DNA of 61,461 nucleotides, taken from the NCBI GenBank assembly GCA_022822425.1, contig JAJEBS010000292.1, positions 1 to 61,461 of the forward strand. Direction: 5' to 3'. The stretch comes from Gemmatimonadota bacterium (lineage in GTDB: Bacteria; Gemmatimonadota; Gemmatimonadetes; Longimicrobiales; Gaopeijiaceae). Both the position numbers and the translations under genes were made by a program. Of this stretch, positions 1-61,461 are shown one piece after another. Each line of letters begins with the position of its first letter. The first letter of the stretch is position 1. The notes beneath the pieces were generated by a model. That model did not search any database and was not told where the DNA came from. It saw only the letters and a program-made list of their open reading frames with translations.

Positions 1-150
1 CTCATGGCGACCCACGATCTGTTTCGCGCCAAGGAGACCGGGACGCGCGTGGGCATCATGCGCTACGGGCGCCTTGTCACGGAGTTGGGCACGGAAGAGA
101 TCGGCCACGCGGATCTCGAGCGCATCTATCTGAAGCACATGCACGACTAG
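1..150 (+). CDS. ABC transporter ATP-binding protein, C-terminal end (partial)
   Basis: Only the last 49 codons are in the window; the reading frame is open from base 1. The fragment begins L-M-A-T-H-D, which matches the H-loop (switch) histidine that follows the Walker B/D-loop region of ABC ATPases. It continues with a V-G-I-M-x-x-G-R-L stretch typical of what follows the H-loop in export-type ATPases. The stop is 12 bp before the first of four ABC-2 permeases, so this is presumably the shared ATPase of that exporter. The Walker A and signature motifs lie outside the window and cannot be checked. Confidence 0.85.
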   Translation, partial: LMATHDLFRAKETGTRVGIMRYGRLVTELGTEEIGHADLERIYLKHMHD

Positions 151-162
151 GAGGCACCGACG

Positions 163-1569
163 ATGAGGCACATAGTACGCAAGGAGTTCACCGATGTCCT
201 TCGGGACGGGCGCTTCCGCTGGTGCTCGATCCTGGTGGGCGCGCTGCTGCTGGTTTCCCTGGGCCACGGATGGGTTCAGGCAAGAAGCGCGCAGCAGGAA
301 CACGCCGCCGCGCAGGCCACTGCCCGGGACCACTGGGAGTCTCAGGGCGAGAAGAATCCCCATTCGGCGGCCCACTACGGGATCTACGCCTTCAAGCCCC
401 GCCTGGCGCTGTCGTTCGTCGACGAGGGCGTCGATCCCTATACCGGCACGTCGGTGTGGCTCGAGGCGCACCGGCAGAACGACTTCCTGCTGCGTCCGGC
501 CCAGGACGCGACGGCGGCCCAGCGCATTGGCGCGCTGACGGCCGCGCAGGTGCTGCAGCACCTGGTGCCCCTTCTCATCATCCTGCTGACCTTCGGCGCG
601 CTCGCCGGCGAGCGGGAGCGGGGCACGCTGCGCCAGCTGCTGGCCACCGGAATCGGGCGGCGGGAGCTGGCTCTGGGAAAGGCGCTGGGCATAGCCGGGG
701 CGCTGGCGTTGCTGCTCGTGCCTGCGGCACTGGTGGGCGCGGCGGCCCTGGTTGTCGGAAGTCCCGGTCCGGCGGCTTCCCCGCTGGCCCGGGGCGTGGT
801 TCTGGCCGGTGTCTACCTGGCCTACTTCACCGCCTTCCTGGCGCTGTCACTGGCGGTGTCCGCCTGGGCCCGCTCGGCGCGCACCGCGCTGGTGATTCTG
901 CTGGGCGTGTGGGTGGTGAACGGGCTGGTGGCGCCGCGCGTCGCGGTGGATCTGTCGAAGTGGCTCCATCCGACGCCGTCGGCGCTCGAGTTCGCCCGCA
1001 ATGTCGAACGTGAAATGGCCGCCGGCGTGGAGGACATCTCCCGCCCGGACCGCGCGGCGTTGACCGAGCGCCTGCTGGCCGAGCACGGAGTGGAGCGGGT
1101 CGAGGACCTGCCCGTAAACGAGGTGGGGGTCTACCTGCAGGAGAGCGAGGAGTTCGGCAACCGCATCTTCGACCGCAACTACGGTGCGTTGTGGGATACA
1201 TTCGAACGCCAGGGCGTCGTGCATGAGGCGCTTGCGGTGGTGGCGCCGCTGCTGGCGGTGCGCACGCTCTCCATGGGGCTGGCCGGGACCGATGTCGAGC
1301 AGCACCGGCACTTCGCCACCGCAGCGGAGGCGTATCGCCGGGATCTGATGCGGCGGATGAACGGTGATCTGGCCGACAATTCCCGCACGGGCGACACCTA
1401 TCTGGCCGGACCCGAACTGTGGGAGGAGACGCCGCCGCTCGAGTACGCCGCCCCGACGCTGGGCTGGGTGCTGGGCAACCGCATCCTGTCGATCCTGGTT
1501 CTGGGGACATGGCTGGTCGGGGCAATCCTTGCGGCCGCGGCGCGGGTCCGGCGCGCGGAGGTGGGATAG
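163..1569 (+). CDS. ABC-2 family permease, type A, first copy
   Basis: 468 aa. A membrane segment near the N-terminus (about residues 19-36) is followed by a large extracytoplasmic loop, then several hydrophobic segments at about 130-260 and a last one near the C-terminus. The motif A-G-E-R-E-R-G-T-L at about residues 146-154 is the cytoplasmic signature of ABC-2 permeases that carry a DUF3526-like extracellular region. A GGAGG sequence overlaps the stop of the ATPase gene and sets the ATG at 163. The protein resembles the third permease (3019-4461): both have an H-Y-G-x-x-x-F block, a G-T-S-x-x-L-E-x-H-R-Q-N block and the same architecture. Substrate unknown; inferred to form one half of a heterodimeric membrane domain. 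Confidence 0.85.
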   Translation: MRHIVRKEFTDVLRDGRFRWCSILVGALLLVSLGHGWVQARSAQQEHAAAQATARDHWESQGEKNPHSAAHYGIYAFKPRLALSFVDEGVDPYTGTSVWLEAHRQNDFLLRPAQDATAAQRIGALTAAQVLQHLVPLLIILLTFGALAGERERGTLRQLLATGIGRRELALGKALGIAGALALLLVPAALVGAAALVVGSPGPAASPLARGVVLAGVYLAYFTAFLALSLAVSAWARSARTALVILLGVWVVNGLVAPRVAVDLSKWLHPTPSALEFARNVEREMAAGVEDISRPDRAALTERLLAEHGVERVEDLPVNEVGVYLQESEEFGNRIFDRNYGALWDTFERQGVVHEALAVVAPLLAVRTLSMGLAGTDVEQHRHFATAAEAYRRDLMRRMNGDLADNSRTGDTYLAGPELWEETPPLEYAAPTLGWVLGNRILSILVLGTWLVGAILAAAARVRRAEVG

Positions 1570-1570
1570 C

Positions 1571-3001
1571 ATGACCGCGCGCACCGTCCTCCGAAACGAA
1601 TGGCGTCTGCTCATGGCCGACCGGGCGCTCCGCATCGTGCTCGGGCTTTTCGCCGTCCTTCTCGTCTATGCGCTGGCCAACGGCGTGGTCTGGATGCGCT
1701 TTCAGGAGCGCACGGTGGAGGCCGTGCAGACCGGCAACGTCGACCGCGCGCGCGCCCTCGCCGAGGAGTTGGCCGCGATTGAGAACGGCGCCGAGCCGGC
1801 TTCGCGCTTCGCCGATCCCCGCGCCCCCAACGTGCTGGGCGGGGCCCGCGGCAGCCATACCGCAGTGCTGGAACCCGGTCCCCTGACGGCGCTGGCGGTC
1901 GGTCAGAGCGATCTCCTGCCCTACTACTACGACGTCAACATCTACACCAACGAGTCGTCGTTCCACCAGAACGGCGAGGTGGAGAATCCCCTTAACCTGA
2001 TGGTCGGGCGCTTCGACCTGGCCTTCGTCGTGATCTACCTGCTGCCGCTCCTGGTGCTGGCGCTCAGCTTCAACGTGCTCTCCGAGGAGCGCGAGCAGGG
2101 GACCCTGGCCCTGACGCTCTCACAGCCCGTGTCGGCCCGCAACGTCGTGGCCGCGAAGCTGGCCTTCCGGGCGCTGCTGGTGGTGGGCATGGTGCTGGCG
2201 GCCTCGCTGGTCGGCATTCTGGTCACGGGGGGCTTCGGCTCGCCGGGCCGGGTGCTTCTTTGGTGCGCCGCGGTGGTCACCTACGCGCTCTTCTGGTTCG
2301 TGCTCGCGGCGTGGGTGAACAGCCTGCGGCGATCCTCCGCCTGGAACGCCACGGTTCTGGTGGGGGCGTGGCTGGTCCTGGTGGTGGTGCTGCCGGCGGC
2401 CATCAACATCGCGTCGGGCCTGCTGCACCCGCTGCCGTCCCGCGTTCAGATGGTCACCGCCCAGCGGGAGGCCTCGAACGAGGCCGTGAACCGTCGCAGC
2501 GAACTGCTCGCCCGCTACCTGGAGGACCATCCCGAGATGGCGGGCGGCGTGGTGGCCGAAGAGCCCGGCCTGGGCGCGCTCGCCTGGGCCGCCACGGACG
2601 CCGTCAACCGCCGCCTCGAGGAAGTGACCTCGGAACACGATGCACGCCGCGCCGAGCAGATCGCCCTCGTGCGCCGCTACCGGTTCCTGTCGCCGGCGCT
2701 CCTGGCCCAGGAGGTGCTCATCGACGCGGCGGGAACGGGAGACGCGCGTTTCGCGGGCTTCCAGTCGCAGGTTCGCGCCTTCGCCGAGCAATGGCGGGAG
2801 TTCTTCGTGCCCGCAATCCTGGCCAGCGAGCAAATGGACGCCAGCGTCCTTCCCGACGTGCCGAAGTTCCGGCTCGAGGAAGAGGAAGGCGCCGACGTGG
2901 CACGCCGCGCGGGTGTGCCGCTCACGGTCCTCGGCGGACTTCTCGTCCTGGCGGGCGTGGGCGCCGGGGTGGGGCTCGGCCGGGTGCGGGGAGCGGACTG
3001 A
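1571..3001 (+). CDS. ABC-2 family permease, type B, first copy
   Basis: 476 aa. I start it at ATG 1571, one base after the preceding stop and behind a GGAGGTGGG ribosome-binding site inside the end of that gene; the same frame is open further upstream but overlaps the previous gene. One N-terminal membrane segment, an extracytoplasmic loop containing Y-Y-Y-D-V-N, and a cluster of hydrophobic segments around residues 150-280 with the signature S-E-E-R-E-Q-G-T-L. A final membrane segment lies at the C-terminus. It resembles the fourth permease (4472-5884) more than the first or third, so the operon alternates two permease types. Export role inferred from family. Confidence 0.85.
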   Translation: MTARTVLRNEWRLLMADRALRIVLGLFAVLLVYALANGVVWMRFQERTVEAVQTGNVDRARALAEELAAIENGAEPASRFADPRAPNVLGGARGSHTAVLEPGPLTALAVGQSDLLPYYYDVNIYTNESSFHQNGEVENPLNLMVGRFDLAFVVIYLLPLLVLALSFNVLSEEREQGTLALTLSQPVSARNVVAAKLAFRALLVVGMVLAASLVGILVTGGFGSPGRVLLWCAAVVTYALFWFVLAAWVNSLRRSSAWNATVLVGAWLVLVVVLPAAINIASGLLHPLPSRVQMVTAQREASNEAVNRRSELLARYLEDHPEMAGGVVAEEPGLGALAWAATDAVNRRLEEVTSEHDARRAEQIALVRRYRFLSPALLAQEVLIDAAGTGDARFAGFQSQVRAFAEQWREFFVPAILASEQMDASVLPDVPKFRLEEEEGADVARRAGVPLTVLGGLLVLAGVGAGVGLGRVRGAD

Positions 3002-3018
3002 GGCGAATCGGTCGCACA

Positions 3019-4461
3019 ATGAGCAACATTCTGCTGATCGCACGGCGGCAGGTGGGCGCGATGCGCGAGGATCGCTACGTCGTGTTCCTGCTGGGACTCG
3101 TCGCCGCTCTGGGGATCGTCTCCGTCCTCGGGGCCCGGCATCACACCGCGAGCGAGGCGGAACAGCGTGCCCGCTACCAGGCGCTGGTCGACCGCCAGTG
3201 GGCGGAGCAGCCGGACCGCCATCCGCACCGGGTGATCCACTACGGTTTCCTCGTCTTCCGCGAGGAGGCGCCCCTGGCGTTCTTCGATCCGGGTCTCGGC
3301 GCCTGGGCGGGGACATCGCTTTTTCTGGAGGGGCACCGGCAGAATTCGGCCAGCTTCGGCGATGCCCGACATGCGACGGCATTGCTGAGCTTCGGGCGGC
3401 TCACGCCGGCCGCCGTGCTGGGGCTGCTCCTGCCCTTGCTGGTTGTGGCCGCGGGATTCGCATCGGTAAGCCGCGAGAGGGAGCAGGGTACGCTTCCCAT
3501 GCTCCTGGCACAGGGCGCGACTCCGGCCCAGATCATGGCAGGGAAGGCGCTGGGCATCGGGACGGCAGCCGTAGCGGCGGTCCTGCCGATCGGGCTGATC
3601 ACGGCCGCATTCGTCGCCACTGGAGGCGGAGAACAACCCTCGATCGCGCGGATGCTGGCGCTCGCGGCAGTCTACGCGGCGTACCTTGCCGGGTGGGTGC
3701 TGCTGACGGTCCGGGTCTCGTCACGCAGTGCCTCCCCTCGAGCCGCTCTCGCCCGGCTCGTCGCCATCTGGGTCGTGCTGTGCGTTGCCGCCCCGCGGCT
3801 GGGCGCCTCCCTCGCGAACGCGCTTCATCCCATGCCGTCGCGCGCCGAGTTCACCGCCCGGGTGGAGGAGGCGCAGAGGCAGGTGGGGGACAGCCACAAC
3901 CCGGACGATCCCTTCTTCCGCGCTCTGCGCGACGAATACCTGGCGCGCTACCAGGTGGCGTCGGTCGAGGAGCTTCCGATGAACTGGGCAGGGGTCGTAA
4001 GCCGCGAGGGAGAGGCGGTCACCAGCCGCATCTCAGAGGAGCAACAGCAGGAACTGCTCGCCCTTCATCGGCGGCAGGACCGGGTCATGGCGTGGCTGGG
4101 GCTGCTCTCTCCCCATCTGGCGGCCCGGGACCTGTCGATGGCGGCGGCGGGAACCGGGCCGGAGGCGATGGAGGCCTTCCGCGCGCAGGCCGAAGCTCAT
4201 CGCTACGACATCATCCAGCGGCTGAACGACCTTCACATCCACGAGATCCACTACGAGAACGACCGCGCTCAGCGCATCGCGCGCCAGGAATGGACACGGT
4301 TCCCGGTCTTCGAGCCGAACCCGCCTTCGCTCCGGCGGGCTCTGGCCGATCGTCCTCTTTCGCTGGCCGCCCTGGGGCTGTGGATCGCTCTTCCTCTCGC
4401 GGGCCTCGCGCTGGGCCGCAGGCGGCTGCCGCGCGTGGGCATGGATCGTCCGTCGAGGTGA
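3019..4461 (+). CDS. ABC-2 family permease, type A, second copy
   Basis: 480 aa from ATG 3019, 17 bp after the preceding stop. Upstream in-frame sequence overlaps the previous gene and is not used. It shares with the permease at 163-1569 the H-Y-G-F-x-x-F block, a G-T-S-L-F-L-E-G-H-R-Q-N loop, the R-E-R-E-Q-G-T-L signature and a P-P-x-L-R-R-A-L near-terminal segment before the last membrane helix. The sequence is clearly diverged, so the duplication is old. It probably pairs with the type B protein encoded next and uses the same upstream ATPase. Confidence 0.85.
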   Translation: MSNILLIARRQVGAMREDRYVVFLLGLVAALGIVSVLGARHHTASEAEQRARYQALVDRQWAEQPDRHPHRVIHYGFLVFREEAPLAFFDPGLGAWAGTSLFLEGHRQNSASFGDARHATALLSFGRLTPAAVLGLLLPLLVVAAGFASVSREREQGTLPMLLAQGATPAQIMAGKALGIGTAAVAAVLPIGLITAAFVATGGGEQPSIARMLALAAVYAAYLAGWVLLTVRVSSRSASPRAALARLVAIWVVLCVAAPRLGASLANALHPMPSRAEFTARVEEAQRQVGDSHNPDDPFFRALRDEYLARYQVASVEELPMNWAGVVSREGEAVTSRISEEQQQELLALHRRQDRVMAWLGLLSPHLAARDLSMAAAGTGPEAMEAFRAQAEAHRYDIIQRLNDLHIHEIHYENDRAQRIARQEWTRFPVFEPNPPSLRRALADRPLSLAALGLWIALPLAGLALGRRRLPRVGMDRPSR

Positions 4462-4471
4462 GAGCGGAGAG

Positions 4472-5884
4472 GTGAGGTCCGAAAGCGCGAGAGCGTGGGT
4501 GCGCCTGATCCGGCTTGAACTCACCCGTGTGGTCCGCTCCGGCGGCGTCACGGTCGCGGCGGCTCTGCTGCTGGTGCTCGGCATCCATGCGGCCTGGCAG
4601 GGAAATCGCAGGGTCGCGGCGGCCGAGGACGCCGCGGCAGCAGCCCAAACCGCCTACCGGGATCAGCTCGCCCATCTCGTATCCCGCTATCCGCCGGCGA
4701 CCGAGGCGGGCGAGTTGCTGTACTACCTGGCCCTGCCGGCATCACAGCCGTCGTCCCGGCTGTCGGCGCTCGCGAGCGGCAGGACCGAGATCGAGACGGC
4801 CAACCTGCGAATCCGGCTGCTGGCGCTCGAAGGACAGCTCTACGAACAGGAGACGCTGAACCCGCGTCTCGCGGCTGCGGGGCACCTCGATCTGACGTTC
4901 GTCCTCATCGCCCTGCTTCCTCTATTCGTCATTGCCGTTACCTACGACATCGTTTCGGGTGAACGTGAGCGCGGCACCTGGGGCATGGCGCGGCTCTTCG
5001 CCCGGCCCCGGCGCCTGGTCGCCGCAAAGATCGGCGCGCGGGTGATCCTCGTAGGAGGGCTAGTGACGTCGCTGGCGCTGGTGGGAGCACTCCTGACTGG
5101 AATCGAAGGCGATGGCCGTGCGGGCTGGGCGGCCGCGCTGATCGCGCTGCACACCCTTTTCTGGTTCGCGCTCTGCCTGGGTGTCGCCGCCGGGCGCCGC
5201 TCCTCGACCGCCAATGCCATGATCCTGGTGGGGGTGTGGGTGGCCTTCACCTTCCTGGCCCCGGCGGTCCTGAGCCTGGCGAACTCGATCCTGCACCCCG
5301 CGCCCGAGGCGCTGGAGCTGACCGTGCGCCAGCGCCAGGGATATCACGAAGCGTGGGACCTGACGAAGGCCGAGACGATGGACTCGTTCTTCGAGGACTA
5401 CCCGCAGTGGAGCGACCGGACCGTCCCGGAAGACGAGTTTACGTGGACCTGGTACTACGCGATGAACCACCGGGGCGACCAGGCCGCCCGGGACGCCTCG
5501 CGCGCCTACCGCGATGTCCTGACGGAGCGGGACCAGTGGGCCCGGCGATGGTCGCTGCTGGTGCCGCCGCTCGCAGCCCGCATCGCGCTCGACCGGCTCG
5601 CGTCCACCGACCTGCCCACCCAGCTCGCCTACCAGGACGCGGTCCGGCGCTACCACGAGCGCCTCAAGGCCCATTTCCAGCCGGTTCTGTTCTCGGCCGC
5701 GGTGATCGCCGAGGTGGACTGGGAGCGGGTTCCCGTCTTCGAGCCGGCTGCCACCGCCGGTAAGGCATCGCAAGCCGGATTTCCGGCCGCTGCCGCGCTG
5801 ATCCTGGCATCCATCTGTGCGCTGCTGGCCGGGAGGATTCCGGCCGCCCGGGCGACGGCGGGGAGGGAAGGCGGGGCGGCATGA
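4472..5884 (+). CDS. ABC-2 family permease, type B, second copy
   Basis: 470 aa from GTG 4472, with a purine-rich GGAGAG just upstream and 10 bp after the preceding stop. N-terminal membrane helix at about residues 22-40, a loop ending N-P-R-L-A-A-A-G-H-L-D-L-T-F, then helices carrying the signature S-G-E-R-E-R-G-T-W. This parallels the N-L-M-V-G-R-F-D-L-A-F block of the first type B protein. The stop overlaps the ATG of the next gene (ATGA), so the MBL-fold proteins downstream are probably translated with the exporter. No cargo can be deduced. Confidence 0.84.
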   Translation: MRSESARAWVRLIRLELTRVVRSGGVTVAAALLLVLGIHAAWQGNRRVAAAEDAAAAAQTAYRDQLAHLVSRYPPATEAGELLYYLALPASQPSSRLSALASGRTEIETANLRIRLLALEGQLYEQETLNPRLAAAGHLDLTFVLIALLPLFVIAVTYDIVSGERERGTWGMARLFARPRRLVAAKIGARVILVGGLVTSLALVGALLTGIEGDGRAGWAAALIALHTLFWFALCLGVAAGRRSSTANAMILVGVWVAFTFLAPAVLSLANSILHPAPEALELTVRQRQGYHEAWDLTKAETMDSFFEDYPQWSDRTVPEDEFTWTWYYAMNHRGDQAARDASRAYRDVLTERDQWARRWSLLVPPLAARIALDRLASTDLPTQLAYQDAVRRYHERLKAHFQPVLFSAAVIAEVDWERVPVFEPAATAGKASQAGFPAAAALILASICALLAGRIPAARATAGREGGAA

Positions 5885-6783
5885 TCCTTCGCTTCGGCGT
5901 GCCTCTGGCGCCGGCGCTTCAACCGCTACACCTTCGGGTGCCTCTCGCGGGAGAGGCGTCATCTCCTTCGACGCGCGCCATGCCCAGAGAAATCCATCCC
6001 GGGATCCACTGGATTCAGGAGTTCGGGCCGGATCGGCCGGGGATCGCGAAGTCCCTGGTCGATCGCGGAGCCCACTGGTACCGTCCCGGGCGCGAGATCC
6101 ACGTTCCGCAGAACGCCTTCCTCTTCGCCGGGGAGCGGACGCTCCTCTTCGACACCCTGTCGCCGGCCGCGGACGAGCAGATCCTCGCGGACCTGGAGAC
6201 GGCGCTGGACGGCCGCGATCTTGACTATCTCGCGCTCTCGCACCCGGACGTTCCGCACGCGGGCAACACCTTCCGCATCCTTGAGCGTCATCCCGGCGCT
6301 ACGCTGGTGGCGCCCCGGTTCGGACGCACGCACGAGCTCTATCATCTTGAAGACGCGCACAAGGTGGGGCCGGGCGACTCGCTCGACCTGGGCGGGCTAC
6401 GGCTGAACTTCCACGACGCCGCATTCCTGGACGCGGCGATGTCGATGTGGATGACGGAGGAGACCTCGGGGATGCTGTTGCCGGTCGACTGGATGGGGCT
6501 GCCGCTGATGGACGGGGAAGGGCTCCTGTTCGCGGATGAGTTCCGCTCTCCGGTGGATGTCGACCGCTACGCGGAGTTCCACGGGCGGGTCATGTTCTGG
6601 ATGCGGTACGTGGATGTGTCGCGCACCCAGGCGGAGATCGATCTGCTCGCGGAGACGTACCGTCCGGCGATGGTCGCTTCCGCGCACGGGCCCGTGATTC
6701 GCGCCGACGTGCCGCGCTACTTCGAGATGATGAAGGAGGTCGTGGAGCGGGTGGCGACCGGCGGCCGGACGGGGGTGCTGTGA
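5881..6783 (+). CDS. MBL-fold (ODP-like) hydrolase, first copy
   Basis: 300 aa. Metallo-beta-lactamase fold related to the flavodiiron/ODP branch: a core beta-strand region with L-F-A-G-E-R-T-L-L-F-D-T, then L-A-L-S-H-P-D-V-P-H-A-G-N at about residues 118-130, and a late A-H-G-P motif. The canonical H-x-[HE]-x-D-H is altered to H-P-D-V-P-H, so metal binding is uncertain. ATG 5881 overlaps the previous stop and has GGAGGGAAGG about 10 nt upstream. An internal ATG at 5980 would remove a 33-residue extension that the sister protein lacks, so the mature start is uncertain. Paralogue of the next gene. Function unknown; perhaps an oxygen- or redox-sensing partner of the exporter. Confidence 0.75.
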   Translation: MILRFGVPLAPALQPLHLRVPLAGEASSPSTRAMPREIHPGIHWIQEFGPDRPGIAKSLVDRGAHWYRPGREIHVPQNAFLFAGERTLLFDTLSPAADEQILADLETALDGRDLDYLALSHPDVPHAGNTFRILERHPGATLVAPRFGRTHELYHLEDAHKVGPGDSLDLGGLRLNFHDAAFLDAAMSMWMTEETSGMLLPVDWMGLPLMDGEGLLFADEFRSPVDVDRYAEFHGRVMFWMRYVDVSRTQAEIDLLAETYRPAMVASAHGPVIRADVPRYFEMMKEVVERVATGGRTGVL

Positions 6784-7523
6784 GCGGGGTGGAGCTCACG
6801 CGGGATGTCTCCTGGATCGCGGAGAACTACCCGCTCGGCGAGGGCCGCAACGTCCACGTCAGCGTGTTCCTGATCCGCGCGGGGGCGAAGAACATCCTTA
6901 TCGATTCCGGCTCCTTCTATCATCGATCGAGCCTGGAGGAGCGCATCTCAAGCGCAACCGCCGGGGAGGGCATCCATTCGCTGGTGCTGTCGCACTCCGA
7001 CTATCCGCACTCCGGCAACATCCCGGCGTTCCGGCGACGCTGGGGCGACTTCGAGATCGTGGCCTCTTCCGGCGAGCCCGAGATCCAGGGGCTTCCGTAC
7101 GCCCGCCGCAGCCGGATCGGGGGGAGCCTGGAGGTGGCCGGAAGGGTCCTCGACTTCCTCGACCCGCCGCTCGCGGACCGCTCCCACACCTCGTGGATCT
7201 ACGATCGGGCGTCGCGCGTGCTCTTCGTTGCCGACGGCTTCGGCTACCACCACGCGGACGACGAGACCGGGCTGACCTCGCGCCAGCTGCCGGACGGCTT
7301 CCGGAGCGAGGAGATCTACACCTTCCACCGCGACACGCTGATCTGGCTTCGCTACGCCGATCCGTCGGTGCTCATGGGGGTGTTGCGGGGGATGCTCGAC
7401 GCGCGTGACGTGTCCTGGGTCGCGCCCATCCACGGGAATCCCATCGCGGCGGAGCACCTGGACGATTACCTGGAGCGGCTGGAGGAGGGGGTGCGGCGCA
7501 TCGTGGGGGAGCAGGCGGTCTGA
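6780..7523 (+). CDS. MBL-fold (ODP-like) hydrolase, second copy
   Basis: 247 aa from GTG 6780, which overlaps the preceding stop (GTGA). Same fold and order of motifs as the previous gene: I-L-I-D-S-G-S, then L-V-L-S-H-S-D-Y-P-H-S-G-N at about residues 68-80, a mid-domain V-A-D-G-F-G strand and a terminal A-P-I-H-G-N motif. The metal-site motif again reads H-x-D-x-x-H-x-G-N instead of the canonical form, so both paralogues share one variant. It is the last gene of the exporter operon; the stop is followed 12 bp later by a hairpin repeat. Confidence 0.75.
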   Translation: MSGVELTRDVSWIAENYPLGEGRNVHVSVFLIRAGAKNILIDSGSFYHRSSLEERISSATAGEGIHSLVLSHSDYPHSGNIPAFRRRWGDFEIVASSGEPEIQGLPYARRSRIGGSLEVAGRVLDFLDPPLADRSHTSWIYDRASRVLFVADGFGYHHADDETGLTSRQLPDGFRSEEIYTFHRDTLIWLRYADPSVLMGVLRGMLDARDVSWVAPIHGNPIAAEHLDDYLERLEEGVRRIVGEQAV

Positions 7524-7535
7524 GACGGGGGCGCT

Positions 7536-7582
7536 CTGCCGTCTTGGCAGGTCACCCTGAACGCTACCTGACAAAATGGCAG
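7536..7582. repeat. 47-bp hairpin repeat, copy 1
   Basis: Two 15-mers, CTGCCGTCTTGGCAG (7536-7550) and CTGACAAAATGGCAG (7568-7582), are imperfect reverse complements separated by 17 nt containing TCACC. They can form a long stem, and each is also a small inverted repeat by itself. The second 15-mer recurs exactly at 17649-17663, where it is again paired with a near match 31 bp away. Both copies lie 12-15 bp after a gene's stop codon. There is no T-tract, so it is not a textbook intrinsic terminator. It may be a REP-like element, a bidirectional terminator or a two-site operator. It lies in the gene-poor stretch 7524-7870. Confidence 0.7.
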
Positions 7583-7659
7583 GGTGAGGTGACACGGATC
7601 TGCCGGTTCTCGGGAATCCGCGGTTGCGCCACGTTTCCGGGCACGCGAACCACCGATCA

Positions 7660-7800
7660 GGAAGTGATCGACAGGTGGTTAGCGCCGAGTGGATCGAAGA
7701 AAGCCTGAAGCCTCGGTTCGATATTTCCGATAGCGACATCTATGCGGACGGATACGGCTATCATGTCACGCGCCTACGGACAAGGGCGTGGACAGCGATG
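7660..7800 (+). pseudogene. Serine-hydrolase (beta-lactamase/CubicO family) C-terminal remnant
   Basis: In one frame this stretch encodes R-Q-V-V-S-A-E-W-I-E-E-S followed by S-D-I-Y-A-D-G-Y-G-Y-H. That resembles the segment of class C beta-lactamase-like serine hydrolases in which 'x-I-V-P-x-E-W-V-E-x-S' precedes 'G-Y-G-Y-G-W'. The similarity fades into unrelated sequence after the tyrosine-rich block. There is no catalytic S-x-x-K region upstream, no suitable start, and the 3' end runs into the convergent gene at 7871. I read it as the debris of a lost gene. Apart from this and the hairpin, the 347 bp between 7524 and 7870 show nothing further. Confidence 0.45.
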
Positions 7801-7870
7801 CTCGGAGAACATTCTGAAGGCGATATTGGCTACGCAGCGTCCGGGCTGACGATCGGGTCAACGCCCTCGC

Positions 7871-9055
7871 CTACCAGGCCCTGCTTCCGGAACCGGAATC
7901 GCCCGCCTCCACCAACTCGTACACGGCCACGCTGTGCTCATCGAATTCGCCGCGCTCGAGCAGGAGCACCCAGTCCGGCCCAGCGTCCAGCAACGTCGAG
8001 TGAGCGGGGATGACGAGGCGACCGACCCACGCGCCGTCTGGTTGCAGCAGGTGGAGTTCCCGGTCCGGCCCCCGCCAGCCAAAGGTCGTCACCCACAGGC
8101 TGCCGTCCGACAGCGCCAGGAGTCCATCGGATTCAAACGCGGGGAACCGCTCCGGCAGGCCGTCGCGAATGCCCGGCCATCTTTCCCTCTCAAAGTTCCG
8201 ACGTTCCGCAGGCGTGTCATACCGGGCCAGATAGGCGCGCAGGTACCTGTCCACATGCTCGCCCGTGACCTCGAGGTCCGGACCGGACCACCGGGTATGG
8301 CGCGTGACGCGACCACCCCAGTCGACGTGTTCCAGTTCATAGTCGTCGCCCGACCCGTACCACACGCCGGTAGCCGTTACCGCAAAGACCATGTCCTTTC
8401 CCCACTGCCTCGGCCCGCTACCTCCGCGGTAGGAGAAGCGCTCTGTACCGGGTATTCCGGAACGCAGGGTGGTCACACTGTCACCCCGCGCCCAGTTCAG
8501 CGACATCCTCCAGCGGTAGACTTCACCCACAGCCAGGTCCGCGTAGTCCGTTGCCGGCCACGGCGTAAAGACCAACGTGCCGTCGGGCGCGCACATGGGT
8601 CCGCTGTACGGGACGACTCCGACCGGGTTGAGCTCCCGCGTGTCGGTTACCATACCCTCTGAATCGATTTCGGTAATTCGGTCCAGACTCCAATCGAAAA
8701 CCGTGATCGCGGCTCCAGAGCAGCCCCTCAGGAGCCGGAGGCCTCTGTACTCTCCCGGTTCCTCGCCTGCCCGTCCGCTCGTCCACACGTGCCGACCACC
8801 GTCGTCGAACATCCGGACCTCGTAGCTCTGCTCGTCCGCCACTACTACGTTCCCGTCTTCCAACCGAATCGCGCCGGTTACCTCCCCGAACATGTATTCC
8901 ATCGGCCCATCAAGGACGCCGATACGCACCAACGGCTCGTCCGACAGGGTCAGTTCGGGACCGCCTGGATCGTCGCTCTCGGCTACCGTCTGAGCGGCGA
9001 GCGTCGTGACGGGCATCAAGCCGCAGGCGGCCCAACGGATCATGGCTCGCAGCAT
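7871..9055 (-). CDS. 6-bladed beta-propeller secreted protein
   Basis: 394 aa from ATG 9055, two bases after the stop of the VOC gene (TGACGATG), which is why I prefer it to an in-frame start at 9103 inside that gene. The N-terminus (M-L-R-A-M-I-R-W, then a hydrophobic stretch ending T-L-A-A-Q) looks like a signal peptide cut after A-A-Q or nearby. The rest has regularly spaced strands typical of 6-bladed propellers: G-N-V-V-V-A-D-E-Q-S-Y-E-V-R-M-F-D, then G-R-A-G-E-E-P-G-E-Y-R. Third gene of the ArsR-VOC operon. Function unknown; probably periplasmic ligand or protein binding. Confidence 0.78.
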   Translation of the reverse strand: MLRAMIRWAACGLMPVTTLAAQTVAESDDPGGPELTLSDEPLVRIGVLDGPMEYMFGEVTGAIRLEDGNVVVADEQSYEVRMFDDGGRHVWTSGRAGEEPGEYRGLRLLRGCSGAAITVFDWSLDRITEIDSEGMVTDTRELNPVGVVPYSGPMCAPDGTLVFTPWPATDYADLAVGEVYRWRMSLNWARGDSVTTLRSGIPGTERFSYRGGSGPRQWGKDMVFAVTATGVWYGSGDDYELEHVDWGGRVTRHTRWSGPDLEVTGEHVDRYLRAYLARYDTPAERRNFERERWPGIRDGLPERFPAFESDGLLALSDGSLWVTTFGWRGPDRELHLLQPDGAWVGRLVIPAHSTLLDAGPDWVLLLERGEFDEHSVAVYELVEAGDSGSGSRAW

Positions 9056-9057
9056 CG

Positions 9058-9453
9058 TCACGGTTGACCCTTTTCCTCCATGATCTGGATCAGGTTGCCG
9101 CATGTATCGTCGAAGACTGCGGTAATGACCGTCCCCAGGTCGGTTGGCGGCTGCACGAATCGCACACCTTTCGCCACGAGACGCTCGTGCTCGGCTCCGA
9201 CATCGTCGACCGTGAAGGCGGTATAGGGGATCCCGTCCTCCACGAGCGCCTTCCTGAACGGACCGATTGCGGGATGTTCAGCAGGCTCAAGCACCAACTC
9301 CGTCCCATCCGGAGCTTCCTCGGATACGAGGGTGATCCAGGCGTGTTCTCCCAGCGGGATGTTGTGCTTCACACGAAAACCAAGCGTTTCCGTGTAGAAA
9401 CGAAGTGCCTTCTGCTGATCGTCCACGGGTACGCTGGTGTGGTTGATTCTCAT
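9058..9453 (-). CDS. VOC-family (glyoxalase/bleomycin-resistance-like) protein
   Basis: 131 aa. I start it at ATG 9453, which overlaps the stop of the ArsR gene, giving M-R-I-N-H-T-S-V-P-V-D-D; longer reading of the frame overlaps ArsR. The vicinal-oxygen-chelate pattern is clear: an N-terminal strand ending in V-D-D-Q-Q-K-A-L-R-F-Y-T-E-T-L-G-F, a central E-L-V-L-E-P, and a second half ending D-D-T-C-G-N-L-I-Q-I-M-E. His5 and the glutamates in E-L-V-L-E and I-M-E are the likely metal ligands. ArsR plus VOC pairs are frequent stress- or xenobiotic-response cassettes. Substrate unknown. Confidence 0.87.
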   Translation of the reverse strand: MRINHTSVPVDDQQKALRFYTETLGFRVKHNIPLGEHAWITLVSEEAPDGTELVLEPAEHPAIGPFRKALVEDGIPYTAFTVDDVGAEHERLVAKGVRFVQPPTDLGTVITAVFDDTCGNLIQIMEEKGQP

Positions 9454-9761
9454 TTCTCGATGTCCTCGTCCGTTGAGTGTGAAGTGTCCTCGTCTGTCGA
9501 GACCGGCCACCGCTGGCCGATCTCCTGCAGCGGGGCGCCCACGAACCAGTGGAGCTTCGACCGCCCCTCGCGCTTTGTGCGAATCAGCCCGGCGGCTTCC
9601 AGGACGTCCAGGTGCTGCGAGATCGCCTGCCGCGAGGAGCCGATGCCGTGTTTCATGATCAGGCGCCCACAAATCTCGAAGAGCGATTGACCCGACCGAT
9701 CCACGAGCTCATCCAGGATGGCCCTCCGGGTTCGGTCAGCGATCGCGCGGTAAATGTCCAC
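9450..9761 (-). CDS. ArsR-family winged-helix transcriptional regulator
   Basis: 103 aa from GTG 9761. Compact winged helix: R-A-I-A-D-R-T-R-R-A-I-L-D-E-L at the N-terminus, recognition helix S-R-Q-A-I-S-Q-H-L-D-V-L-E-A-A-G-L and wing K-R-E-G-R-S-K-L-H-W. No metal-binding cysteine pair (C-x-C) is visible, so it belongs with the non-metal (SdpR-like) branch rather than arsenic sensors. The tail is acidic and carries a duplicated T-D-E-D. There is little ribosome-binding signal before the GTG; a consensus-like promoter points at the start codon itself, which suggests a leaderless transcript. It likely controls its own operon through the two palindromes at 9775-9834. Confidence 0.88.
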   Translation of the reverse strand: MDIYRAIADRTRRAILDELVDRSGQSLFEICGRLIMKHGIGSSRQAISQHLDVLEAAGLIRTKREGRSKLHWFVGAPLQEIGQRWPVSTDEDTSHSTDEDIEK

Positions 9762-9834
9762 ATGTCAGTATAAGGCAAGTGTTCGCTTGCATGTCAAGGC
9801 ACCTATGATACGCAAGCATGGGCTTGCATGTCAA
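9761..9834 (-). promoter_or_regulatory. Promoter and duplicated ArsR operator
   Basis: Two palindromes with the same arms, GCAAG-N6-CTTGC, lie at 9775-9790 and 9812-9827; each is followed by ATGTCAA (9791-9797 and 9828-9834), so the whole 23-bp unit is repeated 37 bp apart. On the minus strand the proximal unit supplies TTGACA, with TATACT 19 bp downstream (9768-9773). The expected transcription start falls at or next to the GTG 9761 start codon. The proximal palindrome sits between the -35 and -10 boxes, a good place for repression by the ArsR protein encoded immediately downstream. Binding is inferred, not shown. Confidence 0.65.
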
Positions 9835-9952
9835 CGGCTTCGCACCAGGGACGCCCGTGCAACGGGATTGCTCTCGCGAGCGTCCCAATCAGGGGATTGT
9901 GGTCGGCCAGACCGGGTCGAGCGAAAGGGGGCGTCATCCCGGGAGCGACGAA

Positions 9953-12244
9953 ATGAACGGCATCGAGCGCGAGAAGGTCGGCCGCCTGACGCTGCGCGCG
10001 TGGGGGCTGGTGACGGCGCTCGCGGTGTGGGGTCTCTACCTGCTGACCCTCGCGCCGACGGTCGGTTTCTGGGACAGTTCGGAGTATGTGACCACGGCGC
10101 ACATCCTCGGGTTGCCACACCCCCCGGGCAACCCGTTCTTCGTCCTCGTCGGCCGCGTGTGGGACCTGCTGCTTGGATTCACGGGTCTTCCGGTCGCGCT
10201 GCGGATCAACGCCCTCGGGGCCACACTCTCGGCCGGCGCGAGCTTCTTCTGGTTTCTGGCGGTCGCACGGATCGTAGGGAGGTTCCGCGAGAACCGGCAC
10301 GAGGTGCTCGTGGCCGCGGTCACCGGCGTATGGGTCGGCGCCACCACCTTCACGGTGTGGACGCAGTCGAACCTCAACGAGAAGGTCTATCCGCTCTCGA
10401 TGTTCATCGTCGCCCTGGTGAGCTATCTGGCCATGGCGTGGATGGACGAGACGGATACGGCGCGCGGCAACCGGCTGCTCCTGCTCATCGCACTGGTGCT
10501 CGGTCTGGGGTGGGCGAGTCACACCATGTCCCTGCTGCCGGGGCTGGCCCTCGCGGCCTTCGTGCTCGTCCACCGCTGGCGCGCGGCGCTGAATCCGCGC
10601 GTTCTCGGGCTCGGGATCCTGCTGCTCGCGGTCGGCTATTCCATGCAGTTCCTCTTCGTTCCCATCCGTTCGGCGCAGAACCCGATCATCGATGAGGCCG
10701 ATCCGGAGTGTCCCACGCTCGTCTCCGCCATCACTCCGAAGCGGATCACGGACCGCTACGGGCAGAGCAAGCTGGCCGTGGCGTGCGAGCCGCTCGCGCT
10801 GTCGCTGATCCGCGACCAGTACGCCCCGCCGCCGATCACGCAGCGCCAGGCGCCGCTGTCGGCGCAGATGGCGAACTACTGGCAGTACTTCGACTGGCAG
10901 TGGGCGCGGTCGCTGCCGCCGGGGGGGCGGCTCGCCGCGAGCATCCTCTTCCTCTTCCTCGCCCTGGTCGGCCTTCGGGCCCACTTGCGGAGCGACCGAA
11001 AGACCTTCGCATACGCCGGGACCCTGCTGTTCACGGTCACCCTGCTTCTCGTCTACTACCTCAATTTCAAGTACGGCTACTCGATCTACCGGGAAGAGGT
11101 ACCCGGCATCGCGGCTCACGAGGTTCGCGAGCGGGACTACTTTTTCGTCATCGGTTTCCAATTGTGGGGGATCTACGCCGGGCTGGGGCTCGTCGCGCTC
11201 TGGGGCGGCTGGGCCATGTCCGCGCCACCGGGCGTCCGGGCACGTCGGCCCTCGGGATTCAGTGCCCGGCACCGGAAGGCGGCCGCGCTCCTCGCCGTTG
11301 GACTCATCCCCTTCGCCTTCAACTTCACCCGCGCGGATCGAAGCGACGAGCGGGCGGCCCGCAACTGGGCGCACAACATGCTGCAGTCCGTCGAGCCGTA
11401 CGCCGTGCTGTTCACCTACGGCGACAACGACACCTTCCCGCTGTGGTATCTGCAGGAAGTGGAGGGAATCCGCCGCGACGTGACGGTCATCGTCCAGACC
11501 TATCTGGGGACCGCCTGGTATCATCGGCAGCTTCGTCGCCTGACGACGCCATGCGGGCCGGGCCAGTCCCCGGAAGATTCTCCGACGACGATCGTGTGCC
11601 AGCGTCCGTTCGATCCGACGACCGCGCCGAATCTCCATGCGCAGGCGGACGCGACGCCGCCCAACCGCCCGGCCGTCCCTCCGCCCGGTTCGGGAATCGA
11701 CGATCTGCAGGGGGCGTTGCGGGTCCCCGAGGACTCGACATACCGGCTCTCGGCTTGGGTCACGGGGACCGTGCGCGGGGGTGACGTCGTGTCACCCGGG
11801 GACATCCGCGCGTTCCAGATTGCGAGGCAGTCGCTGGGGGACCGACCGGTCTACTTCGCGGCCACCGCCGGGCAGGTCTGGGACAAGTGGCAGCTCAAGT
11901 CCCACCTCGTGCGGCACGGGCTCGCCTTCAAGCTCGTGGACGCTCCGCTCGAGGCATCGGATACCCTGGTCGACCTGACCGGGCACGTTACGGCGCCGTG
12001 GGTACCCACGTGGAACGATCGGGCGCGGACCGGAGCGCTGCTGGAGGAGGTGTATCTCGTCGACGACCTCCTCGAAATGGAGGAGTGGCCCGAACCGTCG
12101 TCGAGGTCGAGTGTTCCCTCCGCGTACTCCATGGCGTACGCCTTCCAGGGAGTCTCCGAGGAGCTGCACGGGAACGTGGAAGCCGCGGCACGGGCGTACC
12201 GGCACGCGAACCACTTCGGGCGACTGGCCAACGGGGGCGACTAG
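9953..12244 (+). CDS. DUF2723 (TMEM260-like) multi-pass membrane protein
   Basis: 763 aa from ATG 9953, behind GGGAG; 45 upstream in-frame codons overlap the ArsR operator region and are rejected. About ten hydrophobic segments occupy residues 15-470, followed by a hydrophilic C-terminal domain. The first loop carries F-W-D-S-S-E-Y (about residues 39-45) and then G-L-P-H-P-P-G-N-P-F, the hallmark of DUF2723. An acidic pair in this first loop is where GT-C glycosyltransferases hold their catalytic aspartate or glutamate. The eukaryotic relative TMEM260 is an O-mannosyltransferase, so lipid-linked sugar transfer is a reasonable inference. The C-terminal part contains F-T-Y-G-D-N-D-T-F-P, also typical of the family. 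Monocistronic, convergent with the next gene. Confidence 0.85.
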   Translation: MNGIEREKVGRLTLRAWGLVTALAVWGLYLLTLAPTVGFWDSSEYVTTAHILGLPHPPGNPFFVLVGRVWDLLLGFTGLPVALRINALGATLSAGASFFWFLAVARIVGRFRENRHEVLVAAVTGVWVGATTFTVWTQSNLNEKVYPLSMFIVALVSYLAMAWMDETDTARGNRLLLLIALVLGLGWASHTMSLLPGLALAAFVLVHRWRAALNPRVLGLGILLLAVGYSMQFLFVPIRSAQNPIIDEADPECPTLVSAITPKRITDRYGQSKLAVACEPLALSLIRDQYAPPPITQRQAPLSAQMANYWQYFDWQWARSLPPGGRLAASILFLFLALVGLRAHLRSDRKTFAYAGTLLFTVTLLLVYYLNFKYGYSIYREEVPGIAAHEVRERDYFFVIGFQLWGIYAGLGLVALWGGWAMSAPPGVRARRPSGFSARHRKAAALLAVGLIPFAFNFTRADRSDERAARNWAHNMLQSVEPYAVLFTYGDNDTFPLWYLQEVEGIRRDVTVIVQTYLGTAWYHRQLRRLTTPCGPGQSPEDSPTTIVCQRPFDPTTAPNLHAQADATPPNRPAVPPPGSGIDDLQGALRVPEDSTYRLSAWVTGTVRGGDVVSPGDIRAFQIARQSLGDRPVYFAATAGQVWDKWQLKSHLVRHGLAFKLVDAPLEASDTLVDLTGHVTAPWVPTWNDRARTGALLEEVYLVDDLLEMEEWPEPSSRSSVPSAYSMAYAFQGVSEELHGNVEAAARAYRHANHFGRLANGGD

Positions 12245-12323
12245 CCCGCCACGCTGGAAACGGACGATGGCACAAGCGTGGACGTGCCCGTCGCGGAACG
12301 CCGATGGGCCTTGCCGCAAGGGC

Positions 12324-12725
12324 CTATGCGGCACCGCCGGCGTGTTCCGTGATCAGGAAGCGCCAGCGTAGCTGTAGTCCGAACCAGAGCAGGGAAGCGA
12401 CGGCCAGAATCAGGGTGCCGAGCGCGGAGCTTAGGAGCGCGACCTTGATGCCTCCCCAGATCAGCCCGGCCGAGAGTCCGTCCATGGTCTCGATGGTCTG
12501 AGCGGCGATGATGATGCCGACCAGCGTGCTAAGTACTCCGGTTATGACCGCGAATCCTCCCCAGAACAGAATGGCGTCGATCCATGCCTTGGCGTGCCGG
12601 TCGGGCATGGCGTCGGGCTTGACGAGCCGGAACGACCTGAGCGCGAGGGCGACGACGGCCAGCAGGGAGAACGCGAGGGGCCAGCGCATGACGCCGATGG
12701 CTTGAAAGGCTTCGATAGCGCTCAT
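12324..12725 (-). CDS. Small MotA/TolQ/ExbB-like membrane protein
   Basis: 133 aa from ATG 12725, overlapping the upstream stop (ATGA). Three hydrophobic segments at about residues 14-32, 47-70 and 88-115. The region F-A-V-I-T-G-V-L-S-T-L-V-G-I-I-I-A-A-Q followed by G-L-S-A-G-L-I-W-G-G-I-K-V-A-L resembles the conserved core of MotA/TolQ/ExbB proton-channel proteins (G-x-x-x-T-x-x-G, then G-L-x-x-A). It is shorter than true TolQ or MotA and no MotB/TolR partner is present, so energising activity is doubtful. Last gene of a four-gene overlapping operon with PadR. Confidence 0.6.
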   Translation of the reverse strand: MSAIEAFQAIGVMRWPLAFSLLAVVALALRSFRLVKPDAMPDRHAKAWIDAILFWGGFAVITGVLSTLVGIIIAAQTIETMDGLSAGLIWGGIKVALLSSALGTLILAVASLLWFGLQLRWRFLITEHAGGAA

Positions 12726-13609
12726 GATGATTCTCCTGGCGACCGGGAATGGTGTGGATGAGCAAGGTCGGGCGACTGCGGCGCTCCGGGACGGATGTTC
12801 GGCAGGGGATGGCCCAGCAGCTCGGCGTGCGCCCCGGATACGAGTGCGAGCCGGTGCGCCGGAATGAACCAGGCCAGCCCTCCGGCGAGAGCCAACAGCA
12901 GCGAGAACGAGAGCAGGACGCAGCTCCCGGCCAGCCACTCGGGGAGCAGCGATCCGGCCAGCCCGGGCTCGGCCTCCAGTACCCCGGCGAGCCGGAAGAA
13001 GTCGGCGAGGGCGCCGAAGATGCTCGTGGCGAGCGTCAGGCCGGACAGGAACAGGATGATCCGGAAGCTCGCTGCCGCGTCCTGGTGGTCGTGCTTCACC
13101 CATAGCCTGAACGACTGGGTGGCGATAGCCGCGAACAGGAGCGCGCCGAGTCCGAGAACCGGCCACAGGAAGGGCGACGCATGACGAAACCAGTCGACCC
13201 GCAGGAGCAGAAAGGTCTCCGTGAGAAGCACGACCGCGGTGCCCAGCGCGAGTGCCGAGCGCTCGATGGTTCGCAGGCGACCCGGACTGAAGTGGCCGGT
13301 GAGTCGGCGGTAGTGCGGGGCGTGCAGCCGGTCGAGTTCGCGGAGCGTCGCCCCGTCGGGCACGAGGGCGTCGAGCGCACGAGCGCGAGCCTCTGCGGCC
13401 GGCATGCCCCGGGCTTCGATTTCATCCGAGAGCGCCTCGAGATCGAACTCGAGTTCACGCAGGATCCTGAGGCGGTCCGGCAGGGGGACCGTCAGATCCC
13501 GATCCAGCTTGCGCAGCGTCGCCTGGAATGGCTTCGGGTCGGCTGGCCTCGCCTGCGCCAATTCCGGTGGCCGCGACGGCAACTCCCGCGGCGAGACTTC
13601 GGCATTCAC
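12722..13609 (-). CDS. Membrane protein with permease-prefix/HAAS-like N-terminal domain
   Basis: 295 aa. The N-terminal 100 residues form a helical domain (L-P-D-R-L-R-I-L-R-E-L-E-F-D-L-E-A-L, then R-G-M-P-A-A-E-A-R-A-R-A) like the HAAS or permease-prefix modules encoded beside PadR regulators. Four hydrophobic segments follow at about 118-137, 145-163, 180-205 and 225-248. The start at 13609 overlaps the PadR stop and the stop at 12722 overlaps the next start, so this is strictly co-translated with both neighbours. PadR, prefix-domain protein and membrane protein sets are common envelope-stress or antibiotic-response modules, but the specific role here is unknown. Confidence 0.65.
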   Translation of the reverse strand: MNAEVSPRELPSRPPELAQARPADPKPFQATLRKLDRDLTVPLPDRLRILRELEFDLEALSDEIEARGMPAAEARARALDALVPDGATLRELDRLHAPHYRRLTGHFSPGRLRTIERSALALGTAVVLLTETFLLLRVDWFRHASPFLWPVLGLGALLFAAIATQSFRLWVKHDHQDAAASFRIILFLSGLTLATSIFGALADFFRLAGVLEAEPGLAGSLLPEWLAGSCVLLSFSLLLALAGGLAWFIPAHRLALVSGAHAELLGHPLPNIRPGAPQSPDLAHPHHSRSPGESS

Positions 13610-13977
13610 GCCGGGAGTTCCCGCGCACGGCGCAGCATTCGCGTGAGCCCGGACAGGACTTCCTGAACCCGGTCCGTCTGTCCGTTGAGATGCCTGCGGC
13701 CGGCATCCGTCAGGGAGTAGATCTTCTTCCTGCGACCTGATCCGCTCGACCAGCGGCCCAGGATGAGCCCGTTCACGTCCATCCGGTGCAGGATCGGATA
13801 CAGGGTGCCGTGTCGGAACCGAAAGACCCCGTTGCTGTGTGCCTCCACATCCAGGGCGATCTGGTAGCCGTGCCTGGGACCCTCCCGAAGGGCGGCGAGG
13901 ATCAGCAGCTCGTGGATTCCCCGGGCGAAGCCCTGCGCGTCGAACTCCTGGGTGCTGCGGGAGCCTGGTTTGGTCAT
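13606..13977 (-). CDS. PadR-family transcriptional regulator
   Basis: 123 aa, the usual length of the short PadR class. Winged helix with G-I-H-E-L-L-I-L-A-A-L-R-E-G-P-R-H-G-Y-Q-I, then R-H-G-T-L-Y-P-I-L-H-R-M (the diagnostic G-T-L-Y-P-x-L-x-R motif) and a wing with G-R-R-K-K-I-Y-S-L-T-D-A-G-R. The ATG at 13977 overlaps the stop of the propeller-FGE gene upstream, and its own stop overlaps the next start. A degraded second copy of the first part of this gene lies at about 16250-16389. It probably represses its own operon. Confidence 0.92.
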   Translation of the reverse strand: MTKPGSRSTQEFDAQGFARGIHELLILAALREGPRHGYQIALDVEAHSNGVFRFRHGTLYPILHRMDVNGLILGRWSSGSGRRKKIYSLTDAGRRHLNGQTDRVQEVLSGLTRMLRRARELPA

Positions 13978-16088
13978 GGCCGATCTTGCCTCCTTGAGTG
14001 CAGTTCGAACTCCGACCCTTCCGCCTGGTTTGATGTGATGTCTCTCACGATACGAAAACCATACATGTTGTAGCGGTCACTCCAGGGACCCGGGTGGTAG
14101 AAACCGCGGTAGGCAGCCGTTACCGACCACGAATCGGATGACCAGAAACCGCCTCGCCTTACGGGCCGGACACAGGTGCCATCCTGCCACCATGGAGAAT
14201 CCTCCGTCCTCGCGGAGCCATCGCCGGGATTCCCTTCATGAGTGTCATTCCAGCAGTCTGCAACCCATTCCCGTGCGTTCCCGAGCACGTCGTGGAGTCC
14301 GAACGGGTTGGCCGGAAACGACCCGGCGGGGGTCGTCGTTCGGAGTTCCCAATCCCCCCGGCAGCCTTCACAGGTGACCATGCCGGCCCCAGGTCCATCG
14401 CCCCAATAACGGGTCGTCGTCGTACCGCCTCGCGCGGCGTATTCCCATTCGGCCTCGCTGGGCAGTCGGTAGGTTTGACCGGTGAGGCCGCTGATCCATG
14501 TGACGTACTGGTCGGCATCGGGACGGGAGAGGTTGACCACCGGCCGATCGCCGCGTCCCCAGCCGTTGTCGTCGGGCGCATACGTGCACCCTCCGGCGTC
14601 GACGCAGAGGTCCCATTCCGCGAACGTCACTTCATACTTCCCGATGGCGAAGGGATACGCAATTCGCACCTCGGTGGGCGGGTTCTGCGCCTCGACCGTC
14701 CATTCGGGTTGCGGCGCGTCCGCAGGATCCGGCTTCTCGTGCGCGCCGCGTCCCATCACGTATTCGCCGGGAGGCAGTTCAACCATCAAGGGACATTCCG
14801 GACAGTCGCGAAACTCACGGAATCCGGACGAAGTCGGAATCCGCGGGTTTGTGGAAGCGCCGCCTTCGGTCGTCGGCGCCCCTGCGGCATCCGCAGGGCG
14901 TAGGCGGTAGAGAGAGACGATCGTCTCTCCGACCGACTCCAGCCGAAGACCCGCGAAGACCGAGTCGGACACCACGGCAACCGGAACCCCGGGTGCGTCG
15001 AACGAGCCCGTGTACTCTCCCGAGGAATCGAAGATGTCGACGAAGTGGGGCGTCATCCCGTCCGCAGTGCGGGTCACCCAAAGATCGCCTCCAGGTGCTG
15101 CGGTCATCGACAGCACGGGCGAGACCCGCTCCTCGTATCCCACCGCCATCACGATGTCCTCCGCCTCCAACCCGAAGCGCCGCATGAAGATGCCATAGGG
15201 ACCGGGACCGAACTCCGCACCCCTCACGGCCATCTCCCGCGTGACTTCGATGGGACCCACCGACCGTCTGATGCTCGCCACCACCGAGCCGCCGACATGC
15301 TTGTCGATGCGGTAACCCGGCCCGTTCAGGAAGAAGATGGAGTCTCCCCGGTGCGTCCAGACGACCGAAGGAGCAAGCACTCGGGGCGCCGGAATGGAGC
15401 TGCCGCCCAGCTCCATCGTCGCCAGTTCCATCGCGACTTCATGCAGCGTGGTCGTATTCTGTTCTCCCTTGACGACAAGTCGCTGCTCGGTGACCGTCCC
15501 CGAGGTGGTATTCGTCACCGTGGCGATCCAGTCGCTTCCGATCGCGAATCCCGGACCCCAGTAGGGCAGTTCCGGTCGCTGCTCGCCCAGGAGTTCGCCC
15601 TCGCTCGACCAGCGGCTCAGCATCTGTCGGCCGGCGTCCCACACGGTCAGTATTCCGTCGGGATCCAGGGAGACGGCGGAGGAGTTCCGAAACTCTCCGG
15701 GTCCGTCCCCTGAGCGTCCATAGCTGCCCGCGTAGGCCCCTGAAGCGTCGAAGGCCGCGACTCTCTGCCCCGTCCAGTCCGCGAGGTAGATCCTGTCTGA
15801 CGTCGGGTCTGCGGCCACGCCCCACGGAACCGCCGTAAGCGCGCTGTCGGGAGGGATGAGATCGATCATTCGCTCTGCCCGGATGCCCAGCGGTTCCTCC
15901 GGACCGATGTTCTCGACTACCGTCACGCCCGCGGAATCGCGCACAGGCGCGGCCTGAACGTCGCGAGACGTCGGCTCGCACGAGCTGGTACCCAGCGCCA
16001 GCATCACGGCGATCCATGGAGGGGCTGTTGAAGATGGATGGCGCTGCGGGGCGCCGCATGACGAGTGGGCTCGCGTTCGTGCTTGCAT
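13974..16088 (-). CDS. Lipoprotein with 6-bladed propeller fused to FGE/SUMF1-like domain
   Basis: 704 aa. A basic N-terminus and hydrophobic run end in a lipobox-like L-G-T-S-S-C (about residues 32-37). Residues ~60-385 form a beta-propeller with repeats such as D-R-I-Y-L-A-D-W-T-G-Q-R-V and G-R-S-G-D-G-P-G-E-F. Residues ~410-690 form an FGE-sulfatase/SUMF1 domain: P-P-G-E-Y-V-M-G, A-I-G-K-Y-E-V-T, Y-R-L-P-S-E-A-E-W-E-Y-A-A-R-G-G and V-R-R-G-G-F-W. The G-G-x-W segment that carries the copper-binding cysteine pair in true formylglycine-generating enzymes reads F-W-S-S-D-S-W, without cysteine, so the domain is probably a binding fold. First gene of the operon; partly duplicated upstream. Confidence 0.8.
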   Translation of the reverse strand: MQARTRAHSSCGAPQRHPSSTAPPWIAVMLALGTSSCEPTSRDVQAAPVRDSAGVTVVENIGPEEPLGIRAERMIDLIPPDSALTAVPWGVAADPTSDRIYLADWTGQRVAAFDASGAYAGSYGRSGDGPGEFRNSSAVSLDPDGILTVWDAGRQMLSRWSSEGELLGEQRPELPYWGPGFAIGSDWIATVTNTTSGTVTEQRLVVKGEQNTTTLHEVAMELATMELGGSSIPAPRVLAPSVVWTHRGDSIFFLNGPGYRIDKHVGGSVVASIRRSVGPIEVTREMAVRGAEFGPGPYGIFMRRFGLEAEDIVMAVGYEERVSPVLSMTAAPGGDLWVTRTADGMTPHFVDIFDSSGEYTGSFDAPGVPVAVVSDSVFAGLRLESVGETIVSLYRLRPADAAGAPTTEGGASTNPRIPTSSGFREFRDCPECPLMVELPPGEYVMGRGAHEKPDPADAPQPEWTVEAQNPPTEVRIAYPFAIGKYEVTFAEWDLCVDAGGCTYAPDDNGWGRGDRPVVNLSRPDADQYVTWISGLTGQTYRLPSEAEWEYAARGGTTTTRYWGDGPGAGMVTCEGCRGDWELRTTTPAGSFPANPFGLHDVLGNAREWVADCWNDTHEGNPGDGSARTEDSPWWQDGTCVRPVRRGGFWSSDSWSVTAAYRGFYHPGPWSDRYNMYGFRIVRDITSNQAEGSEFELHSRRQDRP

Positions 16089-16249
16089 GGGGACTTCCTC
16101 CGTTCATATCCTATCGAGCACCGACATAACGAACATCAATATAGCGAGAGTCGATAGTATGGCAACATGATGAAGTCCCTCCTGCGAGGGGAAGCCGATG
16201 GGCACCTGTGCCACACGACACAGGGCGGCGCGTTGCGGGGAGGATCGGC

Positions 16250-16389
16250 GGGAGATCTTCGGTCCAGGGCGCTACGGCACCCAGGCGCGTGCAGCGACAC
16301 CGCGGCGAATATCAGCGGCTCCCGAATTCCCCCGGCGCAGCCCTGCGCGTCGAATCTCAGGGCCGGACGGCAAGACCTGGTTTGTTCAT
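16250..16389 (-). pseudogene. Degraded duplicate of the 5' end of the padR gene
   Basis: Read on the minus strand from ATG 16389, this stretch aligns with the start of the PadR gene at 13977. Both share ATGA-C-AAACCAGG, then TTCGACGCGCAGGGCT, a G-C-C-x-GGGGAAT block and GCTGAT, with indels and substitutions that break the frame. The sequence before the ATG also matches the region before the intact PadR start (GGAGGCA, GATCGGCC). The reading frame of the upstream FGE copy runs through this ATG and stops at 16357, so the PadR remnant is not expressed as a regulator. It shows that the duplicated block included FGE and at least part of padR. Confidence 0.7.
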
Positions 16390-17496
16390 GGCCGATCGTG
16401 CCTCCGTGAGCGCAGTGCGAGGTACAGCTCTTCCGTTTGGTTGGCTGATGTCTCGCGCGAGGCGAAAACCATGCATGTTGTAGCGGTTACTCCAGGGGCC
16501 CGGGTGGTAGAAGGTGCGGTGGGCAGCCGTTACGGCCCACGAATACGACGACCATGTACCGTCTCGCCTCACCGGTCGGATGCAGGTGCCGTCCTGCCAC
16601 CACGGCGATTCCTCTATCCTCGCAGAGCCATCGCCGGGATTCCCTTCATGTGTGTCATTCCAGCAGTCTGCAACCCACTCCCGAGCATTCCCGATTACGT
16701 CGTGGAGCCCGAAGGGATTGGCTGGAAACGATCCAGCAGGGGTGGTGTGGTTGTCCGATCGGCCTGGACAACCCTCACAGGTCACCATGCCGGCGCCGGG
16801 CCCGTCCCCCCAATAGCGCGTTGTCGTCGTGCCGCCTCGGGCGGCGTATTCCCACTCCGCCTCGCTGGGCAGGCGGTAGGTCTGACCCGTGAGTTCGCTG
16901 ATCCACGTGACGTACTGGTCGACATCGGGATGGGCGAGGTTGATCACCGGCCGGTCGCCGCGTCCCCAGCCGTTGTCATCGGGCACGTATGTGCACCCTC
17001 CGGCGTCAATGCAGAGGTCCCATTCCCCGAACGTCACTTCATACTTTCCGATGGCGAAGGAATACGCGATTCGCACTTCGGTAGGCGGTCTCTGCGCCTC
17101 CACCATCCACTCAGGTTGCGGCGGGTTCCCGGGATCCGGCCTCTCGTGCGCGCCTCGGCCCATCACGAACTCGCCCGGAGGCAGTTCCACCATCAGCGGA
17201 CATTCCGGGCAGTCACGAAACTCGTGAAATCCGGAAGAGGTCGGGATCTGCGGGTTGACGACTGCGCCGGTCTCCCTTGAAGCGTCAATGGCCGTAACCT
17301 GTTCGTCCGGTTCGAAGTTGGCGATTCCCGTCACGCCTGCGGAGTCGCGAGCAAGTGCGGATTGCTCGTCGCGAGGCATCGGCTCGCACGCGCCGGTGGT
17401 CAGCGCCAGCATGGCGGCGATCCATGGAGTGGCTGTTGGAGGTGGATGGCCCCAAGGGGCGTCGCATGGCGGGATGGCTCGCGTTCTCTTGTGCAT
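16357..17496 (-). CDS. FGE/SUMF1-like lipoprotein, duplicate lacking the propeller
   Basis: 379 aa from ATG 17496, with GGAG nine bases upstream. It repeats the leader of the 704-aa neighbour (hydrophobic run ending T-G-A-C, then R-D-S-A-G-V-T) and jumps directly to I-P-T-S-S-G-F-H-E-F-R-D-C-P-E-C. The roughly 330-residue propeller is absent. The FGE part is highly similar throughout (P-P-G-E-F-V-M-G, K-Y-E-V-T, L-P-S-E-A-E-W-E-Y). The G-G-F-W equivalent is D-G-T-W with no cysteine. An indel shifts the 3' end, so the protein reads about ten residues into a relic of padR. Probably exported; whether still functional is uncertain. Confidence 0.72.
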   Translation of the reverse strand: MHKRTRAIPPCDAPWGHPPPTATPWIAAMLALTTGACEPMPRDEQSALARDSAGVTGIANFEPDEQVTAIDASRETGAVVNPQIPTSSGFHEFRDCPECPLMVELPPGEFVMGRGAHERPDPGNPPQPEWMVEAQRPPTEVRIAYSFAIGKYEVTFGEWDLCIDAGGCTYVPDDNGWGRGDRPVINLAHPDVDQYVTWISELTGQTYRLPSEAEWEYAARGGTTTTRYWGDGPGAGMVTCEGCPGRSDNHTTPAGSFPANPFGLHDVIGNAREWVADCWNDTHEGNPGDGSARIEESPWWQDGTCIRPVRRDGTWSSYSWAVTAAHRTFYHPGPWSNRYNMHGFRLARDISQPNGRAVPRTALTEARSAMNKPGLAVRP

Positions 17497-17513
17497 TGCG
17501 GAATCTCCGGCGT

Positions 17514-17553
17514 GCTATCGATGATCGTTATTACGACTCACAACATATCGATA
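17514..17553. promoter_or_regulatory. AT-rich TATCGAT-containing upstream region, possible operator
   Basis: Upstream of the short FGE gene (start 17496) the DNA turns AT-rich and contains TATCGAT at 17516-17522 and the palindrome TATCGATA at 17546-17553, 30 bp apart. The region upstream of the long copy (16089-16165) has related TATCGA and TCGATA elements. Because a PadR regulator belongs to the same duplicated locus, these are candidate PadR sites. This is inference from position and symmetry only; no clear -35/-10 pair stands out. Confidence 0.35.
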
Positions 17554-17617
17554 CACGACATGTAGTGACAAGACTCCCAACCTCAATGCCCGCAACAGGA
17601 TCCTGATCCGCGCCCAC

Positions 17618-17663
17618 CTGCCATTTTGGCAGACTCACCAATTGCCACCTGACAAAATGGCAG
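17618..17663. repeat. 46-bp hairpin repeat, copy 2
   Basis: CTGCCATTTTGGCAG at 17618-17632 is a palindrome with 6-bp arms. CTGACAAAATGGCAG at 17649-17663 is its reverse complement except for one base, leaving a 16-nt spacer with TCACC. It is the same structure as at 7536-7582, with one 15-mer identical and almost the same spacing (31 versus 32 bp centre to centre). It lies 15 bp after the dctM stop on the minus strand and about 120 bp upstream of the short FGE gene. It could end the TRAP transcript, be a mobile palindromic repeat, or bind a dimeric regulator twice on one DNA face. Confidence 0.75.
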
Positions 17664-17678
17664 ACGTGAGCGCGTCCG

Positions 17679-18962
17679 CTACCGGTAGAACAGCTCCACC
17701 AGGCTCATCGGCACGACCGGGAGGTAGGTCACCATCACCAGCACGGCCAGCAGCACCGCCACGAACCAGACGTTGACCTTGCTGACGTCCCAGATGTCGG
17801 CCTTCGCCACCGAGCACGCGGTCACCAGCACGCTGGCCACCGGGGGGGTCTGCTGCCCGATCCCCAGATTGAGGGTCACCACCAGACCGAAGTGCACCGG
17901 GTCGATGCCGGCCGCGTGCACGAGCGGCATCACCACGGGCACGACCAGGATGATGGCGGCGGCGGAGTGCAGGAAGAGCCCGATCGCCAGGAAGAACACG
18001 TTCAGCAGCGCGAGGATGGCCCAGCGCGACTCGGTGATGCCGATGATGCTGTCCGCCACCCGCTGCGGCACCTGGGCCTCGGTGAGGTAGTCGCCCAGCA
18101 GGGCCGAGGTGGCCACCAGCAGCATGACCACGGCGGTCTGAACGCCCCCGTCGAGGGCGGCCCGGCGCAGCGCGGCCAGGTCGATTTCCCGGTAGATGAT
18201 CCCGCCCACCACCAGGGCGGCCACGACCGCCAGCCCGGCTCCCTCGGTGGCGGTGACCCATCCGGTGAAGATGCCGCCCAGGATGATCACCGGGAGGAGG
18301 AGCGCCCAGCCCGCGTCGCGGAAGGTGGTCCAGACGCGTTTCAGCTGAAACGTGTGCTCCACCGGAAAGCCGTTTCGGAGCGCCAGCACGTACGCCACCG
18401 CCATCAGCAGGATGCCGCCGACGACGCCGGGCACCACCCCGGCGACGAACAGTTCGACGATGGAGCTCTCCGACATCACCCCGTAGATGATCATGGGGAT
18501 GGATGGAGGGATGATGACCGCGAGCGTCGCCGAGGACGAGGTGACCGCAGCCGCGAACGGCGTCGAGTAGCCCCGCTTCTTCATCGCCGGGATGAGGATC
18601 GACCCCAGCGCGGCCACGTCCGCCACCGCGGAGCCGGAGATCTCGGCGAAGAAGAGGGACGCCGATATCGACACCATGGCCAGCCCGCCGCGGATGGCGC
18701 CGAAGAGGGCGGAGGCGAAGGCGATCAGGCGGCGCGAGATGCCGGTCGCGTTCATGATCGCGCCCGCGAGGATGAAGAGCGGGATCGCGATCAGCGGGAA
18801 GGAAGTGGCGCCGGTAAAGAGCACGAGACCGGCGTTGGGAATCGCCGCGGCCCCGGAGGTCACCACCATCGCGATCAGCGCGATGACCCCCAGGGCGACC
18901 GCGATGGGCACGTTGATCGTCACCAGCGCGATCATCCCCAGGAACATCAGCAGCAGGGTCAC
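17679..18962 (-). CDS. dctM: TRAP transporter large permease (DctM)
   Basis: 427 aa from GTG 18962, the normal DctM length. The GTG overlaps the DctQ stop (GTGA). About a dozen hydrophobic segments span the whole protein. Family signatures: G-A-T-S-F-P-L-I-A-I-P-L-F-I-L-A-G, G-G-L-A-M-V-S-I-S-A-S-L-F-F-A-E-I-S-G-S-A-V-A-D, I-P-P-S-I-P-M-I-I-Y-G and the late G-I-G-Q-Q-T-P-P-V-A-S. It forms the Na+-driven channel of a tripartite transporter for a carboxylate or similar small solute. The binding protein is encoded 3.5 kb away on the same strand (23032-24024). Confidence 0.95.
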   Translation of the reverse strand: MTLLLMFLGMIALVTINVPIAVALGVIALIAMVVTSGAAAIPNAGLVLFTGATSFPLIAIPLFILAGAIMNATGISRRLIAFASALFGAIRGGLAMVSISASLFFAEISGSAVADVAALGSILIPAMKKRGYSTPFAAAVTSSSATLAVIIPPSIPMIIYGVMSESSIVELFVAGVVPGVVGGILLMAVAYVLALRNGFPVEHTFQLKRVWTTFRDAGWALLLPVIILGGIFTGWVTATEGAGLAVVAALVVGGIIYREIDLAALRRAALDGGVQTAVVMLLVATSALLGDYLTEAQVPQRVADSIIGITESRWAILALLNVFFLAIGLFLHSAAAIILVVPVVMPLVHAAGIDPVHFGLVVTLNLGIGQQTPPVASVLVTACSVAKADIWDVSKVNVWFVAVLLAVLVMVTYLPVVPMSLVELFYR

Positions 18963-19543
18963 GGGCCGCCCTCGCTCGGGGCTTCGGCTGCCGGCCGACC
19001 GCTGCCGGTGCCCGCGGCAGCCTCCGGGCTCGACCCGCCGCCCTCGCCGGAGACCGAAGGCGCCTCCGGGCTGGCCCCGCCACCCGCACGCAGCATCTCC
19101 GGCAGGCTCAGCAGCTGCGCGATGACGAAGAGCACACTGCCGATGGGGATGACGGATTGTGTCAGGCGCGTGGGCACCCACGGCAGGCTCACCATGCCGG
19201 AGCCCTCCAGGATGACCAGCACCCGCCACCCCGCCCACGCCGCGATCAGGAAGAACGCGATCACCACCGCCTCCCCCGCGACCACGACCGGAAGCCGCCA
19301 CCGCTGGCCGAGCCGCCGCACCAGGTTGGGGAACCCGATGTGGGCGCGCTTGAGGGCCGCCAGCGCCGCCCCGTAGTACGTCAGCCAGGCCAGCAGGATG
19401 GACGCCACCTCGTCGTACCACACCAGAGCCGCCCCGAACTTGCGGAAGCCCACGCCCATGACGACCACCACGGCCAGGGCCGCGACCAGCACGAGCACGA
19501 TGGCCTCGAGCAGGCGCTCGAAGCGGGTGCGCAACGTGGTCAT
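18959..19543 (-). CDS. dctQ: TRAP transporter small permease (DctQ)
   Basis: 194 aa from ATG 19543 (M-T-T-L-R-T-R-F-E-R-L-L-E-A); the frame is open further upstream but without homology. Four hydrophobic segments, with the DctQ hallmark F-R-K-F-G-A-A-L-V-W-Y-D-E-V-A-S-I-L-L-A-W-L-T-Y-Y-G-A at about residues 34-60 and L-K-R-A-H-I-G-F just after. A low-complexity Gly/Pro/Ser/Glu tail of about 40 residues follows the last helix, which is unusual for DctQ. It overlaps dctM by 4 nt. Upstream lies a divergently transcribed insert rather than dctP. Confidence 0.9.
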   Translation of the reverse strand: MTTLRTRFERLLEAIVLVLVAALAVVVVMGVGFRKFGAALVWYDEVASILLAWLTYYGAALAALKRAHIGFPNLVRRLGQRWRLPVVVAGEAVVIAFFLIAAWAGWRVLVILEGSGMVSLPWVPTRLTQSVIPIGSVLFVIAQLLSLPEMLRAGGGASPEAPSVSGEGGGSSPEAAAGTGSGRPAAEAPSEGGP

Positions 19544-19725
19544 GGGCAGGGTGGTCAGGGAGCTTCTCCGGGGAAGTCGGGCGCGATCACCGGAGCAGCA
19601 TCCGCGATCTTCGCCCGCCGGGCAAGTGTATTTGCGGTGTTGCCGGACTCCGACCCACGCCACATCGCCATGTTTTACCGGGGACTGCGGCGGGCAAGTC
19701 CCGCACCGAAACCTGGCATCGCAAG

Positions 19726-20472
19726 ATGAGGAGGCATCTCCTGCTGCGACCTCGGCTGGACACACTCTCCCATCATCAGCGGCGCGTGCTCGCGGAGCTT
19801 GGGGCGACGCCGGACGGTTTCGTGCTCTACGGCGGAGCCGCGCTCGCGCTCCGGCTGGCGCATCGCAGGCCGGACGCATTCGGCTTCCTGTCGGCGCAGC
19901 CATTCGATCCTCTTCGGCTCCTCGACACCGTCCCGTACCTGCGCGACGCCGAGGTCATCCGGCGTGGCAGGGACACGCTCACGTGCCTTGTGGATCGTGG
20001 TGGAATCGTGCGCGTCTCCTTCGCCGGCGGGGTGAGCAGCCGTGTGGAGGATCCGGACTTCGCCGAGCCGCCTGGCATCAGGGTCGCCTCCCTGGTGGAC
20101 CTGGCGGCCACCACGGTCCAGGCTGTGGGGACCCGCTCCCGTGCGACGGACCACCTCGACATCGATGCCCTCCTGCGGCTGGGCGAAATCCCCATGAGGC
20201 GCGCGTTCGGCGCGGCCGCCGCCGTGTTCGGCGATCGATTCGACCTGCCCGCCACGCTGAACGCGCTCACCTCCTTCCGCGACGGCGATCTGCACCGGGT
20301 GCCCGGGTCGGTGCGCAAGCGGCTGGCCCGGGCGGCGGACGGGGTCGATCCGGACCGCCTCCCGCAACTGGCCGTGCGTCCCGGGCTGCAGCCCGCCCGG
20401 AGGCCGCATGCCCGGCCCGCCGGAGACTCCGCATCCGCCCGGTCGCTGCCCGTACGAAGACGGCGGGGTTAG
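19726..20472 (+). CDS. AbiEii/AbiGii-type nucleotidyltransferase-like protein
   Basis: 248 aa. The N-terminal part has the AbiEii/AbiGii-toxin fold pattern: L-Y-G-G-A-A-L-A-L-R-L-A-H-R-R at about residues 34-48, followed by P-D-A-F-G-F-L-S. The family normally reads G-G-T-A-L-A-L-x-x-x-H-R-x-S-x-D-x-D-F, with two catalytic aspartates. Here one aspartate position is glycine and the serine is proline, so transferase activity may be lost. The C-terminal 45 residues are Arg/Pro/Ala-rich and probably disordered. No AbiEi-like antitoxin is adjacent. It sits in the segment that separates the TRAP genes. Confidence 0.6.
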   Translation: MRRHLLLRPRLDTLSHHQRRVLAELGATPDGFVLYGGAALALRLAHRRPDAFGFLSAQPFDPLRLLDTVPYLRDAEVIRRGRDTLTCLVDRGGIVRVSFAGGVSSRVEDPDFAEPPGIRVASLVDLAATTVQAVGTRSRATDHLDIDALLRLGEIPMRRAFGAAAAVFGDRFDLPATLNALTSFRDGDLHRVPGSVRKRLARAADGVDPDRLPQLAVRPGLQPARRPHARPAGDSASARSLPVRRRRG

Positions 20473-20647
20473 AAGGCCTCGGTCCCCCGGGCGGGCCGCG
20501 AGCCGAAGATGAGGCTCTGACCCCGCTCCTCCTGCTGGGCGTGCCGCCTCGCAGGCCGCCGTTGCTGACGCGATACGCGTGTTATGGGTAGATTGCGCCG
20601 ATGCAGACTTCTGACCATGGGAACCGCGCGCCTTCCCGCATGAGACC

Positions 20648-22867
20648 GTGACCGGGTCATCCCCGCTGCGCAGTCTCGCGTCGGAGGTCTACGCGGACAC
20701 CCTTTCGCCGAAGGCCCTGCCGGCGCTGGCGGCCGGGCTTACCTCCGGCCTGGGCCTGGTCGCGTCCCAGGTCGCCTTCGGGAGCCTCATTTTCTCGGGC
20801 GCCCTGGCTCCCTACTCCTCTCAGGGCGTCGGCCTGGTGCTCTTCGGCAACTTCGCCGCCTGTCTCGTCATCGCGCTCGCAGGGGGCTTTCGCGGGGCGA
20901 TATCGGGACTGTCTCCCGCGCTCGTGATCGTGATGGCGCTGATCGGAGCCACGATGCCGGCGGACGGCGAAGCGCTGTTTGCGACCACCGTGGCGGCGCT
21001 CATGATCGGCGCGGTCGCGACCGGGGCGTGCTTTCTCCTGATTGGGCGATACCGGCTCGCCAACCTGGTGCGTTTCGTGCCCTATCCGGTCGCGGGCGGT
21101 TTCGTAACCGGCATCGGCGTCGCGGTGTGCCTGTCCGCCATGTCCATGATGGGCGTGGATCCGGACTGGCGCGCGATTCCGGCGCTCCTGCAGTCCTCGG
21201 AGTTGTGGAAGTGGAGCCCGGGCGCAGCGTTCGGGATCACCCTCTATCTCGCGATGAAGCGCTGGGGCCACCCGCTCATCCTTCCCGCCAGCGTCGTGGT
21301 GGGCGTCGGTGGATTCCATCTCGTGCTCGCCGCGTTCGCCATCTCCGGCGAGGAGGCGAGGGCGGCGGGCCTCCTTCTGACGAGCACCGCGCAAGGTGGC
21401 CTGTGGCCGGCGTTCGCGCCCGGCGACCTGGGGCAGGTGGACTGGGCGGCGATGGCGACACAGCTCCCGACCCTGCTCGCGCTGGTGCTGGTCGCCCTCA
21501 TCGTCGTGATCATGAACCTCGCCGGCCTCGAGATGGCGGCCAACGAGGACCTGAACTGGGACCGCGAGTTCAGCGCGGCGGGGCTCGCCAGCGTGCTGGC
21601 GGGGCTCGGCGGCGGCACCGCGGCGAGCATGATCGTGCCCGCGTCGCTGCGCAGCAAGCTGTTCGGGGCCGGCACCCGCCTGACCGGCGTCGTCACCGCC
21701 CTCGTCATCGCAGCCGCCGTGTTCCTGGGCGGGGGGATGCTGGAACTGGTCCCCGTGCCGTTCGTGGGAGGCATGCTGTTTTTCGCCGGCGCCGGCATGC
21801 TCGACCAGGGGCTCGTGATGAGCCGCAAGCGGCTGCCCTGGTCGGAGTACGGCATCATCGTGCTGATCGGCGTGGTCATCGTCGCCTTCGGGCTGCTTGA
21901 GGCCGTGGGCGCCGGGATGCTGGCCACGCTCATGTTCTTCACCGTGCGCCTGAGCCGCGTGGACCCGATCGGATCGCGCTTCACCGCCCGCGAACGCAGC
22001 AGCACGGCGGCACGTTCGGTCCCGGATCGCGCGATCCTGCTCGAGGAGGGTGAGCGCGTGCTCGCGTACCGGCTGCGCGGCTACGTCTTCTTTGGAAGCG
22101 TCTACCCCCTCGCCGACGATCTAAGGGCAGCCCTTGGCGGCGATCCCCGTCCCACCTGCCTGATGCTGGACTTCGGGGAGGTCTCCGGCTTCGACTACTC
22201 GGCGGTGAACGTCCTGGCCAGGTTCGTCCAATCGGCGAACGCGGCGCGCGTGGAGGTGGTGCTGAGTGCGCCGTCCGCGCAGCTGAGGATCGGTCTGGAG
22301 CGCAACCTCCCCGCCGCCGAGTTCGCCGCGGTGCGGATCGAGCCGAATGCGGACCGCGCCCTGGAATACTGCGAGGAGACCGTGATTGCGGCGTGGAAGT
22401 CCCACGCCAGAGCTGTCGACGAGCGCCGGGTCTCGCTGTTCCGGCGCTCCGCCGGCGACCTCGAGCGCCATCTGGAGCGCCAGATTCGCTTCGAGGACCT
22501 GATGGACGAGCTTCGCGGCTGGTTGAGTCCGCGCCGATATGCTGCGGGGGAGCCCCTCGCCGGGCGCGAGGTGCCGAACGAAGGCCTGCAGCTGCTGACC
22601 TCCGGCCGGGCCTCCGCACACGATGCCGGGGGCAGGCGCTCCCGGCAGTACGGCCCCGGCGCCGCGATCTGGCCGGCCGACCCGTCGGACGAGGATGCGC
22701 CCACGGTGACCGCGGACGGGTCCTGCGAGACGATGTTGCTGACGCCGCCCGCCCGGCACCGGTTGGAGGAACTCGAGGAGCGGCTGGCGCTCAGGCTGTA
22801 TCGATACCTGCTGGCCGGACGCTTCGAGGCAGGGGCGGGAGACTCCCGCCCGGCGGGAGCCGAATGA
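20648..22867 (+). CDS. SulP-family anion transporter with STAS and C-terminal regulatory domain
   Basis: 739 aa from GTG 20648. Residues ~20-445 contain 10-12 membrane segments with SulP features: A-G-L-T-S-G-L-G-L-V-A-S-Q-V-A-F-G, G-G-F-R-G-A-I-S-G-L-S-P-A-L and R-L-T-G-V-V-T-A-L. A STAS domain follows at ~455-575 (I-L-L-E-E-G-E-R-V-L, D-F-G-E-V-S-G-F-D-Y-S-A-V). The final ~140 residues (P-R-R-Y-A-A-G-E-P-L-A, then G-L-Q-L-L-T-S-G-R) look like a cyclic-nucleotide-binding-type jelly roll, without a clear phosphate-binding cassette. This layout is found in large bacterial SulP proteins; the substrate (sulfate, bicarbonate or another anion) cannot be told. Confidence 0.9.
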   Translation: MTGSSPLRSLASEVYADTLSPKALPALAAGLTSGLGLVASQVAFGSLIFSGALAPYSSQGVGLVLFGNFAACLVIALAGGFRGAISGLSPALVIVMALIGATMPADGEALFATTVAALMIGAVATGACFLLIGRYRLANLVRFVPYPVAGGFVTGIGVAVCLSAMSMMGVDPDWRAIPALLQSSELWKWSPGAAFGITLYLAMKRWGHPLILPASVVVGVGGFHLVLAAFAISGEEARAAGLLLTSTAQGGLWPAFAPGDLGQVDWAAMATQLPTLLALVLVALIVVIMNLAGLEMAANEDLNWDREFSAAGLASVLAGLGGGTAASMIVPASLRSKLFGAGTRLTGVVTALVIAAAVFLGGGMLELVPVPFVGGMLFFAGAGMLDQGLVMSRKRLPWSEYGIIVLIGVVIVAFGLLEAVGAGMLATLMFFTVRLSRVDPIGSRFTARERSSTAARSVPDRAILLEEGERVLAYRLRGYVFFGSVYPLADDLRAALGGDPRPTCLMLDFGEVSGFDYSAVNVLARFVQSANAARVEVVLSAPSAQLRIGLERNLPAAEFAAVRIEPNADRALEYCEETVIAAWKSHARAVDERRVSLFRRSAGDLERHLERQIRFEDLMDELRGWLSPRRYAAGEPLAGREVPNEGLQLLTSGRASAHDAGGRRSRQYGPGAAIWPADPSDEDAPTVTADGSCETMLLTPPARHRLEELEERLALRLYRYLLAGRFEAGAGDSRPAGAE

Positions 22868-22896
22868 GGAGCCCCCGGAGGAAGGCCCGGTAGGCG

Positions 22897-22998
22897 TCAG
22901 CGGCGGGCCGGCAGCGTGATGAAGCCCGCCACCATGAAGTGGCGGTCGAGCGTGAGCGCTCCCTGGATGCCCAGTTCGGTCATCACCACTCTGCGTGG
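22897..22998 (-). pseudogene. VapC/PIN-domain toxin, C-terminal remnant
   Basis: A short minus-strand frame ending at 22897 encodes V-V-M-T-E-L-G-I-Q-G-A-L-T-L-D, then R-H-F-M-V-A-G-F-I-T-L-P-A. This matches the last 30 residues of PIN-domain VapC toxins (x-M-x-E-L-G-I-x-x-A-L-T-x-D-x-H-F-x-x-A-G-F), including the acidic residue of the active site. Upstream the frame has no PIN N-terminus and no antitoxin. It lies in the 164 bp between the SulP gene and dctP and is best read as the scar of a lost toxin-antitoxin module. Confidence 0.65.
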
Positions 22999-23031
22999 GA
23001 GCCTCGCGGACCGCCTTGAGAAATGCCGAGG

Positions 23032-24024
23032 CTAGCCCGCCAACTCCCCCACCCTTCGCACCAGTTCGCCGCCCCCGTCGACGTCGTCCGCGAACTCCTG
23101 GTAGATAGCGTCGCTGGCGTCGCGGAACCGCGCCCGGTCGGCCTCGTTCACCTCGATGCCGGCGGCGCGCAGCTCCTCCAGCAGTTCCGCGTCCATGCGC
23201 GCGGCGGTCTCGTAGACGAATGCCTGCATCTCGCGCGCGGTGTCCTCGAGGATGGCGCGTACCTCCTCCGGCAGCCGCTGCCAGCGCGCTTCGCCCACGG
23301 TCACGAACGCGGGCGTGTACACGTGCCCGGTAAGCGACAGGTACGACTGCACCTCGTGCAGCTTGGCCGAGGCGATCTGCGCCAGCGGGTTTTCCTGTCC
23401 GTCCATCACCCCGGTCTGCAGCGCGACGAAGACCTCGGCCAGGGGCATGGGCGTGGGGTTGGCGCCGTAGGCCTGGAAGAGCTTGACCCGCCAGACCCCG
23501 CGCGGGGTGCGCAGCTTGATGCCCGCGAGGTCCTCCGGCGCGCGGATCGGGCGCGCGTTGTTGGTGATGTGGCGGAAGCCGTTCTCCCACAGCGCGAGGA
23601 TGCGGTAGCCCTCGGCTTCGGCGAGCGGGGCCAGATGATCCCAGAAGACATCCTCCTCGATGCGCTTCATGTGCTCCCGGTCCTGCACCAGGTAGGGCAT
23701 CTCGAAGAGCCCGAAGCCGTCGATGACCGACGACATCACCGTGGACGGCAGCGACATCTCCACGGTGCCCAGCTTGAGCTTCTGCAGCAGCACGTCGTCG
23801 CCCCCGAGCTGGCTCGAACCGTAGACGATGACGCGTCCGGCGTCGCCCAGGCGCTCGTTGGCGCGCTCGGCGAATTCGTTCGCCACGATGTCGTAGAGGG
23901 ACTCGGGGGCGCCCACATGTCCCAGGCGGATCTCGACGGGGCCGGTGTCGTCGCCGGGGGCGCACGCGGACAGGACGCAGACGGCGAGCAGGGCGGGCGC
24001 CACAATATGCTTCCGGGACATCAT
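23032..24024 (-). CDS. dctP: TRAP transporter solute-binding protein (DctP)
   Basis: 330 aa from ATG 24024, chosen because GGAGAAAG lies just upstream; the frame extends a further nine codons and there is an adjacent ATG at 24021. Lipoprotein-type signal with lipobox L-S-A-C. DctP hallmarks are E-I-R-L-G-H-V-G-A, then I-V-V-N-E-F-like A-N-E-F-A-E-R-A-N-E-R-L, S-S-Q-L-G-G-D, L-R-T-P-R-G-V-W (with the substrate-contacting arginine), and G-V-M-D-G-Q-E-N-P. It lies 20 bp after the aminotransferase gene on the same strand, suggesting that the imported acid feeds that enzyme. The cognate membrane genes (17679-19543) are displaced by an insert. Confidence 0.93.
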   Translation of the reverse strand: MMSRKHIVAPALLAVCVLSACAPGDDTGPVEIRLGHVGAPESLYDIVANEFAERANERLGDAGRVIVYGSSQLGGDDVLLQKLKLGTVEMSLPSTVMSSVIDGFGLFEMPYLVQDREHMKRIEEDVFWDHLAPLAEAEGYRILALWENGFRHITNNARPIRAPEDLAGIKLRTPRGVWRVKLFQAYGANPTPMPLAEVFVALQTGVMDGQENPLAQIASAKLHEVQSYLSLTGHVYTPAFVTVGEARWQRLPEEVRAILEDTAREMQAFVYETAARMDAELLEELRAAGIEVNEADRARFRDASDAIYQEFADDVDGGGELVRRVGELAG

Positions 24025-24043
24025 CTTTCTCCAGCGTGTGATA

Positions 24044-25216
24044 TCACTCATGAGTCATCGCGAGATGGTCGAGCGCCGCGTCCACGCCCCCACCGCTGTG
24101 GGGAACCCGCGCCAGGCGCAGCCCCATCTCCACGCCCGCGAGCGTGCCGGCGAGCGTGAGTTCGTTCAGGTCTCCCAGATGGCCGATGCGGAAGACGCGC
24201 CCGTCGAGCTTCCCGAGGCCTGTGCCGAGCGACATGTCGAAGCGGTCGAGAATGACCTGGCGCAGGGCGTTGGCGTCGTGGCCCCCGGGGAGCAGGACGG
24301 CGGTGAGCGAGTTGGAGTGCTCGCACGGGTTCGCGCTGTAGCACTCGAGACCCCAGGCGGCCACCGCGGCACGAGTGGCTTCGGCGAAGCGCTTGTGGCG
24401 CGCGAACACCCGGTCGAGCCCCTCCTCGGCGAGCATGGCGAGCGACTCGCGCAGGCCGAAGAGGAGCGTGGTTGCGGGGGTGTAGGGGAAGAAGCCGCTC
24501 GCGTTGGCCGCGAGATGGTCATCCCAGTTGAAATAGGAGTGGGGCAGCGGCGATGCCTGGCGGGCGGCGAGGGCCCGCGCGCTGGCGGCGGTGAAGCCGA
24601 GGCCGGGCGGGAGCATGAGCCCCTTCTGCGAGCCCGTGACGGTCACGTCGACGCCCCATTCGTCGTGGCGGAAGTCGATGGACGCGAGCGAGGACACCGT
24701 GTCGACCATGAAGAGGGCGGGATGGTCGGCGGCGTCGATGGCGGCGCGGATGTCCGGGATGTTGGTGGTCACGCCGGTGGAGGTCTCGTTGTGCACGACC
24801 ATCACCGCGCGGATGCGCCCGTTCGTGTCGCTCCGGAGCCTGTCCTCGACCAGTTGCGGTTCGACGCCGGCGCGCCAGTCGCCCGGCACCAGGTCGACGT
24901 CGAGTCCCAGGCGGCCGGCCACCTCCGCCCACTTGTCGGCGAAGAAGCCGCGGTCGAAGGCCAGGACGCCGTCGCCGGGGGAGAGGGTGTTCACCAGGGC
25001 CGCCTCCCACGCGCCGGTGGCCGAGGAGGGGAAGACGAAGACGGTGCCGTCGGTCCGGAAGACCGGCTTCAGGTCTTCGAGGACGGCCAGGGTGAGTTCC
25101 GCGAACTCGGGGCCGCGGTGGTCGATGACCGCCCGGTCCATGGCGCGCCGCACCCGCTCGGGTACGTTGGTGGGGCCGGGGAGCTGGAGAAAGTGCCGGC
25201 CGCTGCGTGTGGTCAT
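24044..25216 (-). CDS. Class V aminotransferase (serine/alanine-glyoxylate type)
   Basis: 390 aa, normal family length. Starts with L-P-G-P-T-N-V-P-E-R-V, the characteristic N-terminus of serine- and alanine-glyoxylate aminotransferases. V-D-T-V-S-S at 171-176 supplies the aspartate that contacts the pyridine nitrogen of PLP, and G-S-Q-K-G-L (195-200) supplies the PLP lysine, K198. An R-I-G-H-L-G motif near residue 345 carries the substrate-carboxylate arginine. The likely reaction is transfer of an amino group from serine, alanine or aspartate to glyoxylate. It is upstream of dctP and divergent from a glycolate-oxidase-type fusion that could make glyoxylate. Confidence 0.9.
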   Translation of the reverse strand: MTTRSGRHFLQLPGPTNVPERVRRAMDRAVIDHRGPEFAELTLAVLEDLKPVFRTDGTVFVFPSSATGAWEAALVNTLSPGDGVLAFDRGFFADKWAEVAGRLGLDVDLVPGDWRAGVEPQLVEDRLRSDTNGRIRAVMVVHNETSTGVTTNIPDIRAAIDAADHPALFMVDTVSSLASIDFRHDEWGVDVTVTGSQKGLMLPPGLGFTAASARALAARQASPLPHSYFNWDDHLAANASGFFPYTPATTLLFGLRESLAMLAEEGLDRVFARHKRFAEATRAAVAAWGLECYSANPCEHSNSLTAVLLPGGHDANALRQVILDRFDMSLGTGLGKLDGRVFRIGHLGDLNELTLAGTLAGVEMGLRLARVPHSGGGVDAALDHLAMTHE

Positions 25217-25304
25217 GCGCGCCCTCGGGTGACGTGGAGAGGGCCGCGGATTAGAATGCGGCGACCCCCCGGCAACGAACCCTGCAAGCTAATGAAGCGC
25301 GCCC

Positions 25305-28244
25305 ATGCCTGACCACCGACCCCGCATCGGCGACCTCTCCCTCGCCGCCCGGCTGCGGCGCGAGCTGGAGGGCGAGGTGCTCTTCGATCCGGTCAGCCGC
25401 GGCCTCTACAGCACCGACGCATCCATCTACCAGATCGAACCGGTGGGGGTGGTGGTGCCGCGCACCGTGCAGGACGTGGCGACCGCGATCGGGATCGCGG
25501 TGCAGGAGGGGGTCCCGGTGCTGCCGCGGGGGGCGGGGACGTCGCAGGGCGGGCAGGCGGTGGGGCGGGCTCTGGTGGTCGACACCAGCAAGCACCTGGG
25601 CGCCATCTCCCGCCTGGATGTGGAGGCGGAGACCGTGCGGGTCGAACCCGGCGTGGTGCTCGACGACCTGAACCGGCGGCTGGCGCCGCACGGGCTGTTC
25701 TATCCGGTGGATGTGGCGACCGCCAGCCGGGCCACTCTGGGGGGAATGGCGGGAAACAACAGCTCCGGGGCGCGGTCGATCCGTTACGGCATCATGGCCG
25801 ACCGGGTGCGCGCCATCGACGCGGTGCTCGCGGACGGGACCGCGCTCCGCTTCGGGGAGGTGCCGGAGGGGGCGGGTGAAGAGAACGGGGGCGCGCACCA
25901 CGCGCTGGCGCGCCGCATGTGGGAGATCCGCGTCCGCGAGGCGGAAGAACTGGCGCGGCGGGTGCCGAAGGTGCTCCGACACGTCGCCGGCTACAACCTG
26001 CATCGCCTCGCGCGTCCCGGCCTGAACCTGGCGCCGCTGCTGGTCGGCTCGGAGGGAACGCTCGCCTTCTTCACCTCCCTCGAACTCGACCTGGCCCGCC
26101 TGCCCCCGCACCGCCTGCTGGGCATCTGCCGCTTCCCCGACCTCGAGAGCGCGCTCGACGCCGTGCAGCACATCGTCACCCTCGATCCGACCGCGGTCGA
26201 GCTGATGGACGACAACGTGCTCCGCCTGGCGTGTGCGAACCCCACCTTCCGGCCCGTGGTGGAGCAAGTCTTCCCCGGGCAGCCGGGGGCGGTGTTGGTG
26301 GTGGAGTTCTCCGCGTTCGAAGAGCGGGCCGCGCACGAGGGGCTGAACCGGCTCGAGCAGATGATGGGCGATCTGGGCTACCCCGGCCCCATGCGGCGCG
26401 CGCTCACCCCGGCCGACCAGGCCCGGGTCTGGGGTGTGCGCAAGGCGGGCCTGAGCATCGTCATGTCGTCGCCAGGCGACGTGAAGCCGGTCTCCTTCAT
26501 GGAGGACTGCGCCGTGCCTCTGCCGCGCCTGGCGGAGTTCGGCGTGCGGGTCAACGGAGTGTTCGGCAGGCACGGGGCGGACGGCACCTGGTACGCGCAC
26601 GCGTCCGTGGGATGCCTGCACGTGCGCCCGTCTCTCAACCTCAAGCAGGGGCCCGACGTGGGCCGCATGCGCGCCATCGCCTCCGAGGTGCACGAGGTCG
26701 TGCTCGACCTGGGGGGAAGCCATTCCGGGGAGCACGGCGACGGGCTGGTGCGCTCGGAGTTCATCGAGGGGCTGATGGGGCGGCGGCTGGCTGCGGCCTT
26801 CGGAGAGGTGAAGCAGGCGTTCGATCCGCACGGGTTCATGAATCCCGGCAAGATCGTCGATCCCCCGCGCATGGACGACCGCAGCCTCATGCGCTACCGG
26901 CCCGGCTACGCCCACCAGCCCTTCGAGACCACCCTCGACTGGAGCCGGTGGGGCGGGCTCGCGGGCGCCGCAGAGATGTGCAACAACAACGGCGCCTGCC
27001 GGAAGGCCGACCCGGGGACCATGTGCCCGTCCTACCGGGTCACCGGCGACGAGAAGCACGTCACCCGCGGGCGCGCGAATGCGCTGCGGCTGGCCTTGAC
27101 CGGGCAGCTCGGCCCGGACGCGATGCGCTCACCGGAGATGAAGGAGGTCTTCGACCTGTGCATCGGCTGCAAGGCGTGCCGGCGCGAGTGCCCGGCAGGC
27201 GTGGACATGGCCCGCATGAAGGTCGAGTTCCTGCACCACTACCGGAAGAAGCACCCCGCCGGTGCGCGGGATCTCGCGCTCGCGCATCTGCCGCGGCTTG
27301 CGGCGCGGGGAGCGCGGCTGGCGCCCCTGATCAACCTCGGGGGACGGAGTCGGGTTCTGCGGGGCATGGGTGAGCGGCTTACCGGCATTGCACGGCAGCG
27401 CGAGCTGCCCAGGTGGTCCAACAGGCGCTTCCGGGATCCCCCGGCCCTTCGCGGCCAGCCCGAGGTGGTGCTGCTGGTCGACACCTTCAGCCGCTATTTC
27501 GAACCCGAGAACGCGCACGCGGCGATGAAGGTGCTGGAGGCGGGCGGATATCGGGTCGAGGTGGCGGGGGCGTTGGCCGGGCCTGCGGCGCGGGCCGCAC
27601 CGGCGCGTCGGACGGGTGCCCGCCCCCTCTGCTGCGGCCGCACGTACCTCAACGCGGGACTCGTGGAGGAGGCTCGAACGGAGGCGCGCCGGCTGCTGGA
27701 CGCGCTATCGGCCGCCCGCGTCCGCGATGCAAGCATCGTCGGGCTCGAACCCTCGTGCCTGCTTACGCTGCGCGACGAGATTCCGGCGATGCTTCCCGGT
27801 GCGGAATCAGCGAATGTGGCTGAACGCGCTCTGCTGCTGGAGGAACTCCTCGTCCGCGATGAGGAACGGGTGCGTCCCCGACTCGATCTGCAGGCGCGGG
27901 GCACGGACTCGGCTTTCATCCACGGCCACTGCCACCAGAAGGCCTTCGGCGTCTTCGATGCCACGCCGCGAGTCCTGGATTGGATTCCCGGGCTTCAGCC
28001 GAAGGTCATCAAGTCCGGCTGCTGCGGCATGGCCGGCTCCTTCGGCTACGAGGCGGAGCACTACCAACTGTCGATGAAGATGGCGGAGCTGGATCTGCTC
28101 CCCGCGGTGCGCGCGGCGCGCAAGGACGCGCTCCTGGTCGCAGACGGCACCAGCTGCCGGAGCCAGATCGCGCACGGAAGCGGCCGTGAAGCGGTGCATG
28201 CGGCGCTGGTGCTGGCGGGGGCGCTGGGGGCAGGGAGCGCCTGA
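25305..28244 (+). CDS. FAD-linked oxidase/Fe-S protein fusion (GlcD-GlcF type, YdiJ-like)
   Basis: 979 aa. Residues ~30-520 are a PCMH-type FAD domain (P-R-G-A-G-T-S-Q-G-G-Q, M-A-G-N-N-S-S-G-A, H-S-G-E-H-G-D-G) plus the FAD-oxidase C-terminal cap. Residues ~555-640 hold a ferredoxin-like pair of Cys clusters (M-C-N-N-N-G-A-C with M-C-P-S, and C-I-G-C-K-A-C-x3-C-P). Two CCG domains follow, with L-C-C-G-R-T near 774 and G-C-C-G-M-A-G near 905. Single-chain fusions of this kind oxidise a D-2-hydroxyacid (glycolate, D-lactate or D-2-hydroxyglutarate) and pass electrons to the membrane. The shared 88-bp intergenic region with the aminotransferase suggests joint control. Confidence 0.9.
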   Translation: MPDHRPRIGDLSLAARLRRELEGEVLFDPVSRGLYSTDASIYQIEPVGVVVPRTVQDVATAIGIAVQEGVPVLPRGAGTSQGGQAVGRALVVDTSKHLGAISRLDVEAETVRVEPGVVLDDLNRRLAPHGLFYPVDVATASRATLGGMAGNNSSGARSIRYGIMADRVRAIDAVLADGTALRFGEVPEGAGEENGGAHHALARRMWEIRVREAEELARRVPKVLRHVAGYNLHRLARPGLNLAPLLVGSEGTLAFFTSLELDLARLPPHRLLGICRFPDLESALDAVQHIVTLDPTAVELMDDNVLRLACANPTFRPVVEQVFPGQPGAVLVVEFSAFEERAAHEGLNRLEQMMGDLGYPGPMRRALTPADQARVWGVRKAGLSIVMSSPGDVKPVSFMEDCAVPLPRLAEFGVRVNGVFGRHGADGTWYAHASVGCLHVRPSLNLKQGPDVGRMRAIASEVHEVVLDLGGSHSGEHGDGLVRSEFIEGLMGRRLAAAFGEVKQAFDPHGFMNPGKIVDPPRMDDRSLMRYRPGYAHQPFETTLDWSRWGGLAGAAEMCNNNGACRKADPGTMCPSYRVTGDEKHVTRGRANALRLALTGQLGPDAMRSPEMKEVFDLCIGCKACRRECPAGVDMARMKVEFLHHYRKKHPAGARDLALAHLPRLAARGARLAPLINLGGRSRVLRGMGERLTGIARQRELPRWSNRRFRDPPALRGQPEVVLLVDTFSRYFEPENAHAAMKVLEAGGYRVEVAGALAGPAARAAPARRTGARPLCCGRTYLNAGLVEEARTEARRLLDALSAARVRDASIVGLEPSCLLTLRDEIPAMLPGAESANVAERALLLEELLVRDEERVRPRLDLQARGTDSAFIHGHCHQKAFGVFDATPRVLDWIPGLQPKVIKSGCCGMAGSFGYEAEHYQLSMKMAELDLLPAVRAARKDALLVADGTSCRSQIAHGSGREAVHAALVLAGALGAGSA

Positions 28245-28408
28245 GGGCACCGTATCCGGGGTTGGTGTCCTGTGTCGGCATGTCCCGATGGGACCATCTT
28301 GTAGACATCTGCAACAATTGGATTCTCTTCAGTTGACGGCGTTCAGCGAAGATGGATACCGTCAGAGGGATCCAGGACGGTTGCGGCCTCCCGCGCAACG
28401 GAGGAGAA

Positions 28409-28933
28409 ATGGCGGACGAAACAAGGATACCCGACCAGTTACGCACGCACGTGTGGGAAGGGCGGGTGGACGCCGATCGACTGCGTCGGTACTACGGCCG
28501 GCTGGCGGGAGTGCACACACGGCGGGCCTCGACTCTTGCCATTCTCGGGTGCTTCGTTGCCTTCGTCGGCCCTCATCTTGATGCCCTTGGCGTGCCCGGG
28601 TGGCTGGAGATGGTCGTGTCACTGGCGGGAGTGGTGCTTGCCGTCGGCACGATAACGCAGGGCCAAAGCCGGATTGTCGAGGCACTATTCCGACACCAGC
28701 AATTCGGCGATCTCCGTACGGAGTGGACCGACCTCTGGCAACGTGTCGAGGACAGGATGGCACCGGGTGCCGAGGTCCGGAGCCGCTGGATCGAATTGAC
28801 ACGACGGGCCGATGCCATCACGGCCCGGAGCCCGCAGGACCGGGTCAACGAACGGGTGCTGATAGCCGCCGAGCAAGCGACCTACGCCTACTACAGGAAG
28901 GAGGCCGCCTCGGGTGTCCCGGCCACAACCTGA
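28409..28933 (+). CDS. Two-TM protein, SLATT-like
   Basis: 174 aa from ATG 28409, with GGAGGAG ending three bases upstream; an earlier ATG at 28352 lacks such a signal. A charged N-terminus (L-R-T-H-V-W-E-G, then L-R-R-Y-Y-G-R-L) precedes two membrane helices at about residues 41-57 and 66-83. A helical cytoplasmic tail carries R-T-E-W-T-D-L-W. This layout recalls SLATT-type 2TM effectors and DUF4231 proteins, but I see no diagnostic motif, so the family is a guess. The 3' end overlaps a tiny proline-rich gene with a strong ribosome-binding site. Confidence 0.55.
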   Translation: MADETRIPDQLRTHVWEGRVDADRLRRYYGRLAGVHTRRASTLAILGCFVAFVGPHLDALGVPGWLEMVVSLAGVVLAVGTITQGQSRIVEALFRHQQFGDLRTEWTDLWQRVEDRMAPGAEVRSRWIELTRRADAITARSPQDRVNERVLIAAEQATYAYYRKEAASGVPATT

Positions 28934-29036
28934 TCCCCGACGTGGACCCCAGCCCAAACCGCCGCCCGAGAAACGCCAGGGCGGATGGCCGCCACCGAAG
29001 AACCCACCTCCCCCTCCTCCTCCGCGAAAGGACTGA
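28914..29036 (+). CDS. Small proline-rich protein, 40 aa
   Basis: GTG 28914 is preceded by GGAAGGAGG at 28896-28904, the best-looking ribosome-binding site in this neighbourhood, with a 9-nt spacer. The product starts M-S-R-P-Q-P-D-P-R-R-G-P and ends with a run of seven prolines and R-K-D; about 40% of residues are proline and most of the others are charged or glycine. It overlaps the last 20 bp of the two-TM gene in another frame. The strong site, the coupling and the non-random composition argue that it is translated. Likely disordered, possibly a partner of the membrane protein. No family recognised. Confidence 0.55.
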   Translation: MSRPQPDPRRGPQPKPPPEKRQGGWPPPKNPPPPPPPRKD

Positions 29037-29050
29037 TCATACCCCGCCGG

Positions 29051-31369
29051 CTACCACGCGAACGTCTGCGAGTACTTCAGCGAGATGGACCGGCCCGTCG
29101 AGAGCGGCGTCCGCGGGATCAGGTTGGCGTCGCGCTCGGTGAGCAGTCCTTCGTTGTAGACGATCCAGAGGTCGGTGCCCTCGCGGAAGTGATACCTGAC
29201 GCGGGAGTTGATGCTGGTCAGGTCGTCGATCCCGTTGTACTGGGCGTAGGCGCTCACGGCGAAGTGGGTATTGAGCGCCACCTCCAGCTTCAGCTGCGCG
29301 ATGTGCGCGGTGGTGGCCATGTCGCGCTCGGAGAAGTCGATCCGGTTGAGGGAATACACGGCGGCCAGCTCCAGATAGCGGGACAGGTTCCAGATCGGCC
29401 CGACCGACAGGCTGACGCGGCTGCCGTCGTAAAAGCTCCCCGCTGAGACGCTGTACCGGCCCCGGAAGCTGGCGGTGCGGCCGAGGTCGAGGTTCGCCTT
29501 CACCTCATGGAACCAGTAGTCACCCGCCGGCACTACCACGTCGGCGATCGGGAAGGGCTCGCGCACGCTCTCGTACTGCGATTCCAGCCCCACATCCACG
29601 CGCCCGCCGGCTCTGAACTGGCCCTCGAGCCTGGGATTCAGAAGCCGGGTCTCCGCGGTGCGGTCGGAGTTGCGGGTGAACTGCCGCGTGGTCAGCCTCA
29701 CGCCCCGTGATCGGAACATCGTCTCAGGATCGTCCAGGAAATCCCCGTATGCCAGCTCGCCGCCGATGAAGCTGTAGGCCTTGCGACGCTGGAACCCGAG
29801 GCCCGGGTTGTATTCGGACCCCACCCGGACGGCATCGAAGGAGTAGGTGAAGCCCACGTCGCGCCGCCGCTCCCAGCGCGCCCTGATCAATCCCGTCTCC
29901 AGGCCGCCCGCGTCCGCGGTCGCCTCGTCGAAGGTCTGCGCCCACTGCAGGAGCGCGTACTCGTCGCCGGTCAGCCGCAGCGACGAATCCAGCCCGTACG
30001 CGACGTTGTCTCCGCCGTAGGTCCCGAGCCGGCTGGTGACCATCGCGCCGACGTTGGAATAGGAGTTGAGCACCTGCTGCCGCAGCCGCAGCACGCCCAT
30101 GTTCTCGGAGGAGCGCTCCCCGTGGGCCGCCGTCTGCATGTTCAGGAGCCCGTAGTCGGTGCCTCCGACGCGTCCCACCGCGCGCGCGCCCCCGTAGATC
30201 CTGACGATGTCTCCCGCGTCGAGTCCGATCTTCCGGCTGTAGAAGAGGCGGTTGAAGGGGCCGCCGGTGTTGAAGTCGAATGTCGCGGAGCGCTCCTGGA
30301 AGAACTGGCGCTTCTCCGGGACGAACAGCTCGAAGCGTTCGATGTTCACCTGGACGCTGTCCGCCTCCACCTGCGCGAAGTCCGTGTTGACGGTGACGTT
30401 CAGCGAGAGATTGGACGTCGGGGCGTACTTGAGGTCGAGCCCGGCCTCCCGTGACCCCTCCCGATCGGTTTCCCACGCGGACCCCCGCCCGCCGGGGCCA
30501 TCCACGAGCCGCGGCGTCTGGCGTACTCCGCCCAGCGCATAGGGGGTCACGTAGACGGGCGTGGACTGCTGAACGCCCCGCAGCACGACGCGCTGTGCCT
30601 GCGAGGGCTTGGCGAAGGCGATCCCGCCCCAGCGCGGATCGATGTCGGGGAAGGTGTGGCGTTCGTTCTTGCGCGCGATGATCCGGTAGAAGATGAACCC
30701 CATCGTCACTTCGTCGCCCTCGACCTGGAAGCCGAGGGTGGCGAAGGGGATGCGGTACTCGGCGAACCAGCCCTCGTCGCTCTGGCTGGTGACGACGTCC
30801 CAGAACGAATTCCAGTCCTCGTTCGACGGCATCCCGGCGCGCGGCACGATCTGGGCGTCGTTGAAGACCGTGCGGTCGATGCGATTCCCGGAGGGGTTGG
30901 TGACGAACCAGACGCCGGTCTCGAAGTCGTTGTAGCTGTCGAAGATGACGGCGAATCCGTCGTCGCCGCTGTAGCGGTCGCGATAGAAGGTGTTGGTGCG
31001 GACGGCCTCCGGCTCGGAGTCGTAGAGCCGGCCCGACACGTACACGTATTCGTCGTCGTGGGCGATCCGCACTTCGGTGGTCTCGGTGGGCGGCGCGCCG
31101 TACGTGGGGCTGAACACCGTGACGGGCAGAGGCTCCAGGTCGTCCCACGCGGGCTCGTCGACAAGGCCGTCCAGCTCGATGGGGCCGGAGATGCGCGGGA
31201 TGAGGATGGGCGTGGTCCGCGCCTCGTCCGCCGAAGGGCCGGGCTCGGATGTCGGAGCCTGGCCGTGGAGCGTCGAGGGGGCGAACAGCGCCGCAACAAC
31301 TGCGGCAGCCAGGGATGTTGCCAACGGGAGGCGGAAGCCGGCGGCCTGCGTGCGAGAGAGCGTCATCAT
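29051..31369 (-). CDS. DUF5916 / carbohydrate-binding-family-9-like outer-membrane protein
   Basis: 772 aa. Signal peptide from M-M-T-L-S-R-T-Q to about L-H-G-Q. Residues ~45-230 form a CBM9-like sandwich: I-E-L-D-G-L-V-D-E-P-A-W, E-V-R-I-A-H-D-D-E-Y-V-Y-V and Y-R-D-R-Y-S-G-D-D-G-F. The rest (F-V-P-E-K-R-Q-F-F-Q-E, then many amphipathic strands) matches the DUF5916 barrel and ends in Q-T-F-A-W, an outer-membrane-type C-terminal aromatic residue. These proteins are abundant in Bacteroidota and Gemmatimonadota and are thought to be surface proteins; substrate unknown. Divergent from the sigma factor across a 284-bp gap in which I see no clear motif. Confidence 0.88.
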   Translation of the reverse strand: MMTLSRTQAAGFRLPLATSLAAAVVAALFAPSTLHGQAPTSEPGPSADEARTTPILIPRISGPIELDGLVDEPAWDDLEPLPVTVFSPTYGAPPTETTEVRIAHDDEYVYVSGRLYDSEPEAVRTNTFYRDRYSGDDGFAVIFDSYNDFETGVWFVTNPSGNRIDRTVFNDAQIVPRAGMPSNEDWNSFWDVVTSQSDEGWFAEYRIPFATLGFQVEGDEVTMGFIFYRIIARKNERHTFPDIDPRWGGIAFAKPSQAQRVVLRGVQQSTPVYVTPYALGGVRQTPRLVDGPGGRGSAWETDREGSREAGLDLKYAPTSNLSLNVTVNTDFAQVEADSVQVNIERFELFVPEKRQFFQERSATFDFNTGGPFNRLFYSRKIGLDAGDIVRIYGGARAVGRVGGTDYGLLNMQTAAHGERSSENMGVLRLRQQVLNSYSNVGAMVTSRLGTYGGDNVAYGLDSSLRLTGDEYALLQWAQTFDEATADAGGLETGLIRARWERRRDVGFTYSFDAVRVGSEYNPGLGFQRRKAYSFIGGELAYGDFLDDPETMFRSRGVRLTTRQFTRNSDRTAETRLLNPRLEGQFRAGGRVDVGLESQYESVREPFPIADVVVPAGDYWFHEVKANLDLGRTASFRGRYSVSAGSFYDGSRVSLSVGPIWNLSRYLELAAVYSLNRIDFSERDMATTAHIAQLKLEVALNTHFAVSAYAQYNGIDDLTSINSRVRYHFREGTDLWIVYNEGLLTERDANLIPRTPLSTGRSISLKYSQTFAW

Positions 31370-31653
31370 TTTCCCGTTTCGTCCTCGTTCACCCAGCCCT
31401 GGTCAGACCTCTGCGTCCGCCCCGCGCGCATGCGCCCCGAGGTACCCCGGAGCCGACCTCAACGCTCTATGCTGCGGTGGTTTTCCGCAACCCGTCGGGC
31501 ACGGTGGCGGGCGGGCGCTGGTAGAAGGAAGCGGAAGGACGGCCTGCGTCCCGATTGCCGGGCGCCGGCCGAGGCGGTGGGCTGATCCGTCACATTTTCC
31601 GCGTCCCGGTCGTTTCCCGGACGAACACGACTTCACAATGGAGAGCGGCTCGG

Positions 31654-32160
31654 GTGGAGCCAGAGGCCTTTCGCGACGTCTTCGACCAACTGAAGCCGAG
31701 GCTGCTGCGCTATTGCACTTACCGGTGCGGAGATCCGGATGCGGCGGAGGATATCGTGCAGGAAGCGATGGTGCGGCTTTGGCGCCGCGACGCCGAGGAG
31801 CCTCCCGCCGATCCCGCGGCGTGGCTGTTCACGACTGCCCGGCACCTCATCCTCGACGGGGAAAAGGTGGCCGGCAACCGCCAGCGGCTGCTGGCCTCCA
31901 ATCCGGTGCACGACGCTGAACCGGAACAGGCGGACCGTGTTCTGGAGCGCGAGCAGGAGCGGGAACGAGTGCGGGAGATGCTGGGACGGATGCCTGACCG
32001 AAGCCGGGAGATCCTGATGCTCCGCTATTCGGGGTTCAGCTATCGCGAGATCGCCGCGCAGGTCGGCGTTGCGCGCGGGTCTGTCGGCACGCTGCTGGCC
32101 CGGGCCGAACGCCGCTTTCTGGAGCTTCTGAGGCCGTCCGGGGAGGATGCGCGACGATGA
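31654..32160 (+). CDS. ECF-type RNA polymerase sigma factor
   Basis: 168 aa from GTG 31654 (V-E-P-E-A-F-R-D-V-F), preceded by GGAG about ten bases upstream; a longer frame starts at 31555 but adds residues atypical of the family. Sigma region 2 is D-A-A-E-D-I-V-Q-E-A-M-V-R-L-W, and region 4 is L-M-L-R-Y-S-G-F-S-Y-R-E-I-A-A-Q-V-G-V-A-R-G-S-V. The linker has no extra domain. The stop overlaps the next ATG (ATGA). With the anti-sigma and TonB-type receptor downstream it forms a cell-surface-signalling type operon. Confidence 0.9.
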   Translation: MEPEAFRDVFDQLKPRLLRYCTYRCGDPDAAEDIVQEAMVRLWRRDAEEPPADPAAWLFTTARHLILDGEKVAGNRQRLLASNPVHDAEPEQADRVLEREQERERVREMLGRMPDRSREILMLRYSGFSYREIAAQVGVARGSVGTLLARAERRFLELLRPSGEDARR

Positions 32161-32966
32161 TCCATCTGACGGAAGGAATGATTCTCGCGGTGCGCGACCG
32201 GGAGCCGGTCGCGGACGAGGTGCTGGCCCACCTGGACGAGTGCGCCGCTTGTGCACGCGCGCTGGAGGAGGCCCGGTCGCGAGCCGAGGCCGTCGAGCAG
32301 GCGCTGTCGGCACTGACGGTGCCGCTGAAGATGGACGCGCGGGCGGAAGGGGTGTCCCTGGCGGAGCCGGGCGGCGTGGCGGAGAAGGCGGCGGGAACGG
32401 GAGCCCGCGTGGTGCCCATCGGGCACGGGCGCGGGGATGCGGTCCGGGGAACCCGGACGCGCGGCACCGTCCGGACGCTTCGTTGGTTAGGGCGGGCGGC
32501 CGTGCTCGTGCTCATCGGCGCGGGTGCGCTGTCCGCGCTTCCCGGTCCGTTCAACGGATGGATTCCGCGCGTGTTCACGGGGGCCCCGCCGCCGGCCCCG
32601 CCGTCCACCTCGGCGCCCGCGCTGCCGGGTCAGGTCGGGGGACGGATGGAGGTTGTGAGCGGTCCGGTGACCGTTCGTCTGGAGAACGTCGTGCCCGGCA
32701 CCGTCGTCGACGTCCGCCGGGTCGCCGGCCGGGCCGTCGGGGTGCTGGCGGCGACCGGCAGCGAGTTTTCCTACGGGAGCGGGGAAGTGCGGGCCGCCGT
32801 GGTGGCGGGCCCGGTCACGGTGGAGCTGCCGGACGGGGTGGTGCCGGCGACGCTGGTCGTCAACGGGGCGACCTACCTGGTAGTGGACGCGGCCGGGATG
32901 GAGGTGGCGGGACCGGCCACGGCGGCCAGCGGGGAAGACCTGGTGACGTTCGAGGTGCCGAATTGA
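32157..32966 (+). CDS. Anti-sigma factor with zinc-finger motif and one TM helix
   Basis: 269 aa. The N-terminal domain holds H-x3-C-x2-C (H25-L-D-E-C29-A-A-C32), the ZAS zinc-finger motif of anti-sigma factors. A single hydrophobic helix lies near residues 115-135 (A-V-L-V-L-I-G-A-G-A-L-S-A-L). It is followed by a Pro-rich linker and an extracytoplasmic beta-rich domain made of short V-V-x-G-P-V-T-V repeats (M-E-V-V-S-G-P-V-T-V, then A-A-V-V-A-G-P-V-T-V). It overlaps the sigma gene by 4 nt and the receptor gene by 4 nt, so it most likely inhibits that sigma factor and senses the envelope. Confidence 0.8.
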   Translation: MIHLTEGMILAVRDREPVADEVLAHLDECAACARALEEARSRAEAVEQALSALTVPLKMDARAEGVSLAEPGGVAEKAAGTGARVVPIGHGRGDAVRGTRTRGTVRTLRWLGRAAVLVLIGAGALSALPGPFNGWIPRVFTGAPPPAPPSTSAPALPGQVGGRMEVVSGPVTVRLENVVPGTVVDVRRVAGRAVGVLAATGSEFSYGSGEVRAAVVAGPVTVELPDGVVPATLVVNGATYLVVDAAGMEVAGPATAASGEDLVTFEVPN

Positions 32967-35293
32967 GCGGGTCGGCGGCGGGCCGTTCGGGCCGCCTCGC
33001 GGGCCGGTTGGCGCTGGTGGCGGTCGTGCTGGCGTCCATGGCCGCCAAACCCGCCATCGCCGGCCCTCAGGCCGCCCCCGATGGTGCGGACGCTGCTCTG
33101 CACGGAACCGTCAGCGGGGTTTTCCGGGACCGCAGCAGCGTACTCCCGCACGCCCTGCTGGCGGTCGAGACGCCTGCTGGTCGGCGTTGGGTGCAGGCAG
33201 GCGAGGACGGCCGCTATTTTTTGGAAGGGCTCCGGCCCGGCGTGGTCACCGTGCGCGTGCGCCATCCCGGATACGAAGCGATCGCGGTCGAGGTCACCCT
33301 GGCTGCCGGCGCCTCGGTGCGCGTCGACCTCGAGCTGACCGGACGGCCCCTGCGCCTCGACCCGGTGGAGGTCCGAGCCGACCGGGTGATCGGCGGGGGC
33401 GCCGGTGGGGACGAGCCCGGACGACCTAGGCCCATACCCGAACTTGAGATCCAGGCGCTCGACCTGACCCCCGGAGTGGGGGATCCCGTCCTGGCGGCGG
33501 CGGTGCGCGCGCTTCCCGGCAACGATCCCGCCAGCGCCACCGACGTGCTCTACCTCCGGGGCTCCACGGCCGACATGAAGCTCGTCCTGCTGGATGGAGC
33601 GCCGGTGTACACCCCGTTTCACGTTGCCGGGCTGATGCCCGGATTCGAGCCGGCGCTGCTCGGGGCAGCCGCGCTCCACCGGGGCGGGGCTCCCGCGCGC
33701 TACGATGGCGGCCTGACCCACATCCTCGACCTCCGCACCCGCTCGCCCCGCCGCGACCGGTTGCGCGCGTCGACGGCCCTCGATCTGCTCACCGCGTCGG
33801 GCGCGGTGGAGGGCCCGCTCGGCCGTCGGGGCGGATTTCTCGCCTCGGCGCGCGGGCTCCACGATGTCGGATCGGGACCCCTGGGCGGCGACCGTCCCTA
33901 CGGGTATTCGGACGTGCTGTTCGCGGCGGAGTACGAACCCGGCGACGAGCATCGCATCGGCGTCACCGCCTTCCGCAATTCCGAGGCGGTGCTCCTCGAC
34001 TACGAGGCCGCGCCCGATGACGCCACCTGGTCGAACCGCGCCCTCTCGCTCAGCTACGAAGGCGCCGCCGGAGGTGCTCGCGTACGCGCTCTGGCAGCCG
34101 CCAGCGACTACGACGCCTCGCTTCCGCTGCAGCCGGCGAGCCCGGATTCGGTGCCCGCGGCCGGCCCACTGCTCGCGACCGGCGCCAACCGGCGCGCGCG
34201 CCTGCTCGCCGAGGTGGAATGGGGAAGGGCCGCCGCCCGCACGGTTGTCGGCGTGTCCCACAACTTCATCGAAGCGTCCTACGGCGCGCACGATCCAACC
34301 GCCGGCGTGGGCACCAGCACCAACGCCACCCACACCACCACCGGCCTCCATGTCGACGCCGTCCGCCTGCTCGCGCCGGAGGTCACGCTGCGCGCGGGCG
34401 TGCGCGCCGACTTCTTCCCGGATGGCGACCTGGCCCTGGCGCCCCGCTCCCGCCTCGCATGGGCTTTCGACCCGCGCGCGCTCCTGAGCGTGGCGGTCGG
34501 GCGCTACCACCAGCCCACGCGAACCCCGGACGTGGAGGTCGAGCGCACGCTCCAGGAGGTCGTTTCCTCCGACCTGTCCGCGCCGCAACTCCTCCCGGTC
34601 GCCCGGGCCGACCACGTCGTCGTCTCGCTCGACCAGCTGCTCGCCGGACGCGTGCGCCTCGGGCTGCACGGCTACTGGAAGGGGTACGAGGGCCTGGCGG
34701 CGGCTTCGAGTGAGGGCGAATCGATCCGCAGTTCCGGGATGGACCTCCGTCTGAGCAGCGCCGGCGAGCGCGAGGTGATCTGGCTCGGCTACGGCCTCTC
34801 CTGGTTCTGGTCCGACCGCGACCTCTCCGGCTACAGCCGCGACTTCGCCGGCCGCCACCTGCTCACCGCGGGGGTGTCGAGCGAGCTCTGGGGACCGGTG
34901 CGCGGAGAATTCCGGGTGGCGTACGGTGCCGGTCTCCCGTATACGGCCATTCCCTTCCGTTCCCTGGGTCTCGATCAGGAGGCGGCCGCGCCCACCGCAC
35001 CACCACCGGAGCCGCCCGATACGACCGGGCTCCGGCCTCTCGCCGCCGCCGATTCACCCCTTCTGGAAGGACTGGACGACGACTTCCTTCGCCTTGACTT
35101 CGAACTGCACGCCCGGCTGACCGCCCAATGGGGCGGCCACAGCTGGAGCGTCCGCCCCTACCTGCGCGTACTCAACGCCCTCAGGCGCCGGGACGCCCTC
35201 TTCTACGCCTTCCAGCCCTGGCGCGGCGATTCCCTTACACCGCTCGCGGAGCGCCCCTTCCTGCCGGTCATCGGCGTGGCGGTCACGTTCTGA
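32963..35293 (+). CDS. TonB-dependent receptor-like protein with regulatory-like N-terminal domain
   Basis: 776 aa from TTG 32963, which overlaps the anti-sigma stop (TTGA). Signal peptide L-A-L-V-A-V-V-L-A-S-M-A-A up to about A-I-A-G. Residues ~45-125 form a carboxypeptidase-regulatory-like fold (L-H-G-T-V-S-G-V-F-R-D, G-R-Y-F-L-E-G-L-R-P-G). A plug follows (L-Y-L-R-G-S-T-A-D-M-K-L-V-L-L-D-G-A-P-V-Y) and then a barrel ending V-I-G-V-A-V-T-F. The TonB box is not obvious. Genetic coupling to an ECF sigma and anti-sigma suggests a substrate-responsive importer. The plug has the N-x-L-x-G-x-P-like D-G-A-P-V-Y variant seen in SusC-unlike receptors. Confidence 0.82.
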   Translation: MSGSAAGRSGRLAGRLALVAVVLASMAAKPAIAGPQAAPDGADAALHGTVSGVFRDRSSVLPHALLAVETPAGRRWVQAGEDGRYFLEGLRPGVVTVRVRHPGYEAIAVEVTLAAGASVRVDLELTGRPLRLDPVEVRADRVIGGGAGGDEPGRPRPIPELEIQALDLTPGVGDPVLAAAVRALPGNDPASATDVLYLRGSTADMKLVLLDGAPVYTPFHVAGLMPGFEPALLGAAALHRGGAPARYDGGLTHILDLRTRSPRRDRLRASTALDLLTASGAVEGPLGRRGGFLASARGLHDVGSGPLGGDRPYGYSDVLFAAEYEPGDEHRIGVTAFRNSEAVLLDYEAAPDDATWSNRALSLSYEGAAGGARVRALAAASDYDASLPLQPASPDSVPAAGPLLATGANRRARLLAEVEWGRAAARTVVGVSHNFIEASYGAHDPTAGVGTSTNATHTTTGLHVDAVRLLAPEVTLRAGVRADFFPDGDLALAPRSRLAWAFDPRALLSVAVGRYHQPTRTPDVEVERTLQEVVSSDLSAPQLLPVARADHVVVSLDQLLAGRVRLGLHGYWKGYEGLAAASSEGESIRSSGMDLRLSSAGEREVIWLGYGLSWFWSDRDLSGYSRDFAGRHLLTAGVSSELWGPVRGEFRVAYGAGLPYTAIPFRSLGLDQEAAAPTAPPPEPPDTTGLRPLAAADSPLLEGLDDDFLRLDFELHARLTAQWGGHSWSVRPYLRVLNALRRRDALFYAFQPWRGDSLTPLAERPFLPVIGVAVTF

Positions 35294-35418
35294 GGTCCCA
35301 CCCTTACATCCTCACGCCCGCCATTCGTCACAAACCGGGCTTTCCAGTCGCTCCCTGGATACACGCCGCGGCTCACCGCGGATCGATCCATTCGGAAGGG
35401 TGACGGAGGATGTCTCGC

Positions 35419-36969
35419 ATGATTGGTCTGATCAAGTCTCGCAATAGCGATGCAGGAACGTATTGGCGAAACCAGAATATACCCGGAATATTGCCGCGAT
35501 TGTCCGTCATTTCCGGTCTCATCGCGCTCGTTGGGTGCTTGTTCCTCGCACCTTCCCATCTCAGCGCCCAACTGATCCCCATCCGCACCGTCCCGGTCGC
35601 GAGCGGCGACCAGTTCCTCACGGTGCCGTCGGCGACTCTGGGGATGGCCGGAACGACCATCGCCGTGGACGACTCGATCGCCGACCTATGGTCGAATCCC
35701 GCGAAGGGTGTGTTCATCGAGGAGCCCGTCGTCATCGGAGCTCCGACCTTCTACGGCGTGTCCGACGATGGCGGCGGAGGGAAGACCTTCCCCTTCACGG
35801 GCCTCCTGCGGGACGGTGCCTGGTTCGGCGGGGCATCGGTCGCGCTCCAGCAGTTGAGTGGGCGGACGGAGCCCGGCCTCTGGATCGAGCCCTGGCCCGC
35901 TCCGAGGGTCTCCCGGCTGTCGGAGCGGTCGGCGCGCAACCTGTACGGGCGTGCGGCCATCGGCCGGAAGCTGGCCGACTCGGACTGGTCGGTCGGGCTC
36001 GCCGTGTTCCGGGCCGACCTGAACATGATGACCGGCGTGGACCTGCTCTACGCGGGAGCCGACCGCATCGACCAGCAGGGCGGCGTCACCGACCTGCGGG
36101 CGGGCGTCTTCCGTGATGGAGAACGCGACCGCATCGGCTTCACGCTCATCCACAACCGCGTCTCGATGGAGCACGACGTGCACTACACCGACGTCGTCGC
36201 CTGGGACACCGTCACCTGGGAACCCACATTCGAGTTCAGGGAGGAGCTCAACGAGGACAAGACCCGGACCCTGGGCGGGCACTTCGAGTGGGACCGGCAG
36301 TTGGGGGAGGAAGGATGGAGCATCGGCGCGACCCTGACCGCGAACCACAAGTCGCATCCCAAGATCCCCAACTACGAGATCCAGAACATCCCGCGCGACC
36401 CGGGAACGACCTGGGCCTACGAAATGGGCTTCGGCATCGGGAGGCACCGGAAGTCGACATCGTTCGGCATCGACGTCGCGTACCAGCCCATCTGGAGCCA
36501 CACCTGGCAGGAGGCCGATAGTCGCATGGAAACGCCCGGGGGCGTCCTGGAAATCGGCGACATGACGATCGAGAACCACTTCACCTTTTCGAATGTCGTT
36601 CTGCGTTCCGGGGTTACGCAGCGCTACGACAGGTTCGGCTTCCAGCTGGGCCTGGAGGCGCGCTCCTACGCCTATCACCTGGAGCAGGACGACCATGTCG
36701 AGGCCACTTCGCGCGATCAGGACGAGGCCTGGACCGAGTGGACACCCTCGTTCGGGGTCCAGTTCCGCTCCCGCGACTTCGAGTTGCACTCGAGCACCCG
36801 CATCACGTCGGGCACCGGCTTTCCGGGCATCGACAACTTCTTCATCCAGGAGGAGATGGCCTCTGCCCCGTCGTCCCCGGATTTCATCGCCGCGCCCCGG
36901 GGCGCGCTGACGCTCCAGGACGTCACCGTGTTGACCCATCAGATCTGGATCCGGGTCCCGATTCGCTGA
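35419..36969 (+). CDS. Outer-membrane beta-barrel protein, FadL/OMPP1-like
   Basis: 516 aa. I choose ATG 35419 because GGAGG (35405-35409) then has a 9-nt spacer, while ATG 35410 would touch it. A hydrophobic stretch (L-S-V-I-S-G-L-I-A-L-V-G-C-L-F-L-A) ends before H-L-S-A-Q, a signal peptide. The motif A-T-L-G-M-A-G-T-T-I-A-V-D-D-S-I-A-D-L-W-S-N-P-A-K-G corresponds to the G-x-A-x-A-x-D-D-x-x-A-x-x-x-N-P-A-G start of FadL-type barrels. The remainder alternates short strands and charged turns. It follows the TonB receptor by 125 bp and may be in the same transcript. Ligand unknown. Confidence 0.65.
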   Translation: MIGLIKSRNSDAGTYWRNQNIPGILPRLSVISGLIALVGCLFLAPSHLSAQLIPIRTVPVASGDQFLTVPSATLGMAGTTIAVDDSIADLWSNPAKGVFIEEPVVIGAPTFYGVSDDGGGGKTFPFTGLLRDGAWFGGASVALQQLSGRTEPGLWIEPWPAPRVSRLSERSARNLYGRAAIGRKLADSDWSVGLAVFRADLNMMTGVDLLYAGADRIDQQGGVTDLRAGVFRDGERDRIGFTLIHNRVSMEHDVHYTDVVAWDTVTWEPTFEFREELNEDKTRTLGGHFEWDRQLGEEGWSIGATLTANHKSHPKIPNYEIQNIPRDPGTTWAYEMGFGIGRHRKSTSFGIDVAYQPIWSHTWQEADSRMETPGGVLEIGDMTIENHFTFSNVVLRSGVTQRYDRFGFQLGLEARSYAYHLEQDDHVEATSRDQDEAWTEWTPSFGVQFRSRDFELHSSTRITSGTGFPGIDNFFIQEEMASAPSSPDFIAAPRGALTLQDVTVLTHQIWIRVPIR

Positions 36970-37161
36970 GATTCGGCGCGCGCGGCGGGGGAGGGCGAGC
37001 CCGAGCTGCGGCCGAGGATTCTGCAGGCGCCGGACACTGGCGCGGACCGGTGTTCGCACTGTAGATACCTGTAGACCGCGACTCCCCTGTCGCGCGACGA
37101 GCGGAGCACCGCGGCAGGGATCCGCAGGTGCGACGGGCATCGATCGGGACGGCCAAGCGAC

Positions 37162-37884
37162 ATGATCTCCGTGATCGTCCCAGCGTACAACGAAAACGCA
37201 TGGCTTCCGGCCACCCTGGACTCCATCCGGGCGGCCGCCGATCACGTCCGCGCGCGATCCGGCGTGCACGTCGAGACCATCGTCGTCGACAACAACAGCA
37301 CGGACGACACCGCCGCCATCGCGCGCGATAGTGGCGCGACGGTCATTCACGAGCCCGTCCGGAGCATCGGCCGCGCGCGCAACACGGGAGCGCGTCACGC
37401 GTCCGGCGAGGTGCTGGTCTTCGTGGACGCGGACGTCCACATCCCCCGCGACCTCCTCGATGTCATTCACGAGACCATGCGCGATGCGCGATGCCTCGGC
37501 GGAGGCGTGGACACCGAGCATCATCCGCGGCACCTGGTTGTCCGGCTCCATCTGCGGGCGTGGCGGGTGCTGGCCGCGGTGCTTCCTCTGGTGCAGGGGG
37601 CCACCCAGTTCTGCCGCAGGTCCGCGTTCGAGGAAGCCGGAGGCTACCCGGAGGACGTCTGGATGGGCGAGGACACCGACTTCTACAGCAACCTGAGGAA
37701 GCTCGCCCTGAAGAAAGGGAGTGCGGTCCGGCTGATCCGGGCGCCGCGCGTCAGACCCTCCAGTCGCCGCTTCGACGAGTGGCCCCTGTGGAAGACCCTG
37801 GTCTGGACCAACCCGCTCTTCATCGCGCTCTTCCGGCGCTGGAAGGTGGCCTGGGGGGGCTGGTACGCCCGCCCGGTGCGGTAG
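37162..37884 (+). CDS. Family 2 glycosyltransferase
   Basis: 240 aa, GT-A fold. M-I-S-V-I-V-P-A-Y-N-E-N at the N-terminus, V-V-D-N-N-S-T-D-D-T at 41-50, and D-A-D (89-91) as the metal-binding DxD. G-A-T-Q-F-C-R-R-S-A-F-E-E-A-G-G-Y with W-M-G-E-D-T-D-F forms the acceptor/catalytic region. No obvious membrane helix, though a hydrophobic patch near residues 130-140 may dock to the membrane. It stands alone between a barrel protein and a convergent small gene; donor and acceptor unknown. Confidence 0.9.
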   Translation: MISVIVPAYNENAWLPATLDSIRAAADHVRARSGVHVETIVVDNNSTDDTAAIARDSGATVIHEPVRSIGRARNTGARHASGEVLVFVDADVHIPRDLLDVIHETMRDARCLGGGVDTEHHPRHLVVRLHLRAWRVLAAVLPLVQGATQFCRRSAFEEAGGYPEDVWMGEDTDFYSNLRKLALKKGSAVRLIRAPRVRPSSRRFDEWPLWKTLVWTNPLFIALFRRWKVAWGGWYARPVR

Positions 37885-37894
37885 AGGTTTCCAC

Positions 37895-38134
37895 TCACTC
37901 CAGCAACTCTTCCGCCTCCTCCAGGTCCGCGACTCTGACCAACAGGCGGGCCGGGTTCGCGAACGCCATGCCGATCTCGGAGCCCCCGGAATCGTCGACC
38001 TGCAGCATGCAGGGGATACCCGCCGCATCGAGGACGGCCCGCGCCACTTCGCCCTGGTAGCGGTAGCTGAAGGTGCGGACCACGGCGACGTCGTGATGAG
38101 GGTCGCGCCGGAACGGGGGGCGCCTGTTCTTCAC
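37895..38134 (-). CDS. DUF2007-type small protein
   Basis: 79 aa. Matches the 'putative prokaryotic signal-transducing' DUF2007 pattern: V-V-R-T-F-S-Y-R-Y-Q-G-E-V-A-R-A-V-L-D-A-A-G-I, then L-L-V-R-V-A-D-L-E-E-A-E-E-L-L. This alternates a strand, a helix carrying E-x-x-x-x-x-x-L-x-x-A-G-I, a strand and a closing helix. Its gene is downstream of GH4 on the same strand (76-bp gap) and could be the last gene of that operon or separate. Role unknown. Confidence 0.75.
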   Translation of the reverse strand: MKNRRPPFRRDPHHDVAVVRTFSYRYQGEVARAVLDAAGIPCMLQVDDSGGSEIGMAFANPARLLVRVADLEEAEELLE

Positions 38135-38210
38135 GGTGCGGTGCCCTTGGCGCGAGTGCCCGCAGCGTTATGCGGCAACGGGAAGTAGCGCTCCATGACG
38201 TGCGTGCCCG

Positions 38211-39680
38211 TTACCACTCCATCTCCGGCAGCACATCCCCCTGCACGCGAAACATCTCGTTGATGAGGTTGACCGCGGCACGATAGGAATGGGTCGTGGG
38301 ATCGAGCATCAGCGCCTGCAGCAGGGTCTGCCGGGACCCGCGCGCGAAGGCATCCACGAGAAGCTGGTGGATGCTGGTCTGGGTGCGCAGCAGCGACAGG
38401 ATTCCCTCGGGCAGCCGCTGCATCTCCCGCGGATGGAGGCCGCTCGCGTCGACGCGCGCCGGCACCTCGACGACGGAGCCGTCGGGGAGCCCCGGGACAT
38501 GGCCCCGGTTCGGGATGTTGACCGCGTCGAGATAGGTCTCGACCCCGCACAGGATGCCCTCCAGCAGCGGGACGGCCAGCTCGCCGGATGGAGTCAGCGG
38601 GCCGGGGAATTCCAGTCCGCCGGCGTTCCCGAATTCGGCCTCCGCGCGCCCGGAGGCGCCGTCCGCGTTCCCGGATCCTCCCTCCGCGCGCGCCGCCCGC
38701 GCCTCGGCCGCGGCTGCCCTCTGTTCCCGGGTCGGCTTCATGCGGGGCACGGGGCCGCCGGGGAACGCGGGCATGTCGGTGGGATGGTCCGCGAGGTTGT
38801 AGATCCAGGTCGGCACCTCGCCGGTCTCCCAGGGCGCGCCCTCGACGGGGTCGTAGAAGAATTGCACGGCGCTGCTGCCCAGAAACTCCTGCGCCCATCC
38901 CAGATACTCGCCGATGTGATTGGCGCCGGGGCTGGGGAAGCGGCCGAATACGCGGAAGAGGATGCGGCTGAGGGCGATCTCGTCCCAGTCGTGCAGCAGA
39001 TGGGCCTCGCGCTCGCGCTCCTTCAGGCGGGGATAGAGATCCTCGCCGGTTTCGCGGTCGTGCACCGACTCGAACCAGGTGAAGTGGTTGATGCCGCTGG
39101 CGCGGGCGTCGAGCTGTCCGGTTGGGACGCCGAGGATGCGCGCCATCTGTTCGATGCCGTGAAAGACCCCGTGGCAGAGACCCACCACGCGCACGCCGGT
39201 GAGCCGGGACTGGGCCTCGCACAGCTTGGTGAGCGGGTTGGTGTAGTTGAGGAGCCAGGCGTCCGGACAATGTTCCTCCATCGCGCGCGCGACGTCCACG
39301 CATGGGCCCATGTTGCGGAGCGCGTGGAAGAGGCCCCCGGGTCCACCGTTCTCGCCGTAGATCTGCGGGAAGCCGAAGGTGCGCGGAATGTGGAAGTCCT
39401 GTGCCCAGTAGAAATAGCGGTCGAGTTCGATGGCCATCACGACCGCGTCGGCTCCGGGCAGCGCGTCCGCGAGGCGGGTCGTGACGGACAGCCGGGGCGA
39501 GCGGTCCAGGCGCCCGGCGACGGCTTCCGCGTAGCGCTGCATGCGGGGGAGTTCCGAGGCGTCCAGGTCCATGAGGACGATGTCGAGGCCGTTCTCGCAG
39601 AGCGGGTCGCTCAGCAGCAGGTCGCGGATGGACGCGGGTCCGAACTCGCGGCTTCCGGCGCCGACCAGGACGACTTTCAT
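38211..39680 (-). CDS. Family 4 glycoside hydrolase (alpha-glucosidase/alpha-galactosidase type)
   Basis: 489 aa. Rossmann start M-K-V-V-L-V-G-A-G-S-R-E-F-G with D-L-D near 38-40 for NAD+. N-Y-T-N-P-L at 145-150, C-H-G at 169-171 and G-I-N-H-F at 196-200 are the GH4 signatures; C169 and H199 are the expected Mn2+ ligands. GH4 enzymes cleave glycosides by NAD-dependent oxidation at C3 and elimination. An Ala/Gly/Glu-rich stretch at about residues 310-345 is an unusual low-complexity insertion before a conserved C-terminal part. Upstream on the same strand are a Na+ symporter and a PIG-L deacetylase, forming a sugar-use locus. Confidence 0.92.
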   Translation of the reverse strand: MKVVLVGAGSREFGPASIRDLLLSDPLCENGLDIVLMDLDASELPRMQRYAEAVAGRLDRSPRLSVTTRLADALPGADAVVMAIELDRYFYWAQDFHIPRTFGFPQIYGENGGPGGLFHALRNMGPCVDVARAMEEHCPDAWLLNYTNPLTKLCEAQSRLTGVRVVGLCHGVFHGIEQMARILGVPTGQLDARASGINHFTWFESVHDRETGEDLYPRLKEREREAHLLHDWDEIALSRILFRVFGRFPSPGANHIGEYLGWAQEFLGSSAVQFFYDPVEGAPWETGEVPTWIYNLADHPTDMPAFPGGPVPRMKPTREQRAAAAEARAARAEGGSGNADGASGRAEAEFGNAGGLEFPGPLTPSGELAVPLLEGILCGVETYLDAVNIPNRGHVPGLPDGSVVEVPARVDASGLHPREMQRLPEGILSLLRTQTSIHQLLVDAFARGSRQTLLQALMLDPTTHSYRAAVNLINEMFRVQGDVLPEMEW

Positions 39681-39686
39681 CGGGCG

Positions 39687-39737
39687 GGTTCCTTCATTGG
39701 ATGGGTACCTTCATTGGTTGGGTCCCTTCAACGGATG
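39687..39737. repeat. Three tandem 17-bp repeats upstream of the GH4 gene
   Basis: Three contiguous 17-bp units at 39687-39703, 39704-39720 and 39721-39737 fit the consensus GGTNCCTTCATTGGATG, with one to four changes each. Weaker copies (for example ending CACTTCACCGGATG at about 39775-39790) extend the array through most of the 124-bp gap between the symporter and GH4 genes. On the minus strand each unit carries AAGG and an ATG-like triplet, so the array overlaps the GH4 ribosome-binding region. It may be slippage-prone and tune GH4 translation. Confidence 0.75.
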
Positions 39738-39804
39738 ACTCTCTCCCCATTGGGATGGCTCCCTTCGCGGGCCGGTTCACTTCACCGGATGACGCGTACG
39801 AGGT

Positions 39805-41607
39805 TCAAGGTGCGGTGCCCGCAGGAGTCTCTCCGACGTTGGCGTGCGCGCTCCGTACCGCCAGCGCTCCCGCACCCAGCGAAACCACAACAAGAAGCGT
39901 GCCCGCGATGGCCTTTCCGGTCAGAAGATAACCGACGCCGAGAAGGCTGGCGTAGACGAAGAGCGCCCCGAGCAGGAAACCCATCCACATGCGGCCCGCC
40001 GACGGATCGTTCGTGGTGATGCCGGTACGGCGCGCGACCCGGTCCCACCAGCCTCCCGGATGCACCCTCCGGTAGAAGCCGTCCAGCACTTCGTCGGACT
40101 CGGGCTTCGTCGCCAGGGCGACCACCACCCAGAGCACGGTGCATATGATGAGGATGAGCACGCCGCGAACCAGGTCCATCCCGGGCGCGTACATGACGTC
40201 TATGGCCTGGAGGACGGCGCCGGGGACCACCGGCTCGACCAGCCCGAGCAGCACCCGGGTGTTGGCCAGCACTACCGAGCCTGCCATGGCGGCGATCTCG
40301 GCCCAGGCGTTGACCCGCCACCAGTACCACCTGAGCAGCCAGACCAGCGCGATGCCTGCGGTGATTTCGATGATGTAGATCCAGCCGCGCTGGATGGAGT
40401 CCATCTGCCACGCCACCACCGCCGCGACCCCGGCCAGCAGCACGACCGCGACCCGGGAGGCGGCGACGTAATGGCGCTCCGAGCGGCCGGGGCGCATGAA
40501 GCGCCGGTAGACATCGTTCACCATGTACGACGCGCCCCAGCACAGGTGCGTGTCCATGGTGCTCATGAAGGCCGCGAGGAAGGTCGCGACCATCAGCCCC
40601 CTCAGCCCGGCGGGCATCAGGTCGCGGATCATCATGGGGTAGGCGAGCTCGGGATCGGCGGCCAGCGCGGCATCCATGGTCGCGGGAGGGAAGACCAGCA
40701 GCGATCCGAGACCGACCACGATCCACGGCCATGTAAGGAGGACCGTTCCGGCGAAGGCGAACCAGAGCGAGGCCTTCACCGCCTGGCGCTCGTCCCGGGT
40801 CGCGAACAGGCGCTGGGCCACGTAGCCGTCGCCCTGCCCGCTCCTCAGCCAGAGGACGAGGATGAGGCAAAGGAACGACACCATCTCGAGCGACGAGGCG
40901 TTGGCGGCGGTTGGCACCAGGTCGAGGGCGCCGGGAGGGGCTTGTGGGACGTCCCGGATGGCTTCGGCCATGGCGGCGGGGCCGCCGAAGCGGTTCAGCA
41001 CGATGCCGGCGAGGGTCAGCGCGCCGAGCATGCCGGCGATGAACTGGAGCAGATCGGTGACGACGACGCCCCAGAGCCCGGAGGCCACGGTGTAGGCCAG
41101 CGCCAGCCCGACGCAGACGGTGAGGGTGAGGGCGGGGTCCCACCCGAGGAGCACGCTGCTGAACTTCACCATCGCCAGCATGACCCAGCCCATCACCACG
41201 GCGTTCCTGATGAGCCCCTGGTAGACGGCGGAGAAGCCGCGCAGGATGCGGGCGGGCGCGCCGCCGTAGCGGATCTCGATCACCTCGGCGTCGGTGAGCA
41301 CGCCCGCGCGGCGCCACAGGCGGGCGTAGAAGAACGTCAGCATGAGGATGCCGGCCGCCTCGTACCACCACAGCCAGTTCCCGAAGATGCCCTGCTGGCG
41401 CACCAGCGCGGCGGTGGCGAGGGGCGCGTCGCTGGCGAACCACGTCGCCGCGATGGAGGTGCCCGCCAGCCACCACGGCAGGGACCGTCCGGCGATGAAG
41501 TAGTTCTCCACGCTCCCGCTCGCGCGCCGCGCCATGCCGAAGCCGATCGCGAGCACCACGGCGCCGTAGACGGCGACCACGATCCAGTCGAGGGAGGTCA
41601 GGGCCAT
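39805..41607 (-). CDS. Sodium:solute symporter (SSS family)
   Basis: 600 aa with about 13-14 hydrophobic segments. SSS features include I-A-A-T-W-F-A-S-D-A-P-L-A-T-A, E-I-R-Y-G-G-A-P-A-R-I-L-R-G-F, L-S-T-M-D-T-H-L-C-W-G-A (A-F-M-S-T-M-D-T, part of the sodium site) and L-L-R-W-Y-W-W-R-V-N-A-W. It most resembles the sugar/nucleoside-type SSS proteins found beside glycoside-processing genes. It lies between the PIG-L and GH4 genes on one strand, 80 and 124 bp from them, so it probably imports the glycoside used by GH4. Confidence 0.92.
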   Translation of the reverse strand: MALTSLDWIVVAVYGAVVLAIGFGMARRASGSVENYFIAGRSLPWWLAGTSIAATWFASDAPLATAALVRQQGIFGNWLWWYEAAGILMLTFFYARLWRRAGVLTDAEVIEIRYGGAPARILRGFSAVYQGLIRNAVVMGWVMLAMVKFSSVLLGWDPALTLTVCVGLALAYTVASGLWGVVVTDLLQFIAGMLGALTLAGIVLNRFGGPAAMAEAIRDVPQAPPGALDLVPTAANASSLEMVSFLCLILVLWLRSGQGDGYVAQRLFATRDERQAVKASLWFAFAGTVLLTWPWIVVGLGSLLVFPPATMDAALAADPELAYPMMIRDLMPAGLRGLMVATFLAAFMSTMDTHLCWGASYMVNDVYRRFMRPGRSERHYVAASRVAVVLLAGVAAVVAWQMDSIQRGWIYIIEITAGIALVWLLRWYWWRVNAWAEIAAMAGSVVLANTRVLLGLVEPVVPGAVLQAIDVMYAPGMDLVRGVLILIICTVLWVVVALATKPESDEVLDGFYRRVHPGGWWDRVARRTGITTNDPSAGRMWMGFLLGALFVYASLLGVGYLLTGKAIAGTLLVVVSLGAGALAVRSAHANVGETPAGTAP

Positions 41608-41687
41608 GGGTCAGCGGGGTGGGCGTCGCATCGCGGAGCGCGGGCGCCGGTGTGTGGATTTGGGACGCTGGGCGGCTGGCGCACCGT

Positions 41688-44477
41688 TCAGCGACCCGCG
41701 CCCGCGGAGAGCACGTTGGAGAGGATGCGGTACGCTCCCGCGACGCCGTAGGGGAGCTGGCGGTGCAGGGCGAGCGCAAGGTAGGTGTAGTGGCCTTCGC
41801 CGATGGCGGCGGTGAGCCAGATTCCTTCCTGCGGTTCCTGTCCCTGGTCGTGGGTTTCTACCAGCGGAGTGTACGCGGCATCCCATTCGGTGAAGAACTT
41901 GGATCCGCGCTGCTCGACCCATCCGTCGAAGTCGCCTTCGGTGATGTGGTTGGGCGTTGTCATGAACGGATGGGCCGGCTGGAGCAGGCGCACCGGGGCA
42001 TCCTCTTCCGACACCTCCTCCGCGCCGCGCGGGAGGGAGGCGGGGTAGGGAGCCATCTCCCCGGGCACGAACTCCTGGGTCTGGTAGAGGATCACCAGGT
42101 GGCCGCCGGCGCGCGCGTACTCGATCAGGCGCTGGTTGTGCTCGAGCAGGTCGGGCCGCACCGCGTACGCCCGCGTGCCGACCACGATGGCGTCGAGTCC
42201 GGTGAGCGACGCGGGGTCGGCGAGGGCGGCAGCGTCGAGCATTTCCACCTGAGCGCCCAGTGCCTCGATGCCGGCCGGCACCTCGTCGCCCACTCCCATC
42301 ACGTAGCCGACGCGCGCGCCGTCCAGGCGGGTGACCGGCACCGACCGCACGGTGGTGGTCGCGGGGCGCCACAGCCGTGCCAGCCGGAGGTCGCGGTGGT
42401 CGATGGTATGGTAGCCGGCGCGGTATTCGCGCCCGCCCGCCCGCGACACGGCCTCGATGGTGGCGGCGCCCCTCCACCCCTCCGGTGGGGTGACCGCGAA
42501 GGCCACCTCGGCGACCTCGCCCGCGCGGGCGAAGTCGTGCGCCACGGTGGCGGGCGCGGCGGCCCAGCCGGTGGGGACTTCCAGGCGGGTCGTGGTGGGG
42601 AGGGGGGCCGTGTTGGCGGTGACGCGCACCTGGATGGGGAGGGGGGCGGCCCGGCGGTTCGCTGAGGTCGCCGGGCGGTCGGATGCGGGGGTGGGACCGG
42701 CCGGCCGCGCGTCGCCGGGTGGCGCGCCCGCGGCCTCCACCGGGACCACCCGAACGGCCGGCTCGACCACGACCGACAGGGCGGGCAGCACCTCGACCGG
42801 GCGCGTCACAGACCCGTACGGCAGGCGGGGCACAGGGGCGGTGAGGGGGGTGGTCCGCATCACGGTGGTCCCCTGGACTTCCAGGTCGACGGCGACGGAC
42901 AGGGCGGGGCGCCGCCACGGAAGGTGCAGGTCGGCCGAATCCCTCACCTGGTAGTGGTTCTGCGCGAGCCCGTCGCGCGCGAAGTAGGGAGCGGCGGCCA
43001 TCGCGTCGGCGCCCGCCTCTGGCACGCGCACCTCCATTTCGGCCGCAAAGCCATTTCCCGTCCCGGAAAAGCCGGAGGTGCGGCCCAGCACGACCCCCGC
43101 CCGGTCGACGACCCGCGCCTCCGAAACCCGAACACCTGCAGCTCCGGACGCCTCGACTGCGATTCCGACCGCCAGGCCCTGACCGGGCACGACCACCGCG
43201 CCGGCGGCTCCACCCGGCAGCCCCGCCTCCACGCGAAGGCCGCTGGCGGCGGCGATCGCGTCTTCGAACTGCCGCTCCTTCAGCCGCAGATGGAAGCCTG
43301 TTTCGGACGCGGCTGCAGAAGACGAAATCGCGGAACGCAACAGATCGAGCCCCCGAACCAGGTCCGGAACCGACTGCCCCGGAGCCCGAAAGTCGAACCC
43401 GGCGATGATCTCGTCGACCAATCCCTGAAGCTGCGCCAGCACTGCGCCGGTCTCCGGGCTCGCCGTCTCACCCAGCAGGCCGGGAAGCCCGTTCAGCGAC
43501 GTGTCCAGCCCGGCAAAGAAGGAAGCCTCGGCTTGACCCGAGGGCAAAGCTTCATCGGCTCGCCCGCGCGCGCGCGGGCTCCCGCCCACATCGCGCACCT
43601 CATATCGATAGAGCCCGCCCCCGGTGCGCACCCGTCCCGCCGTCTGCGAGCGCTGGAGCCCGAGTCCGCGGCTGGCCCACGCCTGAAAGCTCGTACCGAC
43701 CCACGGGCTCGCGCCGCGGGCATCCACCTCCACGTGGAACGGCTCGTCCACGCGAATCCCGCCGCCGTAAGTGCGGAGCACCCGCCACGGCCGAAGCCCC
43801 TCCTGCTCGATCTGTTGCGGGAAGCGGGCCGGATCCGCAGCCGCCTCCACCGCCTCCGGCGTCAGCAATCCCGACGCGTGGTGATGCCCATGTCCGTCCC
43901 GCCTCGACCCGTGGAATCGGGCCACCACCACCAGCGGACGGTTCAGGCGGATCACCCGCACCATGTCCTCCAGCACGGCCTCCCGGTCCCAACTCCGGTA
44001 GGCTTCCTCCACCGTCTTGGAGTAGCCGTAGTCCACGGCCGTGGTGAAGTAGAGGTCGTCCAGACCGTAGTAGCGGCCCGCCAGGACCAGCTCGCGCGTG
44101 CGGATCAGCCCGAGACCGTCGAAGAGTTCGGGACCGATGGCGTTGGCGCCGGCCTCGCCCCGGTTCAGGCTCAGCAGGGCGGTGCGCGCCCCCCAGCCGC
44201 GGCTGGCGAGCGTGAGCATGCCCGAGTTCTCGTCGTCGGGATGGGCGGTCACATGAAGCAGGCTCGCGGTCGTGCGCAGCTTGAGGATGCGCTGCCATGC
44301 CCCCATCGCGCCGCGGTCGGGATCGAGCCGTTCTTCGGCCACCGCCGCCGGGAACGCCAGCACCCGGTCGAGCCTGGACGCGCCATCCATGGCCTGAGCC
44401 GCGAGCCCGACGGGGCCGGCCAGCGCCAGCAGCACAAGACCAGCCGCACGGTCATGAGTCATCAAACGAGTCATCAT
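41688..44477 (-). CDS. PIG-L family deacetylase, large secreted form
   Basis: 929 aa. Signal peptide in the first 27 residues (L-V-L-L-A-L-A-G-P-V-G-L-A-A-Q). The LmbE/PIG-L core has A-H-P-D-D-E at 78-83 (zinc ligands), R-G-E-A-G at about 106-110, and H-G-H-H-H near 208. C-terminal to the catalytic domain are beta-sandwich modules and a terminal glutamine-amidotransferase-like alpha/beta segment (V-G-T-R-A-Y-A-V-R). This long architecture is typical of polysaccharide-utilisation PIG-L proteins that de-N-acetylate sugars. The start is uncertain: the sequence around it repeats ATGACTC, with candidate ATGs at 44477, 44474 and 44462. Confidence 0.87.
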   Translation of the reverse strand: MMTRLMTHDRAAGLVLLALAGPVGLAAQAMDGASRLDRVLAFPAAVAEERLDPDRGAMGAWQRILKLRTTASLLHVTAHPDDENSGMLTLASRGWGARTALLSLNRGEAGANAIGPELFDGLGLIRTRELVLAGRYYGLDDLYFTTAVDYGYSKTVEEAYRSWDREAVLEDMVRVIRLNRPLVVVARFHGSRRDGHGHHHASGLLTPEAVEAAADPARFPQQIEQEGLRPWRVLRTYGGGIRVDEPFHVEVDARGASPWVGTSFQAWASRGLGLQRSQTAGRVRTGGGLYRYEVRDVGGSPRARGRADEALPSGQAEASFFAGLDTSLNGLPGLLGETASPETGAVLAQLQGLVDEIIAGFDFRAPGQSVPDLVRGLDLLRSAISSSAAASETGFHLRLKERQFEDAIAAASGLRVEAGLPGGAAGAVVVPGQGLAVGIAVEASGAAGVRVSEARVVDRAGVVLGRTSGFSGTGNGFAAEMEVRVPEAGADAMAAAPYFARDGLAQNHYQVRDSADLHLPWRRPALSVAVDLEVQGTTVMRTTPLTAPVPRLPYGSVTRPVEVLPALSVVVEPAVRVVPVEAAGAPPGDARPAGPTPASDRPATSANRRAAPLPIQVRVTANTAPLPTTTRLEVPTGWAAAPATVAHDFARAGEVAEVAFAVTPPEGWRGAATIEAVSRAGGREYRAGYHTIDHRDLRLARLWRPATTTVRSVPVTRLDGARVGYVMGVGDEVPAGIEALGAQVEMLDAAALADPASLTGLDAIVVGTRAYAVRPDLLEHNQRLIEYARAGGHLVILYQTQEFVPGEMAPYPASLPRGAEEVSEEDAPVRLLQPAHPFMTTPNHITEGDFDGWVEQRGSKFFTEWDAAYTPLVETHDQGQEPQEGIWLTAAIGEGHYTYLALALHRQLPYGVAGAYRILSNVLSAGAGR

Positions 44478-44519
44478 GAGTCACAAACCGAGTCATCCCT
44501 CTCCATCGAGCCTTCGCCG

Positions 44520-45707
44520 CTAGCTCCCATCCGCCCCCTGCACCGCGAACTTCTGTGCCCGGAACCCGGCCTGGACACTGTCTCCGGCGGCGTCGACCAC
44601 CATGGGCCCGGCCGCTTCGGCGACGAACATGTTCCCCTGGGGGTCGATGGACAGGTTGTGCGGGCGTCCGAGCTCTCCGGGACCCACCCCGGGACCGCCG
44701 AACTCATCGACGACCTCCAGGTCCGAACGCCGCAGGACCAGAATCACATGCGAACCGCCGTCGGCAACGTAGAGCCAGGTCTGCGCCTCGTCGGGCGAAA
44801 AACCGACGGAAAAGGTCGCCGAGCCCCCGCAGTCCGGCACCGGCTCCCCCTCCGGCGGGCACAGCGGGCGCACGACCTTCTCCATCACGTATTCGCCGCT
44901 CTGCCGGAAGACCTGGATCCGGTTGTTGGCCCTGTCCGCGAGGTAGATGAGCCCGTCCCGGGAACCGAAGATTCCGTGCGCGGTCTGGAACTGCCGGGAC
45001 GGCTCTTCCGACATCGGGTCCCATTCGTAGTCGTCGTCGGGCTGCTCCCCGTACGCGCCCCAGTGGCGCAGGTATTCCCCGCTCTCGCCATCGAACACGA
45101 TCACGCGCCGGTTGCCGTATCCGTCCGCGATGAAGACCTCGTTATCCTCGGGATCGACCCAGATCTCGGCTGGCCTGCCCATGAGGGTCGGGTCGTTGCT
45201 GCCCCCCGTTTCATCGATGCGCCCGAGCGTCATCACATGCTCGCCGTCGCGCGTGAACTTGAGCGTCATCTGGCTTTCCCGCGCGTTCGTCCACACGAAG
45301 TCGTTGTGATCCACGAAGAGTCCGTGGATCGTGCTCCAGTTGCCCTCGGGGCCCGCCGCGCTCCACGACTGCACCAGGTTCCCCTCGGTGTCCCATTCCC
45401 CGATCCGGCTGCCGCTGGACGTCCAGACGTGTCCCCGGGCATCGGCAAAAAGGCCGATCACCTGCCCCCACTCGAAGCCTTCGGGCATTTGGAACCACCC
45501 ATCAACGGGCTCGAACTGCGGGACTCCGCCGGGCATCCCTCCGGCAGAATTGGGCGCGCCGGATGAGTCAGGAGCGTCCGGTGCCGCGCAGGCTGCGATC
45601 AGCCCGGCCAGGACCGCGAACACGAGCGCCAACCCCGTTGGAGATGATCGCCCGCATCGGCGATCGGGAAGGGAAGCGATGGCCGAGACCTTCTTGCGAG
45701 CGAACAT
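44520..45707 (-). CDS. NHL-repeat beta-propeller lipoprotein
   Basis: 395 aa from ATG 45707, with AGGTGG upstream; the frame is open for another 107 codons but these are low in family-like character and overlap the divergent transporter leader. Lipobox A-G-L-I-A-A-C near residue 37. Repeats such as G-L-F-A-D-A-R-G-H-V-W-T-S, N-E-V-F-I-A-D-G-Y-G-N-R-R-V, L-I-Y-L-A-D-R-A-N-N-R-I-Q-V-F and N-M-F-V-A-E-A-A-G-P are NHL blades, with the arrangement seen in peptidyl-hydroxyglycine lyase-like proteins. Catalytic status is unknown. It lies 42 bp before the PIG-L gene on the same strand. Confidence 0.82.
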   Translation of the reverse strand: MFARKKVSAIASLPDRRCGRSSPTGLALVFAVLAGLIAACAAPDAPDSSGAPNSAGGMPGGVPQFEPVDGWFQMPEGFEWGQVIGLFADARGHVWTSSGSRIGEWDTEGNLVQSWSAAGPEGNWSTIHGLFVDHNDFVWTNARESQMTLKFTRDGEHVMTLGRIDETGGSNDPTLMGRPAEIWVDPEDNEVFIADGYGNRRVIVFDGESGEYLRHWGAYGEQPDDDYEWDPMSEEPSRQFQTAHGIFGSRDGLIYLADRANNRIQVFRQSGEYVMEKVVRPLCPPEGEPVPDCGGSATFSVGFSPDEAQTWLYVADGGSHVILVLRRSDLEVVDEFGGPGVGPGELGRPHNLSIDPQGNMFVAEAAGPMVVDAAGDSVQAGFRAQKFAVQGADGS

Positions 45708-45909
45708 GGCACCACCTTGGCTGGGGCGGAGGGATGCAGGGCGGGGAATCCTTCCCATCGTGCCTGCACCCCAGGCTCCGGGCAAGGGCAAGGCCCCGCA
45801 CGCTTTACTGTTCCCGGAGCAGCCCGCTCCGTATGTTGCCGGGTTGCCGTCCCGCAGCCGGGACCCGCGGGCGAGTTCCACTCCAAAGACGCCAGACGGA
45901 GGAAGCGCC

Positions 45910-47313
45910 TTGACCCAGACCAGCGCCGGAGAGCCGAAACTCACGCCCGTACAGAAGTTCGGTGAGGTCATCGCGGACTTCGTCGAACGATGGATGCCGA
46001 ACCCGTTCCTGTTCGCCATCATCCTCACCTATGTCGCCGCGGTAACGGCCTGGCTGTCCGAGGGATCGAGCCCTGCCGAGATCGCCTTTGCCTGGTACGA
46101 CGGCTTCTGGGTTCTGCTCACCTTCGCCATGCAGATGGTCATCATCCTGGTGACCGGGTTCGTCGTGGCGTACCACCCTGTCGTGAAGCGCGGCATACTC
46201 TGGCTGGTGCGGCTCCCCCGGAACGGCCGCCAGGCGGTGGTGCTGGTGGGCGTGGGCTCGATGCTGACGGGATGGATCTCGTGGGGCCTCGGGCTCATTT
46301 TCGGCGCCATCCTCGCGCGCGAGATGGGGAAAGTCGCGCATCGGCGAGGCATGGCCGTCCACTATCCGCTGCTCGCCGTGGCCGGATACATGGGCATGAG
46401 CCTGACCTGGGGATGGGGCATGTCCAGCTCCGCGGGCCTCCTGCAGGCGACGGACAACAACGTCTTCATGCAGATGGGCATCGTCGACCGGGTGATCCCG
46501 GCCAGCGAGTGGGTCTTCCATTCCTATCCGCTGCTGCTCACGGCGCTCGCGCTGGCCTACGGGTGCCTGATGCTCTATCTGCTCGCCCCGCCGGATCAGA
46601 ATTGCCGCGGAATCGCCCGCTACGTGCCCGAGGAAGCCGAGGCGGACGACGCTGCCTCCCCCGCGCCGGCCATCGCCAAGCCGAGCCCGGCCGACCGGAT
46701 CAACCACAGCCGCATCCTGGGTGGAATAATCGCGCTGACGGGCGTCGTGATGCTGGGACGGGAATTCTTCACCGACCCGATGGGAGCCCTCGACCTGAAC
46801 GTCTTCAACTTCGGGTTCCTGATGATCGGGATGCTCCTCTACATCAGTCCTTCCCAGTACCAGGACGAGTTCACCGACGCCGTGAAGGGAAGCGCCGGCA
46901 TCATCCTGCAGTTCCCCTTCTATGCGGGGATCGTCGGCATCATGACCGGGACCGGGCTCGTGAATACGATGACGGAGAGCCTGCTCGCGCTGTCCACCGC
47001 GGACAACTTCCCCGTGGTCACCTGGATCACGGGCGGCATCCTGAACGTCTTCGTGCCCTCGGCAGGGAGCGAATGGGCCATCGTCGGGGGCCCGATGATG
47101 CAGGCAGGGGCGGAACTGGGCGTCCCGCACGGCCAGACCATCGCCGCCTACGCCGTCGGCGACGCGCACACGAACCTGTTCAACCCGTTCTGGGCGATCC
47201 CGCTGCTCGCCATCACCGGCCTGCGCGCCCGCGACATGTTCGGCTACGGCATCACGATGATGATCCTGCTCGTGCCCTTCATCGCGCTGGCGCTGTTCTT
47301 CCTGCCGTATTGA
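45910..47313 (+). CDS. AtoE-like short-chain fatty acid transporter
   Basis: 467 aa from TTG 45910, with GGAGGAAG eight bases upstream; the frame is open earlier but overlaps the divergent NHL gene. About twelve membrane segments. Matches the AtoE/short-chain fatty acid transporter family: V-E-R-W-M-P-N-P-F-L-F-A-I-I-L-T at the N-terminus, N-W-G-x-like M-S-L-T-W-G-W-G-M-S-S-S-A-G-L, L-Q-F-P-F-Y-A-G-I-V-G-I-M and F-V-P-S-A-G-S-E-W-A-I-V-G-G-P. It probably moves butyrate- or acetoacetate-like acids. It is followed after 5 bp by an ABC-type binding protein gene. Confidence 0.88.
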   Translation: MTQTSAGEPKLTPVQKFGEVIADFVERWMPNPFLFAIILTYVAAVTAWLSEGSSPAEIAFAWYDGFWVLLTFAMQMVIILVTGFVVAYHPVVKRGILWLVRLPRNGRQAVVLVGVGSMLTGWISWGLGLIFGAILAREMGKVAHRRGMAVHYPLLAVAGYMGMSLTWGWGMSSSAGLLQATDNNVFMQMGIVDRVIPASEWVFHSYPLLLTALALAYGCLMLYLLAPPDQNCRGIARYVPEEAEADDAASPAPAIAKPSPADRINHSRILGGIIALTGVVMLGREFFTDPMGALDLNVFNFGFLMIGMLLYISPSQYQDEFTDAVKGSAGIILQFPFYAGIVGIMTGTGLVNTMTESLLALSTADNFPVVTWITGGILNVFVPSAGSEWAIVGGPMMQAGAELGVPHGQTIAAYAVGDAHTNLFNPFWAIPLLAITGLRARDMFGYGITMMILLVPFIALALFFLPY

Positions 47314-47318
47314 GGGGG

Positions 47319-48932
47319 ATGGCAAGCACCAGGGGACCTGCGGTGGCCGTAGCGGCCGCACTGATGCTGGCCTGCGCCAGCCCGGACTCCGCTTCCGGCG
47401 GCCCGGACGACGAACTCATCATCGCCTGGACCGCCTCCCGCGAGCCCGCCTCCCTCGACGGCCACATCGAGCCGTACCAGACCGCTTGGCTCATCGACTA
47501 CAAGATCGCCGATCCGCTGCTGATCCTCGGGCCGGACGGCGAGTTCCATCCGGCGCTGGCCGCAAGCTGGTCCTCGAACGATGTCGCGGATGAATGGACG
47601 TTCACGCTCAAGAGCGACGTCATCTTCCAGGACGGCACCCCCTTCGACGCGGAGGCCGTCAAATACAACGTCGAGCGCATCCTCGATCCGGCGACGCGCT
47701 CCGGGGAGATGGCCGCCCACGTCGGGCCGGTCGAGCGGGTGGAGGTCGTCGACGACACCACCGTCACCCTCCACTACGAGGCGCCCTGGGTGACGGTCCT
47801 CGACGCCTTCCGCAGGATCCCGATCTGGTCTCCCGCGGCGGCGGAACAGTGGGGCATCGAGGAGTTCGACCGGCATCTGGTGGGCGCGGGGCCGTTCCTG
47901 CTCGAGGAGTGGGTGCCCAACGATCACGTGACCGTGCGGCGCTGGGACGGCTACGGCGGCTGGAACTCGATCAGCAACGACGCGGGTCCGGCCAAGGTCG
48001 AGCGGATCACGATCCGCTTCATCGGCGAGGAGGCGGTCCTGGGCAACGTCGTCCGCACCGGCAACGCCCATATCGCCATGAATCTGCCCACGGCCTACAT
48101 CGAAGATTACCGAGATGCGGAGGGCTTCTCGCTGCTGACGGGCTACCAGGCGGGGACCGGGCTGCAGATGGTCATGAATGTGCGGCGCCCGCCCTTCAGC
48201 GATCTGCGGGTCCGGCAGGCCGTGTTGTACGCAACCGATCAGCCCGCGATCAACGATCTGCTGTACGACGGGTACTATCTACCATCCGACGGCCCGCTGA
48301 ACACGGTCCATCCGTGCTACTGGGAAGGGAACGCGGACCTCTATCCGCACGACCCCGAGACCGCGCGCCGGCTTCTGGAAGAGGCGGGCTACACGGACCG
48401 GGACGGCGACGGGATCCGCGAGGCCTACGGGATTCCCGGCGTGGACGACGGCACCCCTCTCCGCGTGCGCTGGACCATCCTCGACCGCGAGGAGATGGGC
48501 GAGGCGGTCCAGGCCCAGTGGCGCGCGATCGGCATCGACGTGGCCATCGAGATCGTGCCCGGCCCGGTGCAGCTCGAGATGGTCAACAACCGCGACTTCG
48601 ACCTGATGTACGAGCGCCAGCGCAGCCCCGATCCGCTGCTGATGGACATGCTCTGGAACTCGGCCCACGACGTGGTGGGCGGATGGGCGTGGACCGGCTT
48701 CGTGGACGAGGAACTGGACCGGCTCGTGGGTCAGCTCAGGACCATCCCGGACGGGGAAGCCCGGTGCGAGCTCGCCCAGGAAGCCCAGCGCATCATCATG
48801 GAGAACGCGCTCATGCTCCCGACGCTCAGCGAGCCGATCTTCTATGCGGTATCAGATGAGGTGCGCGACTTTGAGCTGATGTCGGAAGGGCAGTTTTATT
48901 TCGTGCATAATGCGAGGTTGGCGAGGGAATAG
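47319..48932 (+). CDS. Family 5 extracellular solute-binding lipoprotein
   Basis: 537 aa from ATG 47319, with GAGGGGG covering the upstream stop. Lipobox L-M-L-A-C near residue 19. Family 5 (oligopeptide/nickel/opine) features: A-S-L-D-G-H-I-E-P, L-L-I-L-G-P-D-G-E-F-H-P-A-L-A-A-S-W, the class motif V-I-F-Q-D-G-T-P-F-D-A-E-A-V-K-Y-N-V, and D-G-Y-Y-L-P-S-D-G-P. No DppB/C/D/F permease or ATPase genes follow, only convergent efflux genes. It is therefore an orphan receptor co-transcribed with a secondary transporter, which is unusual. Confidence 0.9.
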   Translation: MASTRGPAVAVAAALMLACASPDSASGGPDDELIIAWTASREPASLDGHIEPYQTAWLIDYKIADPLLILGPDGEFHPALAASWSSNDVADEWTFTLKSDVIFQDGTPFDAEAVKYNVERILDPATRSGEMAAHVGPVERVEVVDDTTVTLHYEAPWVTVLDAFRRIPIWSPAAAEQWGIEEFDRHLVGAGPFLLEEWVPNDHVTVRRWDGYGGWNSISNDAGPAKVERITIRFIGEEAVLGNVVRTGNAHIAMNLPTAYIEDYRDAEGFSLLTGYQAGTGLQMVMNVRRPPFSDLRVRQAVLYATDQPAINDLLYDGYYLPSDGPLNTVHPCYWEGNADLYPHDPETARRLLEEAGYTDRDGDGIREAYGIPGVDDGTPLRVRWTILDREEMGEAVQAQWRAIGIDVAIEIVPGPVQLEMVNNRDFDLMYERQRSPDPLLMDMLWNSAHDVVGGWAWTGFVDEELDRLVGQLRTIPDGEARCELAQEAQRIIMENALMLPTLSEPIFYAVSDEVRDFELMSEGQFYFVHNARLARE

Positions 48933-50177
48933 TTACTCGTACCTCAGGGACTCCACCGGATCGAGACGCGCCGCCTTGCGCGCAGGCAGGATTCCCGCCA
49001 CGAGCCCGATCGCCATGAGCATGCCGACGCACATCGACGCGATCGGGAGCGAGAGTTTCGGGTTCAGGATGTACTCCATGGCCGGGTTGTCGCTGGGAAT
49101 GCTGTCAATGCCGATCACCAGGAGCGAGGCGACGGCGAGTCCGAGCAAACCCCCGCCGACCGTGATGACGACCGCTTCCGAAAGGAACTGGTTGACGATG
49201 TGCCGTCGGCGCGCGCCCACGGCGAGCTTGATGCCGATCTCCCGTGTCCGCTCACGGACGACGACGTACATGATGTTCGCGACGCCGACCCCGGCGACCA
49301 GCAGCGTGAAGGCGCCCACCAGCCCCAGGAAGACCTGGATGCCGTAACCGATCTGGCCCACGATCTTCTCGTCTTCGATGAAGTCCCAGATGCCGAGCGC
49401 TCGTTCGTCCTCAGGATCGAACCTGTGCCGGCCACCGAGAACCCGGTACAGCTCCCGCTTGGCGACCGGCGCGTCCGCCACGTTGCGCGGCCGCACGAGG
49501 AGGTGGTTCACGAATTCGGTGCCATAGATGCTCCGGAACGTCGAGGCGGGGATCACGGCGCGGTTCTCGTCGGGACCGTTGTTGCTCGAATCCTGGAATT
49601 TGGATTCCATCACGCCGATTACCGTAAACGAGAGCCCGTCGAGCAGGACGGTCTGTCCCACGGGCGGTGTGTCGCCGAACAGACGCGCCGCGATCTCGTC
49701 ACCCAGGAAGAGCACGCGCCTCCTCTGATCCACGTCGCGCTGATTGATGAACCGTCCGCCGGGAGCGGGGAACATGCGCCGAAGCTCGGAGAAGATCGGG
49801 TTCACGCCCTCCATGTAGGTCGTGGTCTGGTTCTCGCCCGCCTTGAGATGGGTCCTGCCGCGCCCGTAGGACGGGCTGCCGAACTCGAACTCCGGGATCG
49901 CACGCAGCACCAGGTCGAGATCATCTTCGCGCAGCCGTATCCGGCGTCCCTGCGAGAGACCCTCGTGCTCGAGGCTCGTCTGGCCGCCGTAGACCATGAA
50001 GATTCGCTCTCCCGCATTGAGCAGGCCCTCCGAAACCTGAGTTCGGAGCCCCCGGCCGAAGGCAAGCAGCAGAACGATCGAGATCGTGCCCCACACCATC
50101 GCGAAGATGGTGAGGAAGCTGCGAGTGCGGTTGGCCCGCAGGTCGCCGAGCACGTCTGCGAGGAGGATCTTCCACAT
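48933..50177 (-). CDS. FtsX/MacB-type ABC permease, second of pair
   Basis: 414 aa. One N-terminal helix (F-L-T-I-F-A-M-V-W-G-T-I-S-I-V-L-L-L-A-F-G-R), a large periplasmic domain at ~50-280 with F-L-G-D-E-I-A-A-R-L-F-G, then three C-terminal helices carrying G-I-K-L-A-V-G-A-R-R and ending L-D-P-V-E-S-L-R-Y-E. It is a clear paralogue of the next gene: both have R-R-R-V-x-F-L-G-D-E, G-V-A-N-I-M-Y and L-D-P-V-E. The stop abuts the stop of the convergent binding-protein gene. It works with the HlyD-type adaptor upstream; no ATPase is encoded here. Confidence 0.88.
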   Translation of the reverse strand: MWKILLADVLGDLRANRTRSFLTIFAMVWGTISIVLLLAFGRGLRTQVSEGLLNAGERIFMVYGGQTSLEHEGLSQGRRIRLREDDLDLVLRAIPEFEFGSPSYGRGRTHLKAGENQTTTYMEGVNPIFSELRRMFPAPGGRFINQRDVDQRRRVLFLGDEIAARLFGDTPPVGQTVLLDGLSFTVIGVMESKFQDSSNNGPDENRAVIPASTFRSIYGTEFVNHLLVRPRNVADAPVAKRELYRVLGGRHRFDPEDERALGIWDFIEDEKIVGQIGYGIQVFLGLVGAFTLLVAGVGVANIMYVVVRERTREIGIKLAVGARRRHIVNQFLSEAVVITVGGGLLGLAVASLLVIGIDSIPSDNPAMEYILNPKLSLPIASMCVGMLMAIGLVAGILPARKAARLDPVESLRYE

Positions 50178-50230
50178 CGATCAGGCCACCTGGCGGGTGC
50201 GGTGCCCCGGCGCACGCGCCAGCGCCGGTG

Positions 50231-51463
50231 CTAGTGACGGAGACATTCGACAGGATCCAGCGCCGCAGCGCGACGAGCTGGCAGGAGGCCGGCGAGCATC
50301 GCGACGAACGCGAGCAGCGCCATCGTCACGGCGGCTACCTGGAGCGAGATGGCAGGCGTGCCCACGATGTCGTTCATCGGGAACAGGGACACCACCTTCA
50401 CGATTCCCGCCGATACAAGGACGCCGAGCGCGGCCCCGACAGCCACGATGAGGACGCTCTCCGCGAGAAACTGCCAGAGGATGGACCTTCGGGTCGCGCC
50501 GACCGAGCGCTTGATCCCGATCTCGCGCGTGCGTTCCTGCACGACGATGTACATGATGTTCGCGACGCCGATCCCTCCTACGCTGAGCGTGAAGGTGCCC
50601 ACGATCGCGAAGAACAGCTTGAACCCGAGGAACATGAAGCCGAACATGCGCTCCCATTCGGCCGTGTCCCAGACCTGGAGCGCGTCCTCGTCCCGTGGAT
50701 TGAAGCGGTACTTCCTGCCCAGCACCTCGAAGACTCGCGCCTCCACCGCCGCGGTGCGCGAGGCGTCCGCCGTCCGGTAGACCAGGTTCGAGACGAAGCG
50801 CGAGCCGAAAAGAGCTGCGTGCGTGCTCGCCGGAATGAACACCCGGTCTTCGTCGCGCGAGTTGTAGGAGCTGTTCTGGATCTTGGGCTGGAGCACGCCG
50901 ATGACGGTGAAAGGGGAATCCCCGATCCTGACCTGTTCGCCAACGGGATCCGCGTCGCCAAACAGGACGCGGGCGACCTCGTCGCCGAGGAATACGACGC
51001 GGCGGCGCTCCGCCAGATCCCGCTCGTTGATGAATCGGCCGCCCGGAAGCGGGAAGATGTTCCGCATCTCGCCATACACGGGATGAATGCCGGTGATATT
51101 GGGATTGACTCCGTTCCGGCCGCGGCGGACGGGGGCCTCGCGCGTCGAGTACTCCGGGCTGATCATCGTGATGTCGGGAATCTGGCGGGCGAGGATCCGG
51201 GCATCCGCTTCGCGCAGCCGGATTGTCCGGCCCTCCCTGAACCCCGCGTGGGCCAGCGTGGTGCGTCCGCCGAAGAGCACGACGATCCGGTCGCCCAGCC
51301 CGTGAAACCGCTTGAGCGTCTGCCTTTCGAGCCCCACCGAAAAAGCGAGCAGCACGACCACCGCCACCGTGCCCCAGGTGATCCCGAGTATGGTCAGGAC
51401 CGTGCGCAGACGCTGAGCGGAAAGGTCCGACCACAGTTGCCGGACCACGTCGACCAGTCTCAC
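50231..51463 (-). CDS. FtsX/MacB-type ABC permease, first of pair
   Basis: 410 aa. N-terminal helix T-V-L-T-I-L-G-I-T-W-G-T-V-A-V-V-V-L-L-A-F-S-V-G, a MacB-PCD periplasmic domain with G-G-R-F-I-N-E-R-D-L-A-E-R-R-R-V-V-F-L-G-D-E, and three C-terminal helices with G-I-G-V-A-N-I-M-Y-I-V-V-Q-E-R-T-R-E-I-G-I-K-R-S-V-G-A. It ends L-D-P-V-E-C-L-R-H. It begins 22 bp after the adaptor stop, with the second permease 53 bp further on. Two similar permeases suggest a heterodimer. Confidence 0.9.
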   Translation of the reverse strand: MRLVDVVRQLWSDLSAQRLRTVLTILGITWGTVAVVVLLAFSVGLERQTLKRFHGLGDRIVVLFGGRTTLAHAGFREGRTIRLREADARILARQIPDITMISPEYSTREAPVRRGRNGVNPNITGIHPVYGEMRNIFPLPGGRFINERDLAERRRVVFLGDEVARVLFGDADPVGEQVRIGDSPFTVIGVLQPKIQNSSYNSRDEDRVFIPASTHAALFGSRFVSNLVYRTADASRTAAVEARVFEVLGRKYRFNPRDEDALQVWDTAEWERMFGFMFLGFKLFFAIVGTFTLSVGGIGVANIMYIVVQERTREIGIKRSVGATRRSILWQFLAESVLIVAVGAALGVLVSAGIVKVVSLFPMNDIVGTPAISLQVAAVTMALLAFVAMLAGLLPARRAAALDPVECLRH

Positions 51464-51485
51464 GGCGACTCCACTGCCCGCGGCC

Positions 51486-52580
51486 CTAGGTGATCTCGCG
51501 TCGCGGGGGCTCCATGACGCGCTCGCCCTCCGCCAGGCCGTCGAGCACCTCGACGCTGATCCCGTCGCTGAGACCCGTCCTGATCTCGCGCTCCTCGGTC
51601 TCCTCGGGCCCCACGCGAACCGTCACGAACGCTCCGCCCTCCTCGAACCTGACCACGCGCTCCGGGATGATCAGGATGTCCGAGCGGCGCTCGATGATCA
51701 CCTGGGCGTTGGCCGAATAGCCCGCTCTCAGCAACGTGCCCTCCGCGGGCAGGACCGCGATTTCAACCGGAAAGATGGTCGCGTTCTCCTCGTCGCGTCC
51801 CGTGAGCGAAATCCTCGTCAGCCGCCCCTCGAGGCGCGCGTCGGGAAGCGCCCCGATCGTGACCTCGACCGGCATTCCCTCCGCCAGCCGGCCCACATCG
51901 ATTTCATCGACCGTTCCGCGAAAGAGCAGTTCGTCCATCTCGGCCATCGTCATGAGAACGGTCCCTTCCTGGAACGTCGTGAGCGGGACCACCGGATCTC
52001 CGATTTCCACCATTTTCTCAAGGATGAAGCCCTGGATGGGGCTTTGGATGACCGTCTCCACGGCCTCGTCTCCGATCGTCACGCGGCCTTCCGAGAGCAG
52101 GGCCAGGCGCTCCCGGGCGATCTGGAGCTGGAGCGAGACCTCGCTGAGCGAGTATTCGGCGTCCTCGAACTCCTGTTCCGATGCGAGTTCCCGGTCGCGC
52201 AACTCAGCCAGCCGATCGCGACGCCTCTCGAGTTGCTGCAACTCCATCTCGCGCAATTCGATGTTGCGGCGCGCCTCGACCAGTTCGATCGGTGTCGGGT
52301 TGGGCTGGACTTCGAGCAGAGGCTCACCCTGCCGGACGTATTGGCCGGGCTCCTTGAACATCCGGCGCACGACGCCCGCGAGTTGTGATTTCACGCTTAC
52401 TTCGACGAGCGGTTCAATGCGTCCGACCGCGAGGGCGCGGTCCACGATCTCACCCCTCTCCACAGCGACGGCGTCCACCTCCGTATCGCTGCCGCCCGCG
52501 GCCGTAACCACCGCGAACGCCGAGGCTCCCAGGCCTCCGACCACGATCGTGCCGACAACCATCTTCGTGCCTGTTCCCAT
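51486..52580 (-). CDS. HlyD/MacA-type periplasmic adaptor protein
   Basis: 364 aa. N-terminal membrane anchor (V-V-G-T-I-V-V-G-G-L-G-A-S-A-F-A-V-V). Lipoyl-like halves with V-S-V-K-S-Q-L-A-G-V-V and I-Q-S-P-I-Q-G-F-I-L flank a coiled coil (residues ~105-175: R-E-M-E-L-Q-Q-L-E-R-R-R-D-R-L). A beta-barrel and membrane-proximal domain follow (I-L-I-I-P-E-R-V-V-R-F). It links the inner-membrane permeases to an outer-membrane channel. First gene of the three-gene set; the MacB ATPase is missing and must be encoded elsewhere. Confidence 0.9.
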   Translation of the reverse strand: MGTGTKMVVGTIVVGGLGASAFAVVTAAGGSDTEVDAVAVERGEIVDRALAVGRIEPLVEVSVKSQLAGVVRRMFKEPGQYVRQGEPLLEVQPNPTPIELVEARRNIELREMELQQLERRRDRLAELRDRELASEQEFEDAEYSLSEVSLQLQIARERLALLSEGRVTIGDEAVETVIQSPIQGFILEKMVEIGDPVVPLTTFQEGTVLMTMAEMDELLFRGTVDEIDVGRLAEGMPVEVTIGALPDARLEGRLTRISLTGRDEENATIFPVEIAVLPAEGTLLRAGYSANAQVIIERRSDILIIPERVVRFEEGGAFVTVRVGPEETEEREIRTGLSDGISVEVLDGLAEGERVMEPPRREIT

Positions 52581-52777
52581 GCGACCGGTGACTCCCCGCG
52601 TGATTCGCGCCCAGAGCGACCCGCCCGTCCGCGACAGGGGGGCTCGCGCACTCTGGAAGGCGTACGGAAGTACTCGGGGGATTGGTTTCGCCGTGCGCCA
52701 GGGGATCGGCTCCGCCCGAAGCGTACGGACGACTTCTCCGTAGGGGCGGAGAAAGGAACAGGGTCACCGGAGGACAT

Positions 52778-53512
52778 GTGAGTACGCTGAGAGTCGAGTA
52801 TCCGGGTCCCGGGGCGGGGACGGGACCTGGAGCCGCCACCGGACCGGGGCAACCGAACCCGCACAACAGCACGAAACCGCGGCGTTTCCTCCGCAGAGTC
52901 GTGCGGTGGAGCGTGACTGCAGTGCTGCTTTCGGTGCTTCCGTTCATCCTCCTCGTCCGTGGAGGCGTCTTCGCCTACCAGCAATGGGGCTTGGGGGCGT
53001 GGCCCTCGCTGGCCGTCTCGACAGCCGCCACCGCGCTGCTCCTGGCGTGCTACGCGTGGGCCGTGAGTCGGCGGCTGGGGGCGGGGAAGTGGTTCAGGAA
53101 GTTCATGATTCGGGCCGCGGCCCTTGCCGCCGCCGCTTTCGTGGCCTACTCGCTGCTGGTCATCGCGGGCGGCAACGTGAAATCCGAAGAGGTGCGAGCG
53201 GAGTACTCGGCCCTTCATCCCCTGTTGCGGATGGGCGTATCGGTCTTCGTCCTGGCCGACGCCGACGCCGTGATCACAGATGCCGATCGCACCCCGGAGT
53301 TCTACGCTCGCGCGGGGCTCCCGGCCAACGAGTCGTCACTGCACTTCCGCCAGGACGACGGATTCGTCCACGCGCTGGATCTTCGCACCATCAACCGGCC
53401 CGAATGGCGGAACCTGGCGGCCGAACTGGCGTTCCGGGCAATGGGCTTCAACACGCTCCGCCACGTGGGCACCGCCGACCACCTGCATGTGTCGTTGAGG
53501 TTGCCGGGTTAG
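52778..53512 (+). CDS. Membrane-anchored M15 (VanY/DacX-like) peptidase-like protein
   Basis: 244 aa from GTG 52778, with GGAGG five bases upstream; an earlier in-frame start at 52682 lacks one. A Gly/Pro/Thr-rich N-terminus, then three membrane helices (about 45-67, 77-97 and 111-131). The C-terminal domain has E-S-S-L-H-F-R-Q-D-D-G-F-V-H-A-L-D-L-R and T-A-D-H-L-H-V-S-L. This reproduces the M15 zinc pattern S-x-H...A-x-D...H-x-H (His189, Asp201, His235 or His237). I infer a periplasmic DD- or LD-type cell-wall peptidase; the metal-site spacing is looser than usual, so activity is not certain. Confidence 0.6.
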   Translation: MSTLRVEYPGPGAGTGPGAATGPGQPNPHNSTKPRRFLRRVVRWSVTAVLLSVLPFILLVRGGVFAYQQWGLGAWPSLAVSTAATALLLACYAWAVSRRLGAGKWFRKFMIRAAALAAAAFVAYSLLVIAGGNVKSEEVRAEYSALHPLLRMGVSVFVLADADAVITDADRTPEFYARAGLPANESSLHFRQDDGFVHALDLRTINRPEWRNLAAELAFRAMGFNTLRHVGTADHLHVSLRLPG

Positions 53513-53546
53513 AGTGCCCCTCTGCCGTATTGAGGGAGGATCGGGG

Positions 53547-53882
53547 TCACTGCGATCCGAAGACGGCTTTGCGCAGCGACTTGTTGATTCGGGTCTGCCA
53601 ACCTTTTCCGGTTTTCCGAAAATGGGCTACCAGGTCGGCATCGAGGCGAATTGTCAGTTGCTCTTTCGTCGGTGCCTTCTGCTTTCCGCGCCTGCGACGG
53701 TATGCCTCGACTACCTGGGGGTGTGCTTCGCTCACGGGTCGAGCATTGGCGAACCACTCCTCGTCGAGTTCCATGGTGTCCGGGTCGGCAGCGATTCCAG
53801 CACGAATCGCAGCCTCCTCGCCCTGCTCAGCCGCGATTTTCTCGAATGTCGTGGCGCGCCCTTCATCTTCCGGTCTTGGCAT
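53547..53882 (-). CDS. brnA: BrnA-family antitoxin
   Basis: 111 aa from ATG 53882 (M-P-R-P-E-D-E-G), with GAGAG upstream; a start at 53912 would add ten residues. The C-terminal half is the BrnA ribbon-helix-helix: P-T-K-E-Q-L-T-I-R-L-D-A-D-L-V-A-H-F-R, then T-G-K-G-W-Q-T-R-I-N-K-S-L-R. The N-terminal half (A-D-P-D-T-M-E-L-D-E-E-W-F) matches the toxin-binding part. Normally it is preceded by BrnT; here only a truncated BrnT frame exists. A weak hairpin (GGATCG/CGATCC, 53538-53558) spans the stop and may act as a terminator. Likely an orphan autorepressor. Confidence 0.88.
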   Translation of the reverse strand: MPRPEDEGRATTFEKIAAEQGEEAAIRAGIAADPDTMELDEEWFANARPVSEAHPQVVEAYRRRRGKQKAPTKEQLTIRLDADLVAHFRKTGKGWQTRINKSLRKAVFGSQ

Positions 53883-53973
53883 ATTCTCTGATCTCTCGTG
53901 GGTCCACGCCATGTTTCTTGATGTTTGACTCCCGCTTGGCTTCGTCCCATTCGTATCCAGGCATCTGAGTCAT
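53863..53973 (-). pseudogene. brnT: Truncated brnT toxin gene
   Basis: ATG 53973 opens a 36-codon frame: M-T-Q-M-P-G-Y-E-W-D-E-A-K-R, then N-I-K-K-H-G-V-D. These are exactly the conserved first ~24 residues of BrnT ribonuclease toxins (Y-E-W-D-x-x-K-x-x-x-N-x-x-K-H-G-V-x-F). After H-G-V-D the similarity ends and the frame stops at 53863, 20 bp inside brnA. A full BrnT has about 90 residues, so roughly two thirds of the toxin has been lost, apparently by an internal deletion that kept the start and the junction with brnA. Confidence 0.75.
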
Positions 53974-54010
53974 CGCAGAACGTAACTACAATTTGCCTTC
54001 GGGAACAGGC

Positions 54011-55456
54011 ATGTCCGAGCCCGCCACCTACGTCGCCGTCGTGAAGGACGAGTGCGAAACCTGCCACTTGGCGGTGCCCGTCCTCGCCGAGATCCACCAG
54101 GCCGGCCATCCGCTGACCATCTGTTGGCAGGACGACGGCGGATTCCTGGGCCCAGGCCTCGCCGTCGCAGCCGTGGACGACCGCGCCCTCAAGCGCTCCT
54201 TCCAGCTCGCCGTCGAGACGGTACCTACGCTGATCCGGCTGGAGGGCGGTGCGGAGACCGGCCGCACGGTTGGCTGGAGTCGTGAAGACTGGCGTGCGCT
54301 CACGGCTATCCCCACGCTGGGCACGGGACTGCCGCCCCACCGGCCCGGCTGTGGCTCCCGCTCGGTGGAGCCGGGGGTCGTGGAGGCCCTGCGGGTGCGC
54401 TTCGGCGAAACCGGAATCCGCGCGCGCACGGTCGAGGTCGCTTCCAGCGCCGACGCGATCGAGGCGTGCTATGACCGCGGCTGGAGCGACGGCCTCCCGG
54501 TCGTCCCGCCGACGCCCGAGCGCATCCTGCGCATGCTGGGCGGCACGCGCCGCGACCCGCACGAGGTCATCGGCGAGATGCCCCCCGAGCTGGCGTCCTG
54601 CACTGTCGAGAAGGTCGCCATCAACGCCGTCATGGCCGGGTGCCGCCCCGAATACATGCCGGTCGTGCTGACGGCCCTCGAGGCCGCCCTGGATCCGGGG
54701 TTCACCCTGCACGGCGTTACCTGCAGTACCTGCTTCTCGAGCCCGGTGATCATCGTCAACGGACCCATCGCGAAGCGCATCGGCATGAACTCGGGACTCA
54801 ACGCACTCGGACAGGGGAACCGGGCCAACGCCACCATCGGCCGCGCGGTGAACCTCGTGGTCCGCAATGTGGGCGGAGGGCGGCCCGGCGAAATCGACCG
54901 CGCGACGCTGGGCTCTCCGGGCAAGTACACGTTCTGCTTTGCAGAGGATGAGGGCGACGATGGCTGGGAACCGCTGGCCGTCTCGCGCGGAATCGCTCCC
55001 GGCAGGAGCGCGGTGACGGTGTTCGCCGGCGAAGGGATCCAGGGGGTGACCGACCAGAGGGCGCGCACGCCACGCGAACTCACCCGCTCCCTGGCGATGG
55101 GGCTGCAGGCGGTGGGACATCCCAAGCTGTGCGAGTGGGCGGCCGCCGTTTTGGTCCTGTCACCCGAACACTACGCCATCTACCGCGAGGCGGGATGGGA
55201 CCGGAGCCGGATCACCAGCGCGCTCCAGGACGCGCTGCTGCTCCCGGGCGAGAAGGTGGCGGCGGGCGCCGACGGCGTCGCGGAGGGAATGCCCCCCTCC
55301 CGCGCGGGCCAGCGCATCCCCAAGTTCCATCCCGGCGCCCTTCTGCTGTTGCGAGCCGGGGGTCCCGCCGGGCTGTTCTCGGCCATCCTGTCGGGTTGGC
55401 CGGGGGGGCGCCTGTTCGAGGAATCCCACCCCGTTACCAGAGAGATCAGCGAATGA
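54011..55456 (+). CDS. Thioredoxin-like/unknown-domain fusion coupled to the selenoprotein gene
   Basis: 481 aa from ATG 54011. Residues 1-100 look like a thioredoxin-type domain: V-V-K-D-E-C15-E-T-C18-H-L-A-V-P-V, then V-P-T-L-I-R-L, with a C-x-x-C site. The large remainder (D-G-L-P-V-V-P-P-T-P-E-R-I, G-E-M-P-P-E, a C-S-T-C-F-S-S motif near 238-244 and V-V-R-N-V-G-G-G) belongs to no family I can name. It is the kind of protein that accompanies UGSC selenoproteins. The last codon overlaps the next ATG (ATGA), so the two are co-translated. I infer a redox pair; the reaction is unknown. Confidence 0.7.
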   Translation: MSEPATYVAVVKDECETCHLAVPVLAEIHQAGHPLTICWQDDGGFLGPGLAVAAVDDRALKRSFQLAVETVPTLIRLEGGAETGRTVGWSREDWRALTAIPTLGTGLPPHRPGCGSRSVEPGVVEALRVRFGETGIRARTVEVASSADAIEACYDRGWSDGLPVVPPTPERILRMLGGTRRDPHEVIGEMPPELASCTVEKVAINAVMAGCRPEYMPVVLTALEAALDPGFTLHGVTCSTCFSSPVIIVNGPIAKRIGMNSGLNALGQGNRANATIGRAVNLVVRNVGGGRPGEIDRATLGSPGKYTFCFAEDEGDDGWEPLAVSRGIAPGRSAVTVFAGEGIQGVTDQRARTPRELTRSLAMGLQAVGHPKLCEWAAAVLVLSPEHYAIYREAGWDRSRITSALQDALLLPGEKVAAGADGVAEGMPPSRAGQRIPKFHPGALLLLRAGGPAGLFSAILSGWPGGRLFEESHPVTREISE

Positions 55457-55989
55457 CAGAATCCACCGTCACCCTGCACGATCCCACCTCCGAGACCGCG
55501 CCCGCAACGCGTCCGCGGTGCAGGCCCCCGGCGTCGCTGGACGGCAGGACGGTGGCGCTCTTCGACATCGGCAAGTCCCGCGCCGACGAGTTCCTCGACT
55601 GCCTCGAGGCACGGCTCCGCGCCCGGGGGATCGCCACCGCGCGCTTCGCGAAGCCGACCAACGCCAAGCCCGCCACGAGCGCGATCCTGGACGACATCGC
55701 CGCCGGCGCCGACGTGGTCGTGGAGGCGCTCGCTGATTGAGGGTCGTGCGTATCGTGCGGTCTGCACGACATCAAGGCCCTCGACGATCGCGGCCTCCCC
55801 GGCCTCCTGATCGCCACCACCGCCTTCCGCGAGGCGGCCTCCTTCCAGATCCCCTCGCTCGGCTTCGAGCCGGAGATTGTGTGGGTGCCCCACCCGGTCC
55901 AGAACCGCCACCCCGAGGAACTCGAGCAGCTCGCGGAGGACGCGCTGGACGCGATCCTGCGTGGGCTGATGTCCGGGGGCGAGGGGTGA
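55453..55989 (+). CDS. UGSC-family selenoprotein (in-frame UGA = selenocysteine 96)
   Basis: 178 aa including Sec96. The frame from ATG 55453 reaches TGA at 55738-55740 and continues without interruption to a second TGA at 55987-55989. The junction reads V-E-A-L-A-D-U-G-S-C-V-S-C-G-L-H-D, the U-G-S-C motif of a known bacterial family in which Cys replaces Sec in many members. The domain before it starts G-R-T-V-A-L-F-D-I-G-K-S, and the one after it has P-S-L-G-F-E-P. The downstream part is clearly coding (normal codon use, helix-rich end). A bSECIS-like hairpin follows the TGA. Function unknown; the family is presumed redox-active. SelA/B/C/D lie outside the window. Confidence 0.87.
55738..55768 (+). 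promoter_or_regulatory. Bacterial SECIS element with UGA-Sec codon
   Basis: After the TGA (55738-55740) a hairpin is formed by CGTGC (55754-55758) and GCACG (55764-55768) closing the loop GGTCT (55759-55763). The loop occupies nucleotides 19-23 after the codon. From memory, this is the same loop sequence and the same distance as in E. coli fdhF, the best studied bSECIS. The 3' arm can also pair with GTCGTGC at 3-9 nt after the TGA, a longer competing stem. Together with the intact downstream frame this strongly supports selenocysteine insertion rather than termination. Confidence 0.85.
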
Positions 55990-56057
55990 TACTATCGCAG
56001 GTCGACTGATGATACTATGAGGGGTGGCCACGGACGTAGCCGTTCGGCCGACCCCCG

Positions 56058-56798
56058 TCAGCGCACCTCCATCACCGCGCCGGCCTCGGGATCTCCCAGC
56101 TGCAGACGCACATGCCGCAGCGTCTCGGCGTAAAACCGCCCAAGCTCGTCTTCGCGTGCCCGAACGTCGCTTACCATGACGCCGAGATAGATGATCGGGC
56201 CGGGCTGGTCCGTGGCCGCGAAGAACTGCGGTTGGATGATCCCGGCGGAGACGATCCGATCGTACTCGTGGAGCGATTCCTGAAGGGAGTACGTGAGGGA
56301 GAGCGTGGAGAGAATCGGCAAATCGAAGTGCCGCACGGCCTCGGTCACGCTGGCCAACTCCCACGCCGTACTCCTCAAGGGCGTGAGGCCGAGTCCTTCG
56401 GGCAGTGCTCCGCTGATCGAGATGCTCTGGCGTTCGCCTCCTTCGGCAGCCCGCTGATTCTCGATGAGCCCCGGCAGGATCTCGTCGTGATAGGCCATGC
56501 GGCGGTCGAGGGTTACCGTGTTCTCGGCGATTTCCGCAGCCAGGGCGTAGAGCGTCTCGTTGACGAGTTGGCGTTGGTCGATGGTGGTCATCCACTGATC
56601 GAAGCCGAGGGCGACGAGAACGCCGACGACGATGACCACGAACTCGAGCGCAAGACGGCCGAAGGGGATGCGATGGGTCGCGCGACCTCGGCCCCGTGTG
56701 TGGCGGGGGGAATCGGGAAGCTCGCTTTCGTCGGCGCTCCCGGGCGGCGTCTGCGTTTCCTCGAAGCTGTCTTCCGGCATTGAACTGTCTTCCGGCAT
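56058..56798 (-). CDS. Single-TM protein, DUF6090-like
   Basis: 246 aa from ATG 56798, which has AGGAGG ten bases upstream. A tandem 18-bp duplication supplies a second ATG at 56780, giving M-P-E-D-S twice. The N-terminus is acidic, then a basic patch precedes a helix L-A-L-E-F-V-V-I-V-V-G-V-L-V-A-L-G-F-D-Q-W at about 46-66. It is followed by long helices (E-T-L-Y-A-L-A-A-E-I-A-E-N). The 'V-V-I-x-x-G-V-L-x-A-L-x-x-D-x-W' block resembles DUF6090 proteins, whose role is unknown. Convergent with the selenoprotein gene across 68 bp containing a repeated TGATACTAT. Confidence 0.55.
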   Translation of the reverse strand: MPEDSSMPEDSFEETQTPPGSADESELPDSPRHTRGRGRATHRIPFGRLALEFVVIVVGVLVALGFDQWMTTIDQRQLVNETLYALAAEIAENTVTLDRRMAYHDEILPGLIENQRAAEGGERQSISISGALPEGLGLTPLRSTAWELASVTEAVRHFDLPILSTLSLTYSLQESLHEYDRIVSAGIIQPQFFAATDQPGPIIYLGVMVSDVRAREDELGRFYAETLRHVRLQLGDPEAGAVMEVR

Positions 56799-56969
56799 TG
56801 ACTGCAAGCCTCCTACGCGCATTTTCTTCGGCCAAGGCGAGGCTTGCCGTGAAGCGTGGTCGCGAACGGAGGCATCGTGAAGACCTGGCCACATGTCTGG
56901 ATCGGTCGCAAGCGAGGCTCTCTTCCAGCCTACCGAGGCAGGTCAAGGTCAGTTGGCGCGCGACTTGCC

Positions 56970-58088
56970 TCAATCCTCCGTCAGGAGCCGGAGCTTAGCG
57001 ATCCGCCAGGGCGGAAAGTCCCTGTCCAGGAGAAGGTACAGGAACCGGCCTCCGCCCAAAACCTTGGATCCGCTTGGAAGCGGGACATCCTCATAGAGCT
57101 TGGTTCCGGTGTGCCGGTTGTAGATCTCGAGCGAGGTGTGCAGAACCCGGAAGGGAGGCATTGGCCGCCCGGGGTCGAACCGGGCGCGCGTCAGGACCAG
57201 GTGTCGACCGACCACGTCGATGCGGTCGACCACGTCGAAAGTCCCCAGAAACTCCCCCAGCGTGGTGCCGTAGGCCGCAGGGTTGGCAAACGCGCCCAGC
57301 TCCAACACCCGAATGGGCCGGAACGAGTCGGACGGGGTCCCAAGGGTGCCGACGGTCTCTCCCGCGCCGTCGATGACCGTGACGGGGTACTCCAGACCCG
57401 ACATGACAAACGTCGAGTCGCCGCCGACCGCGATCGGAAAGCGCGCAAATGCGCCCCAATAGGGCCTCTCCAAGTCGGAGAACGGACGTTCGTAGCTGCT
57501 CCACACCAACTCCAATTCCGGTGCCGTCATCCGGTACAGGAGTGGTGGACGGGCGAAGAGGCGTTCTTCAGGGTCACCCGTAATCATCCGCACGAGCAGG
57601 TCAGGTCCGAGCGCCCGAGCATCCAGGAGAGTCGCGGGCCACATTGCGGAAGTATCGGGAGCCAGGGAACTGGTCAGGAAGGTCAACCGAGCCCGTAGCA
57701 GGTCCAGGACCACGATGTTCTCGGACGGCGTCTCCACCAGTGCGTTGATCCGCCGAAACTCGAAGGGACCGTCCCCGAATCTCCCGAAGGCAGCCTCCAG
57801 CCGTCCCTCCTCGTCGTAGCTCCGCACGCGGGGCAGGAACAGGTCGCCGATCACGTACCCCCCGCCCTGCCGCTCGGCGAAGTCGCCGATCTCGGCAATC
57901 GAATCGGCTGGGTCTTCACCGAGCTGCACGACGGCGTCGACGGCGAACACTTCTTCGAGGGTCGCGGTCACCGGAGCGGCGGCGGGACCCTCCGTCTCCG
58001 CACAGGCAGCAAAAAGCAGGACCGTCAGGCGTGCGGCGAGCGCGGACGCCCGGACCGTTATGCCGTCGCTGCCGGTCATTCTGGCCAT
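56970..58088 (-). CDS. 6-bladed beta-propeller lipoprotein
   Basis: 372 aa. The leader A-R-L-T-V-L-L-F-A-A-C places a lipidated Cys near residue 29. Blade motifs include G-G-Y-V-I-G-D-L-F-L-P-R-V-R-S-Y-D, G-R-F-G-D-G-P-F-E-F and E-N-I-V-V-L-D-L-L-R-A-R-L. This is the same G-R-x-G-x-G-P-x-E-F signature as in the other propellers of the window. Divergent from two further propeller genes across 292 bp (58089-58380), in which I find no gene or clear promoter. Periplasmic, function unknown. Confidence 0.8.
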   Translation of the reverse strand: MARMTGSDGITVRASALAARLTVLLFAACAETEGPAAAPVTATLEEVFAVDAVVQLGEDPADSIAEIGDFAERQGGGYVIGDLFLPRVRSYDEEGRLEAAFGRFGDGPFEFRRINALVETPSENIVVLDLLRARLTFLTSSLAPDTSAMWPATLLDARALGPDLLVRMITGDPEERLFARPPLLYRMTAPELELVWSSYERPFSDLERPYWGAFARFPIAVGGDSTFVMSGLEYPVTVIDGAGETVGTLGTPSDSFRPIRVLELGAFANPAAYGTTLGEFLGTFDVVDRIDVVGRHLVLTRARFDPGRPMPPFRVLHTSLEIYNRHTGTKLYEDVPLPSGSKVLGGGRFLYLLLDRDFPPWRIAKLRLLTED

Positions 58089-58380
58089 ATGCTGCTCACG
58101 GCGAGACGATCACGGCCAACAGCAGATGTTCGCATTGGTCCAGCACGGCTGGGTCAAGCAATCGTCGAAAGGGGTCCAGGGACAGCACGGTCCGAATCGC
58201 AGTCCCTTGCGGCCATCGCGTCAGTCACGATGTGACCGGGGCGTCTCGACGCTACGAGGTCGAACCATGAGGTGTTCCAGGCCGGGTGACAAGGCCATCC
58301 GGCGACTGGAGCAGATGCCGCTTTCCACCTCTGCCGCGACGGACTAGGTTCCGCCATTCCCCGGTGAGAGGCTTGATCAG

Positions 58381-59604
58381 ATGACCCGCATACTCCTTCC
58401 AGCGTGCCTCGCGGCTCTGTTCATCGCGGTACATGGTCATGCCCAGGAAACGGTCGAGCTTTCGGGGGAGGACCGACCTTTGGTCCTGGAGTTCTCGGAG
58501 GTCTACCGCATCGGGTCGGCCGCTGCGGTCGCCGACTGGGAGCTTCTGAACGTGGTTGGAGGCGCGGGTTTTGACGAGGCCGGGAACCTGTACTTCCTGA
58601 ACTCGCCTCATCGCGTGGTCTCCGTCGACCCTGACGGCAACTTTCTGGGCCAGTTCGGCCGTGCCGGCGGGGGTCCGGGCGAGTTCGGAAACCCGCGCCA
58701 ACTGGATGTCCTGCCGGGCGGGCGAATCGTCGTTACGGACGTGAGACGCCTGGCGTTCCATATCTTCGGCCCCGAAGGCGTGTTCGAGCGATCGGTGAGG
58801 ATGGCGTCCGACGTGCCGGACCGCGATTTCCTGCGGGATATCCTCTATTGGACAAGGTCCGAATCGTACGGAGCCCGCCCCGCCCGCGAGGGCGCAGCGG
58901 TCCTTTCCGACGGCTTTCGCAAGATCATGCGCACCGACCTGTCGTCGGACGAGGCGCGGGTCGAGCCGTCGGTGGAGGCATGGGCGCCCTTGGGGACCGA
59001 AGCGAAGTTCGGGAGTCTGGCCGAGGTGGCAGGCGGCCCATTGTGGGGGTTCGTGCCGCCGCTGCTCTTCGACGCGTTGCCGGGCGGTGGAATTGCGTTT
59101 TCGGACTCGTCCGCGTATGCGATCAAGGTCACTGGACCGTCCGGCCAAGTGGTGCGGATCCTGCGCCGCCCAATCGTCCCGCAGCCGGTCACCAATCGAC
59201 TCAGGCGGGCGGAGATCGACCGCCAACTGGCGGAATTGACGCCGGACGACGATCCGGCGCTTGGCGGCGTCCCCCCGACCGCTCGGGCGATGGTGGCGGG
59301 ATTCCGCTCGGGCCAGGTGCAAGCGATCGAGGAGATGCAGTTCTTTCCGGAAGTGCCGGTGCTGTACGCGTTGCGCACCACCTGGGAAGGCAATCTCTGG
59401 GTTCAACGACGCGGGGAGGAACCCGACGTGGACCTCGGACCGATTGACGTGCTCACACCGGGTGGCCGCTATCTGGGCACGCTCGACGGGCGGATGCGGA
59501 TGCCTGACGAATTCGGCCCCGATGGCCTCGTCGCCTTCATCGAAAAGGATGAATTCGATGTCCCGGTCATCGAGGTGAAGAGGCTGCCGCCGGGAATCCG
59601 CTGA
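58381..59604 (+). CDS. 6-bladed beta-propeller secreted protein
   Basis: 407 aa. Signal peptide M-T-R-I-L-L-P-A-C-L-A-A-L-F-I-A-V-H-G-H-A-Q. Propeller strands: A-G-N-L-Y-F-L-N-S-P-H-R-V-V-S-V-D, G-Q-F-G-R-A-G-G-G-P-G-E-F, G-R-I-V-V-T-D-V-R-R-L-A-F-H-I-F and late E-G-N-L-W-V-Q-R-R-G. It lies 34 bp before another propeller gene, probably in one operon. No enzyme motif seen. Confidence 0.82.
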   Translation: MTRILLPACLAALFIAVHGHAQETVELSGEDRPLVLEFSEVYRIGSAAAVADWELLNVVGGAGFDEAGNLYFLNSPHRVVSVDPDGNFLGQFGRAGGGPGEFGNPRQLDVLPGGRIVVTDVRRLAFHIFGPEGVFERSVRMASDVPDRDFLRDILYWTRSESYGARPAREGAAVLSDGFRKIMRTDLSSDEARVEPSVEAWAPLGTEAKFGSLAEVAGGPLWGFVPPLLFDALPGGGIAFSDSSAYAIKVTGPSGQVVRILRRPIVPQPVTNRLRRAEIDRQLAELTPDDDPALGGVPPTARAMVAGFRSGQVQAIEEMQFFPEVPVLYALRTTWEGNLWVQRRGEEPDVDLGPIDVLTPGGRYLGTLDGRMRMPDEFGPDGLVAFIEKDEFDVPVIEVKRLPPGIR

Positions 59605-59638
59605 GACCACGGTTCCCACAGCAGAGCGAAAAGGGAGA

Positions 59639-60787
59639 ATGAAGGAAATGACTCTTTCGCAGCGTTGCATCGTCTTCCTTGTGACAGCGCTCGCGATGCC
59701 CGCAGCCAGTGCCGGGCAGCAGACTTGCGTCGACCGCGACCTGCTTTACCGCCTCGACGGGAGTGACCTCGTTTGGGACGATGTGAGGGCGGTCAGCACC
59801 AACGATTCTCTTCTGGTCGTGCTCACCGAGTCCTATCCGGCCGTCCACCTCTTCGATCTGGCCGACGGCCGCCGACGAGGAAGTTGGGGACGGAGCGGCG
59901 AGGGACCCGGCGAATTCCAGTCAGCCTCCGGAGTTGTGCTGGTGGGCCGCCATGTCTATGCGCTCGATGGCAATCAGGGACGGTTGTCCATCTTCGAGTT
60001 CACGGGCGATCTGGAGCGTACCGTGGCGCTTCGAGACTTCGGAATGCCTCCCAATTTCCCGCGCTGGCTCCATCGGGCAGGGGGGGACACGGTTCTGATC
60101 GGGGTGTCCGTGCCCATGGGCAACGAGAGGTCCATCATTGCACGATCCTTCGGAGCCAGCGCCGACGAAGATCCGGTTGGTCAGGAAACGGTGATCACGT
60201 ACCCCCAGCGGACGGCCGACCTGCGTCTCACCGCACCGGGAGGGCCGGGCCTCACTCTTTCGCATCCTTACTCGCCGACTCCGCAATGGACCCCCGTTTC
60301 CGGGGGCGTGGCGTTTTGGCGCGGGCCGGACCCGGAAGTCAGGATTCTGGGTTTCGACGGCCCGCAGATGTCGGTGGTTTCGCTCGCCCTTGACGACCGT
60401 TTCGAGGTTACCGGGGAAGACAGGGAATACTGGCTTCAGAACGCCATTCCGCAGGAGATCTTCGGGCAACGGGGCGTGTTCGATCCCCTGAGAGAGGTAG
60501 CACGGCGAACCGTCGACTTTCCCGGATACCACCCAACGGTGTTCGAACTCCTGGGCGGACCGGACGATCTCCTGTGGGTGCGCCGGACTCCGGACGGGCG
60601 AAACCAGGTTTGGGACATCGTTGACGCCCGAGGGCAACCGACCAGCCGGATCGCGTTGGCTCGGGATCAGGCCCTCATGGCCGTTGTCCCGGACCACTTG
60701 CTGCTGAAGGTGACGGATGCGCTCGGCGTGGAGTCGGTCGAGGTTCATCCATGCAGTGCGGTGCCCGGCGGCCTGAACCGCCGGTGA
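59639..60787 (+). CDS. 6-bladed beta-propeller secreted protein
   Basis: 382 aa. N-terminal M-K-E-M-T-L-S-Q-R-C-I-V-F-L-V-T-A-L-A-M-P-A-A-S-A-G-Q is a signal peptide; GGGAG lies nine bases before the ATG. Blade motifs: S-L-L-V-V-L-T-E-S-Y-P-A-V-H-L-F-D, G-R-S-G-E-G-P-G-E-F, R-H-V-Y-A-L-D-G-N-Q-G-R-L-S-I-F and D-D-L-L-W-V-R-R-T-P-D-G. Tandem relative of the preceding gene, though not closely similar. Function unknown. Confidence 0.82.
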   Translation: MKEMTLSQRCIVFLVTALAMPAASAGQQTCVDRDLLYRLDGSDLVWDDVRAVSTNDSLLVVLTESYPAVHLFDLADGRRRGSWGRSGEGPGEFQSASGVVLVGRHVYALDGNQGRLSIFEFTGDLERTVALRDFGMPPNFPRWLHRAGGDTVLIGVSVPMGNERSIIARSFGASADEDPVGQETVITYPQRTADLRLTAPGGPGLTLSHPYSPTPQWTPVSGGVAFWRGPDPEVRILGFDGPQMSVVSLALDDRFEVTGEDREYWLQNAIPQEIFGQRGVFDPLREVARRTVDFPGYHPTVFELLGGPDDLLWVRRTPDGRNQVWDIVDARGQPTSRIALARDQALMAVVPDHLLLKVTDALGVESVEVHPCSAVPGGLNRR

Positions 60788-60885
60788 TCGCATGGATGGT
60801 TGAAGCGCCGGAACCCGTTCGCACGCCTGATCGTACCTCAGATGTCCTCGGATGGCATCGATTCACCACAAGCAGGACGTTCGCC

Positions 60886-61344
60886 ATGTCGCGTTGGAAG
60901 AGGGTTATCCGCGGTGTCCTCGGGATGGGGCTGACCTTCGGCGCCATCGGCGCGGCGTTCTTCTCCCTGGTCGCCCTGGTGAGTGCGGTGTTCTTCCCCG
61001 GCGCCGAGGATGAGTTGGGGTTCATGATCATCGCGGGTGCCGTTTGGGGCGTCGGGATCGGTACGAGCTTCTCGGCCATTCTGGCGATCGCGGCGGGCGG
61101 GCGCTCGCTGGACGAGCTTTCCTGCTCACGGGTCGCCTCGGTGGGCGTGCTGGGCGGCCTCCTGCTGGCAGGACTGGTTGTGGGCGGCAGTTGGGGGGAC
61201 TGGCCCAACGGGGGCGCCATCGTCCCGTTCAGCATTCTGCCGCTCCTTGGCGCGGGAGGAGGCGTGGCCAGCCTGCTGATCGCCCGCAAAGCCGGGCGCG
61301 CGTTGCGCTCCGGTGAGGAGACGGGTTCGCTTCTGGAAGGATGA
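60886..61344 (+). CDS. Small multi-pass membrane protein
   Basis: 152 aa from ATG 60886 (M-S-R-W-K-R-V-I-R-G-V-L); the frame opens at 60751 but the extra 45 residues overlap the propeller gene and look non-coding. Four hydrophobic segments at about residues 11-38, 43-65, 80-98 and 108-128, rich in Gly and Ala. A charged tail ends it. No motif recognised. It lies about 100 bp after the propeller stop. Confidence 0.5.
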   Translation: MSRWKRVIRGVLGMGLTFGAIGAAFFSLVALVSAVFFPGAEDELGFMIIAGAVWGVGIGTSFSAILAIAAGGRSLDELSCSRVASVGVLGGLLLAGLVVGGSWGDWPNGGAIVPFSILPLLGAGGGVASLLIARKAGRALRSGEETGSLLEG

Positions 61345-61369
61345 GGGGTTAAGGGAGGGAGGCAAGATC

Positions 61370-61461
61370 ATGAACGGCACTGGCGGCGAGCGCGTGGGCG
61401 CGATGCTGAACCCCCCGCACCTGGGCGAACTGATCCGTGAGAGCATGGACGAGGTCGGATG
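61370..61461 (+). CDS. HigA-like antitoxin, N-terminal part (cut by the window end)
   Basis: ATG 61370 follows AAGGGAGGGAGG about seven bases upstream. The visible 30 codons include M-L-N-P-P-H-L-G-E-L-I-R-E-S-M, the typical N-terminus of HigA/VapI-type XRE antitoxins (N-P-P-H-P-G-E-x-L). No HigB toxin gene precedes it; the upstream gene is a membrane protein. The helix-turn-helix and any toxin downstream lie outside the window. Confidence 0.7.
   Translation, partial: MNGTGGERVGAMLNPPHLGELIRESMDEVG

Follow-up and report, generated by a model that had tools for sequence, protein, structure and literature searches.

A UGSC-family selenoprotein from a Gemmatimonadota bacterium, its near-obligate partner and a possible role in a selenium-dependent reductase

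The contig JAJEBS010000292.1 of a Gemmatimonadota bacterium (assembly GCA_022822425.1), analyzed here over a stretch of 61,461 nucleotides (the window), carries an open reading frame that is interrupted by a TGA after 95 codons and continues cleanly beyond it. The locus thus raises the question of whether this TGA is a stop or a selenocysteine (Sec) codon and, if the latter, what kind of enzyme would make use of the selenium.

An in-frame UGA within a UGSC-family gene

The features of the gene, all on the forward strand, are as follows.

55453 to 55989, forward strand: UGSC-family selenoprotein gene encoding 178 residues, the predicted Sec being residue 96, with protein selection before and after the UGA
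55738 to 55740, forward strand: in-frame UGA, predicted to be read as selenocysteine (the U of UGSC), kept across relatives
55753 to 55769, forward strand: apical hairpin of a putative bacterial SECIS (bSECIS), stem UCGUGC/GCACGA and loop GGUCU at +19 to +23, supported by covariation and published limits

From the ATG at 55453, the 95 sense codons are followed by the TGA, 82 further sense codons and a stop TGA at 55987 to 55989. The product reads ...ALAD-U-GSCVSCGLHD... around the predicted Sec, and both frame and translation agree with the read-through to U-G-S-C-V-S-C-G proposed in an earlier note. The assignment to the UGSC family made there also held: with Sec written as Cys, the protein matched Pfam PF24696 (122.2 bits against a cut-off of 25; 3.2e-35) and fell just short in NCBIfam NF041046 (117.8 bits against an equivalog cut-off of 125). 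The family itself is already known, having been in print since 2008 with its function unexplained (PMC2398784), and a table in that paper gives 255 homologs with Sec and 21 with Cys; our protein resembles the family (PF24696, NF041046) in sequence, in the UGSC motif with Sec and in the strong preference for Sec over Cys. In the available text of PMC1088965, the word UGSC does not occur.

The TGA was kept in all 50 matches above the cut-off, plus one weak match, from a sample of 395 genomes of the phylum, in the 80 closest named relatives (the best 80 of 554) and in 61 of the 62 matches from a second class; one locus (L116) with two TGA codons within its matched stretch was left out of the UGSC counts. 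Among six close, mutually related relatives, the codons after the UGA showed 63 synonymous and 32 nonsynonymous differences in this frame, compared to 8:85 and 8:84 in the two alternative frames, and the frame past the UGA appears to be under protein selection beyond chance. A true stop, leaving either a 95-residue protein or a decayed gene, or a misread TGC or TGT would be in line with the general use of TGA as a stop here too, where it ends both the partner gene described below and the UGSC gene itself. The 80 relatives that share the TGA, the coding selection beyond it and the full Sec machinery of the genome (see below) make this explanation practically negligible. The recurrence of the TGA disposes of a lone read error, which the earlier note had named as a refutation, and its conservation together with the selection past it led us to reject sequencing error or a pseudogene. 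An alternative genetic code was rejected as well, since both genes terminate in TGA.

The hairpin that the earlier note had placed 19 to 23 nt past the UGA was found with its loop GGTCT at 55759 to 55763 and a perfect 6-bp stem (55753 to 55758 paired with 55764 to 55769). Its loop of 5 nt opening with GG, its stem of 6 bp, the 18 nt between UGA and loop and its folding energy of -7.8 (hairpin alone; -17.0 for 40 nt) all lie within the published bSECIS limits (PMC13188914), which are a loop of 3 to 9 nt, a stem of 4 to 16 bp, G within the first two loop positions, a spacing of 16 to 37 nt and a minimum free energy of at most -7.5. The folding stability of the stretch was only moderately unusual (z of -1.7 to -2.4 against shuffles), with 14, 8 and 4 of 200 shuffles being as stable at 46, 40 and 53 nt, respectively. 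Compensatory changes in the stem were seen among 91 sequences, made up of 79 from the 80 related loci, 11 from the 30 phylum loci and that of the window itself; the alignment that included divergent sequences held 31 of 58 sequences plus 18 divergent ones. Rfam gave one chance match (E value of 7.8) over 55600 to 56000. The likeness to fdhF given in the earlier note proved right, as the Escherichia coli K-12 gene carries GGTCT with an identical offset (19), although only 13 of 33 nucleotides are identical from the UGA onward.

A Sec-decoding host, as a selenoprotein implies, is evident from the same genome, which encodes SelB (307.7 bits, over the cut-off), SelD (293.5 bits), SelA (457.9 bits, split between two contig ends, with the smaller piece alone below the cut-off) and a tRNA-Sec with anticodon TCA (UCA) (74.8 bits; ARAGORN concurs). 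A genome devoid of SelB and tRNA-Sec, the other refutation named in the earlier note, is thereby ruled out. Searches for SelA came up empty in 2 of the 49 UGSC genomes from the phylum (with a weak fragment in a third), in 2 of 44 genomes representing 44 of the 80 loci (two more being below the cut-off) and in 1 of 26 genomes of another set, most of these being genomes that may be incomplete. The sole Cys-form UGSC that we met sits in a SelA-bearing genome, so the Cys form does not simply follow loss of the machinery. Sequence evidence thus supports 55453 to 55989 as a UGSC-family selenoprotein gene whose UGA would be recoded by the genome's own SelA, SelB, SelD and tRNA-Sec via a bSECIS.

A near-obligate partner

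Immediately upstream lies a second gene, also on the forward strand.

53993 to 55456, forward strand: partner gene, its stop overlapping the UGSC start by 4 nt
54026 to 54304, forward strand: thioredoxin-like domain, partner residues 12 to 104, with C21-E-T-C24, assigned from TIGR01068 matches of relatives and structure search
54350 to 54352, forward strand: partner Cys120 (TGT) in PG-C-GS, the column that holds an in-frame TGA in some relatives
54440 to 55453, forward strand: partner C-terminal domain, about residues 150 to 487 (~330 aa), found beside UGSC in divergent loci

The conserved start is probably the ATG at 54011, which is residue 7 when counted from the TTG of the listed open reading frame. 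Within the phylum sample, 47 of the 49 genomes with UGSC carried the partner, compared to 3 of the other 346 (Fisher, 9e-55), and it was also present in 76 of 80 related loci. A homolog of its C-terminal domain adjoins UGSC in all of 20 divergent loci, picked from those 36 of the 62 second-class matches that scored lower, and in two loci (L206 and L208) UGSC is fused to this domain. The spacing is less strict, with a gap of more than 200 nt in 6 of 69 loci and no 4-nt overlapping start available in 16 of 69. No other gene was as widely common in a survey of neighbors at the 80 loci, and what remained looked like synteny within lineages. These patterns point to a near-obligate partner of UGSC, which is new here; neither the partner gene nor its lineage-specific second UGA (see below) was in the earlier note. 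The UGSC fusion to a domain called Unknown_1 noted in PMC2398784 perhaps involves the same domain.

Profile searches gave no match for this domain in the window's own partner protein. TIGR01068 did match 34 of the 47 proteins in an alignment of the window's partner with 46 of its 69 relatives (best E value of 1.3e-4), and thioredoxin-type folds ranked top in a structure search with the window's partner model. The protein thus resembles thioredoxin/thioredoxin reductase systems in its N terminus with CxxC but differs in joining this domain to a Cys/Sec motif, PG(C/U)GS, and to a C-terminal domain for which Pfam and NCBIfam had no family. Within that domain, C217 (34 of 37) and C315 (35 of 37) are near-universal. 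Foldseek gave a weak lead to class I fumarate hydratase (E value of 2e-3, TM of about 0.2).

The 20 divergent loci also bear on how the module might be supplied with electrons. Those examined were devoid of the thioredoxin fusion, and in 5 of the 20 a thioredoxin-reductase-like flavoprotein is encoded beside the module (CAxC was present in the four whose sequence was inspected, three of them Pfam checked). This suggests a thioredoxin-fed reductase. Other neighbors include TctC/TctA, MR_MLE, TauD and AMP-binding genes and vary between loci.

A candidate second selenocysteine

Among 69 near-full-length partner copies and the window, the column of Cys120 holds an in-frame TGA in 13 relatives and Cys in all 57 others, the window included. 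The TGA is followed by a SECIS-like hairpin of 7 bp with one bulge and a loop of 6 nt with G in second position, its energy being -8.5 in 12 of the 13. We consider that the TGA-bearing partner is likely a second selenoprotein. By titles, 12 of the 13 are Betaproteobacteria, Burkholderiales or Bordetella and one is only "bacterium."

Error or pseudogene decay in place of Sec appears very unlikely to us, even if several observations lean that way. The 13 loci appear to form a single group of relatives and may therefore represent one event, two of the 13 genomes are without a convincing SelA, only 3 of 13 retain the hairpin in the minimum-free-energy fold when a longer stretch is folded, and in L146 its energy is -6.3, weaker than the published limit of -7.5 (PMC13188914). 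Moreover, the hairpin model was drawn from the U-form sequences themselves, so that its presence in them is partly by construction. On the other hand, all 13 TGA codons fall in a single column that is otherwise invariably Cys, SelA is over the cut-off in 11 of the 13 genomes, and every one of the 13 U forms makes all seven pairs, but none of the 57 C forms, with 1 to 6 pairs each, does so. In addition, the only run of at least three codon-identical columns in the U-group gene falls in the hairpin, where 5 of 7 columns are identical (a single stretch has a P of 2.6e-5, which rises to about 0.006 across some 232 stretches). The partner family is missing from the 119 families tabulated in the 2026 review PMC13188914.

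Predicted fold and resemblance to GrdB

The UGSC model (pLDDT of 91.5) alternates strands and helices and is predicted to be Rossmann/flavodoxin-like, with PDB structure matches to flavodoxin-like and other generic alpha/beta folds (best E value of 1.4e-4). The thioredoxin-like fold supposed in 2008 (PMC2398784) was not recovered in the model. Among PDB sequences, the best match to a UGSC profile had an E value of 0.047.

The Sec half of UGSC appears to resemble that of GrdB of glycine reductase. In hhalign, the widest UGSC profile aligned with one GrdB plus nine PrdB-like proteins, Sec on Sec, at an E value of 3e-7 and a probability of 93% (reversed control, 0.017); with 48 UGSC sequences the probability was 41 to 44%. 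A narrower profile gave 9.3e-6, compared to 0.0083 for the best of 36 other neighbor ORF families (38 were compared, from which family 3, a UGSC piece, and family 0, the partner, were left out; families 1 and 12 among the 36 are apparently antisense frames over UGSC). Against the nine PrdB-like proteins alone, the values were 2.3e-4 (widest profile) and 0.019 (narrower profile). A GrdB encoded by a genome from the same class has the sequence VATUGSCNRCGATISKEIERLGIP, and the alignment with UGSC is confined to the C-terminal part of GrdB. PF07355, the GrdB/PrdB family, was absent from the matches of 13 UGSC members at E values up to 10, where HMMER filters drop most weak ones, and UGSC was rejected as a member of it. 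GrdE is the subunit encoded beside GrdB. The partner C-terminal domain showed no similarity to the two L212 proteins that we take to be GrdE-like and GrdC/D-like (E values of 0.42 and 0.92), so only half of the GrdB/GrdE analogy is supported.

A putative thioredoxin-fed reductase

We propose, with a probability only slightly better than even (about 0.55), that UGSC and its partner act like GrdB/PrdB as a thioredoxin-fed selenium-dependent reductase. The two proteins would form one enzyme, in which UGSC would provide the selenolate (Sec96) at a helix start of its Rossmann/flavodoxin-like domain, which would be a relative of GrdB's Sec half. The selenolate would attack an electrophilic substrate, probably resembling an organic acid, that sits between UGSC and the partner C-terminal domain, a substrate type guessed from the TctC/TctA, MR_MLE, TauD and AMP-binding neighbors, which differ between loci. 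The reduced product would leave, with the selenium left oxidized or substituted, and Cys99 (UxxC), followed by Cys/Sec120 of the partner and the thioredoxin CxxC, would re-reduce it with electrons from NADPH via thioredoxin reductase. As the partner is itself a likely selenoprotein in one group, electrons may pass there from selenium to selenium between proteins.

The UxxC motif and the thioredoxin-like domain could also belong to an antioxidant system, in which UGSC would be a selenium-dependent peroxidase or general thiol-disulfide oxidoreductase and the partner its thioredoxin-type reductant; redox functions are supposed for most uncharacterized selenoproteins (PMC13188914, section 7). We regard this as unlikely, since UGSC is predicted to be Rossmann/flavodoxin-like rather than thioredoxin-like, the large extra domain, paired and sometimes fused, exceeds the needs of a peroxidase, and the paralogs, of which a genome in one bacterial class can have as many as six, occur in varied catabolic contexts that suggest several substrates. 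Still less probable is a module in which Sec and the cysteines bind metals or metalloids and reduce or detoxify them. The Sec/Cys-rich UGSCxxC motif and the near-universal C217 and C315 would suit such a role, and binding, mostly of metals, is predicted for about 20% of selenoprotein families (PMC13188914). However, L022 and eight distinct divergent paralogs have Trp in place of C102 of UGSCxxC, which makes this third position dispensable, and a ZnuA-type gene near the Cys-form UGSC of L210 was the sole gene of metal type among the 20 neighbors scanned by Pfam.

More tentatively, the thioredoxin-fed reductase might represent an undescribed class, in which UGSC, as a minimal GrdB-like selenium domain, and a partner domain family absent from Pfam and NCBIfam would together stand in for GrdB/GrdE, the partner would be a second unlisted selenoprotein in mostly Betaproteobacteria, and paralogs would act on different substrates within one genome. 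A second Sec in the partner would add a family missing from the table of PMC13188914. The retention of Sec in all but one of the second-class matches suggests a chemistry rarely taken over by Cys. With the partner, the fusions, the thioredoxin/thioredoxin reductase feed and the link to GrdB, UGSC becomes a testable enzyme.

A UGSC-family selenoprotein gene and its decoding signal

The earlier note was right in reading a selenoprotein gene across an in-frame UGA. Immediately upstream lies a second gene, here called the partner.

53993-55456, + strand: partner gene, start probably at ATG 54011, end overlapping the UGSC start by four bases
55453-55989, + strand: UGSC gene with one in-frame TGA at 55738-55740, 178 residues on readthrough

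Translation confirmed the clean frame of 82 sense codons claimed beyond the TGA, and the proposed UGSC membership held, the readthrough product matching Pfam UGSC (PF24696) at 122.2 bits and NCBIfam NF041046 at 117.8 bits, 7 under the cut-off of that model. The UGSC family itself is already known. The window is one entire contig of a 4.4-Mb draft genome, and its nearest named relatives (best 80 of 554) are Gemmatimonadota metagenome genomes, two close ones bearing a Gammaproteobacteria label; the host is accordingly placed, with probability, in Gemmatimonadota. Against six close relatives, synonymous and nonsynonymous differences after the UGA were 63:32 in frame versus 8:85 and 8:84 in the other two frames; before the UGA they were 69:44.

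All the machinery that the earlier note proposed to look for was found in the host genome: SelB (above the cut-off), tRNA-Sec with anticodon TCA, SelD, and SelA, split into two pieces at contig ends. In the phylum sample, 49 of 395 genomes carried UGSC, with 51 matches (50 above the cut-off), every one containing exactly one TGA. SelA was present in 47 of these 49 genomes (once as a weak fragment) versus 243 of the 346 others (Fisher test, 4e-5), a modest test because of this high base rate. TGA occupied the Sec column in 80/80 relatives from named genomes (best 80 of 554), and 61 of 62 UGSC matches from a second class, that of a Reyranella genome, had one TGA; the genome of the sole Cys form (L210) has SelA nonetheless. 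Four to six UGSC matches apiece, with one TGA per match, were seen in genomes G449, G518, G625, G633, G643, G718 and G719, and UGSC lies ca. 5 kb from selA on contigs G529:C73 and G561:C19.

A GGUCU loop at +19 to +23 after the UGA sits atop a 6-bp stem. Comparison bore out both the position of this loop and its likeness to Escherichia coli fdhF, which has GGUCU at exactly the same offset, and the hairpin agrees with the bacterial SECIS criteria given in a review (PMC13188914). All six pairs formed in 82 of 91 sequences, the nine failures all being at the outermost pair. At the third positions of one Ser and one His codon, where silent variation is possible, the two bases form a G-C, A-U or G-U pair in 41/41 distinct sequences, and the combination A-C never occurs (permutation P = 0.00015, uncorrected for relatedness). 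Paired cells amounted to 98.9% in 58 distinct sequences and 98.0% in 49 sequences including divergent paralogs, with covariation scores equaled by 0/500 shuffles in both sets; for the 49, two other measures were not unusual (both-sided pair changes, 144/500; further pair types, 444/500). Trp takes the place of Cys102 in one relative (L022) and in eight distinct divergent paralogs, with the innermost pair switched from C-G to G-C; the residue opposite, still Leu in L022, has become Phe or Ile in those eight. The RNA pair is preserved despite the protein change.

The partner and its association with UGSC

The partner occurred in 47/49 UGSC genomes of the phylum sample versus 3/346 others, two of these three being weak matches and one lying at a contig end. 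It was also detected at 76/80 related loci (best 80 of 554), with two of the four misses at contig ends. Among 69 near-full-length copies, the partner stop was ≤200 nt from the UGSC match in 63, and a 4-nt start/stop overlap was possible in 53.

The N-terminus of the partner is thioredoxin-like, as indicated by TIGR01068 matches in 34/47 members (best E value, 1.3e-4), a CxxC motif in 69/69 copies, and a structure search with thioredoxin-type proteins at the top. It is followed by Cys120, within PG-C-GS, and by a domain of about 330 residues to which Pfam and NCBIfam searches assigned no family; the window copy matched neither database, and the 47 members matched only thioredoxin-like and similar general NCBIfam models.

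In close relatives, a second short stretch resembling partner residues ca. 142 to 178 was observed ca. 1 kb upstream of the partner; a profile search of frames of ≥60 residues did not find one in the window.

L083:5542-5634
G162:C41:231359-231469
G099:C52:1591-1701

At 48933-50177 and 51486-52580, the minus strand of the window carries genes for a MacB/FtsX-type permease and an HlyD/RND-type adaptor, probably an ordinary efflux operon.

We also analyzed 20 divergent UGSC regions of the second class (19 TGA, one Cys), picked from the 36 lower-scoring of the 62 matches. A homolog of the partner C-terminal domain adjoined UGSC in all 20, before or after it and in several cases as two copies, and in two loci (L206 and L208) both formed one continuous frame. 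A 2008 paper (PMC2398784) mentions a UGSC fusion to "Unknown_1," possibly this same domain. A thioredoxin-reductase-like flavoprotein was within the cluster in 5/20 regions (immediately preceding UGSC in four and following the partner genes in the fifth), with CAxC in all four sequences inspected, three of them checked with Pfam. Among further neighbors scanned were TctC and TctA transport parts, MR_MLE, TauD, AMP-binding, nitronate monooxygenase and luciferase-like genes, that is, varied catabolic settings.

A second UGA in the partner of one group

The Cys120 column was TGA in 13 of 69 partner copies; the remaining 56, like the window, had TGC or TGT there. In the TGA forms the partner is probably itself a selenoprotein. 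Of these 13 loci, twelve are titled Betaproteobacteria, Burkholderiales or Bordetella, and one just "bacterium." Codons +5 to +11 after this UGA are nearly frozen in the TGA forms: of 239 columns invariant in amino acid, 18 are also identical in codon, and 5 of these 18 fall here (hypergeometric P = 2.6e-5 for one stretch, about 0.006 across all stretches). The stretch folds into a bulged hairpin of 7 bp, whose loop is CGGGGU (CGGUGU in L133), in 13/13 TGA forms versus 0/57 Cys forms, although it was drawn from the TGA forms and the Fisher test ignores relatedness. Against selenocysteine here, the hairpin appeared in the minimum-energy fold of a longer stretch in just 3/13, reached only -6.3 in L146, and convincing SelA was missing from 2 of the 13 genomes.

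Similarity to GrdB and possible mode of action

In the UGSC model (Cys for Sec; pLDDT, 91.5), strands and helices alternate in a Rossmann/flavodoxin manner and residue 96 directly precedes a helix; the modeled fold is not that of thioredoxin. PDB matches were generic, with TM values of about 0.3 to 0.5 when normalized by query length. One GrdB, encoded in a genome of the same class, has the sequence VATUGSCNRCGATISKEIE around its Sec. In single comparisons with one GrdB and nine PrdB-like proteins, UGSC profiles aligned Sec on Sec with E values of 2.7e-4 (48 sequences), 9.3e-6 (the narrower profile, from two combined alignments) and 3e-7 (80 sequences). Reversed profiles gave 0.027 (narrower) and 0.017 (80 sequences), and 36 other neighbor ORF families 0.0083 at best (narrower profile). 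PrdB-like proteins alone gave 0.019 (narrower) and 2.3e-4 (80 sequences). The partner domain showed no similarity to one GrdE-like protein (E value, 0.42).

A genome of the same class also contains an apparent operon for a reductase of the glycine/sarcosine/betaine type; its GrdB, identified by profile, carries a UGA.

L212 (G146:C75), 300-6432 of the reverse complement: reductase-type operon

Its other genes we take to be two ABC permease-like genes and one gene each of the GrdE-like and GrdC/D-like types, plus a short frame resembling the start of GrdA and ending at TGA. Separately, nine phylum loci (L163 to L171) encode short PF07355-like proteins; in every one, readthrough places the TGA within a U(P/T)xC motif, and they look like further PrdB/GrdB-tail selenoproteins.

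In the parts consulted, journal papers on UGSC (PMC2398784, PMC9312934, PMC13188914) do not describe the partner beyond the "Unknown_1" fusion, and the table of 119 families in the last of these, a 2026 review, has UGSC and no entry matchable to the partner. To the extent covered by our searches, both the partner and the lineage-specific second UGA within it are new. Our data support Sec insertion signals, near-obligate pairing, fusion, a thioredoxin-like domain and a GrdB-like Sec region. GrdB is described as a substrate-binding selenoprotein in that review. UGSC and the partner may form a complex in which the selenolate would attack a bound substrate and be re-reduced via Cys99, Cys/Sec120 and the thioredoxin CxxC.
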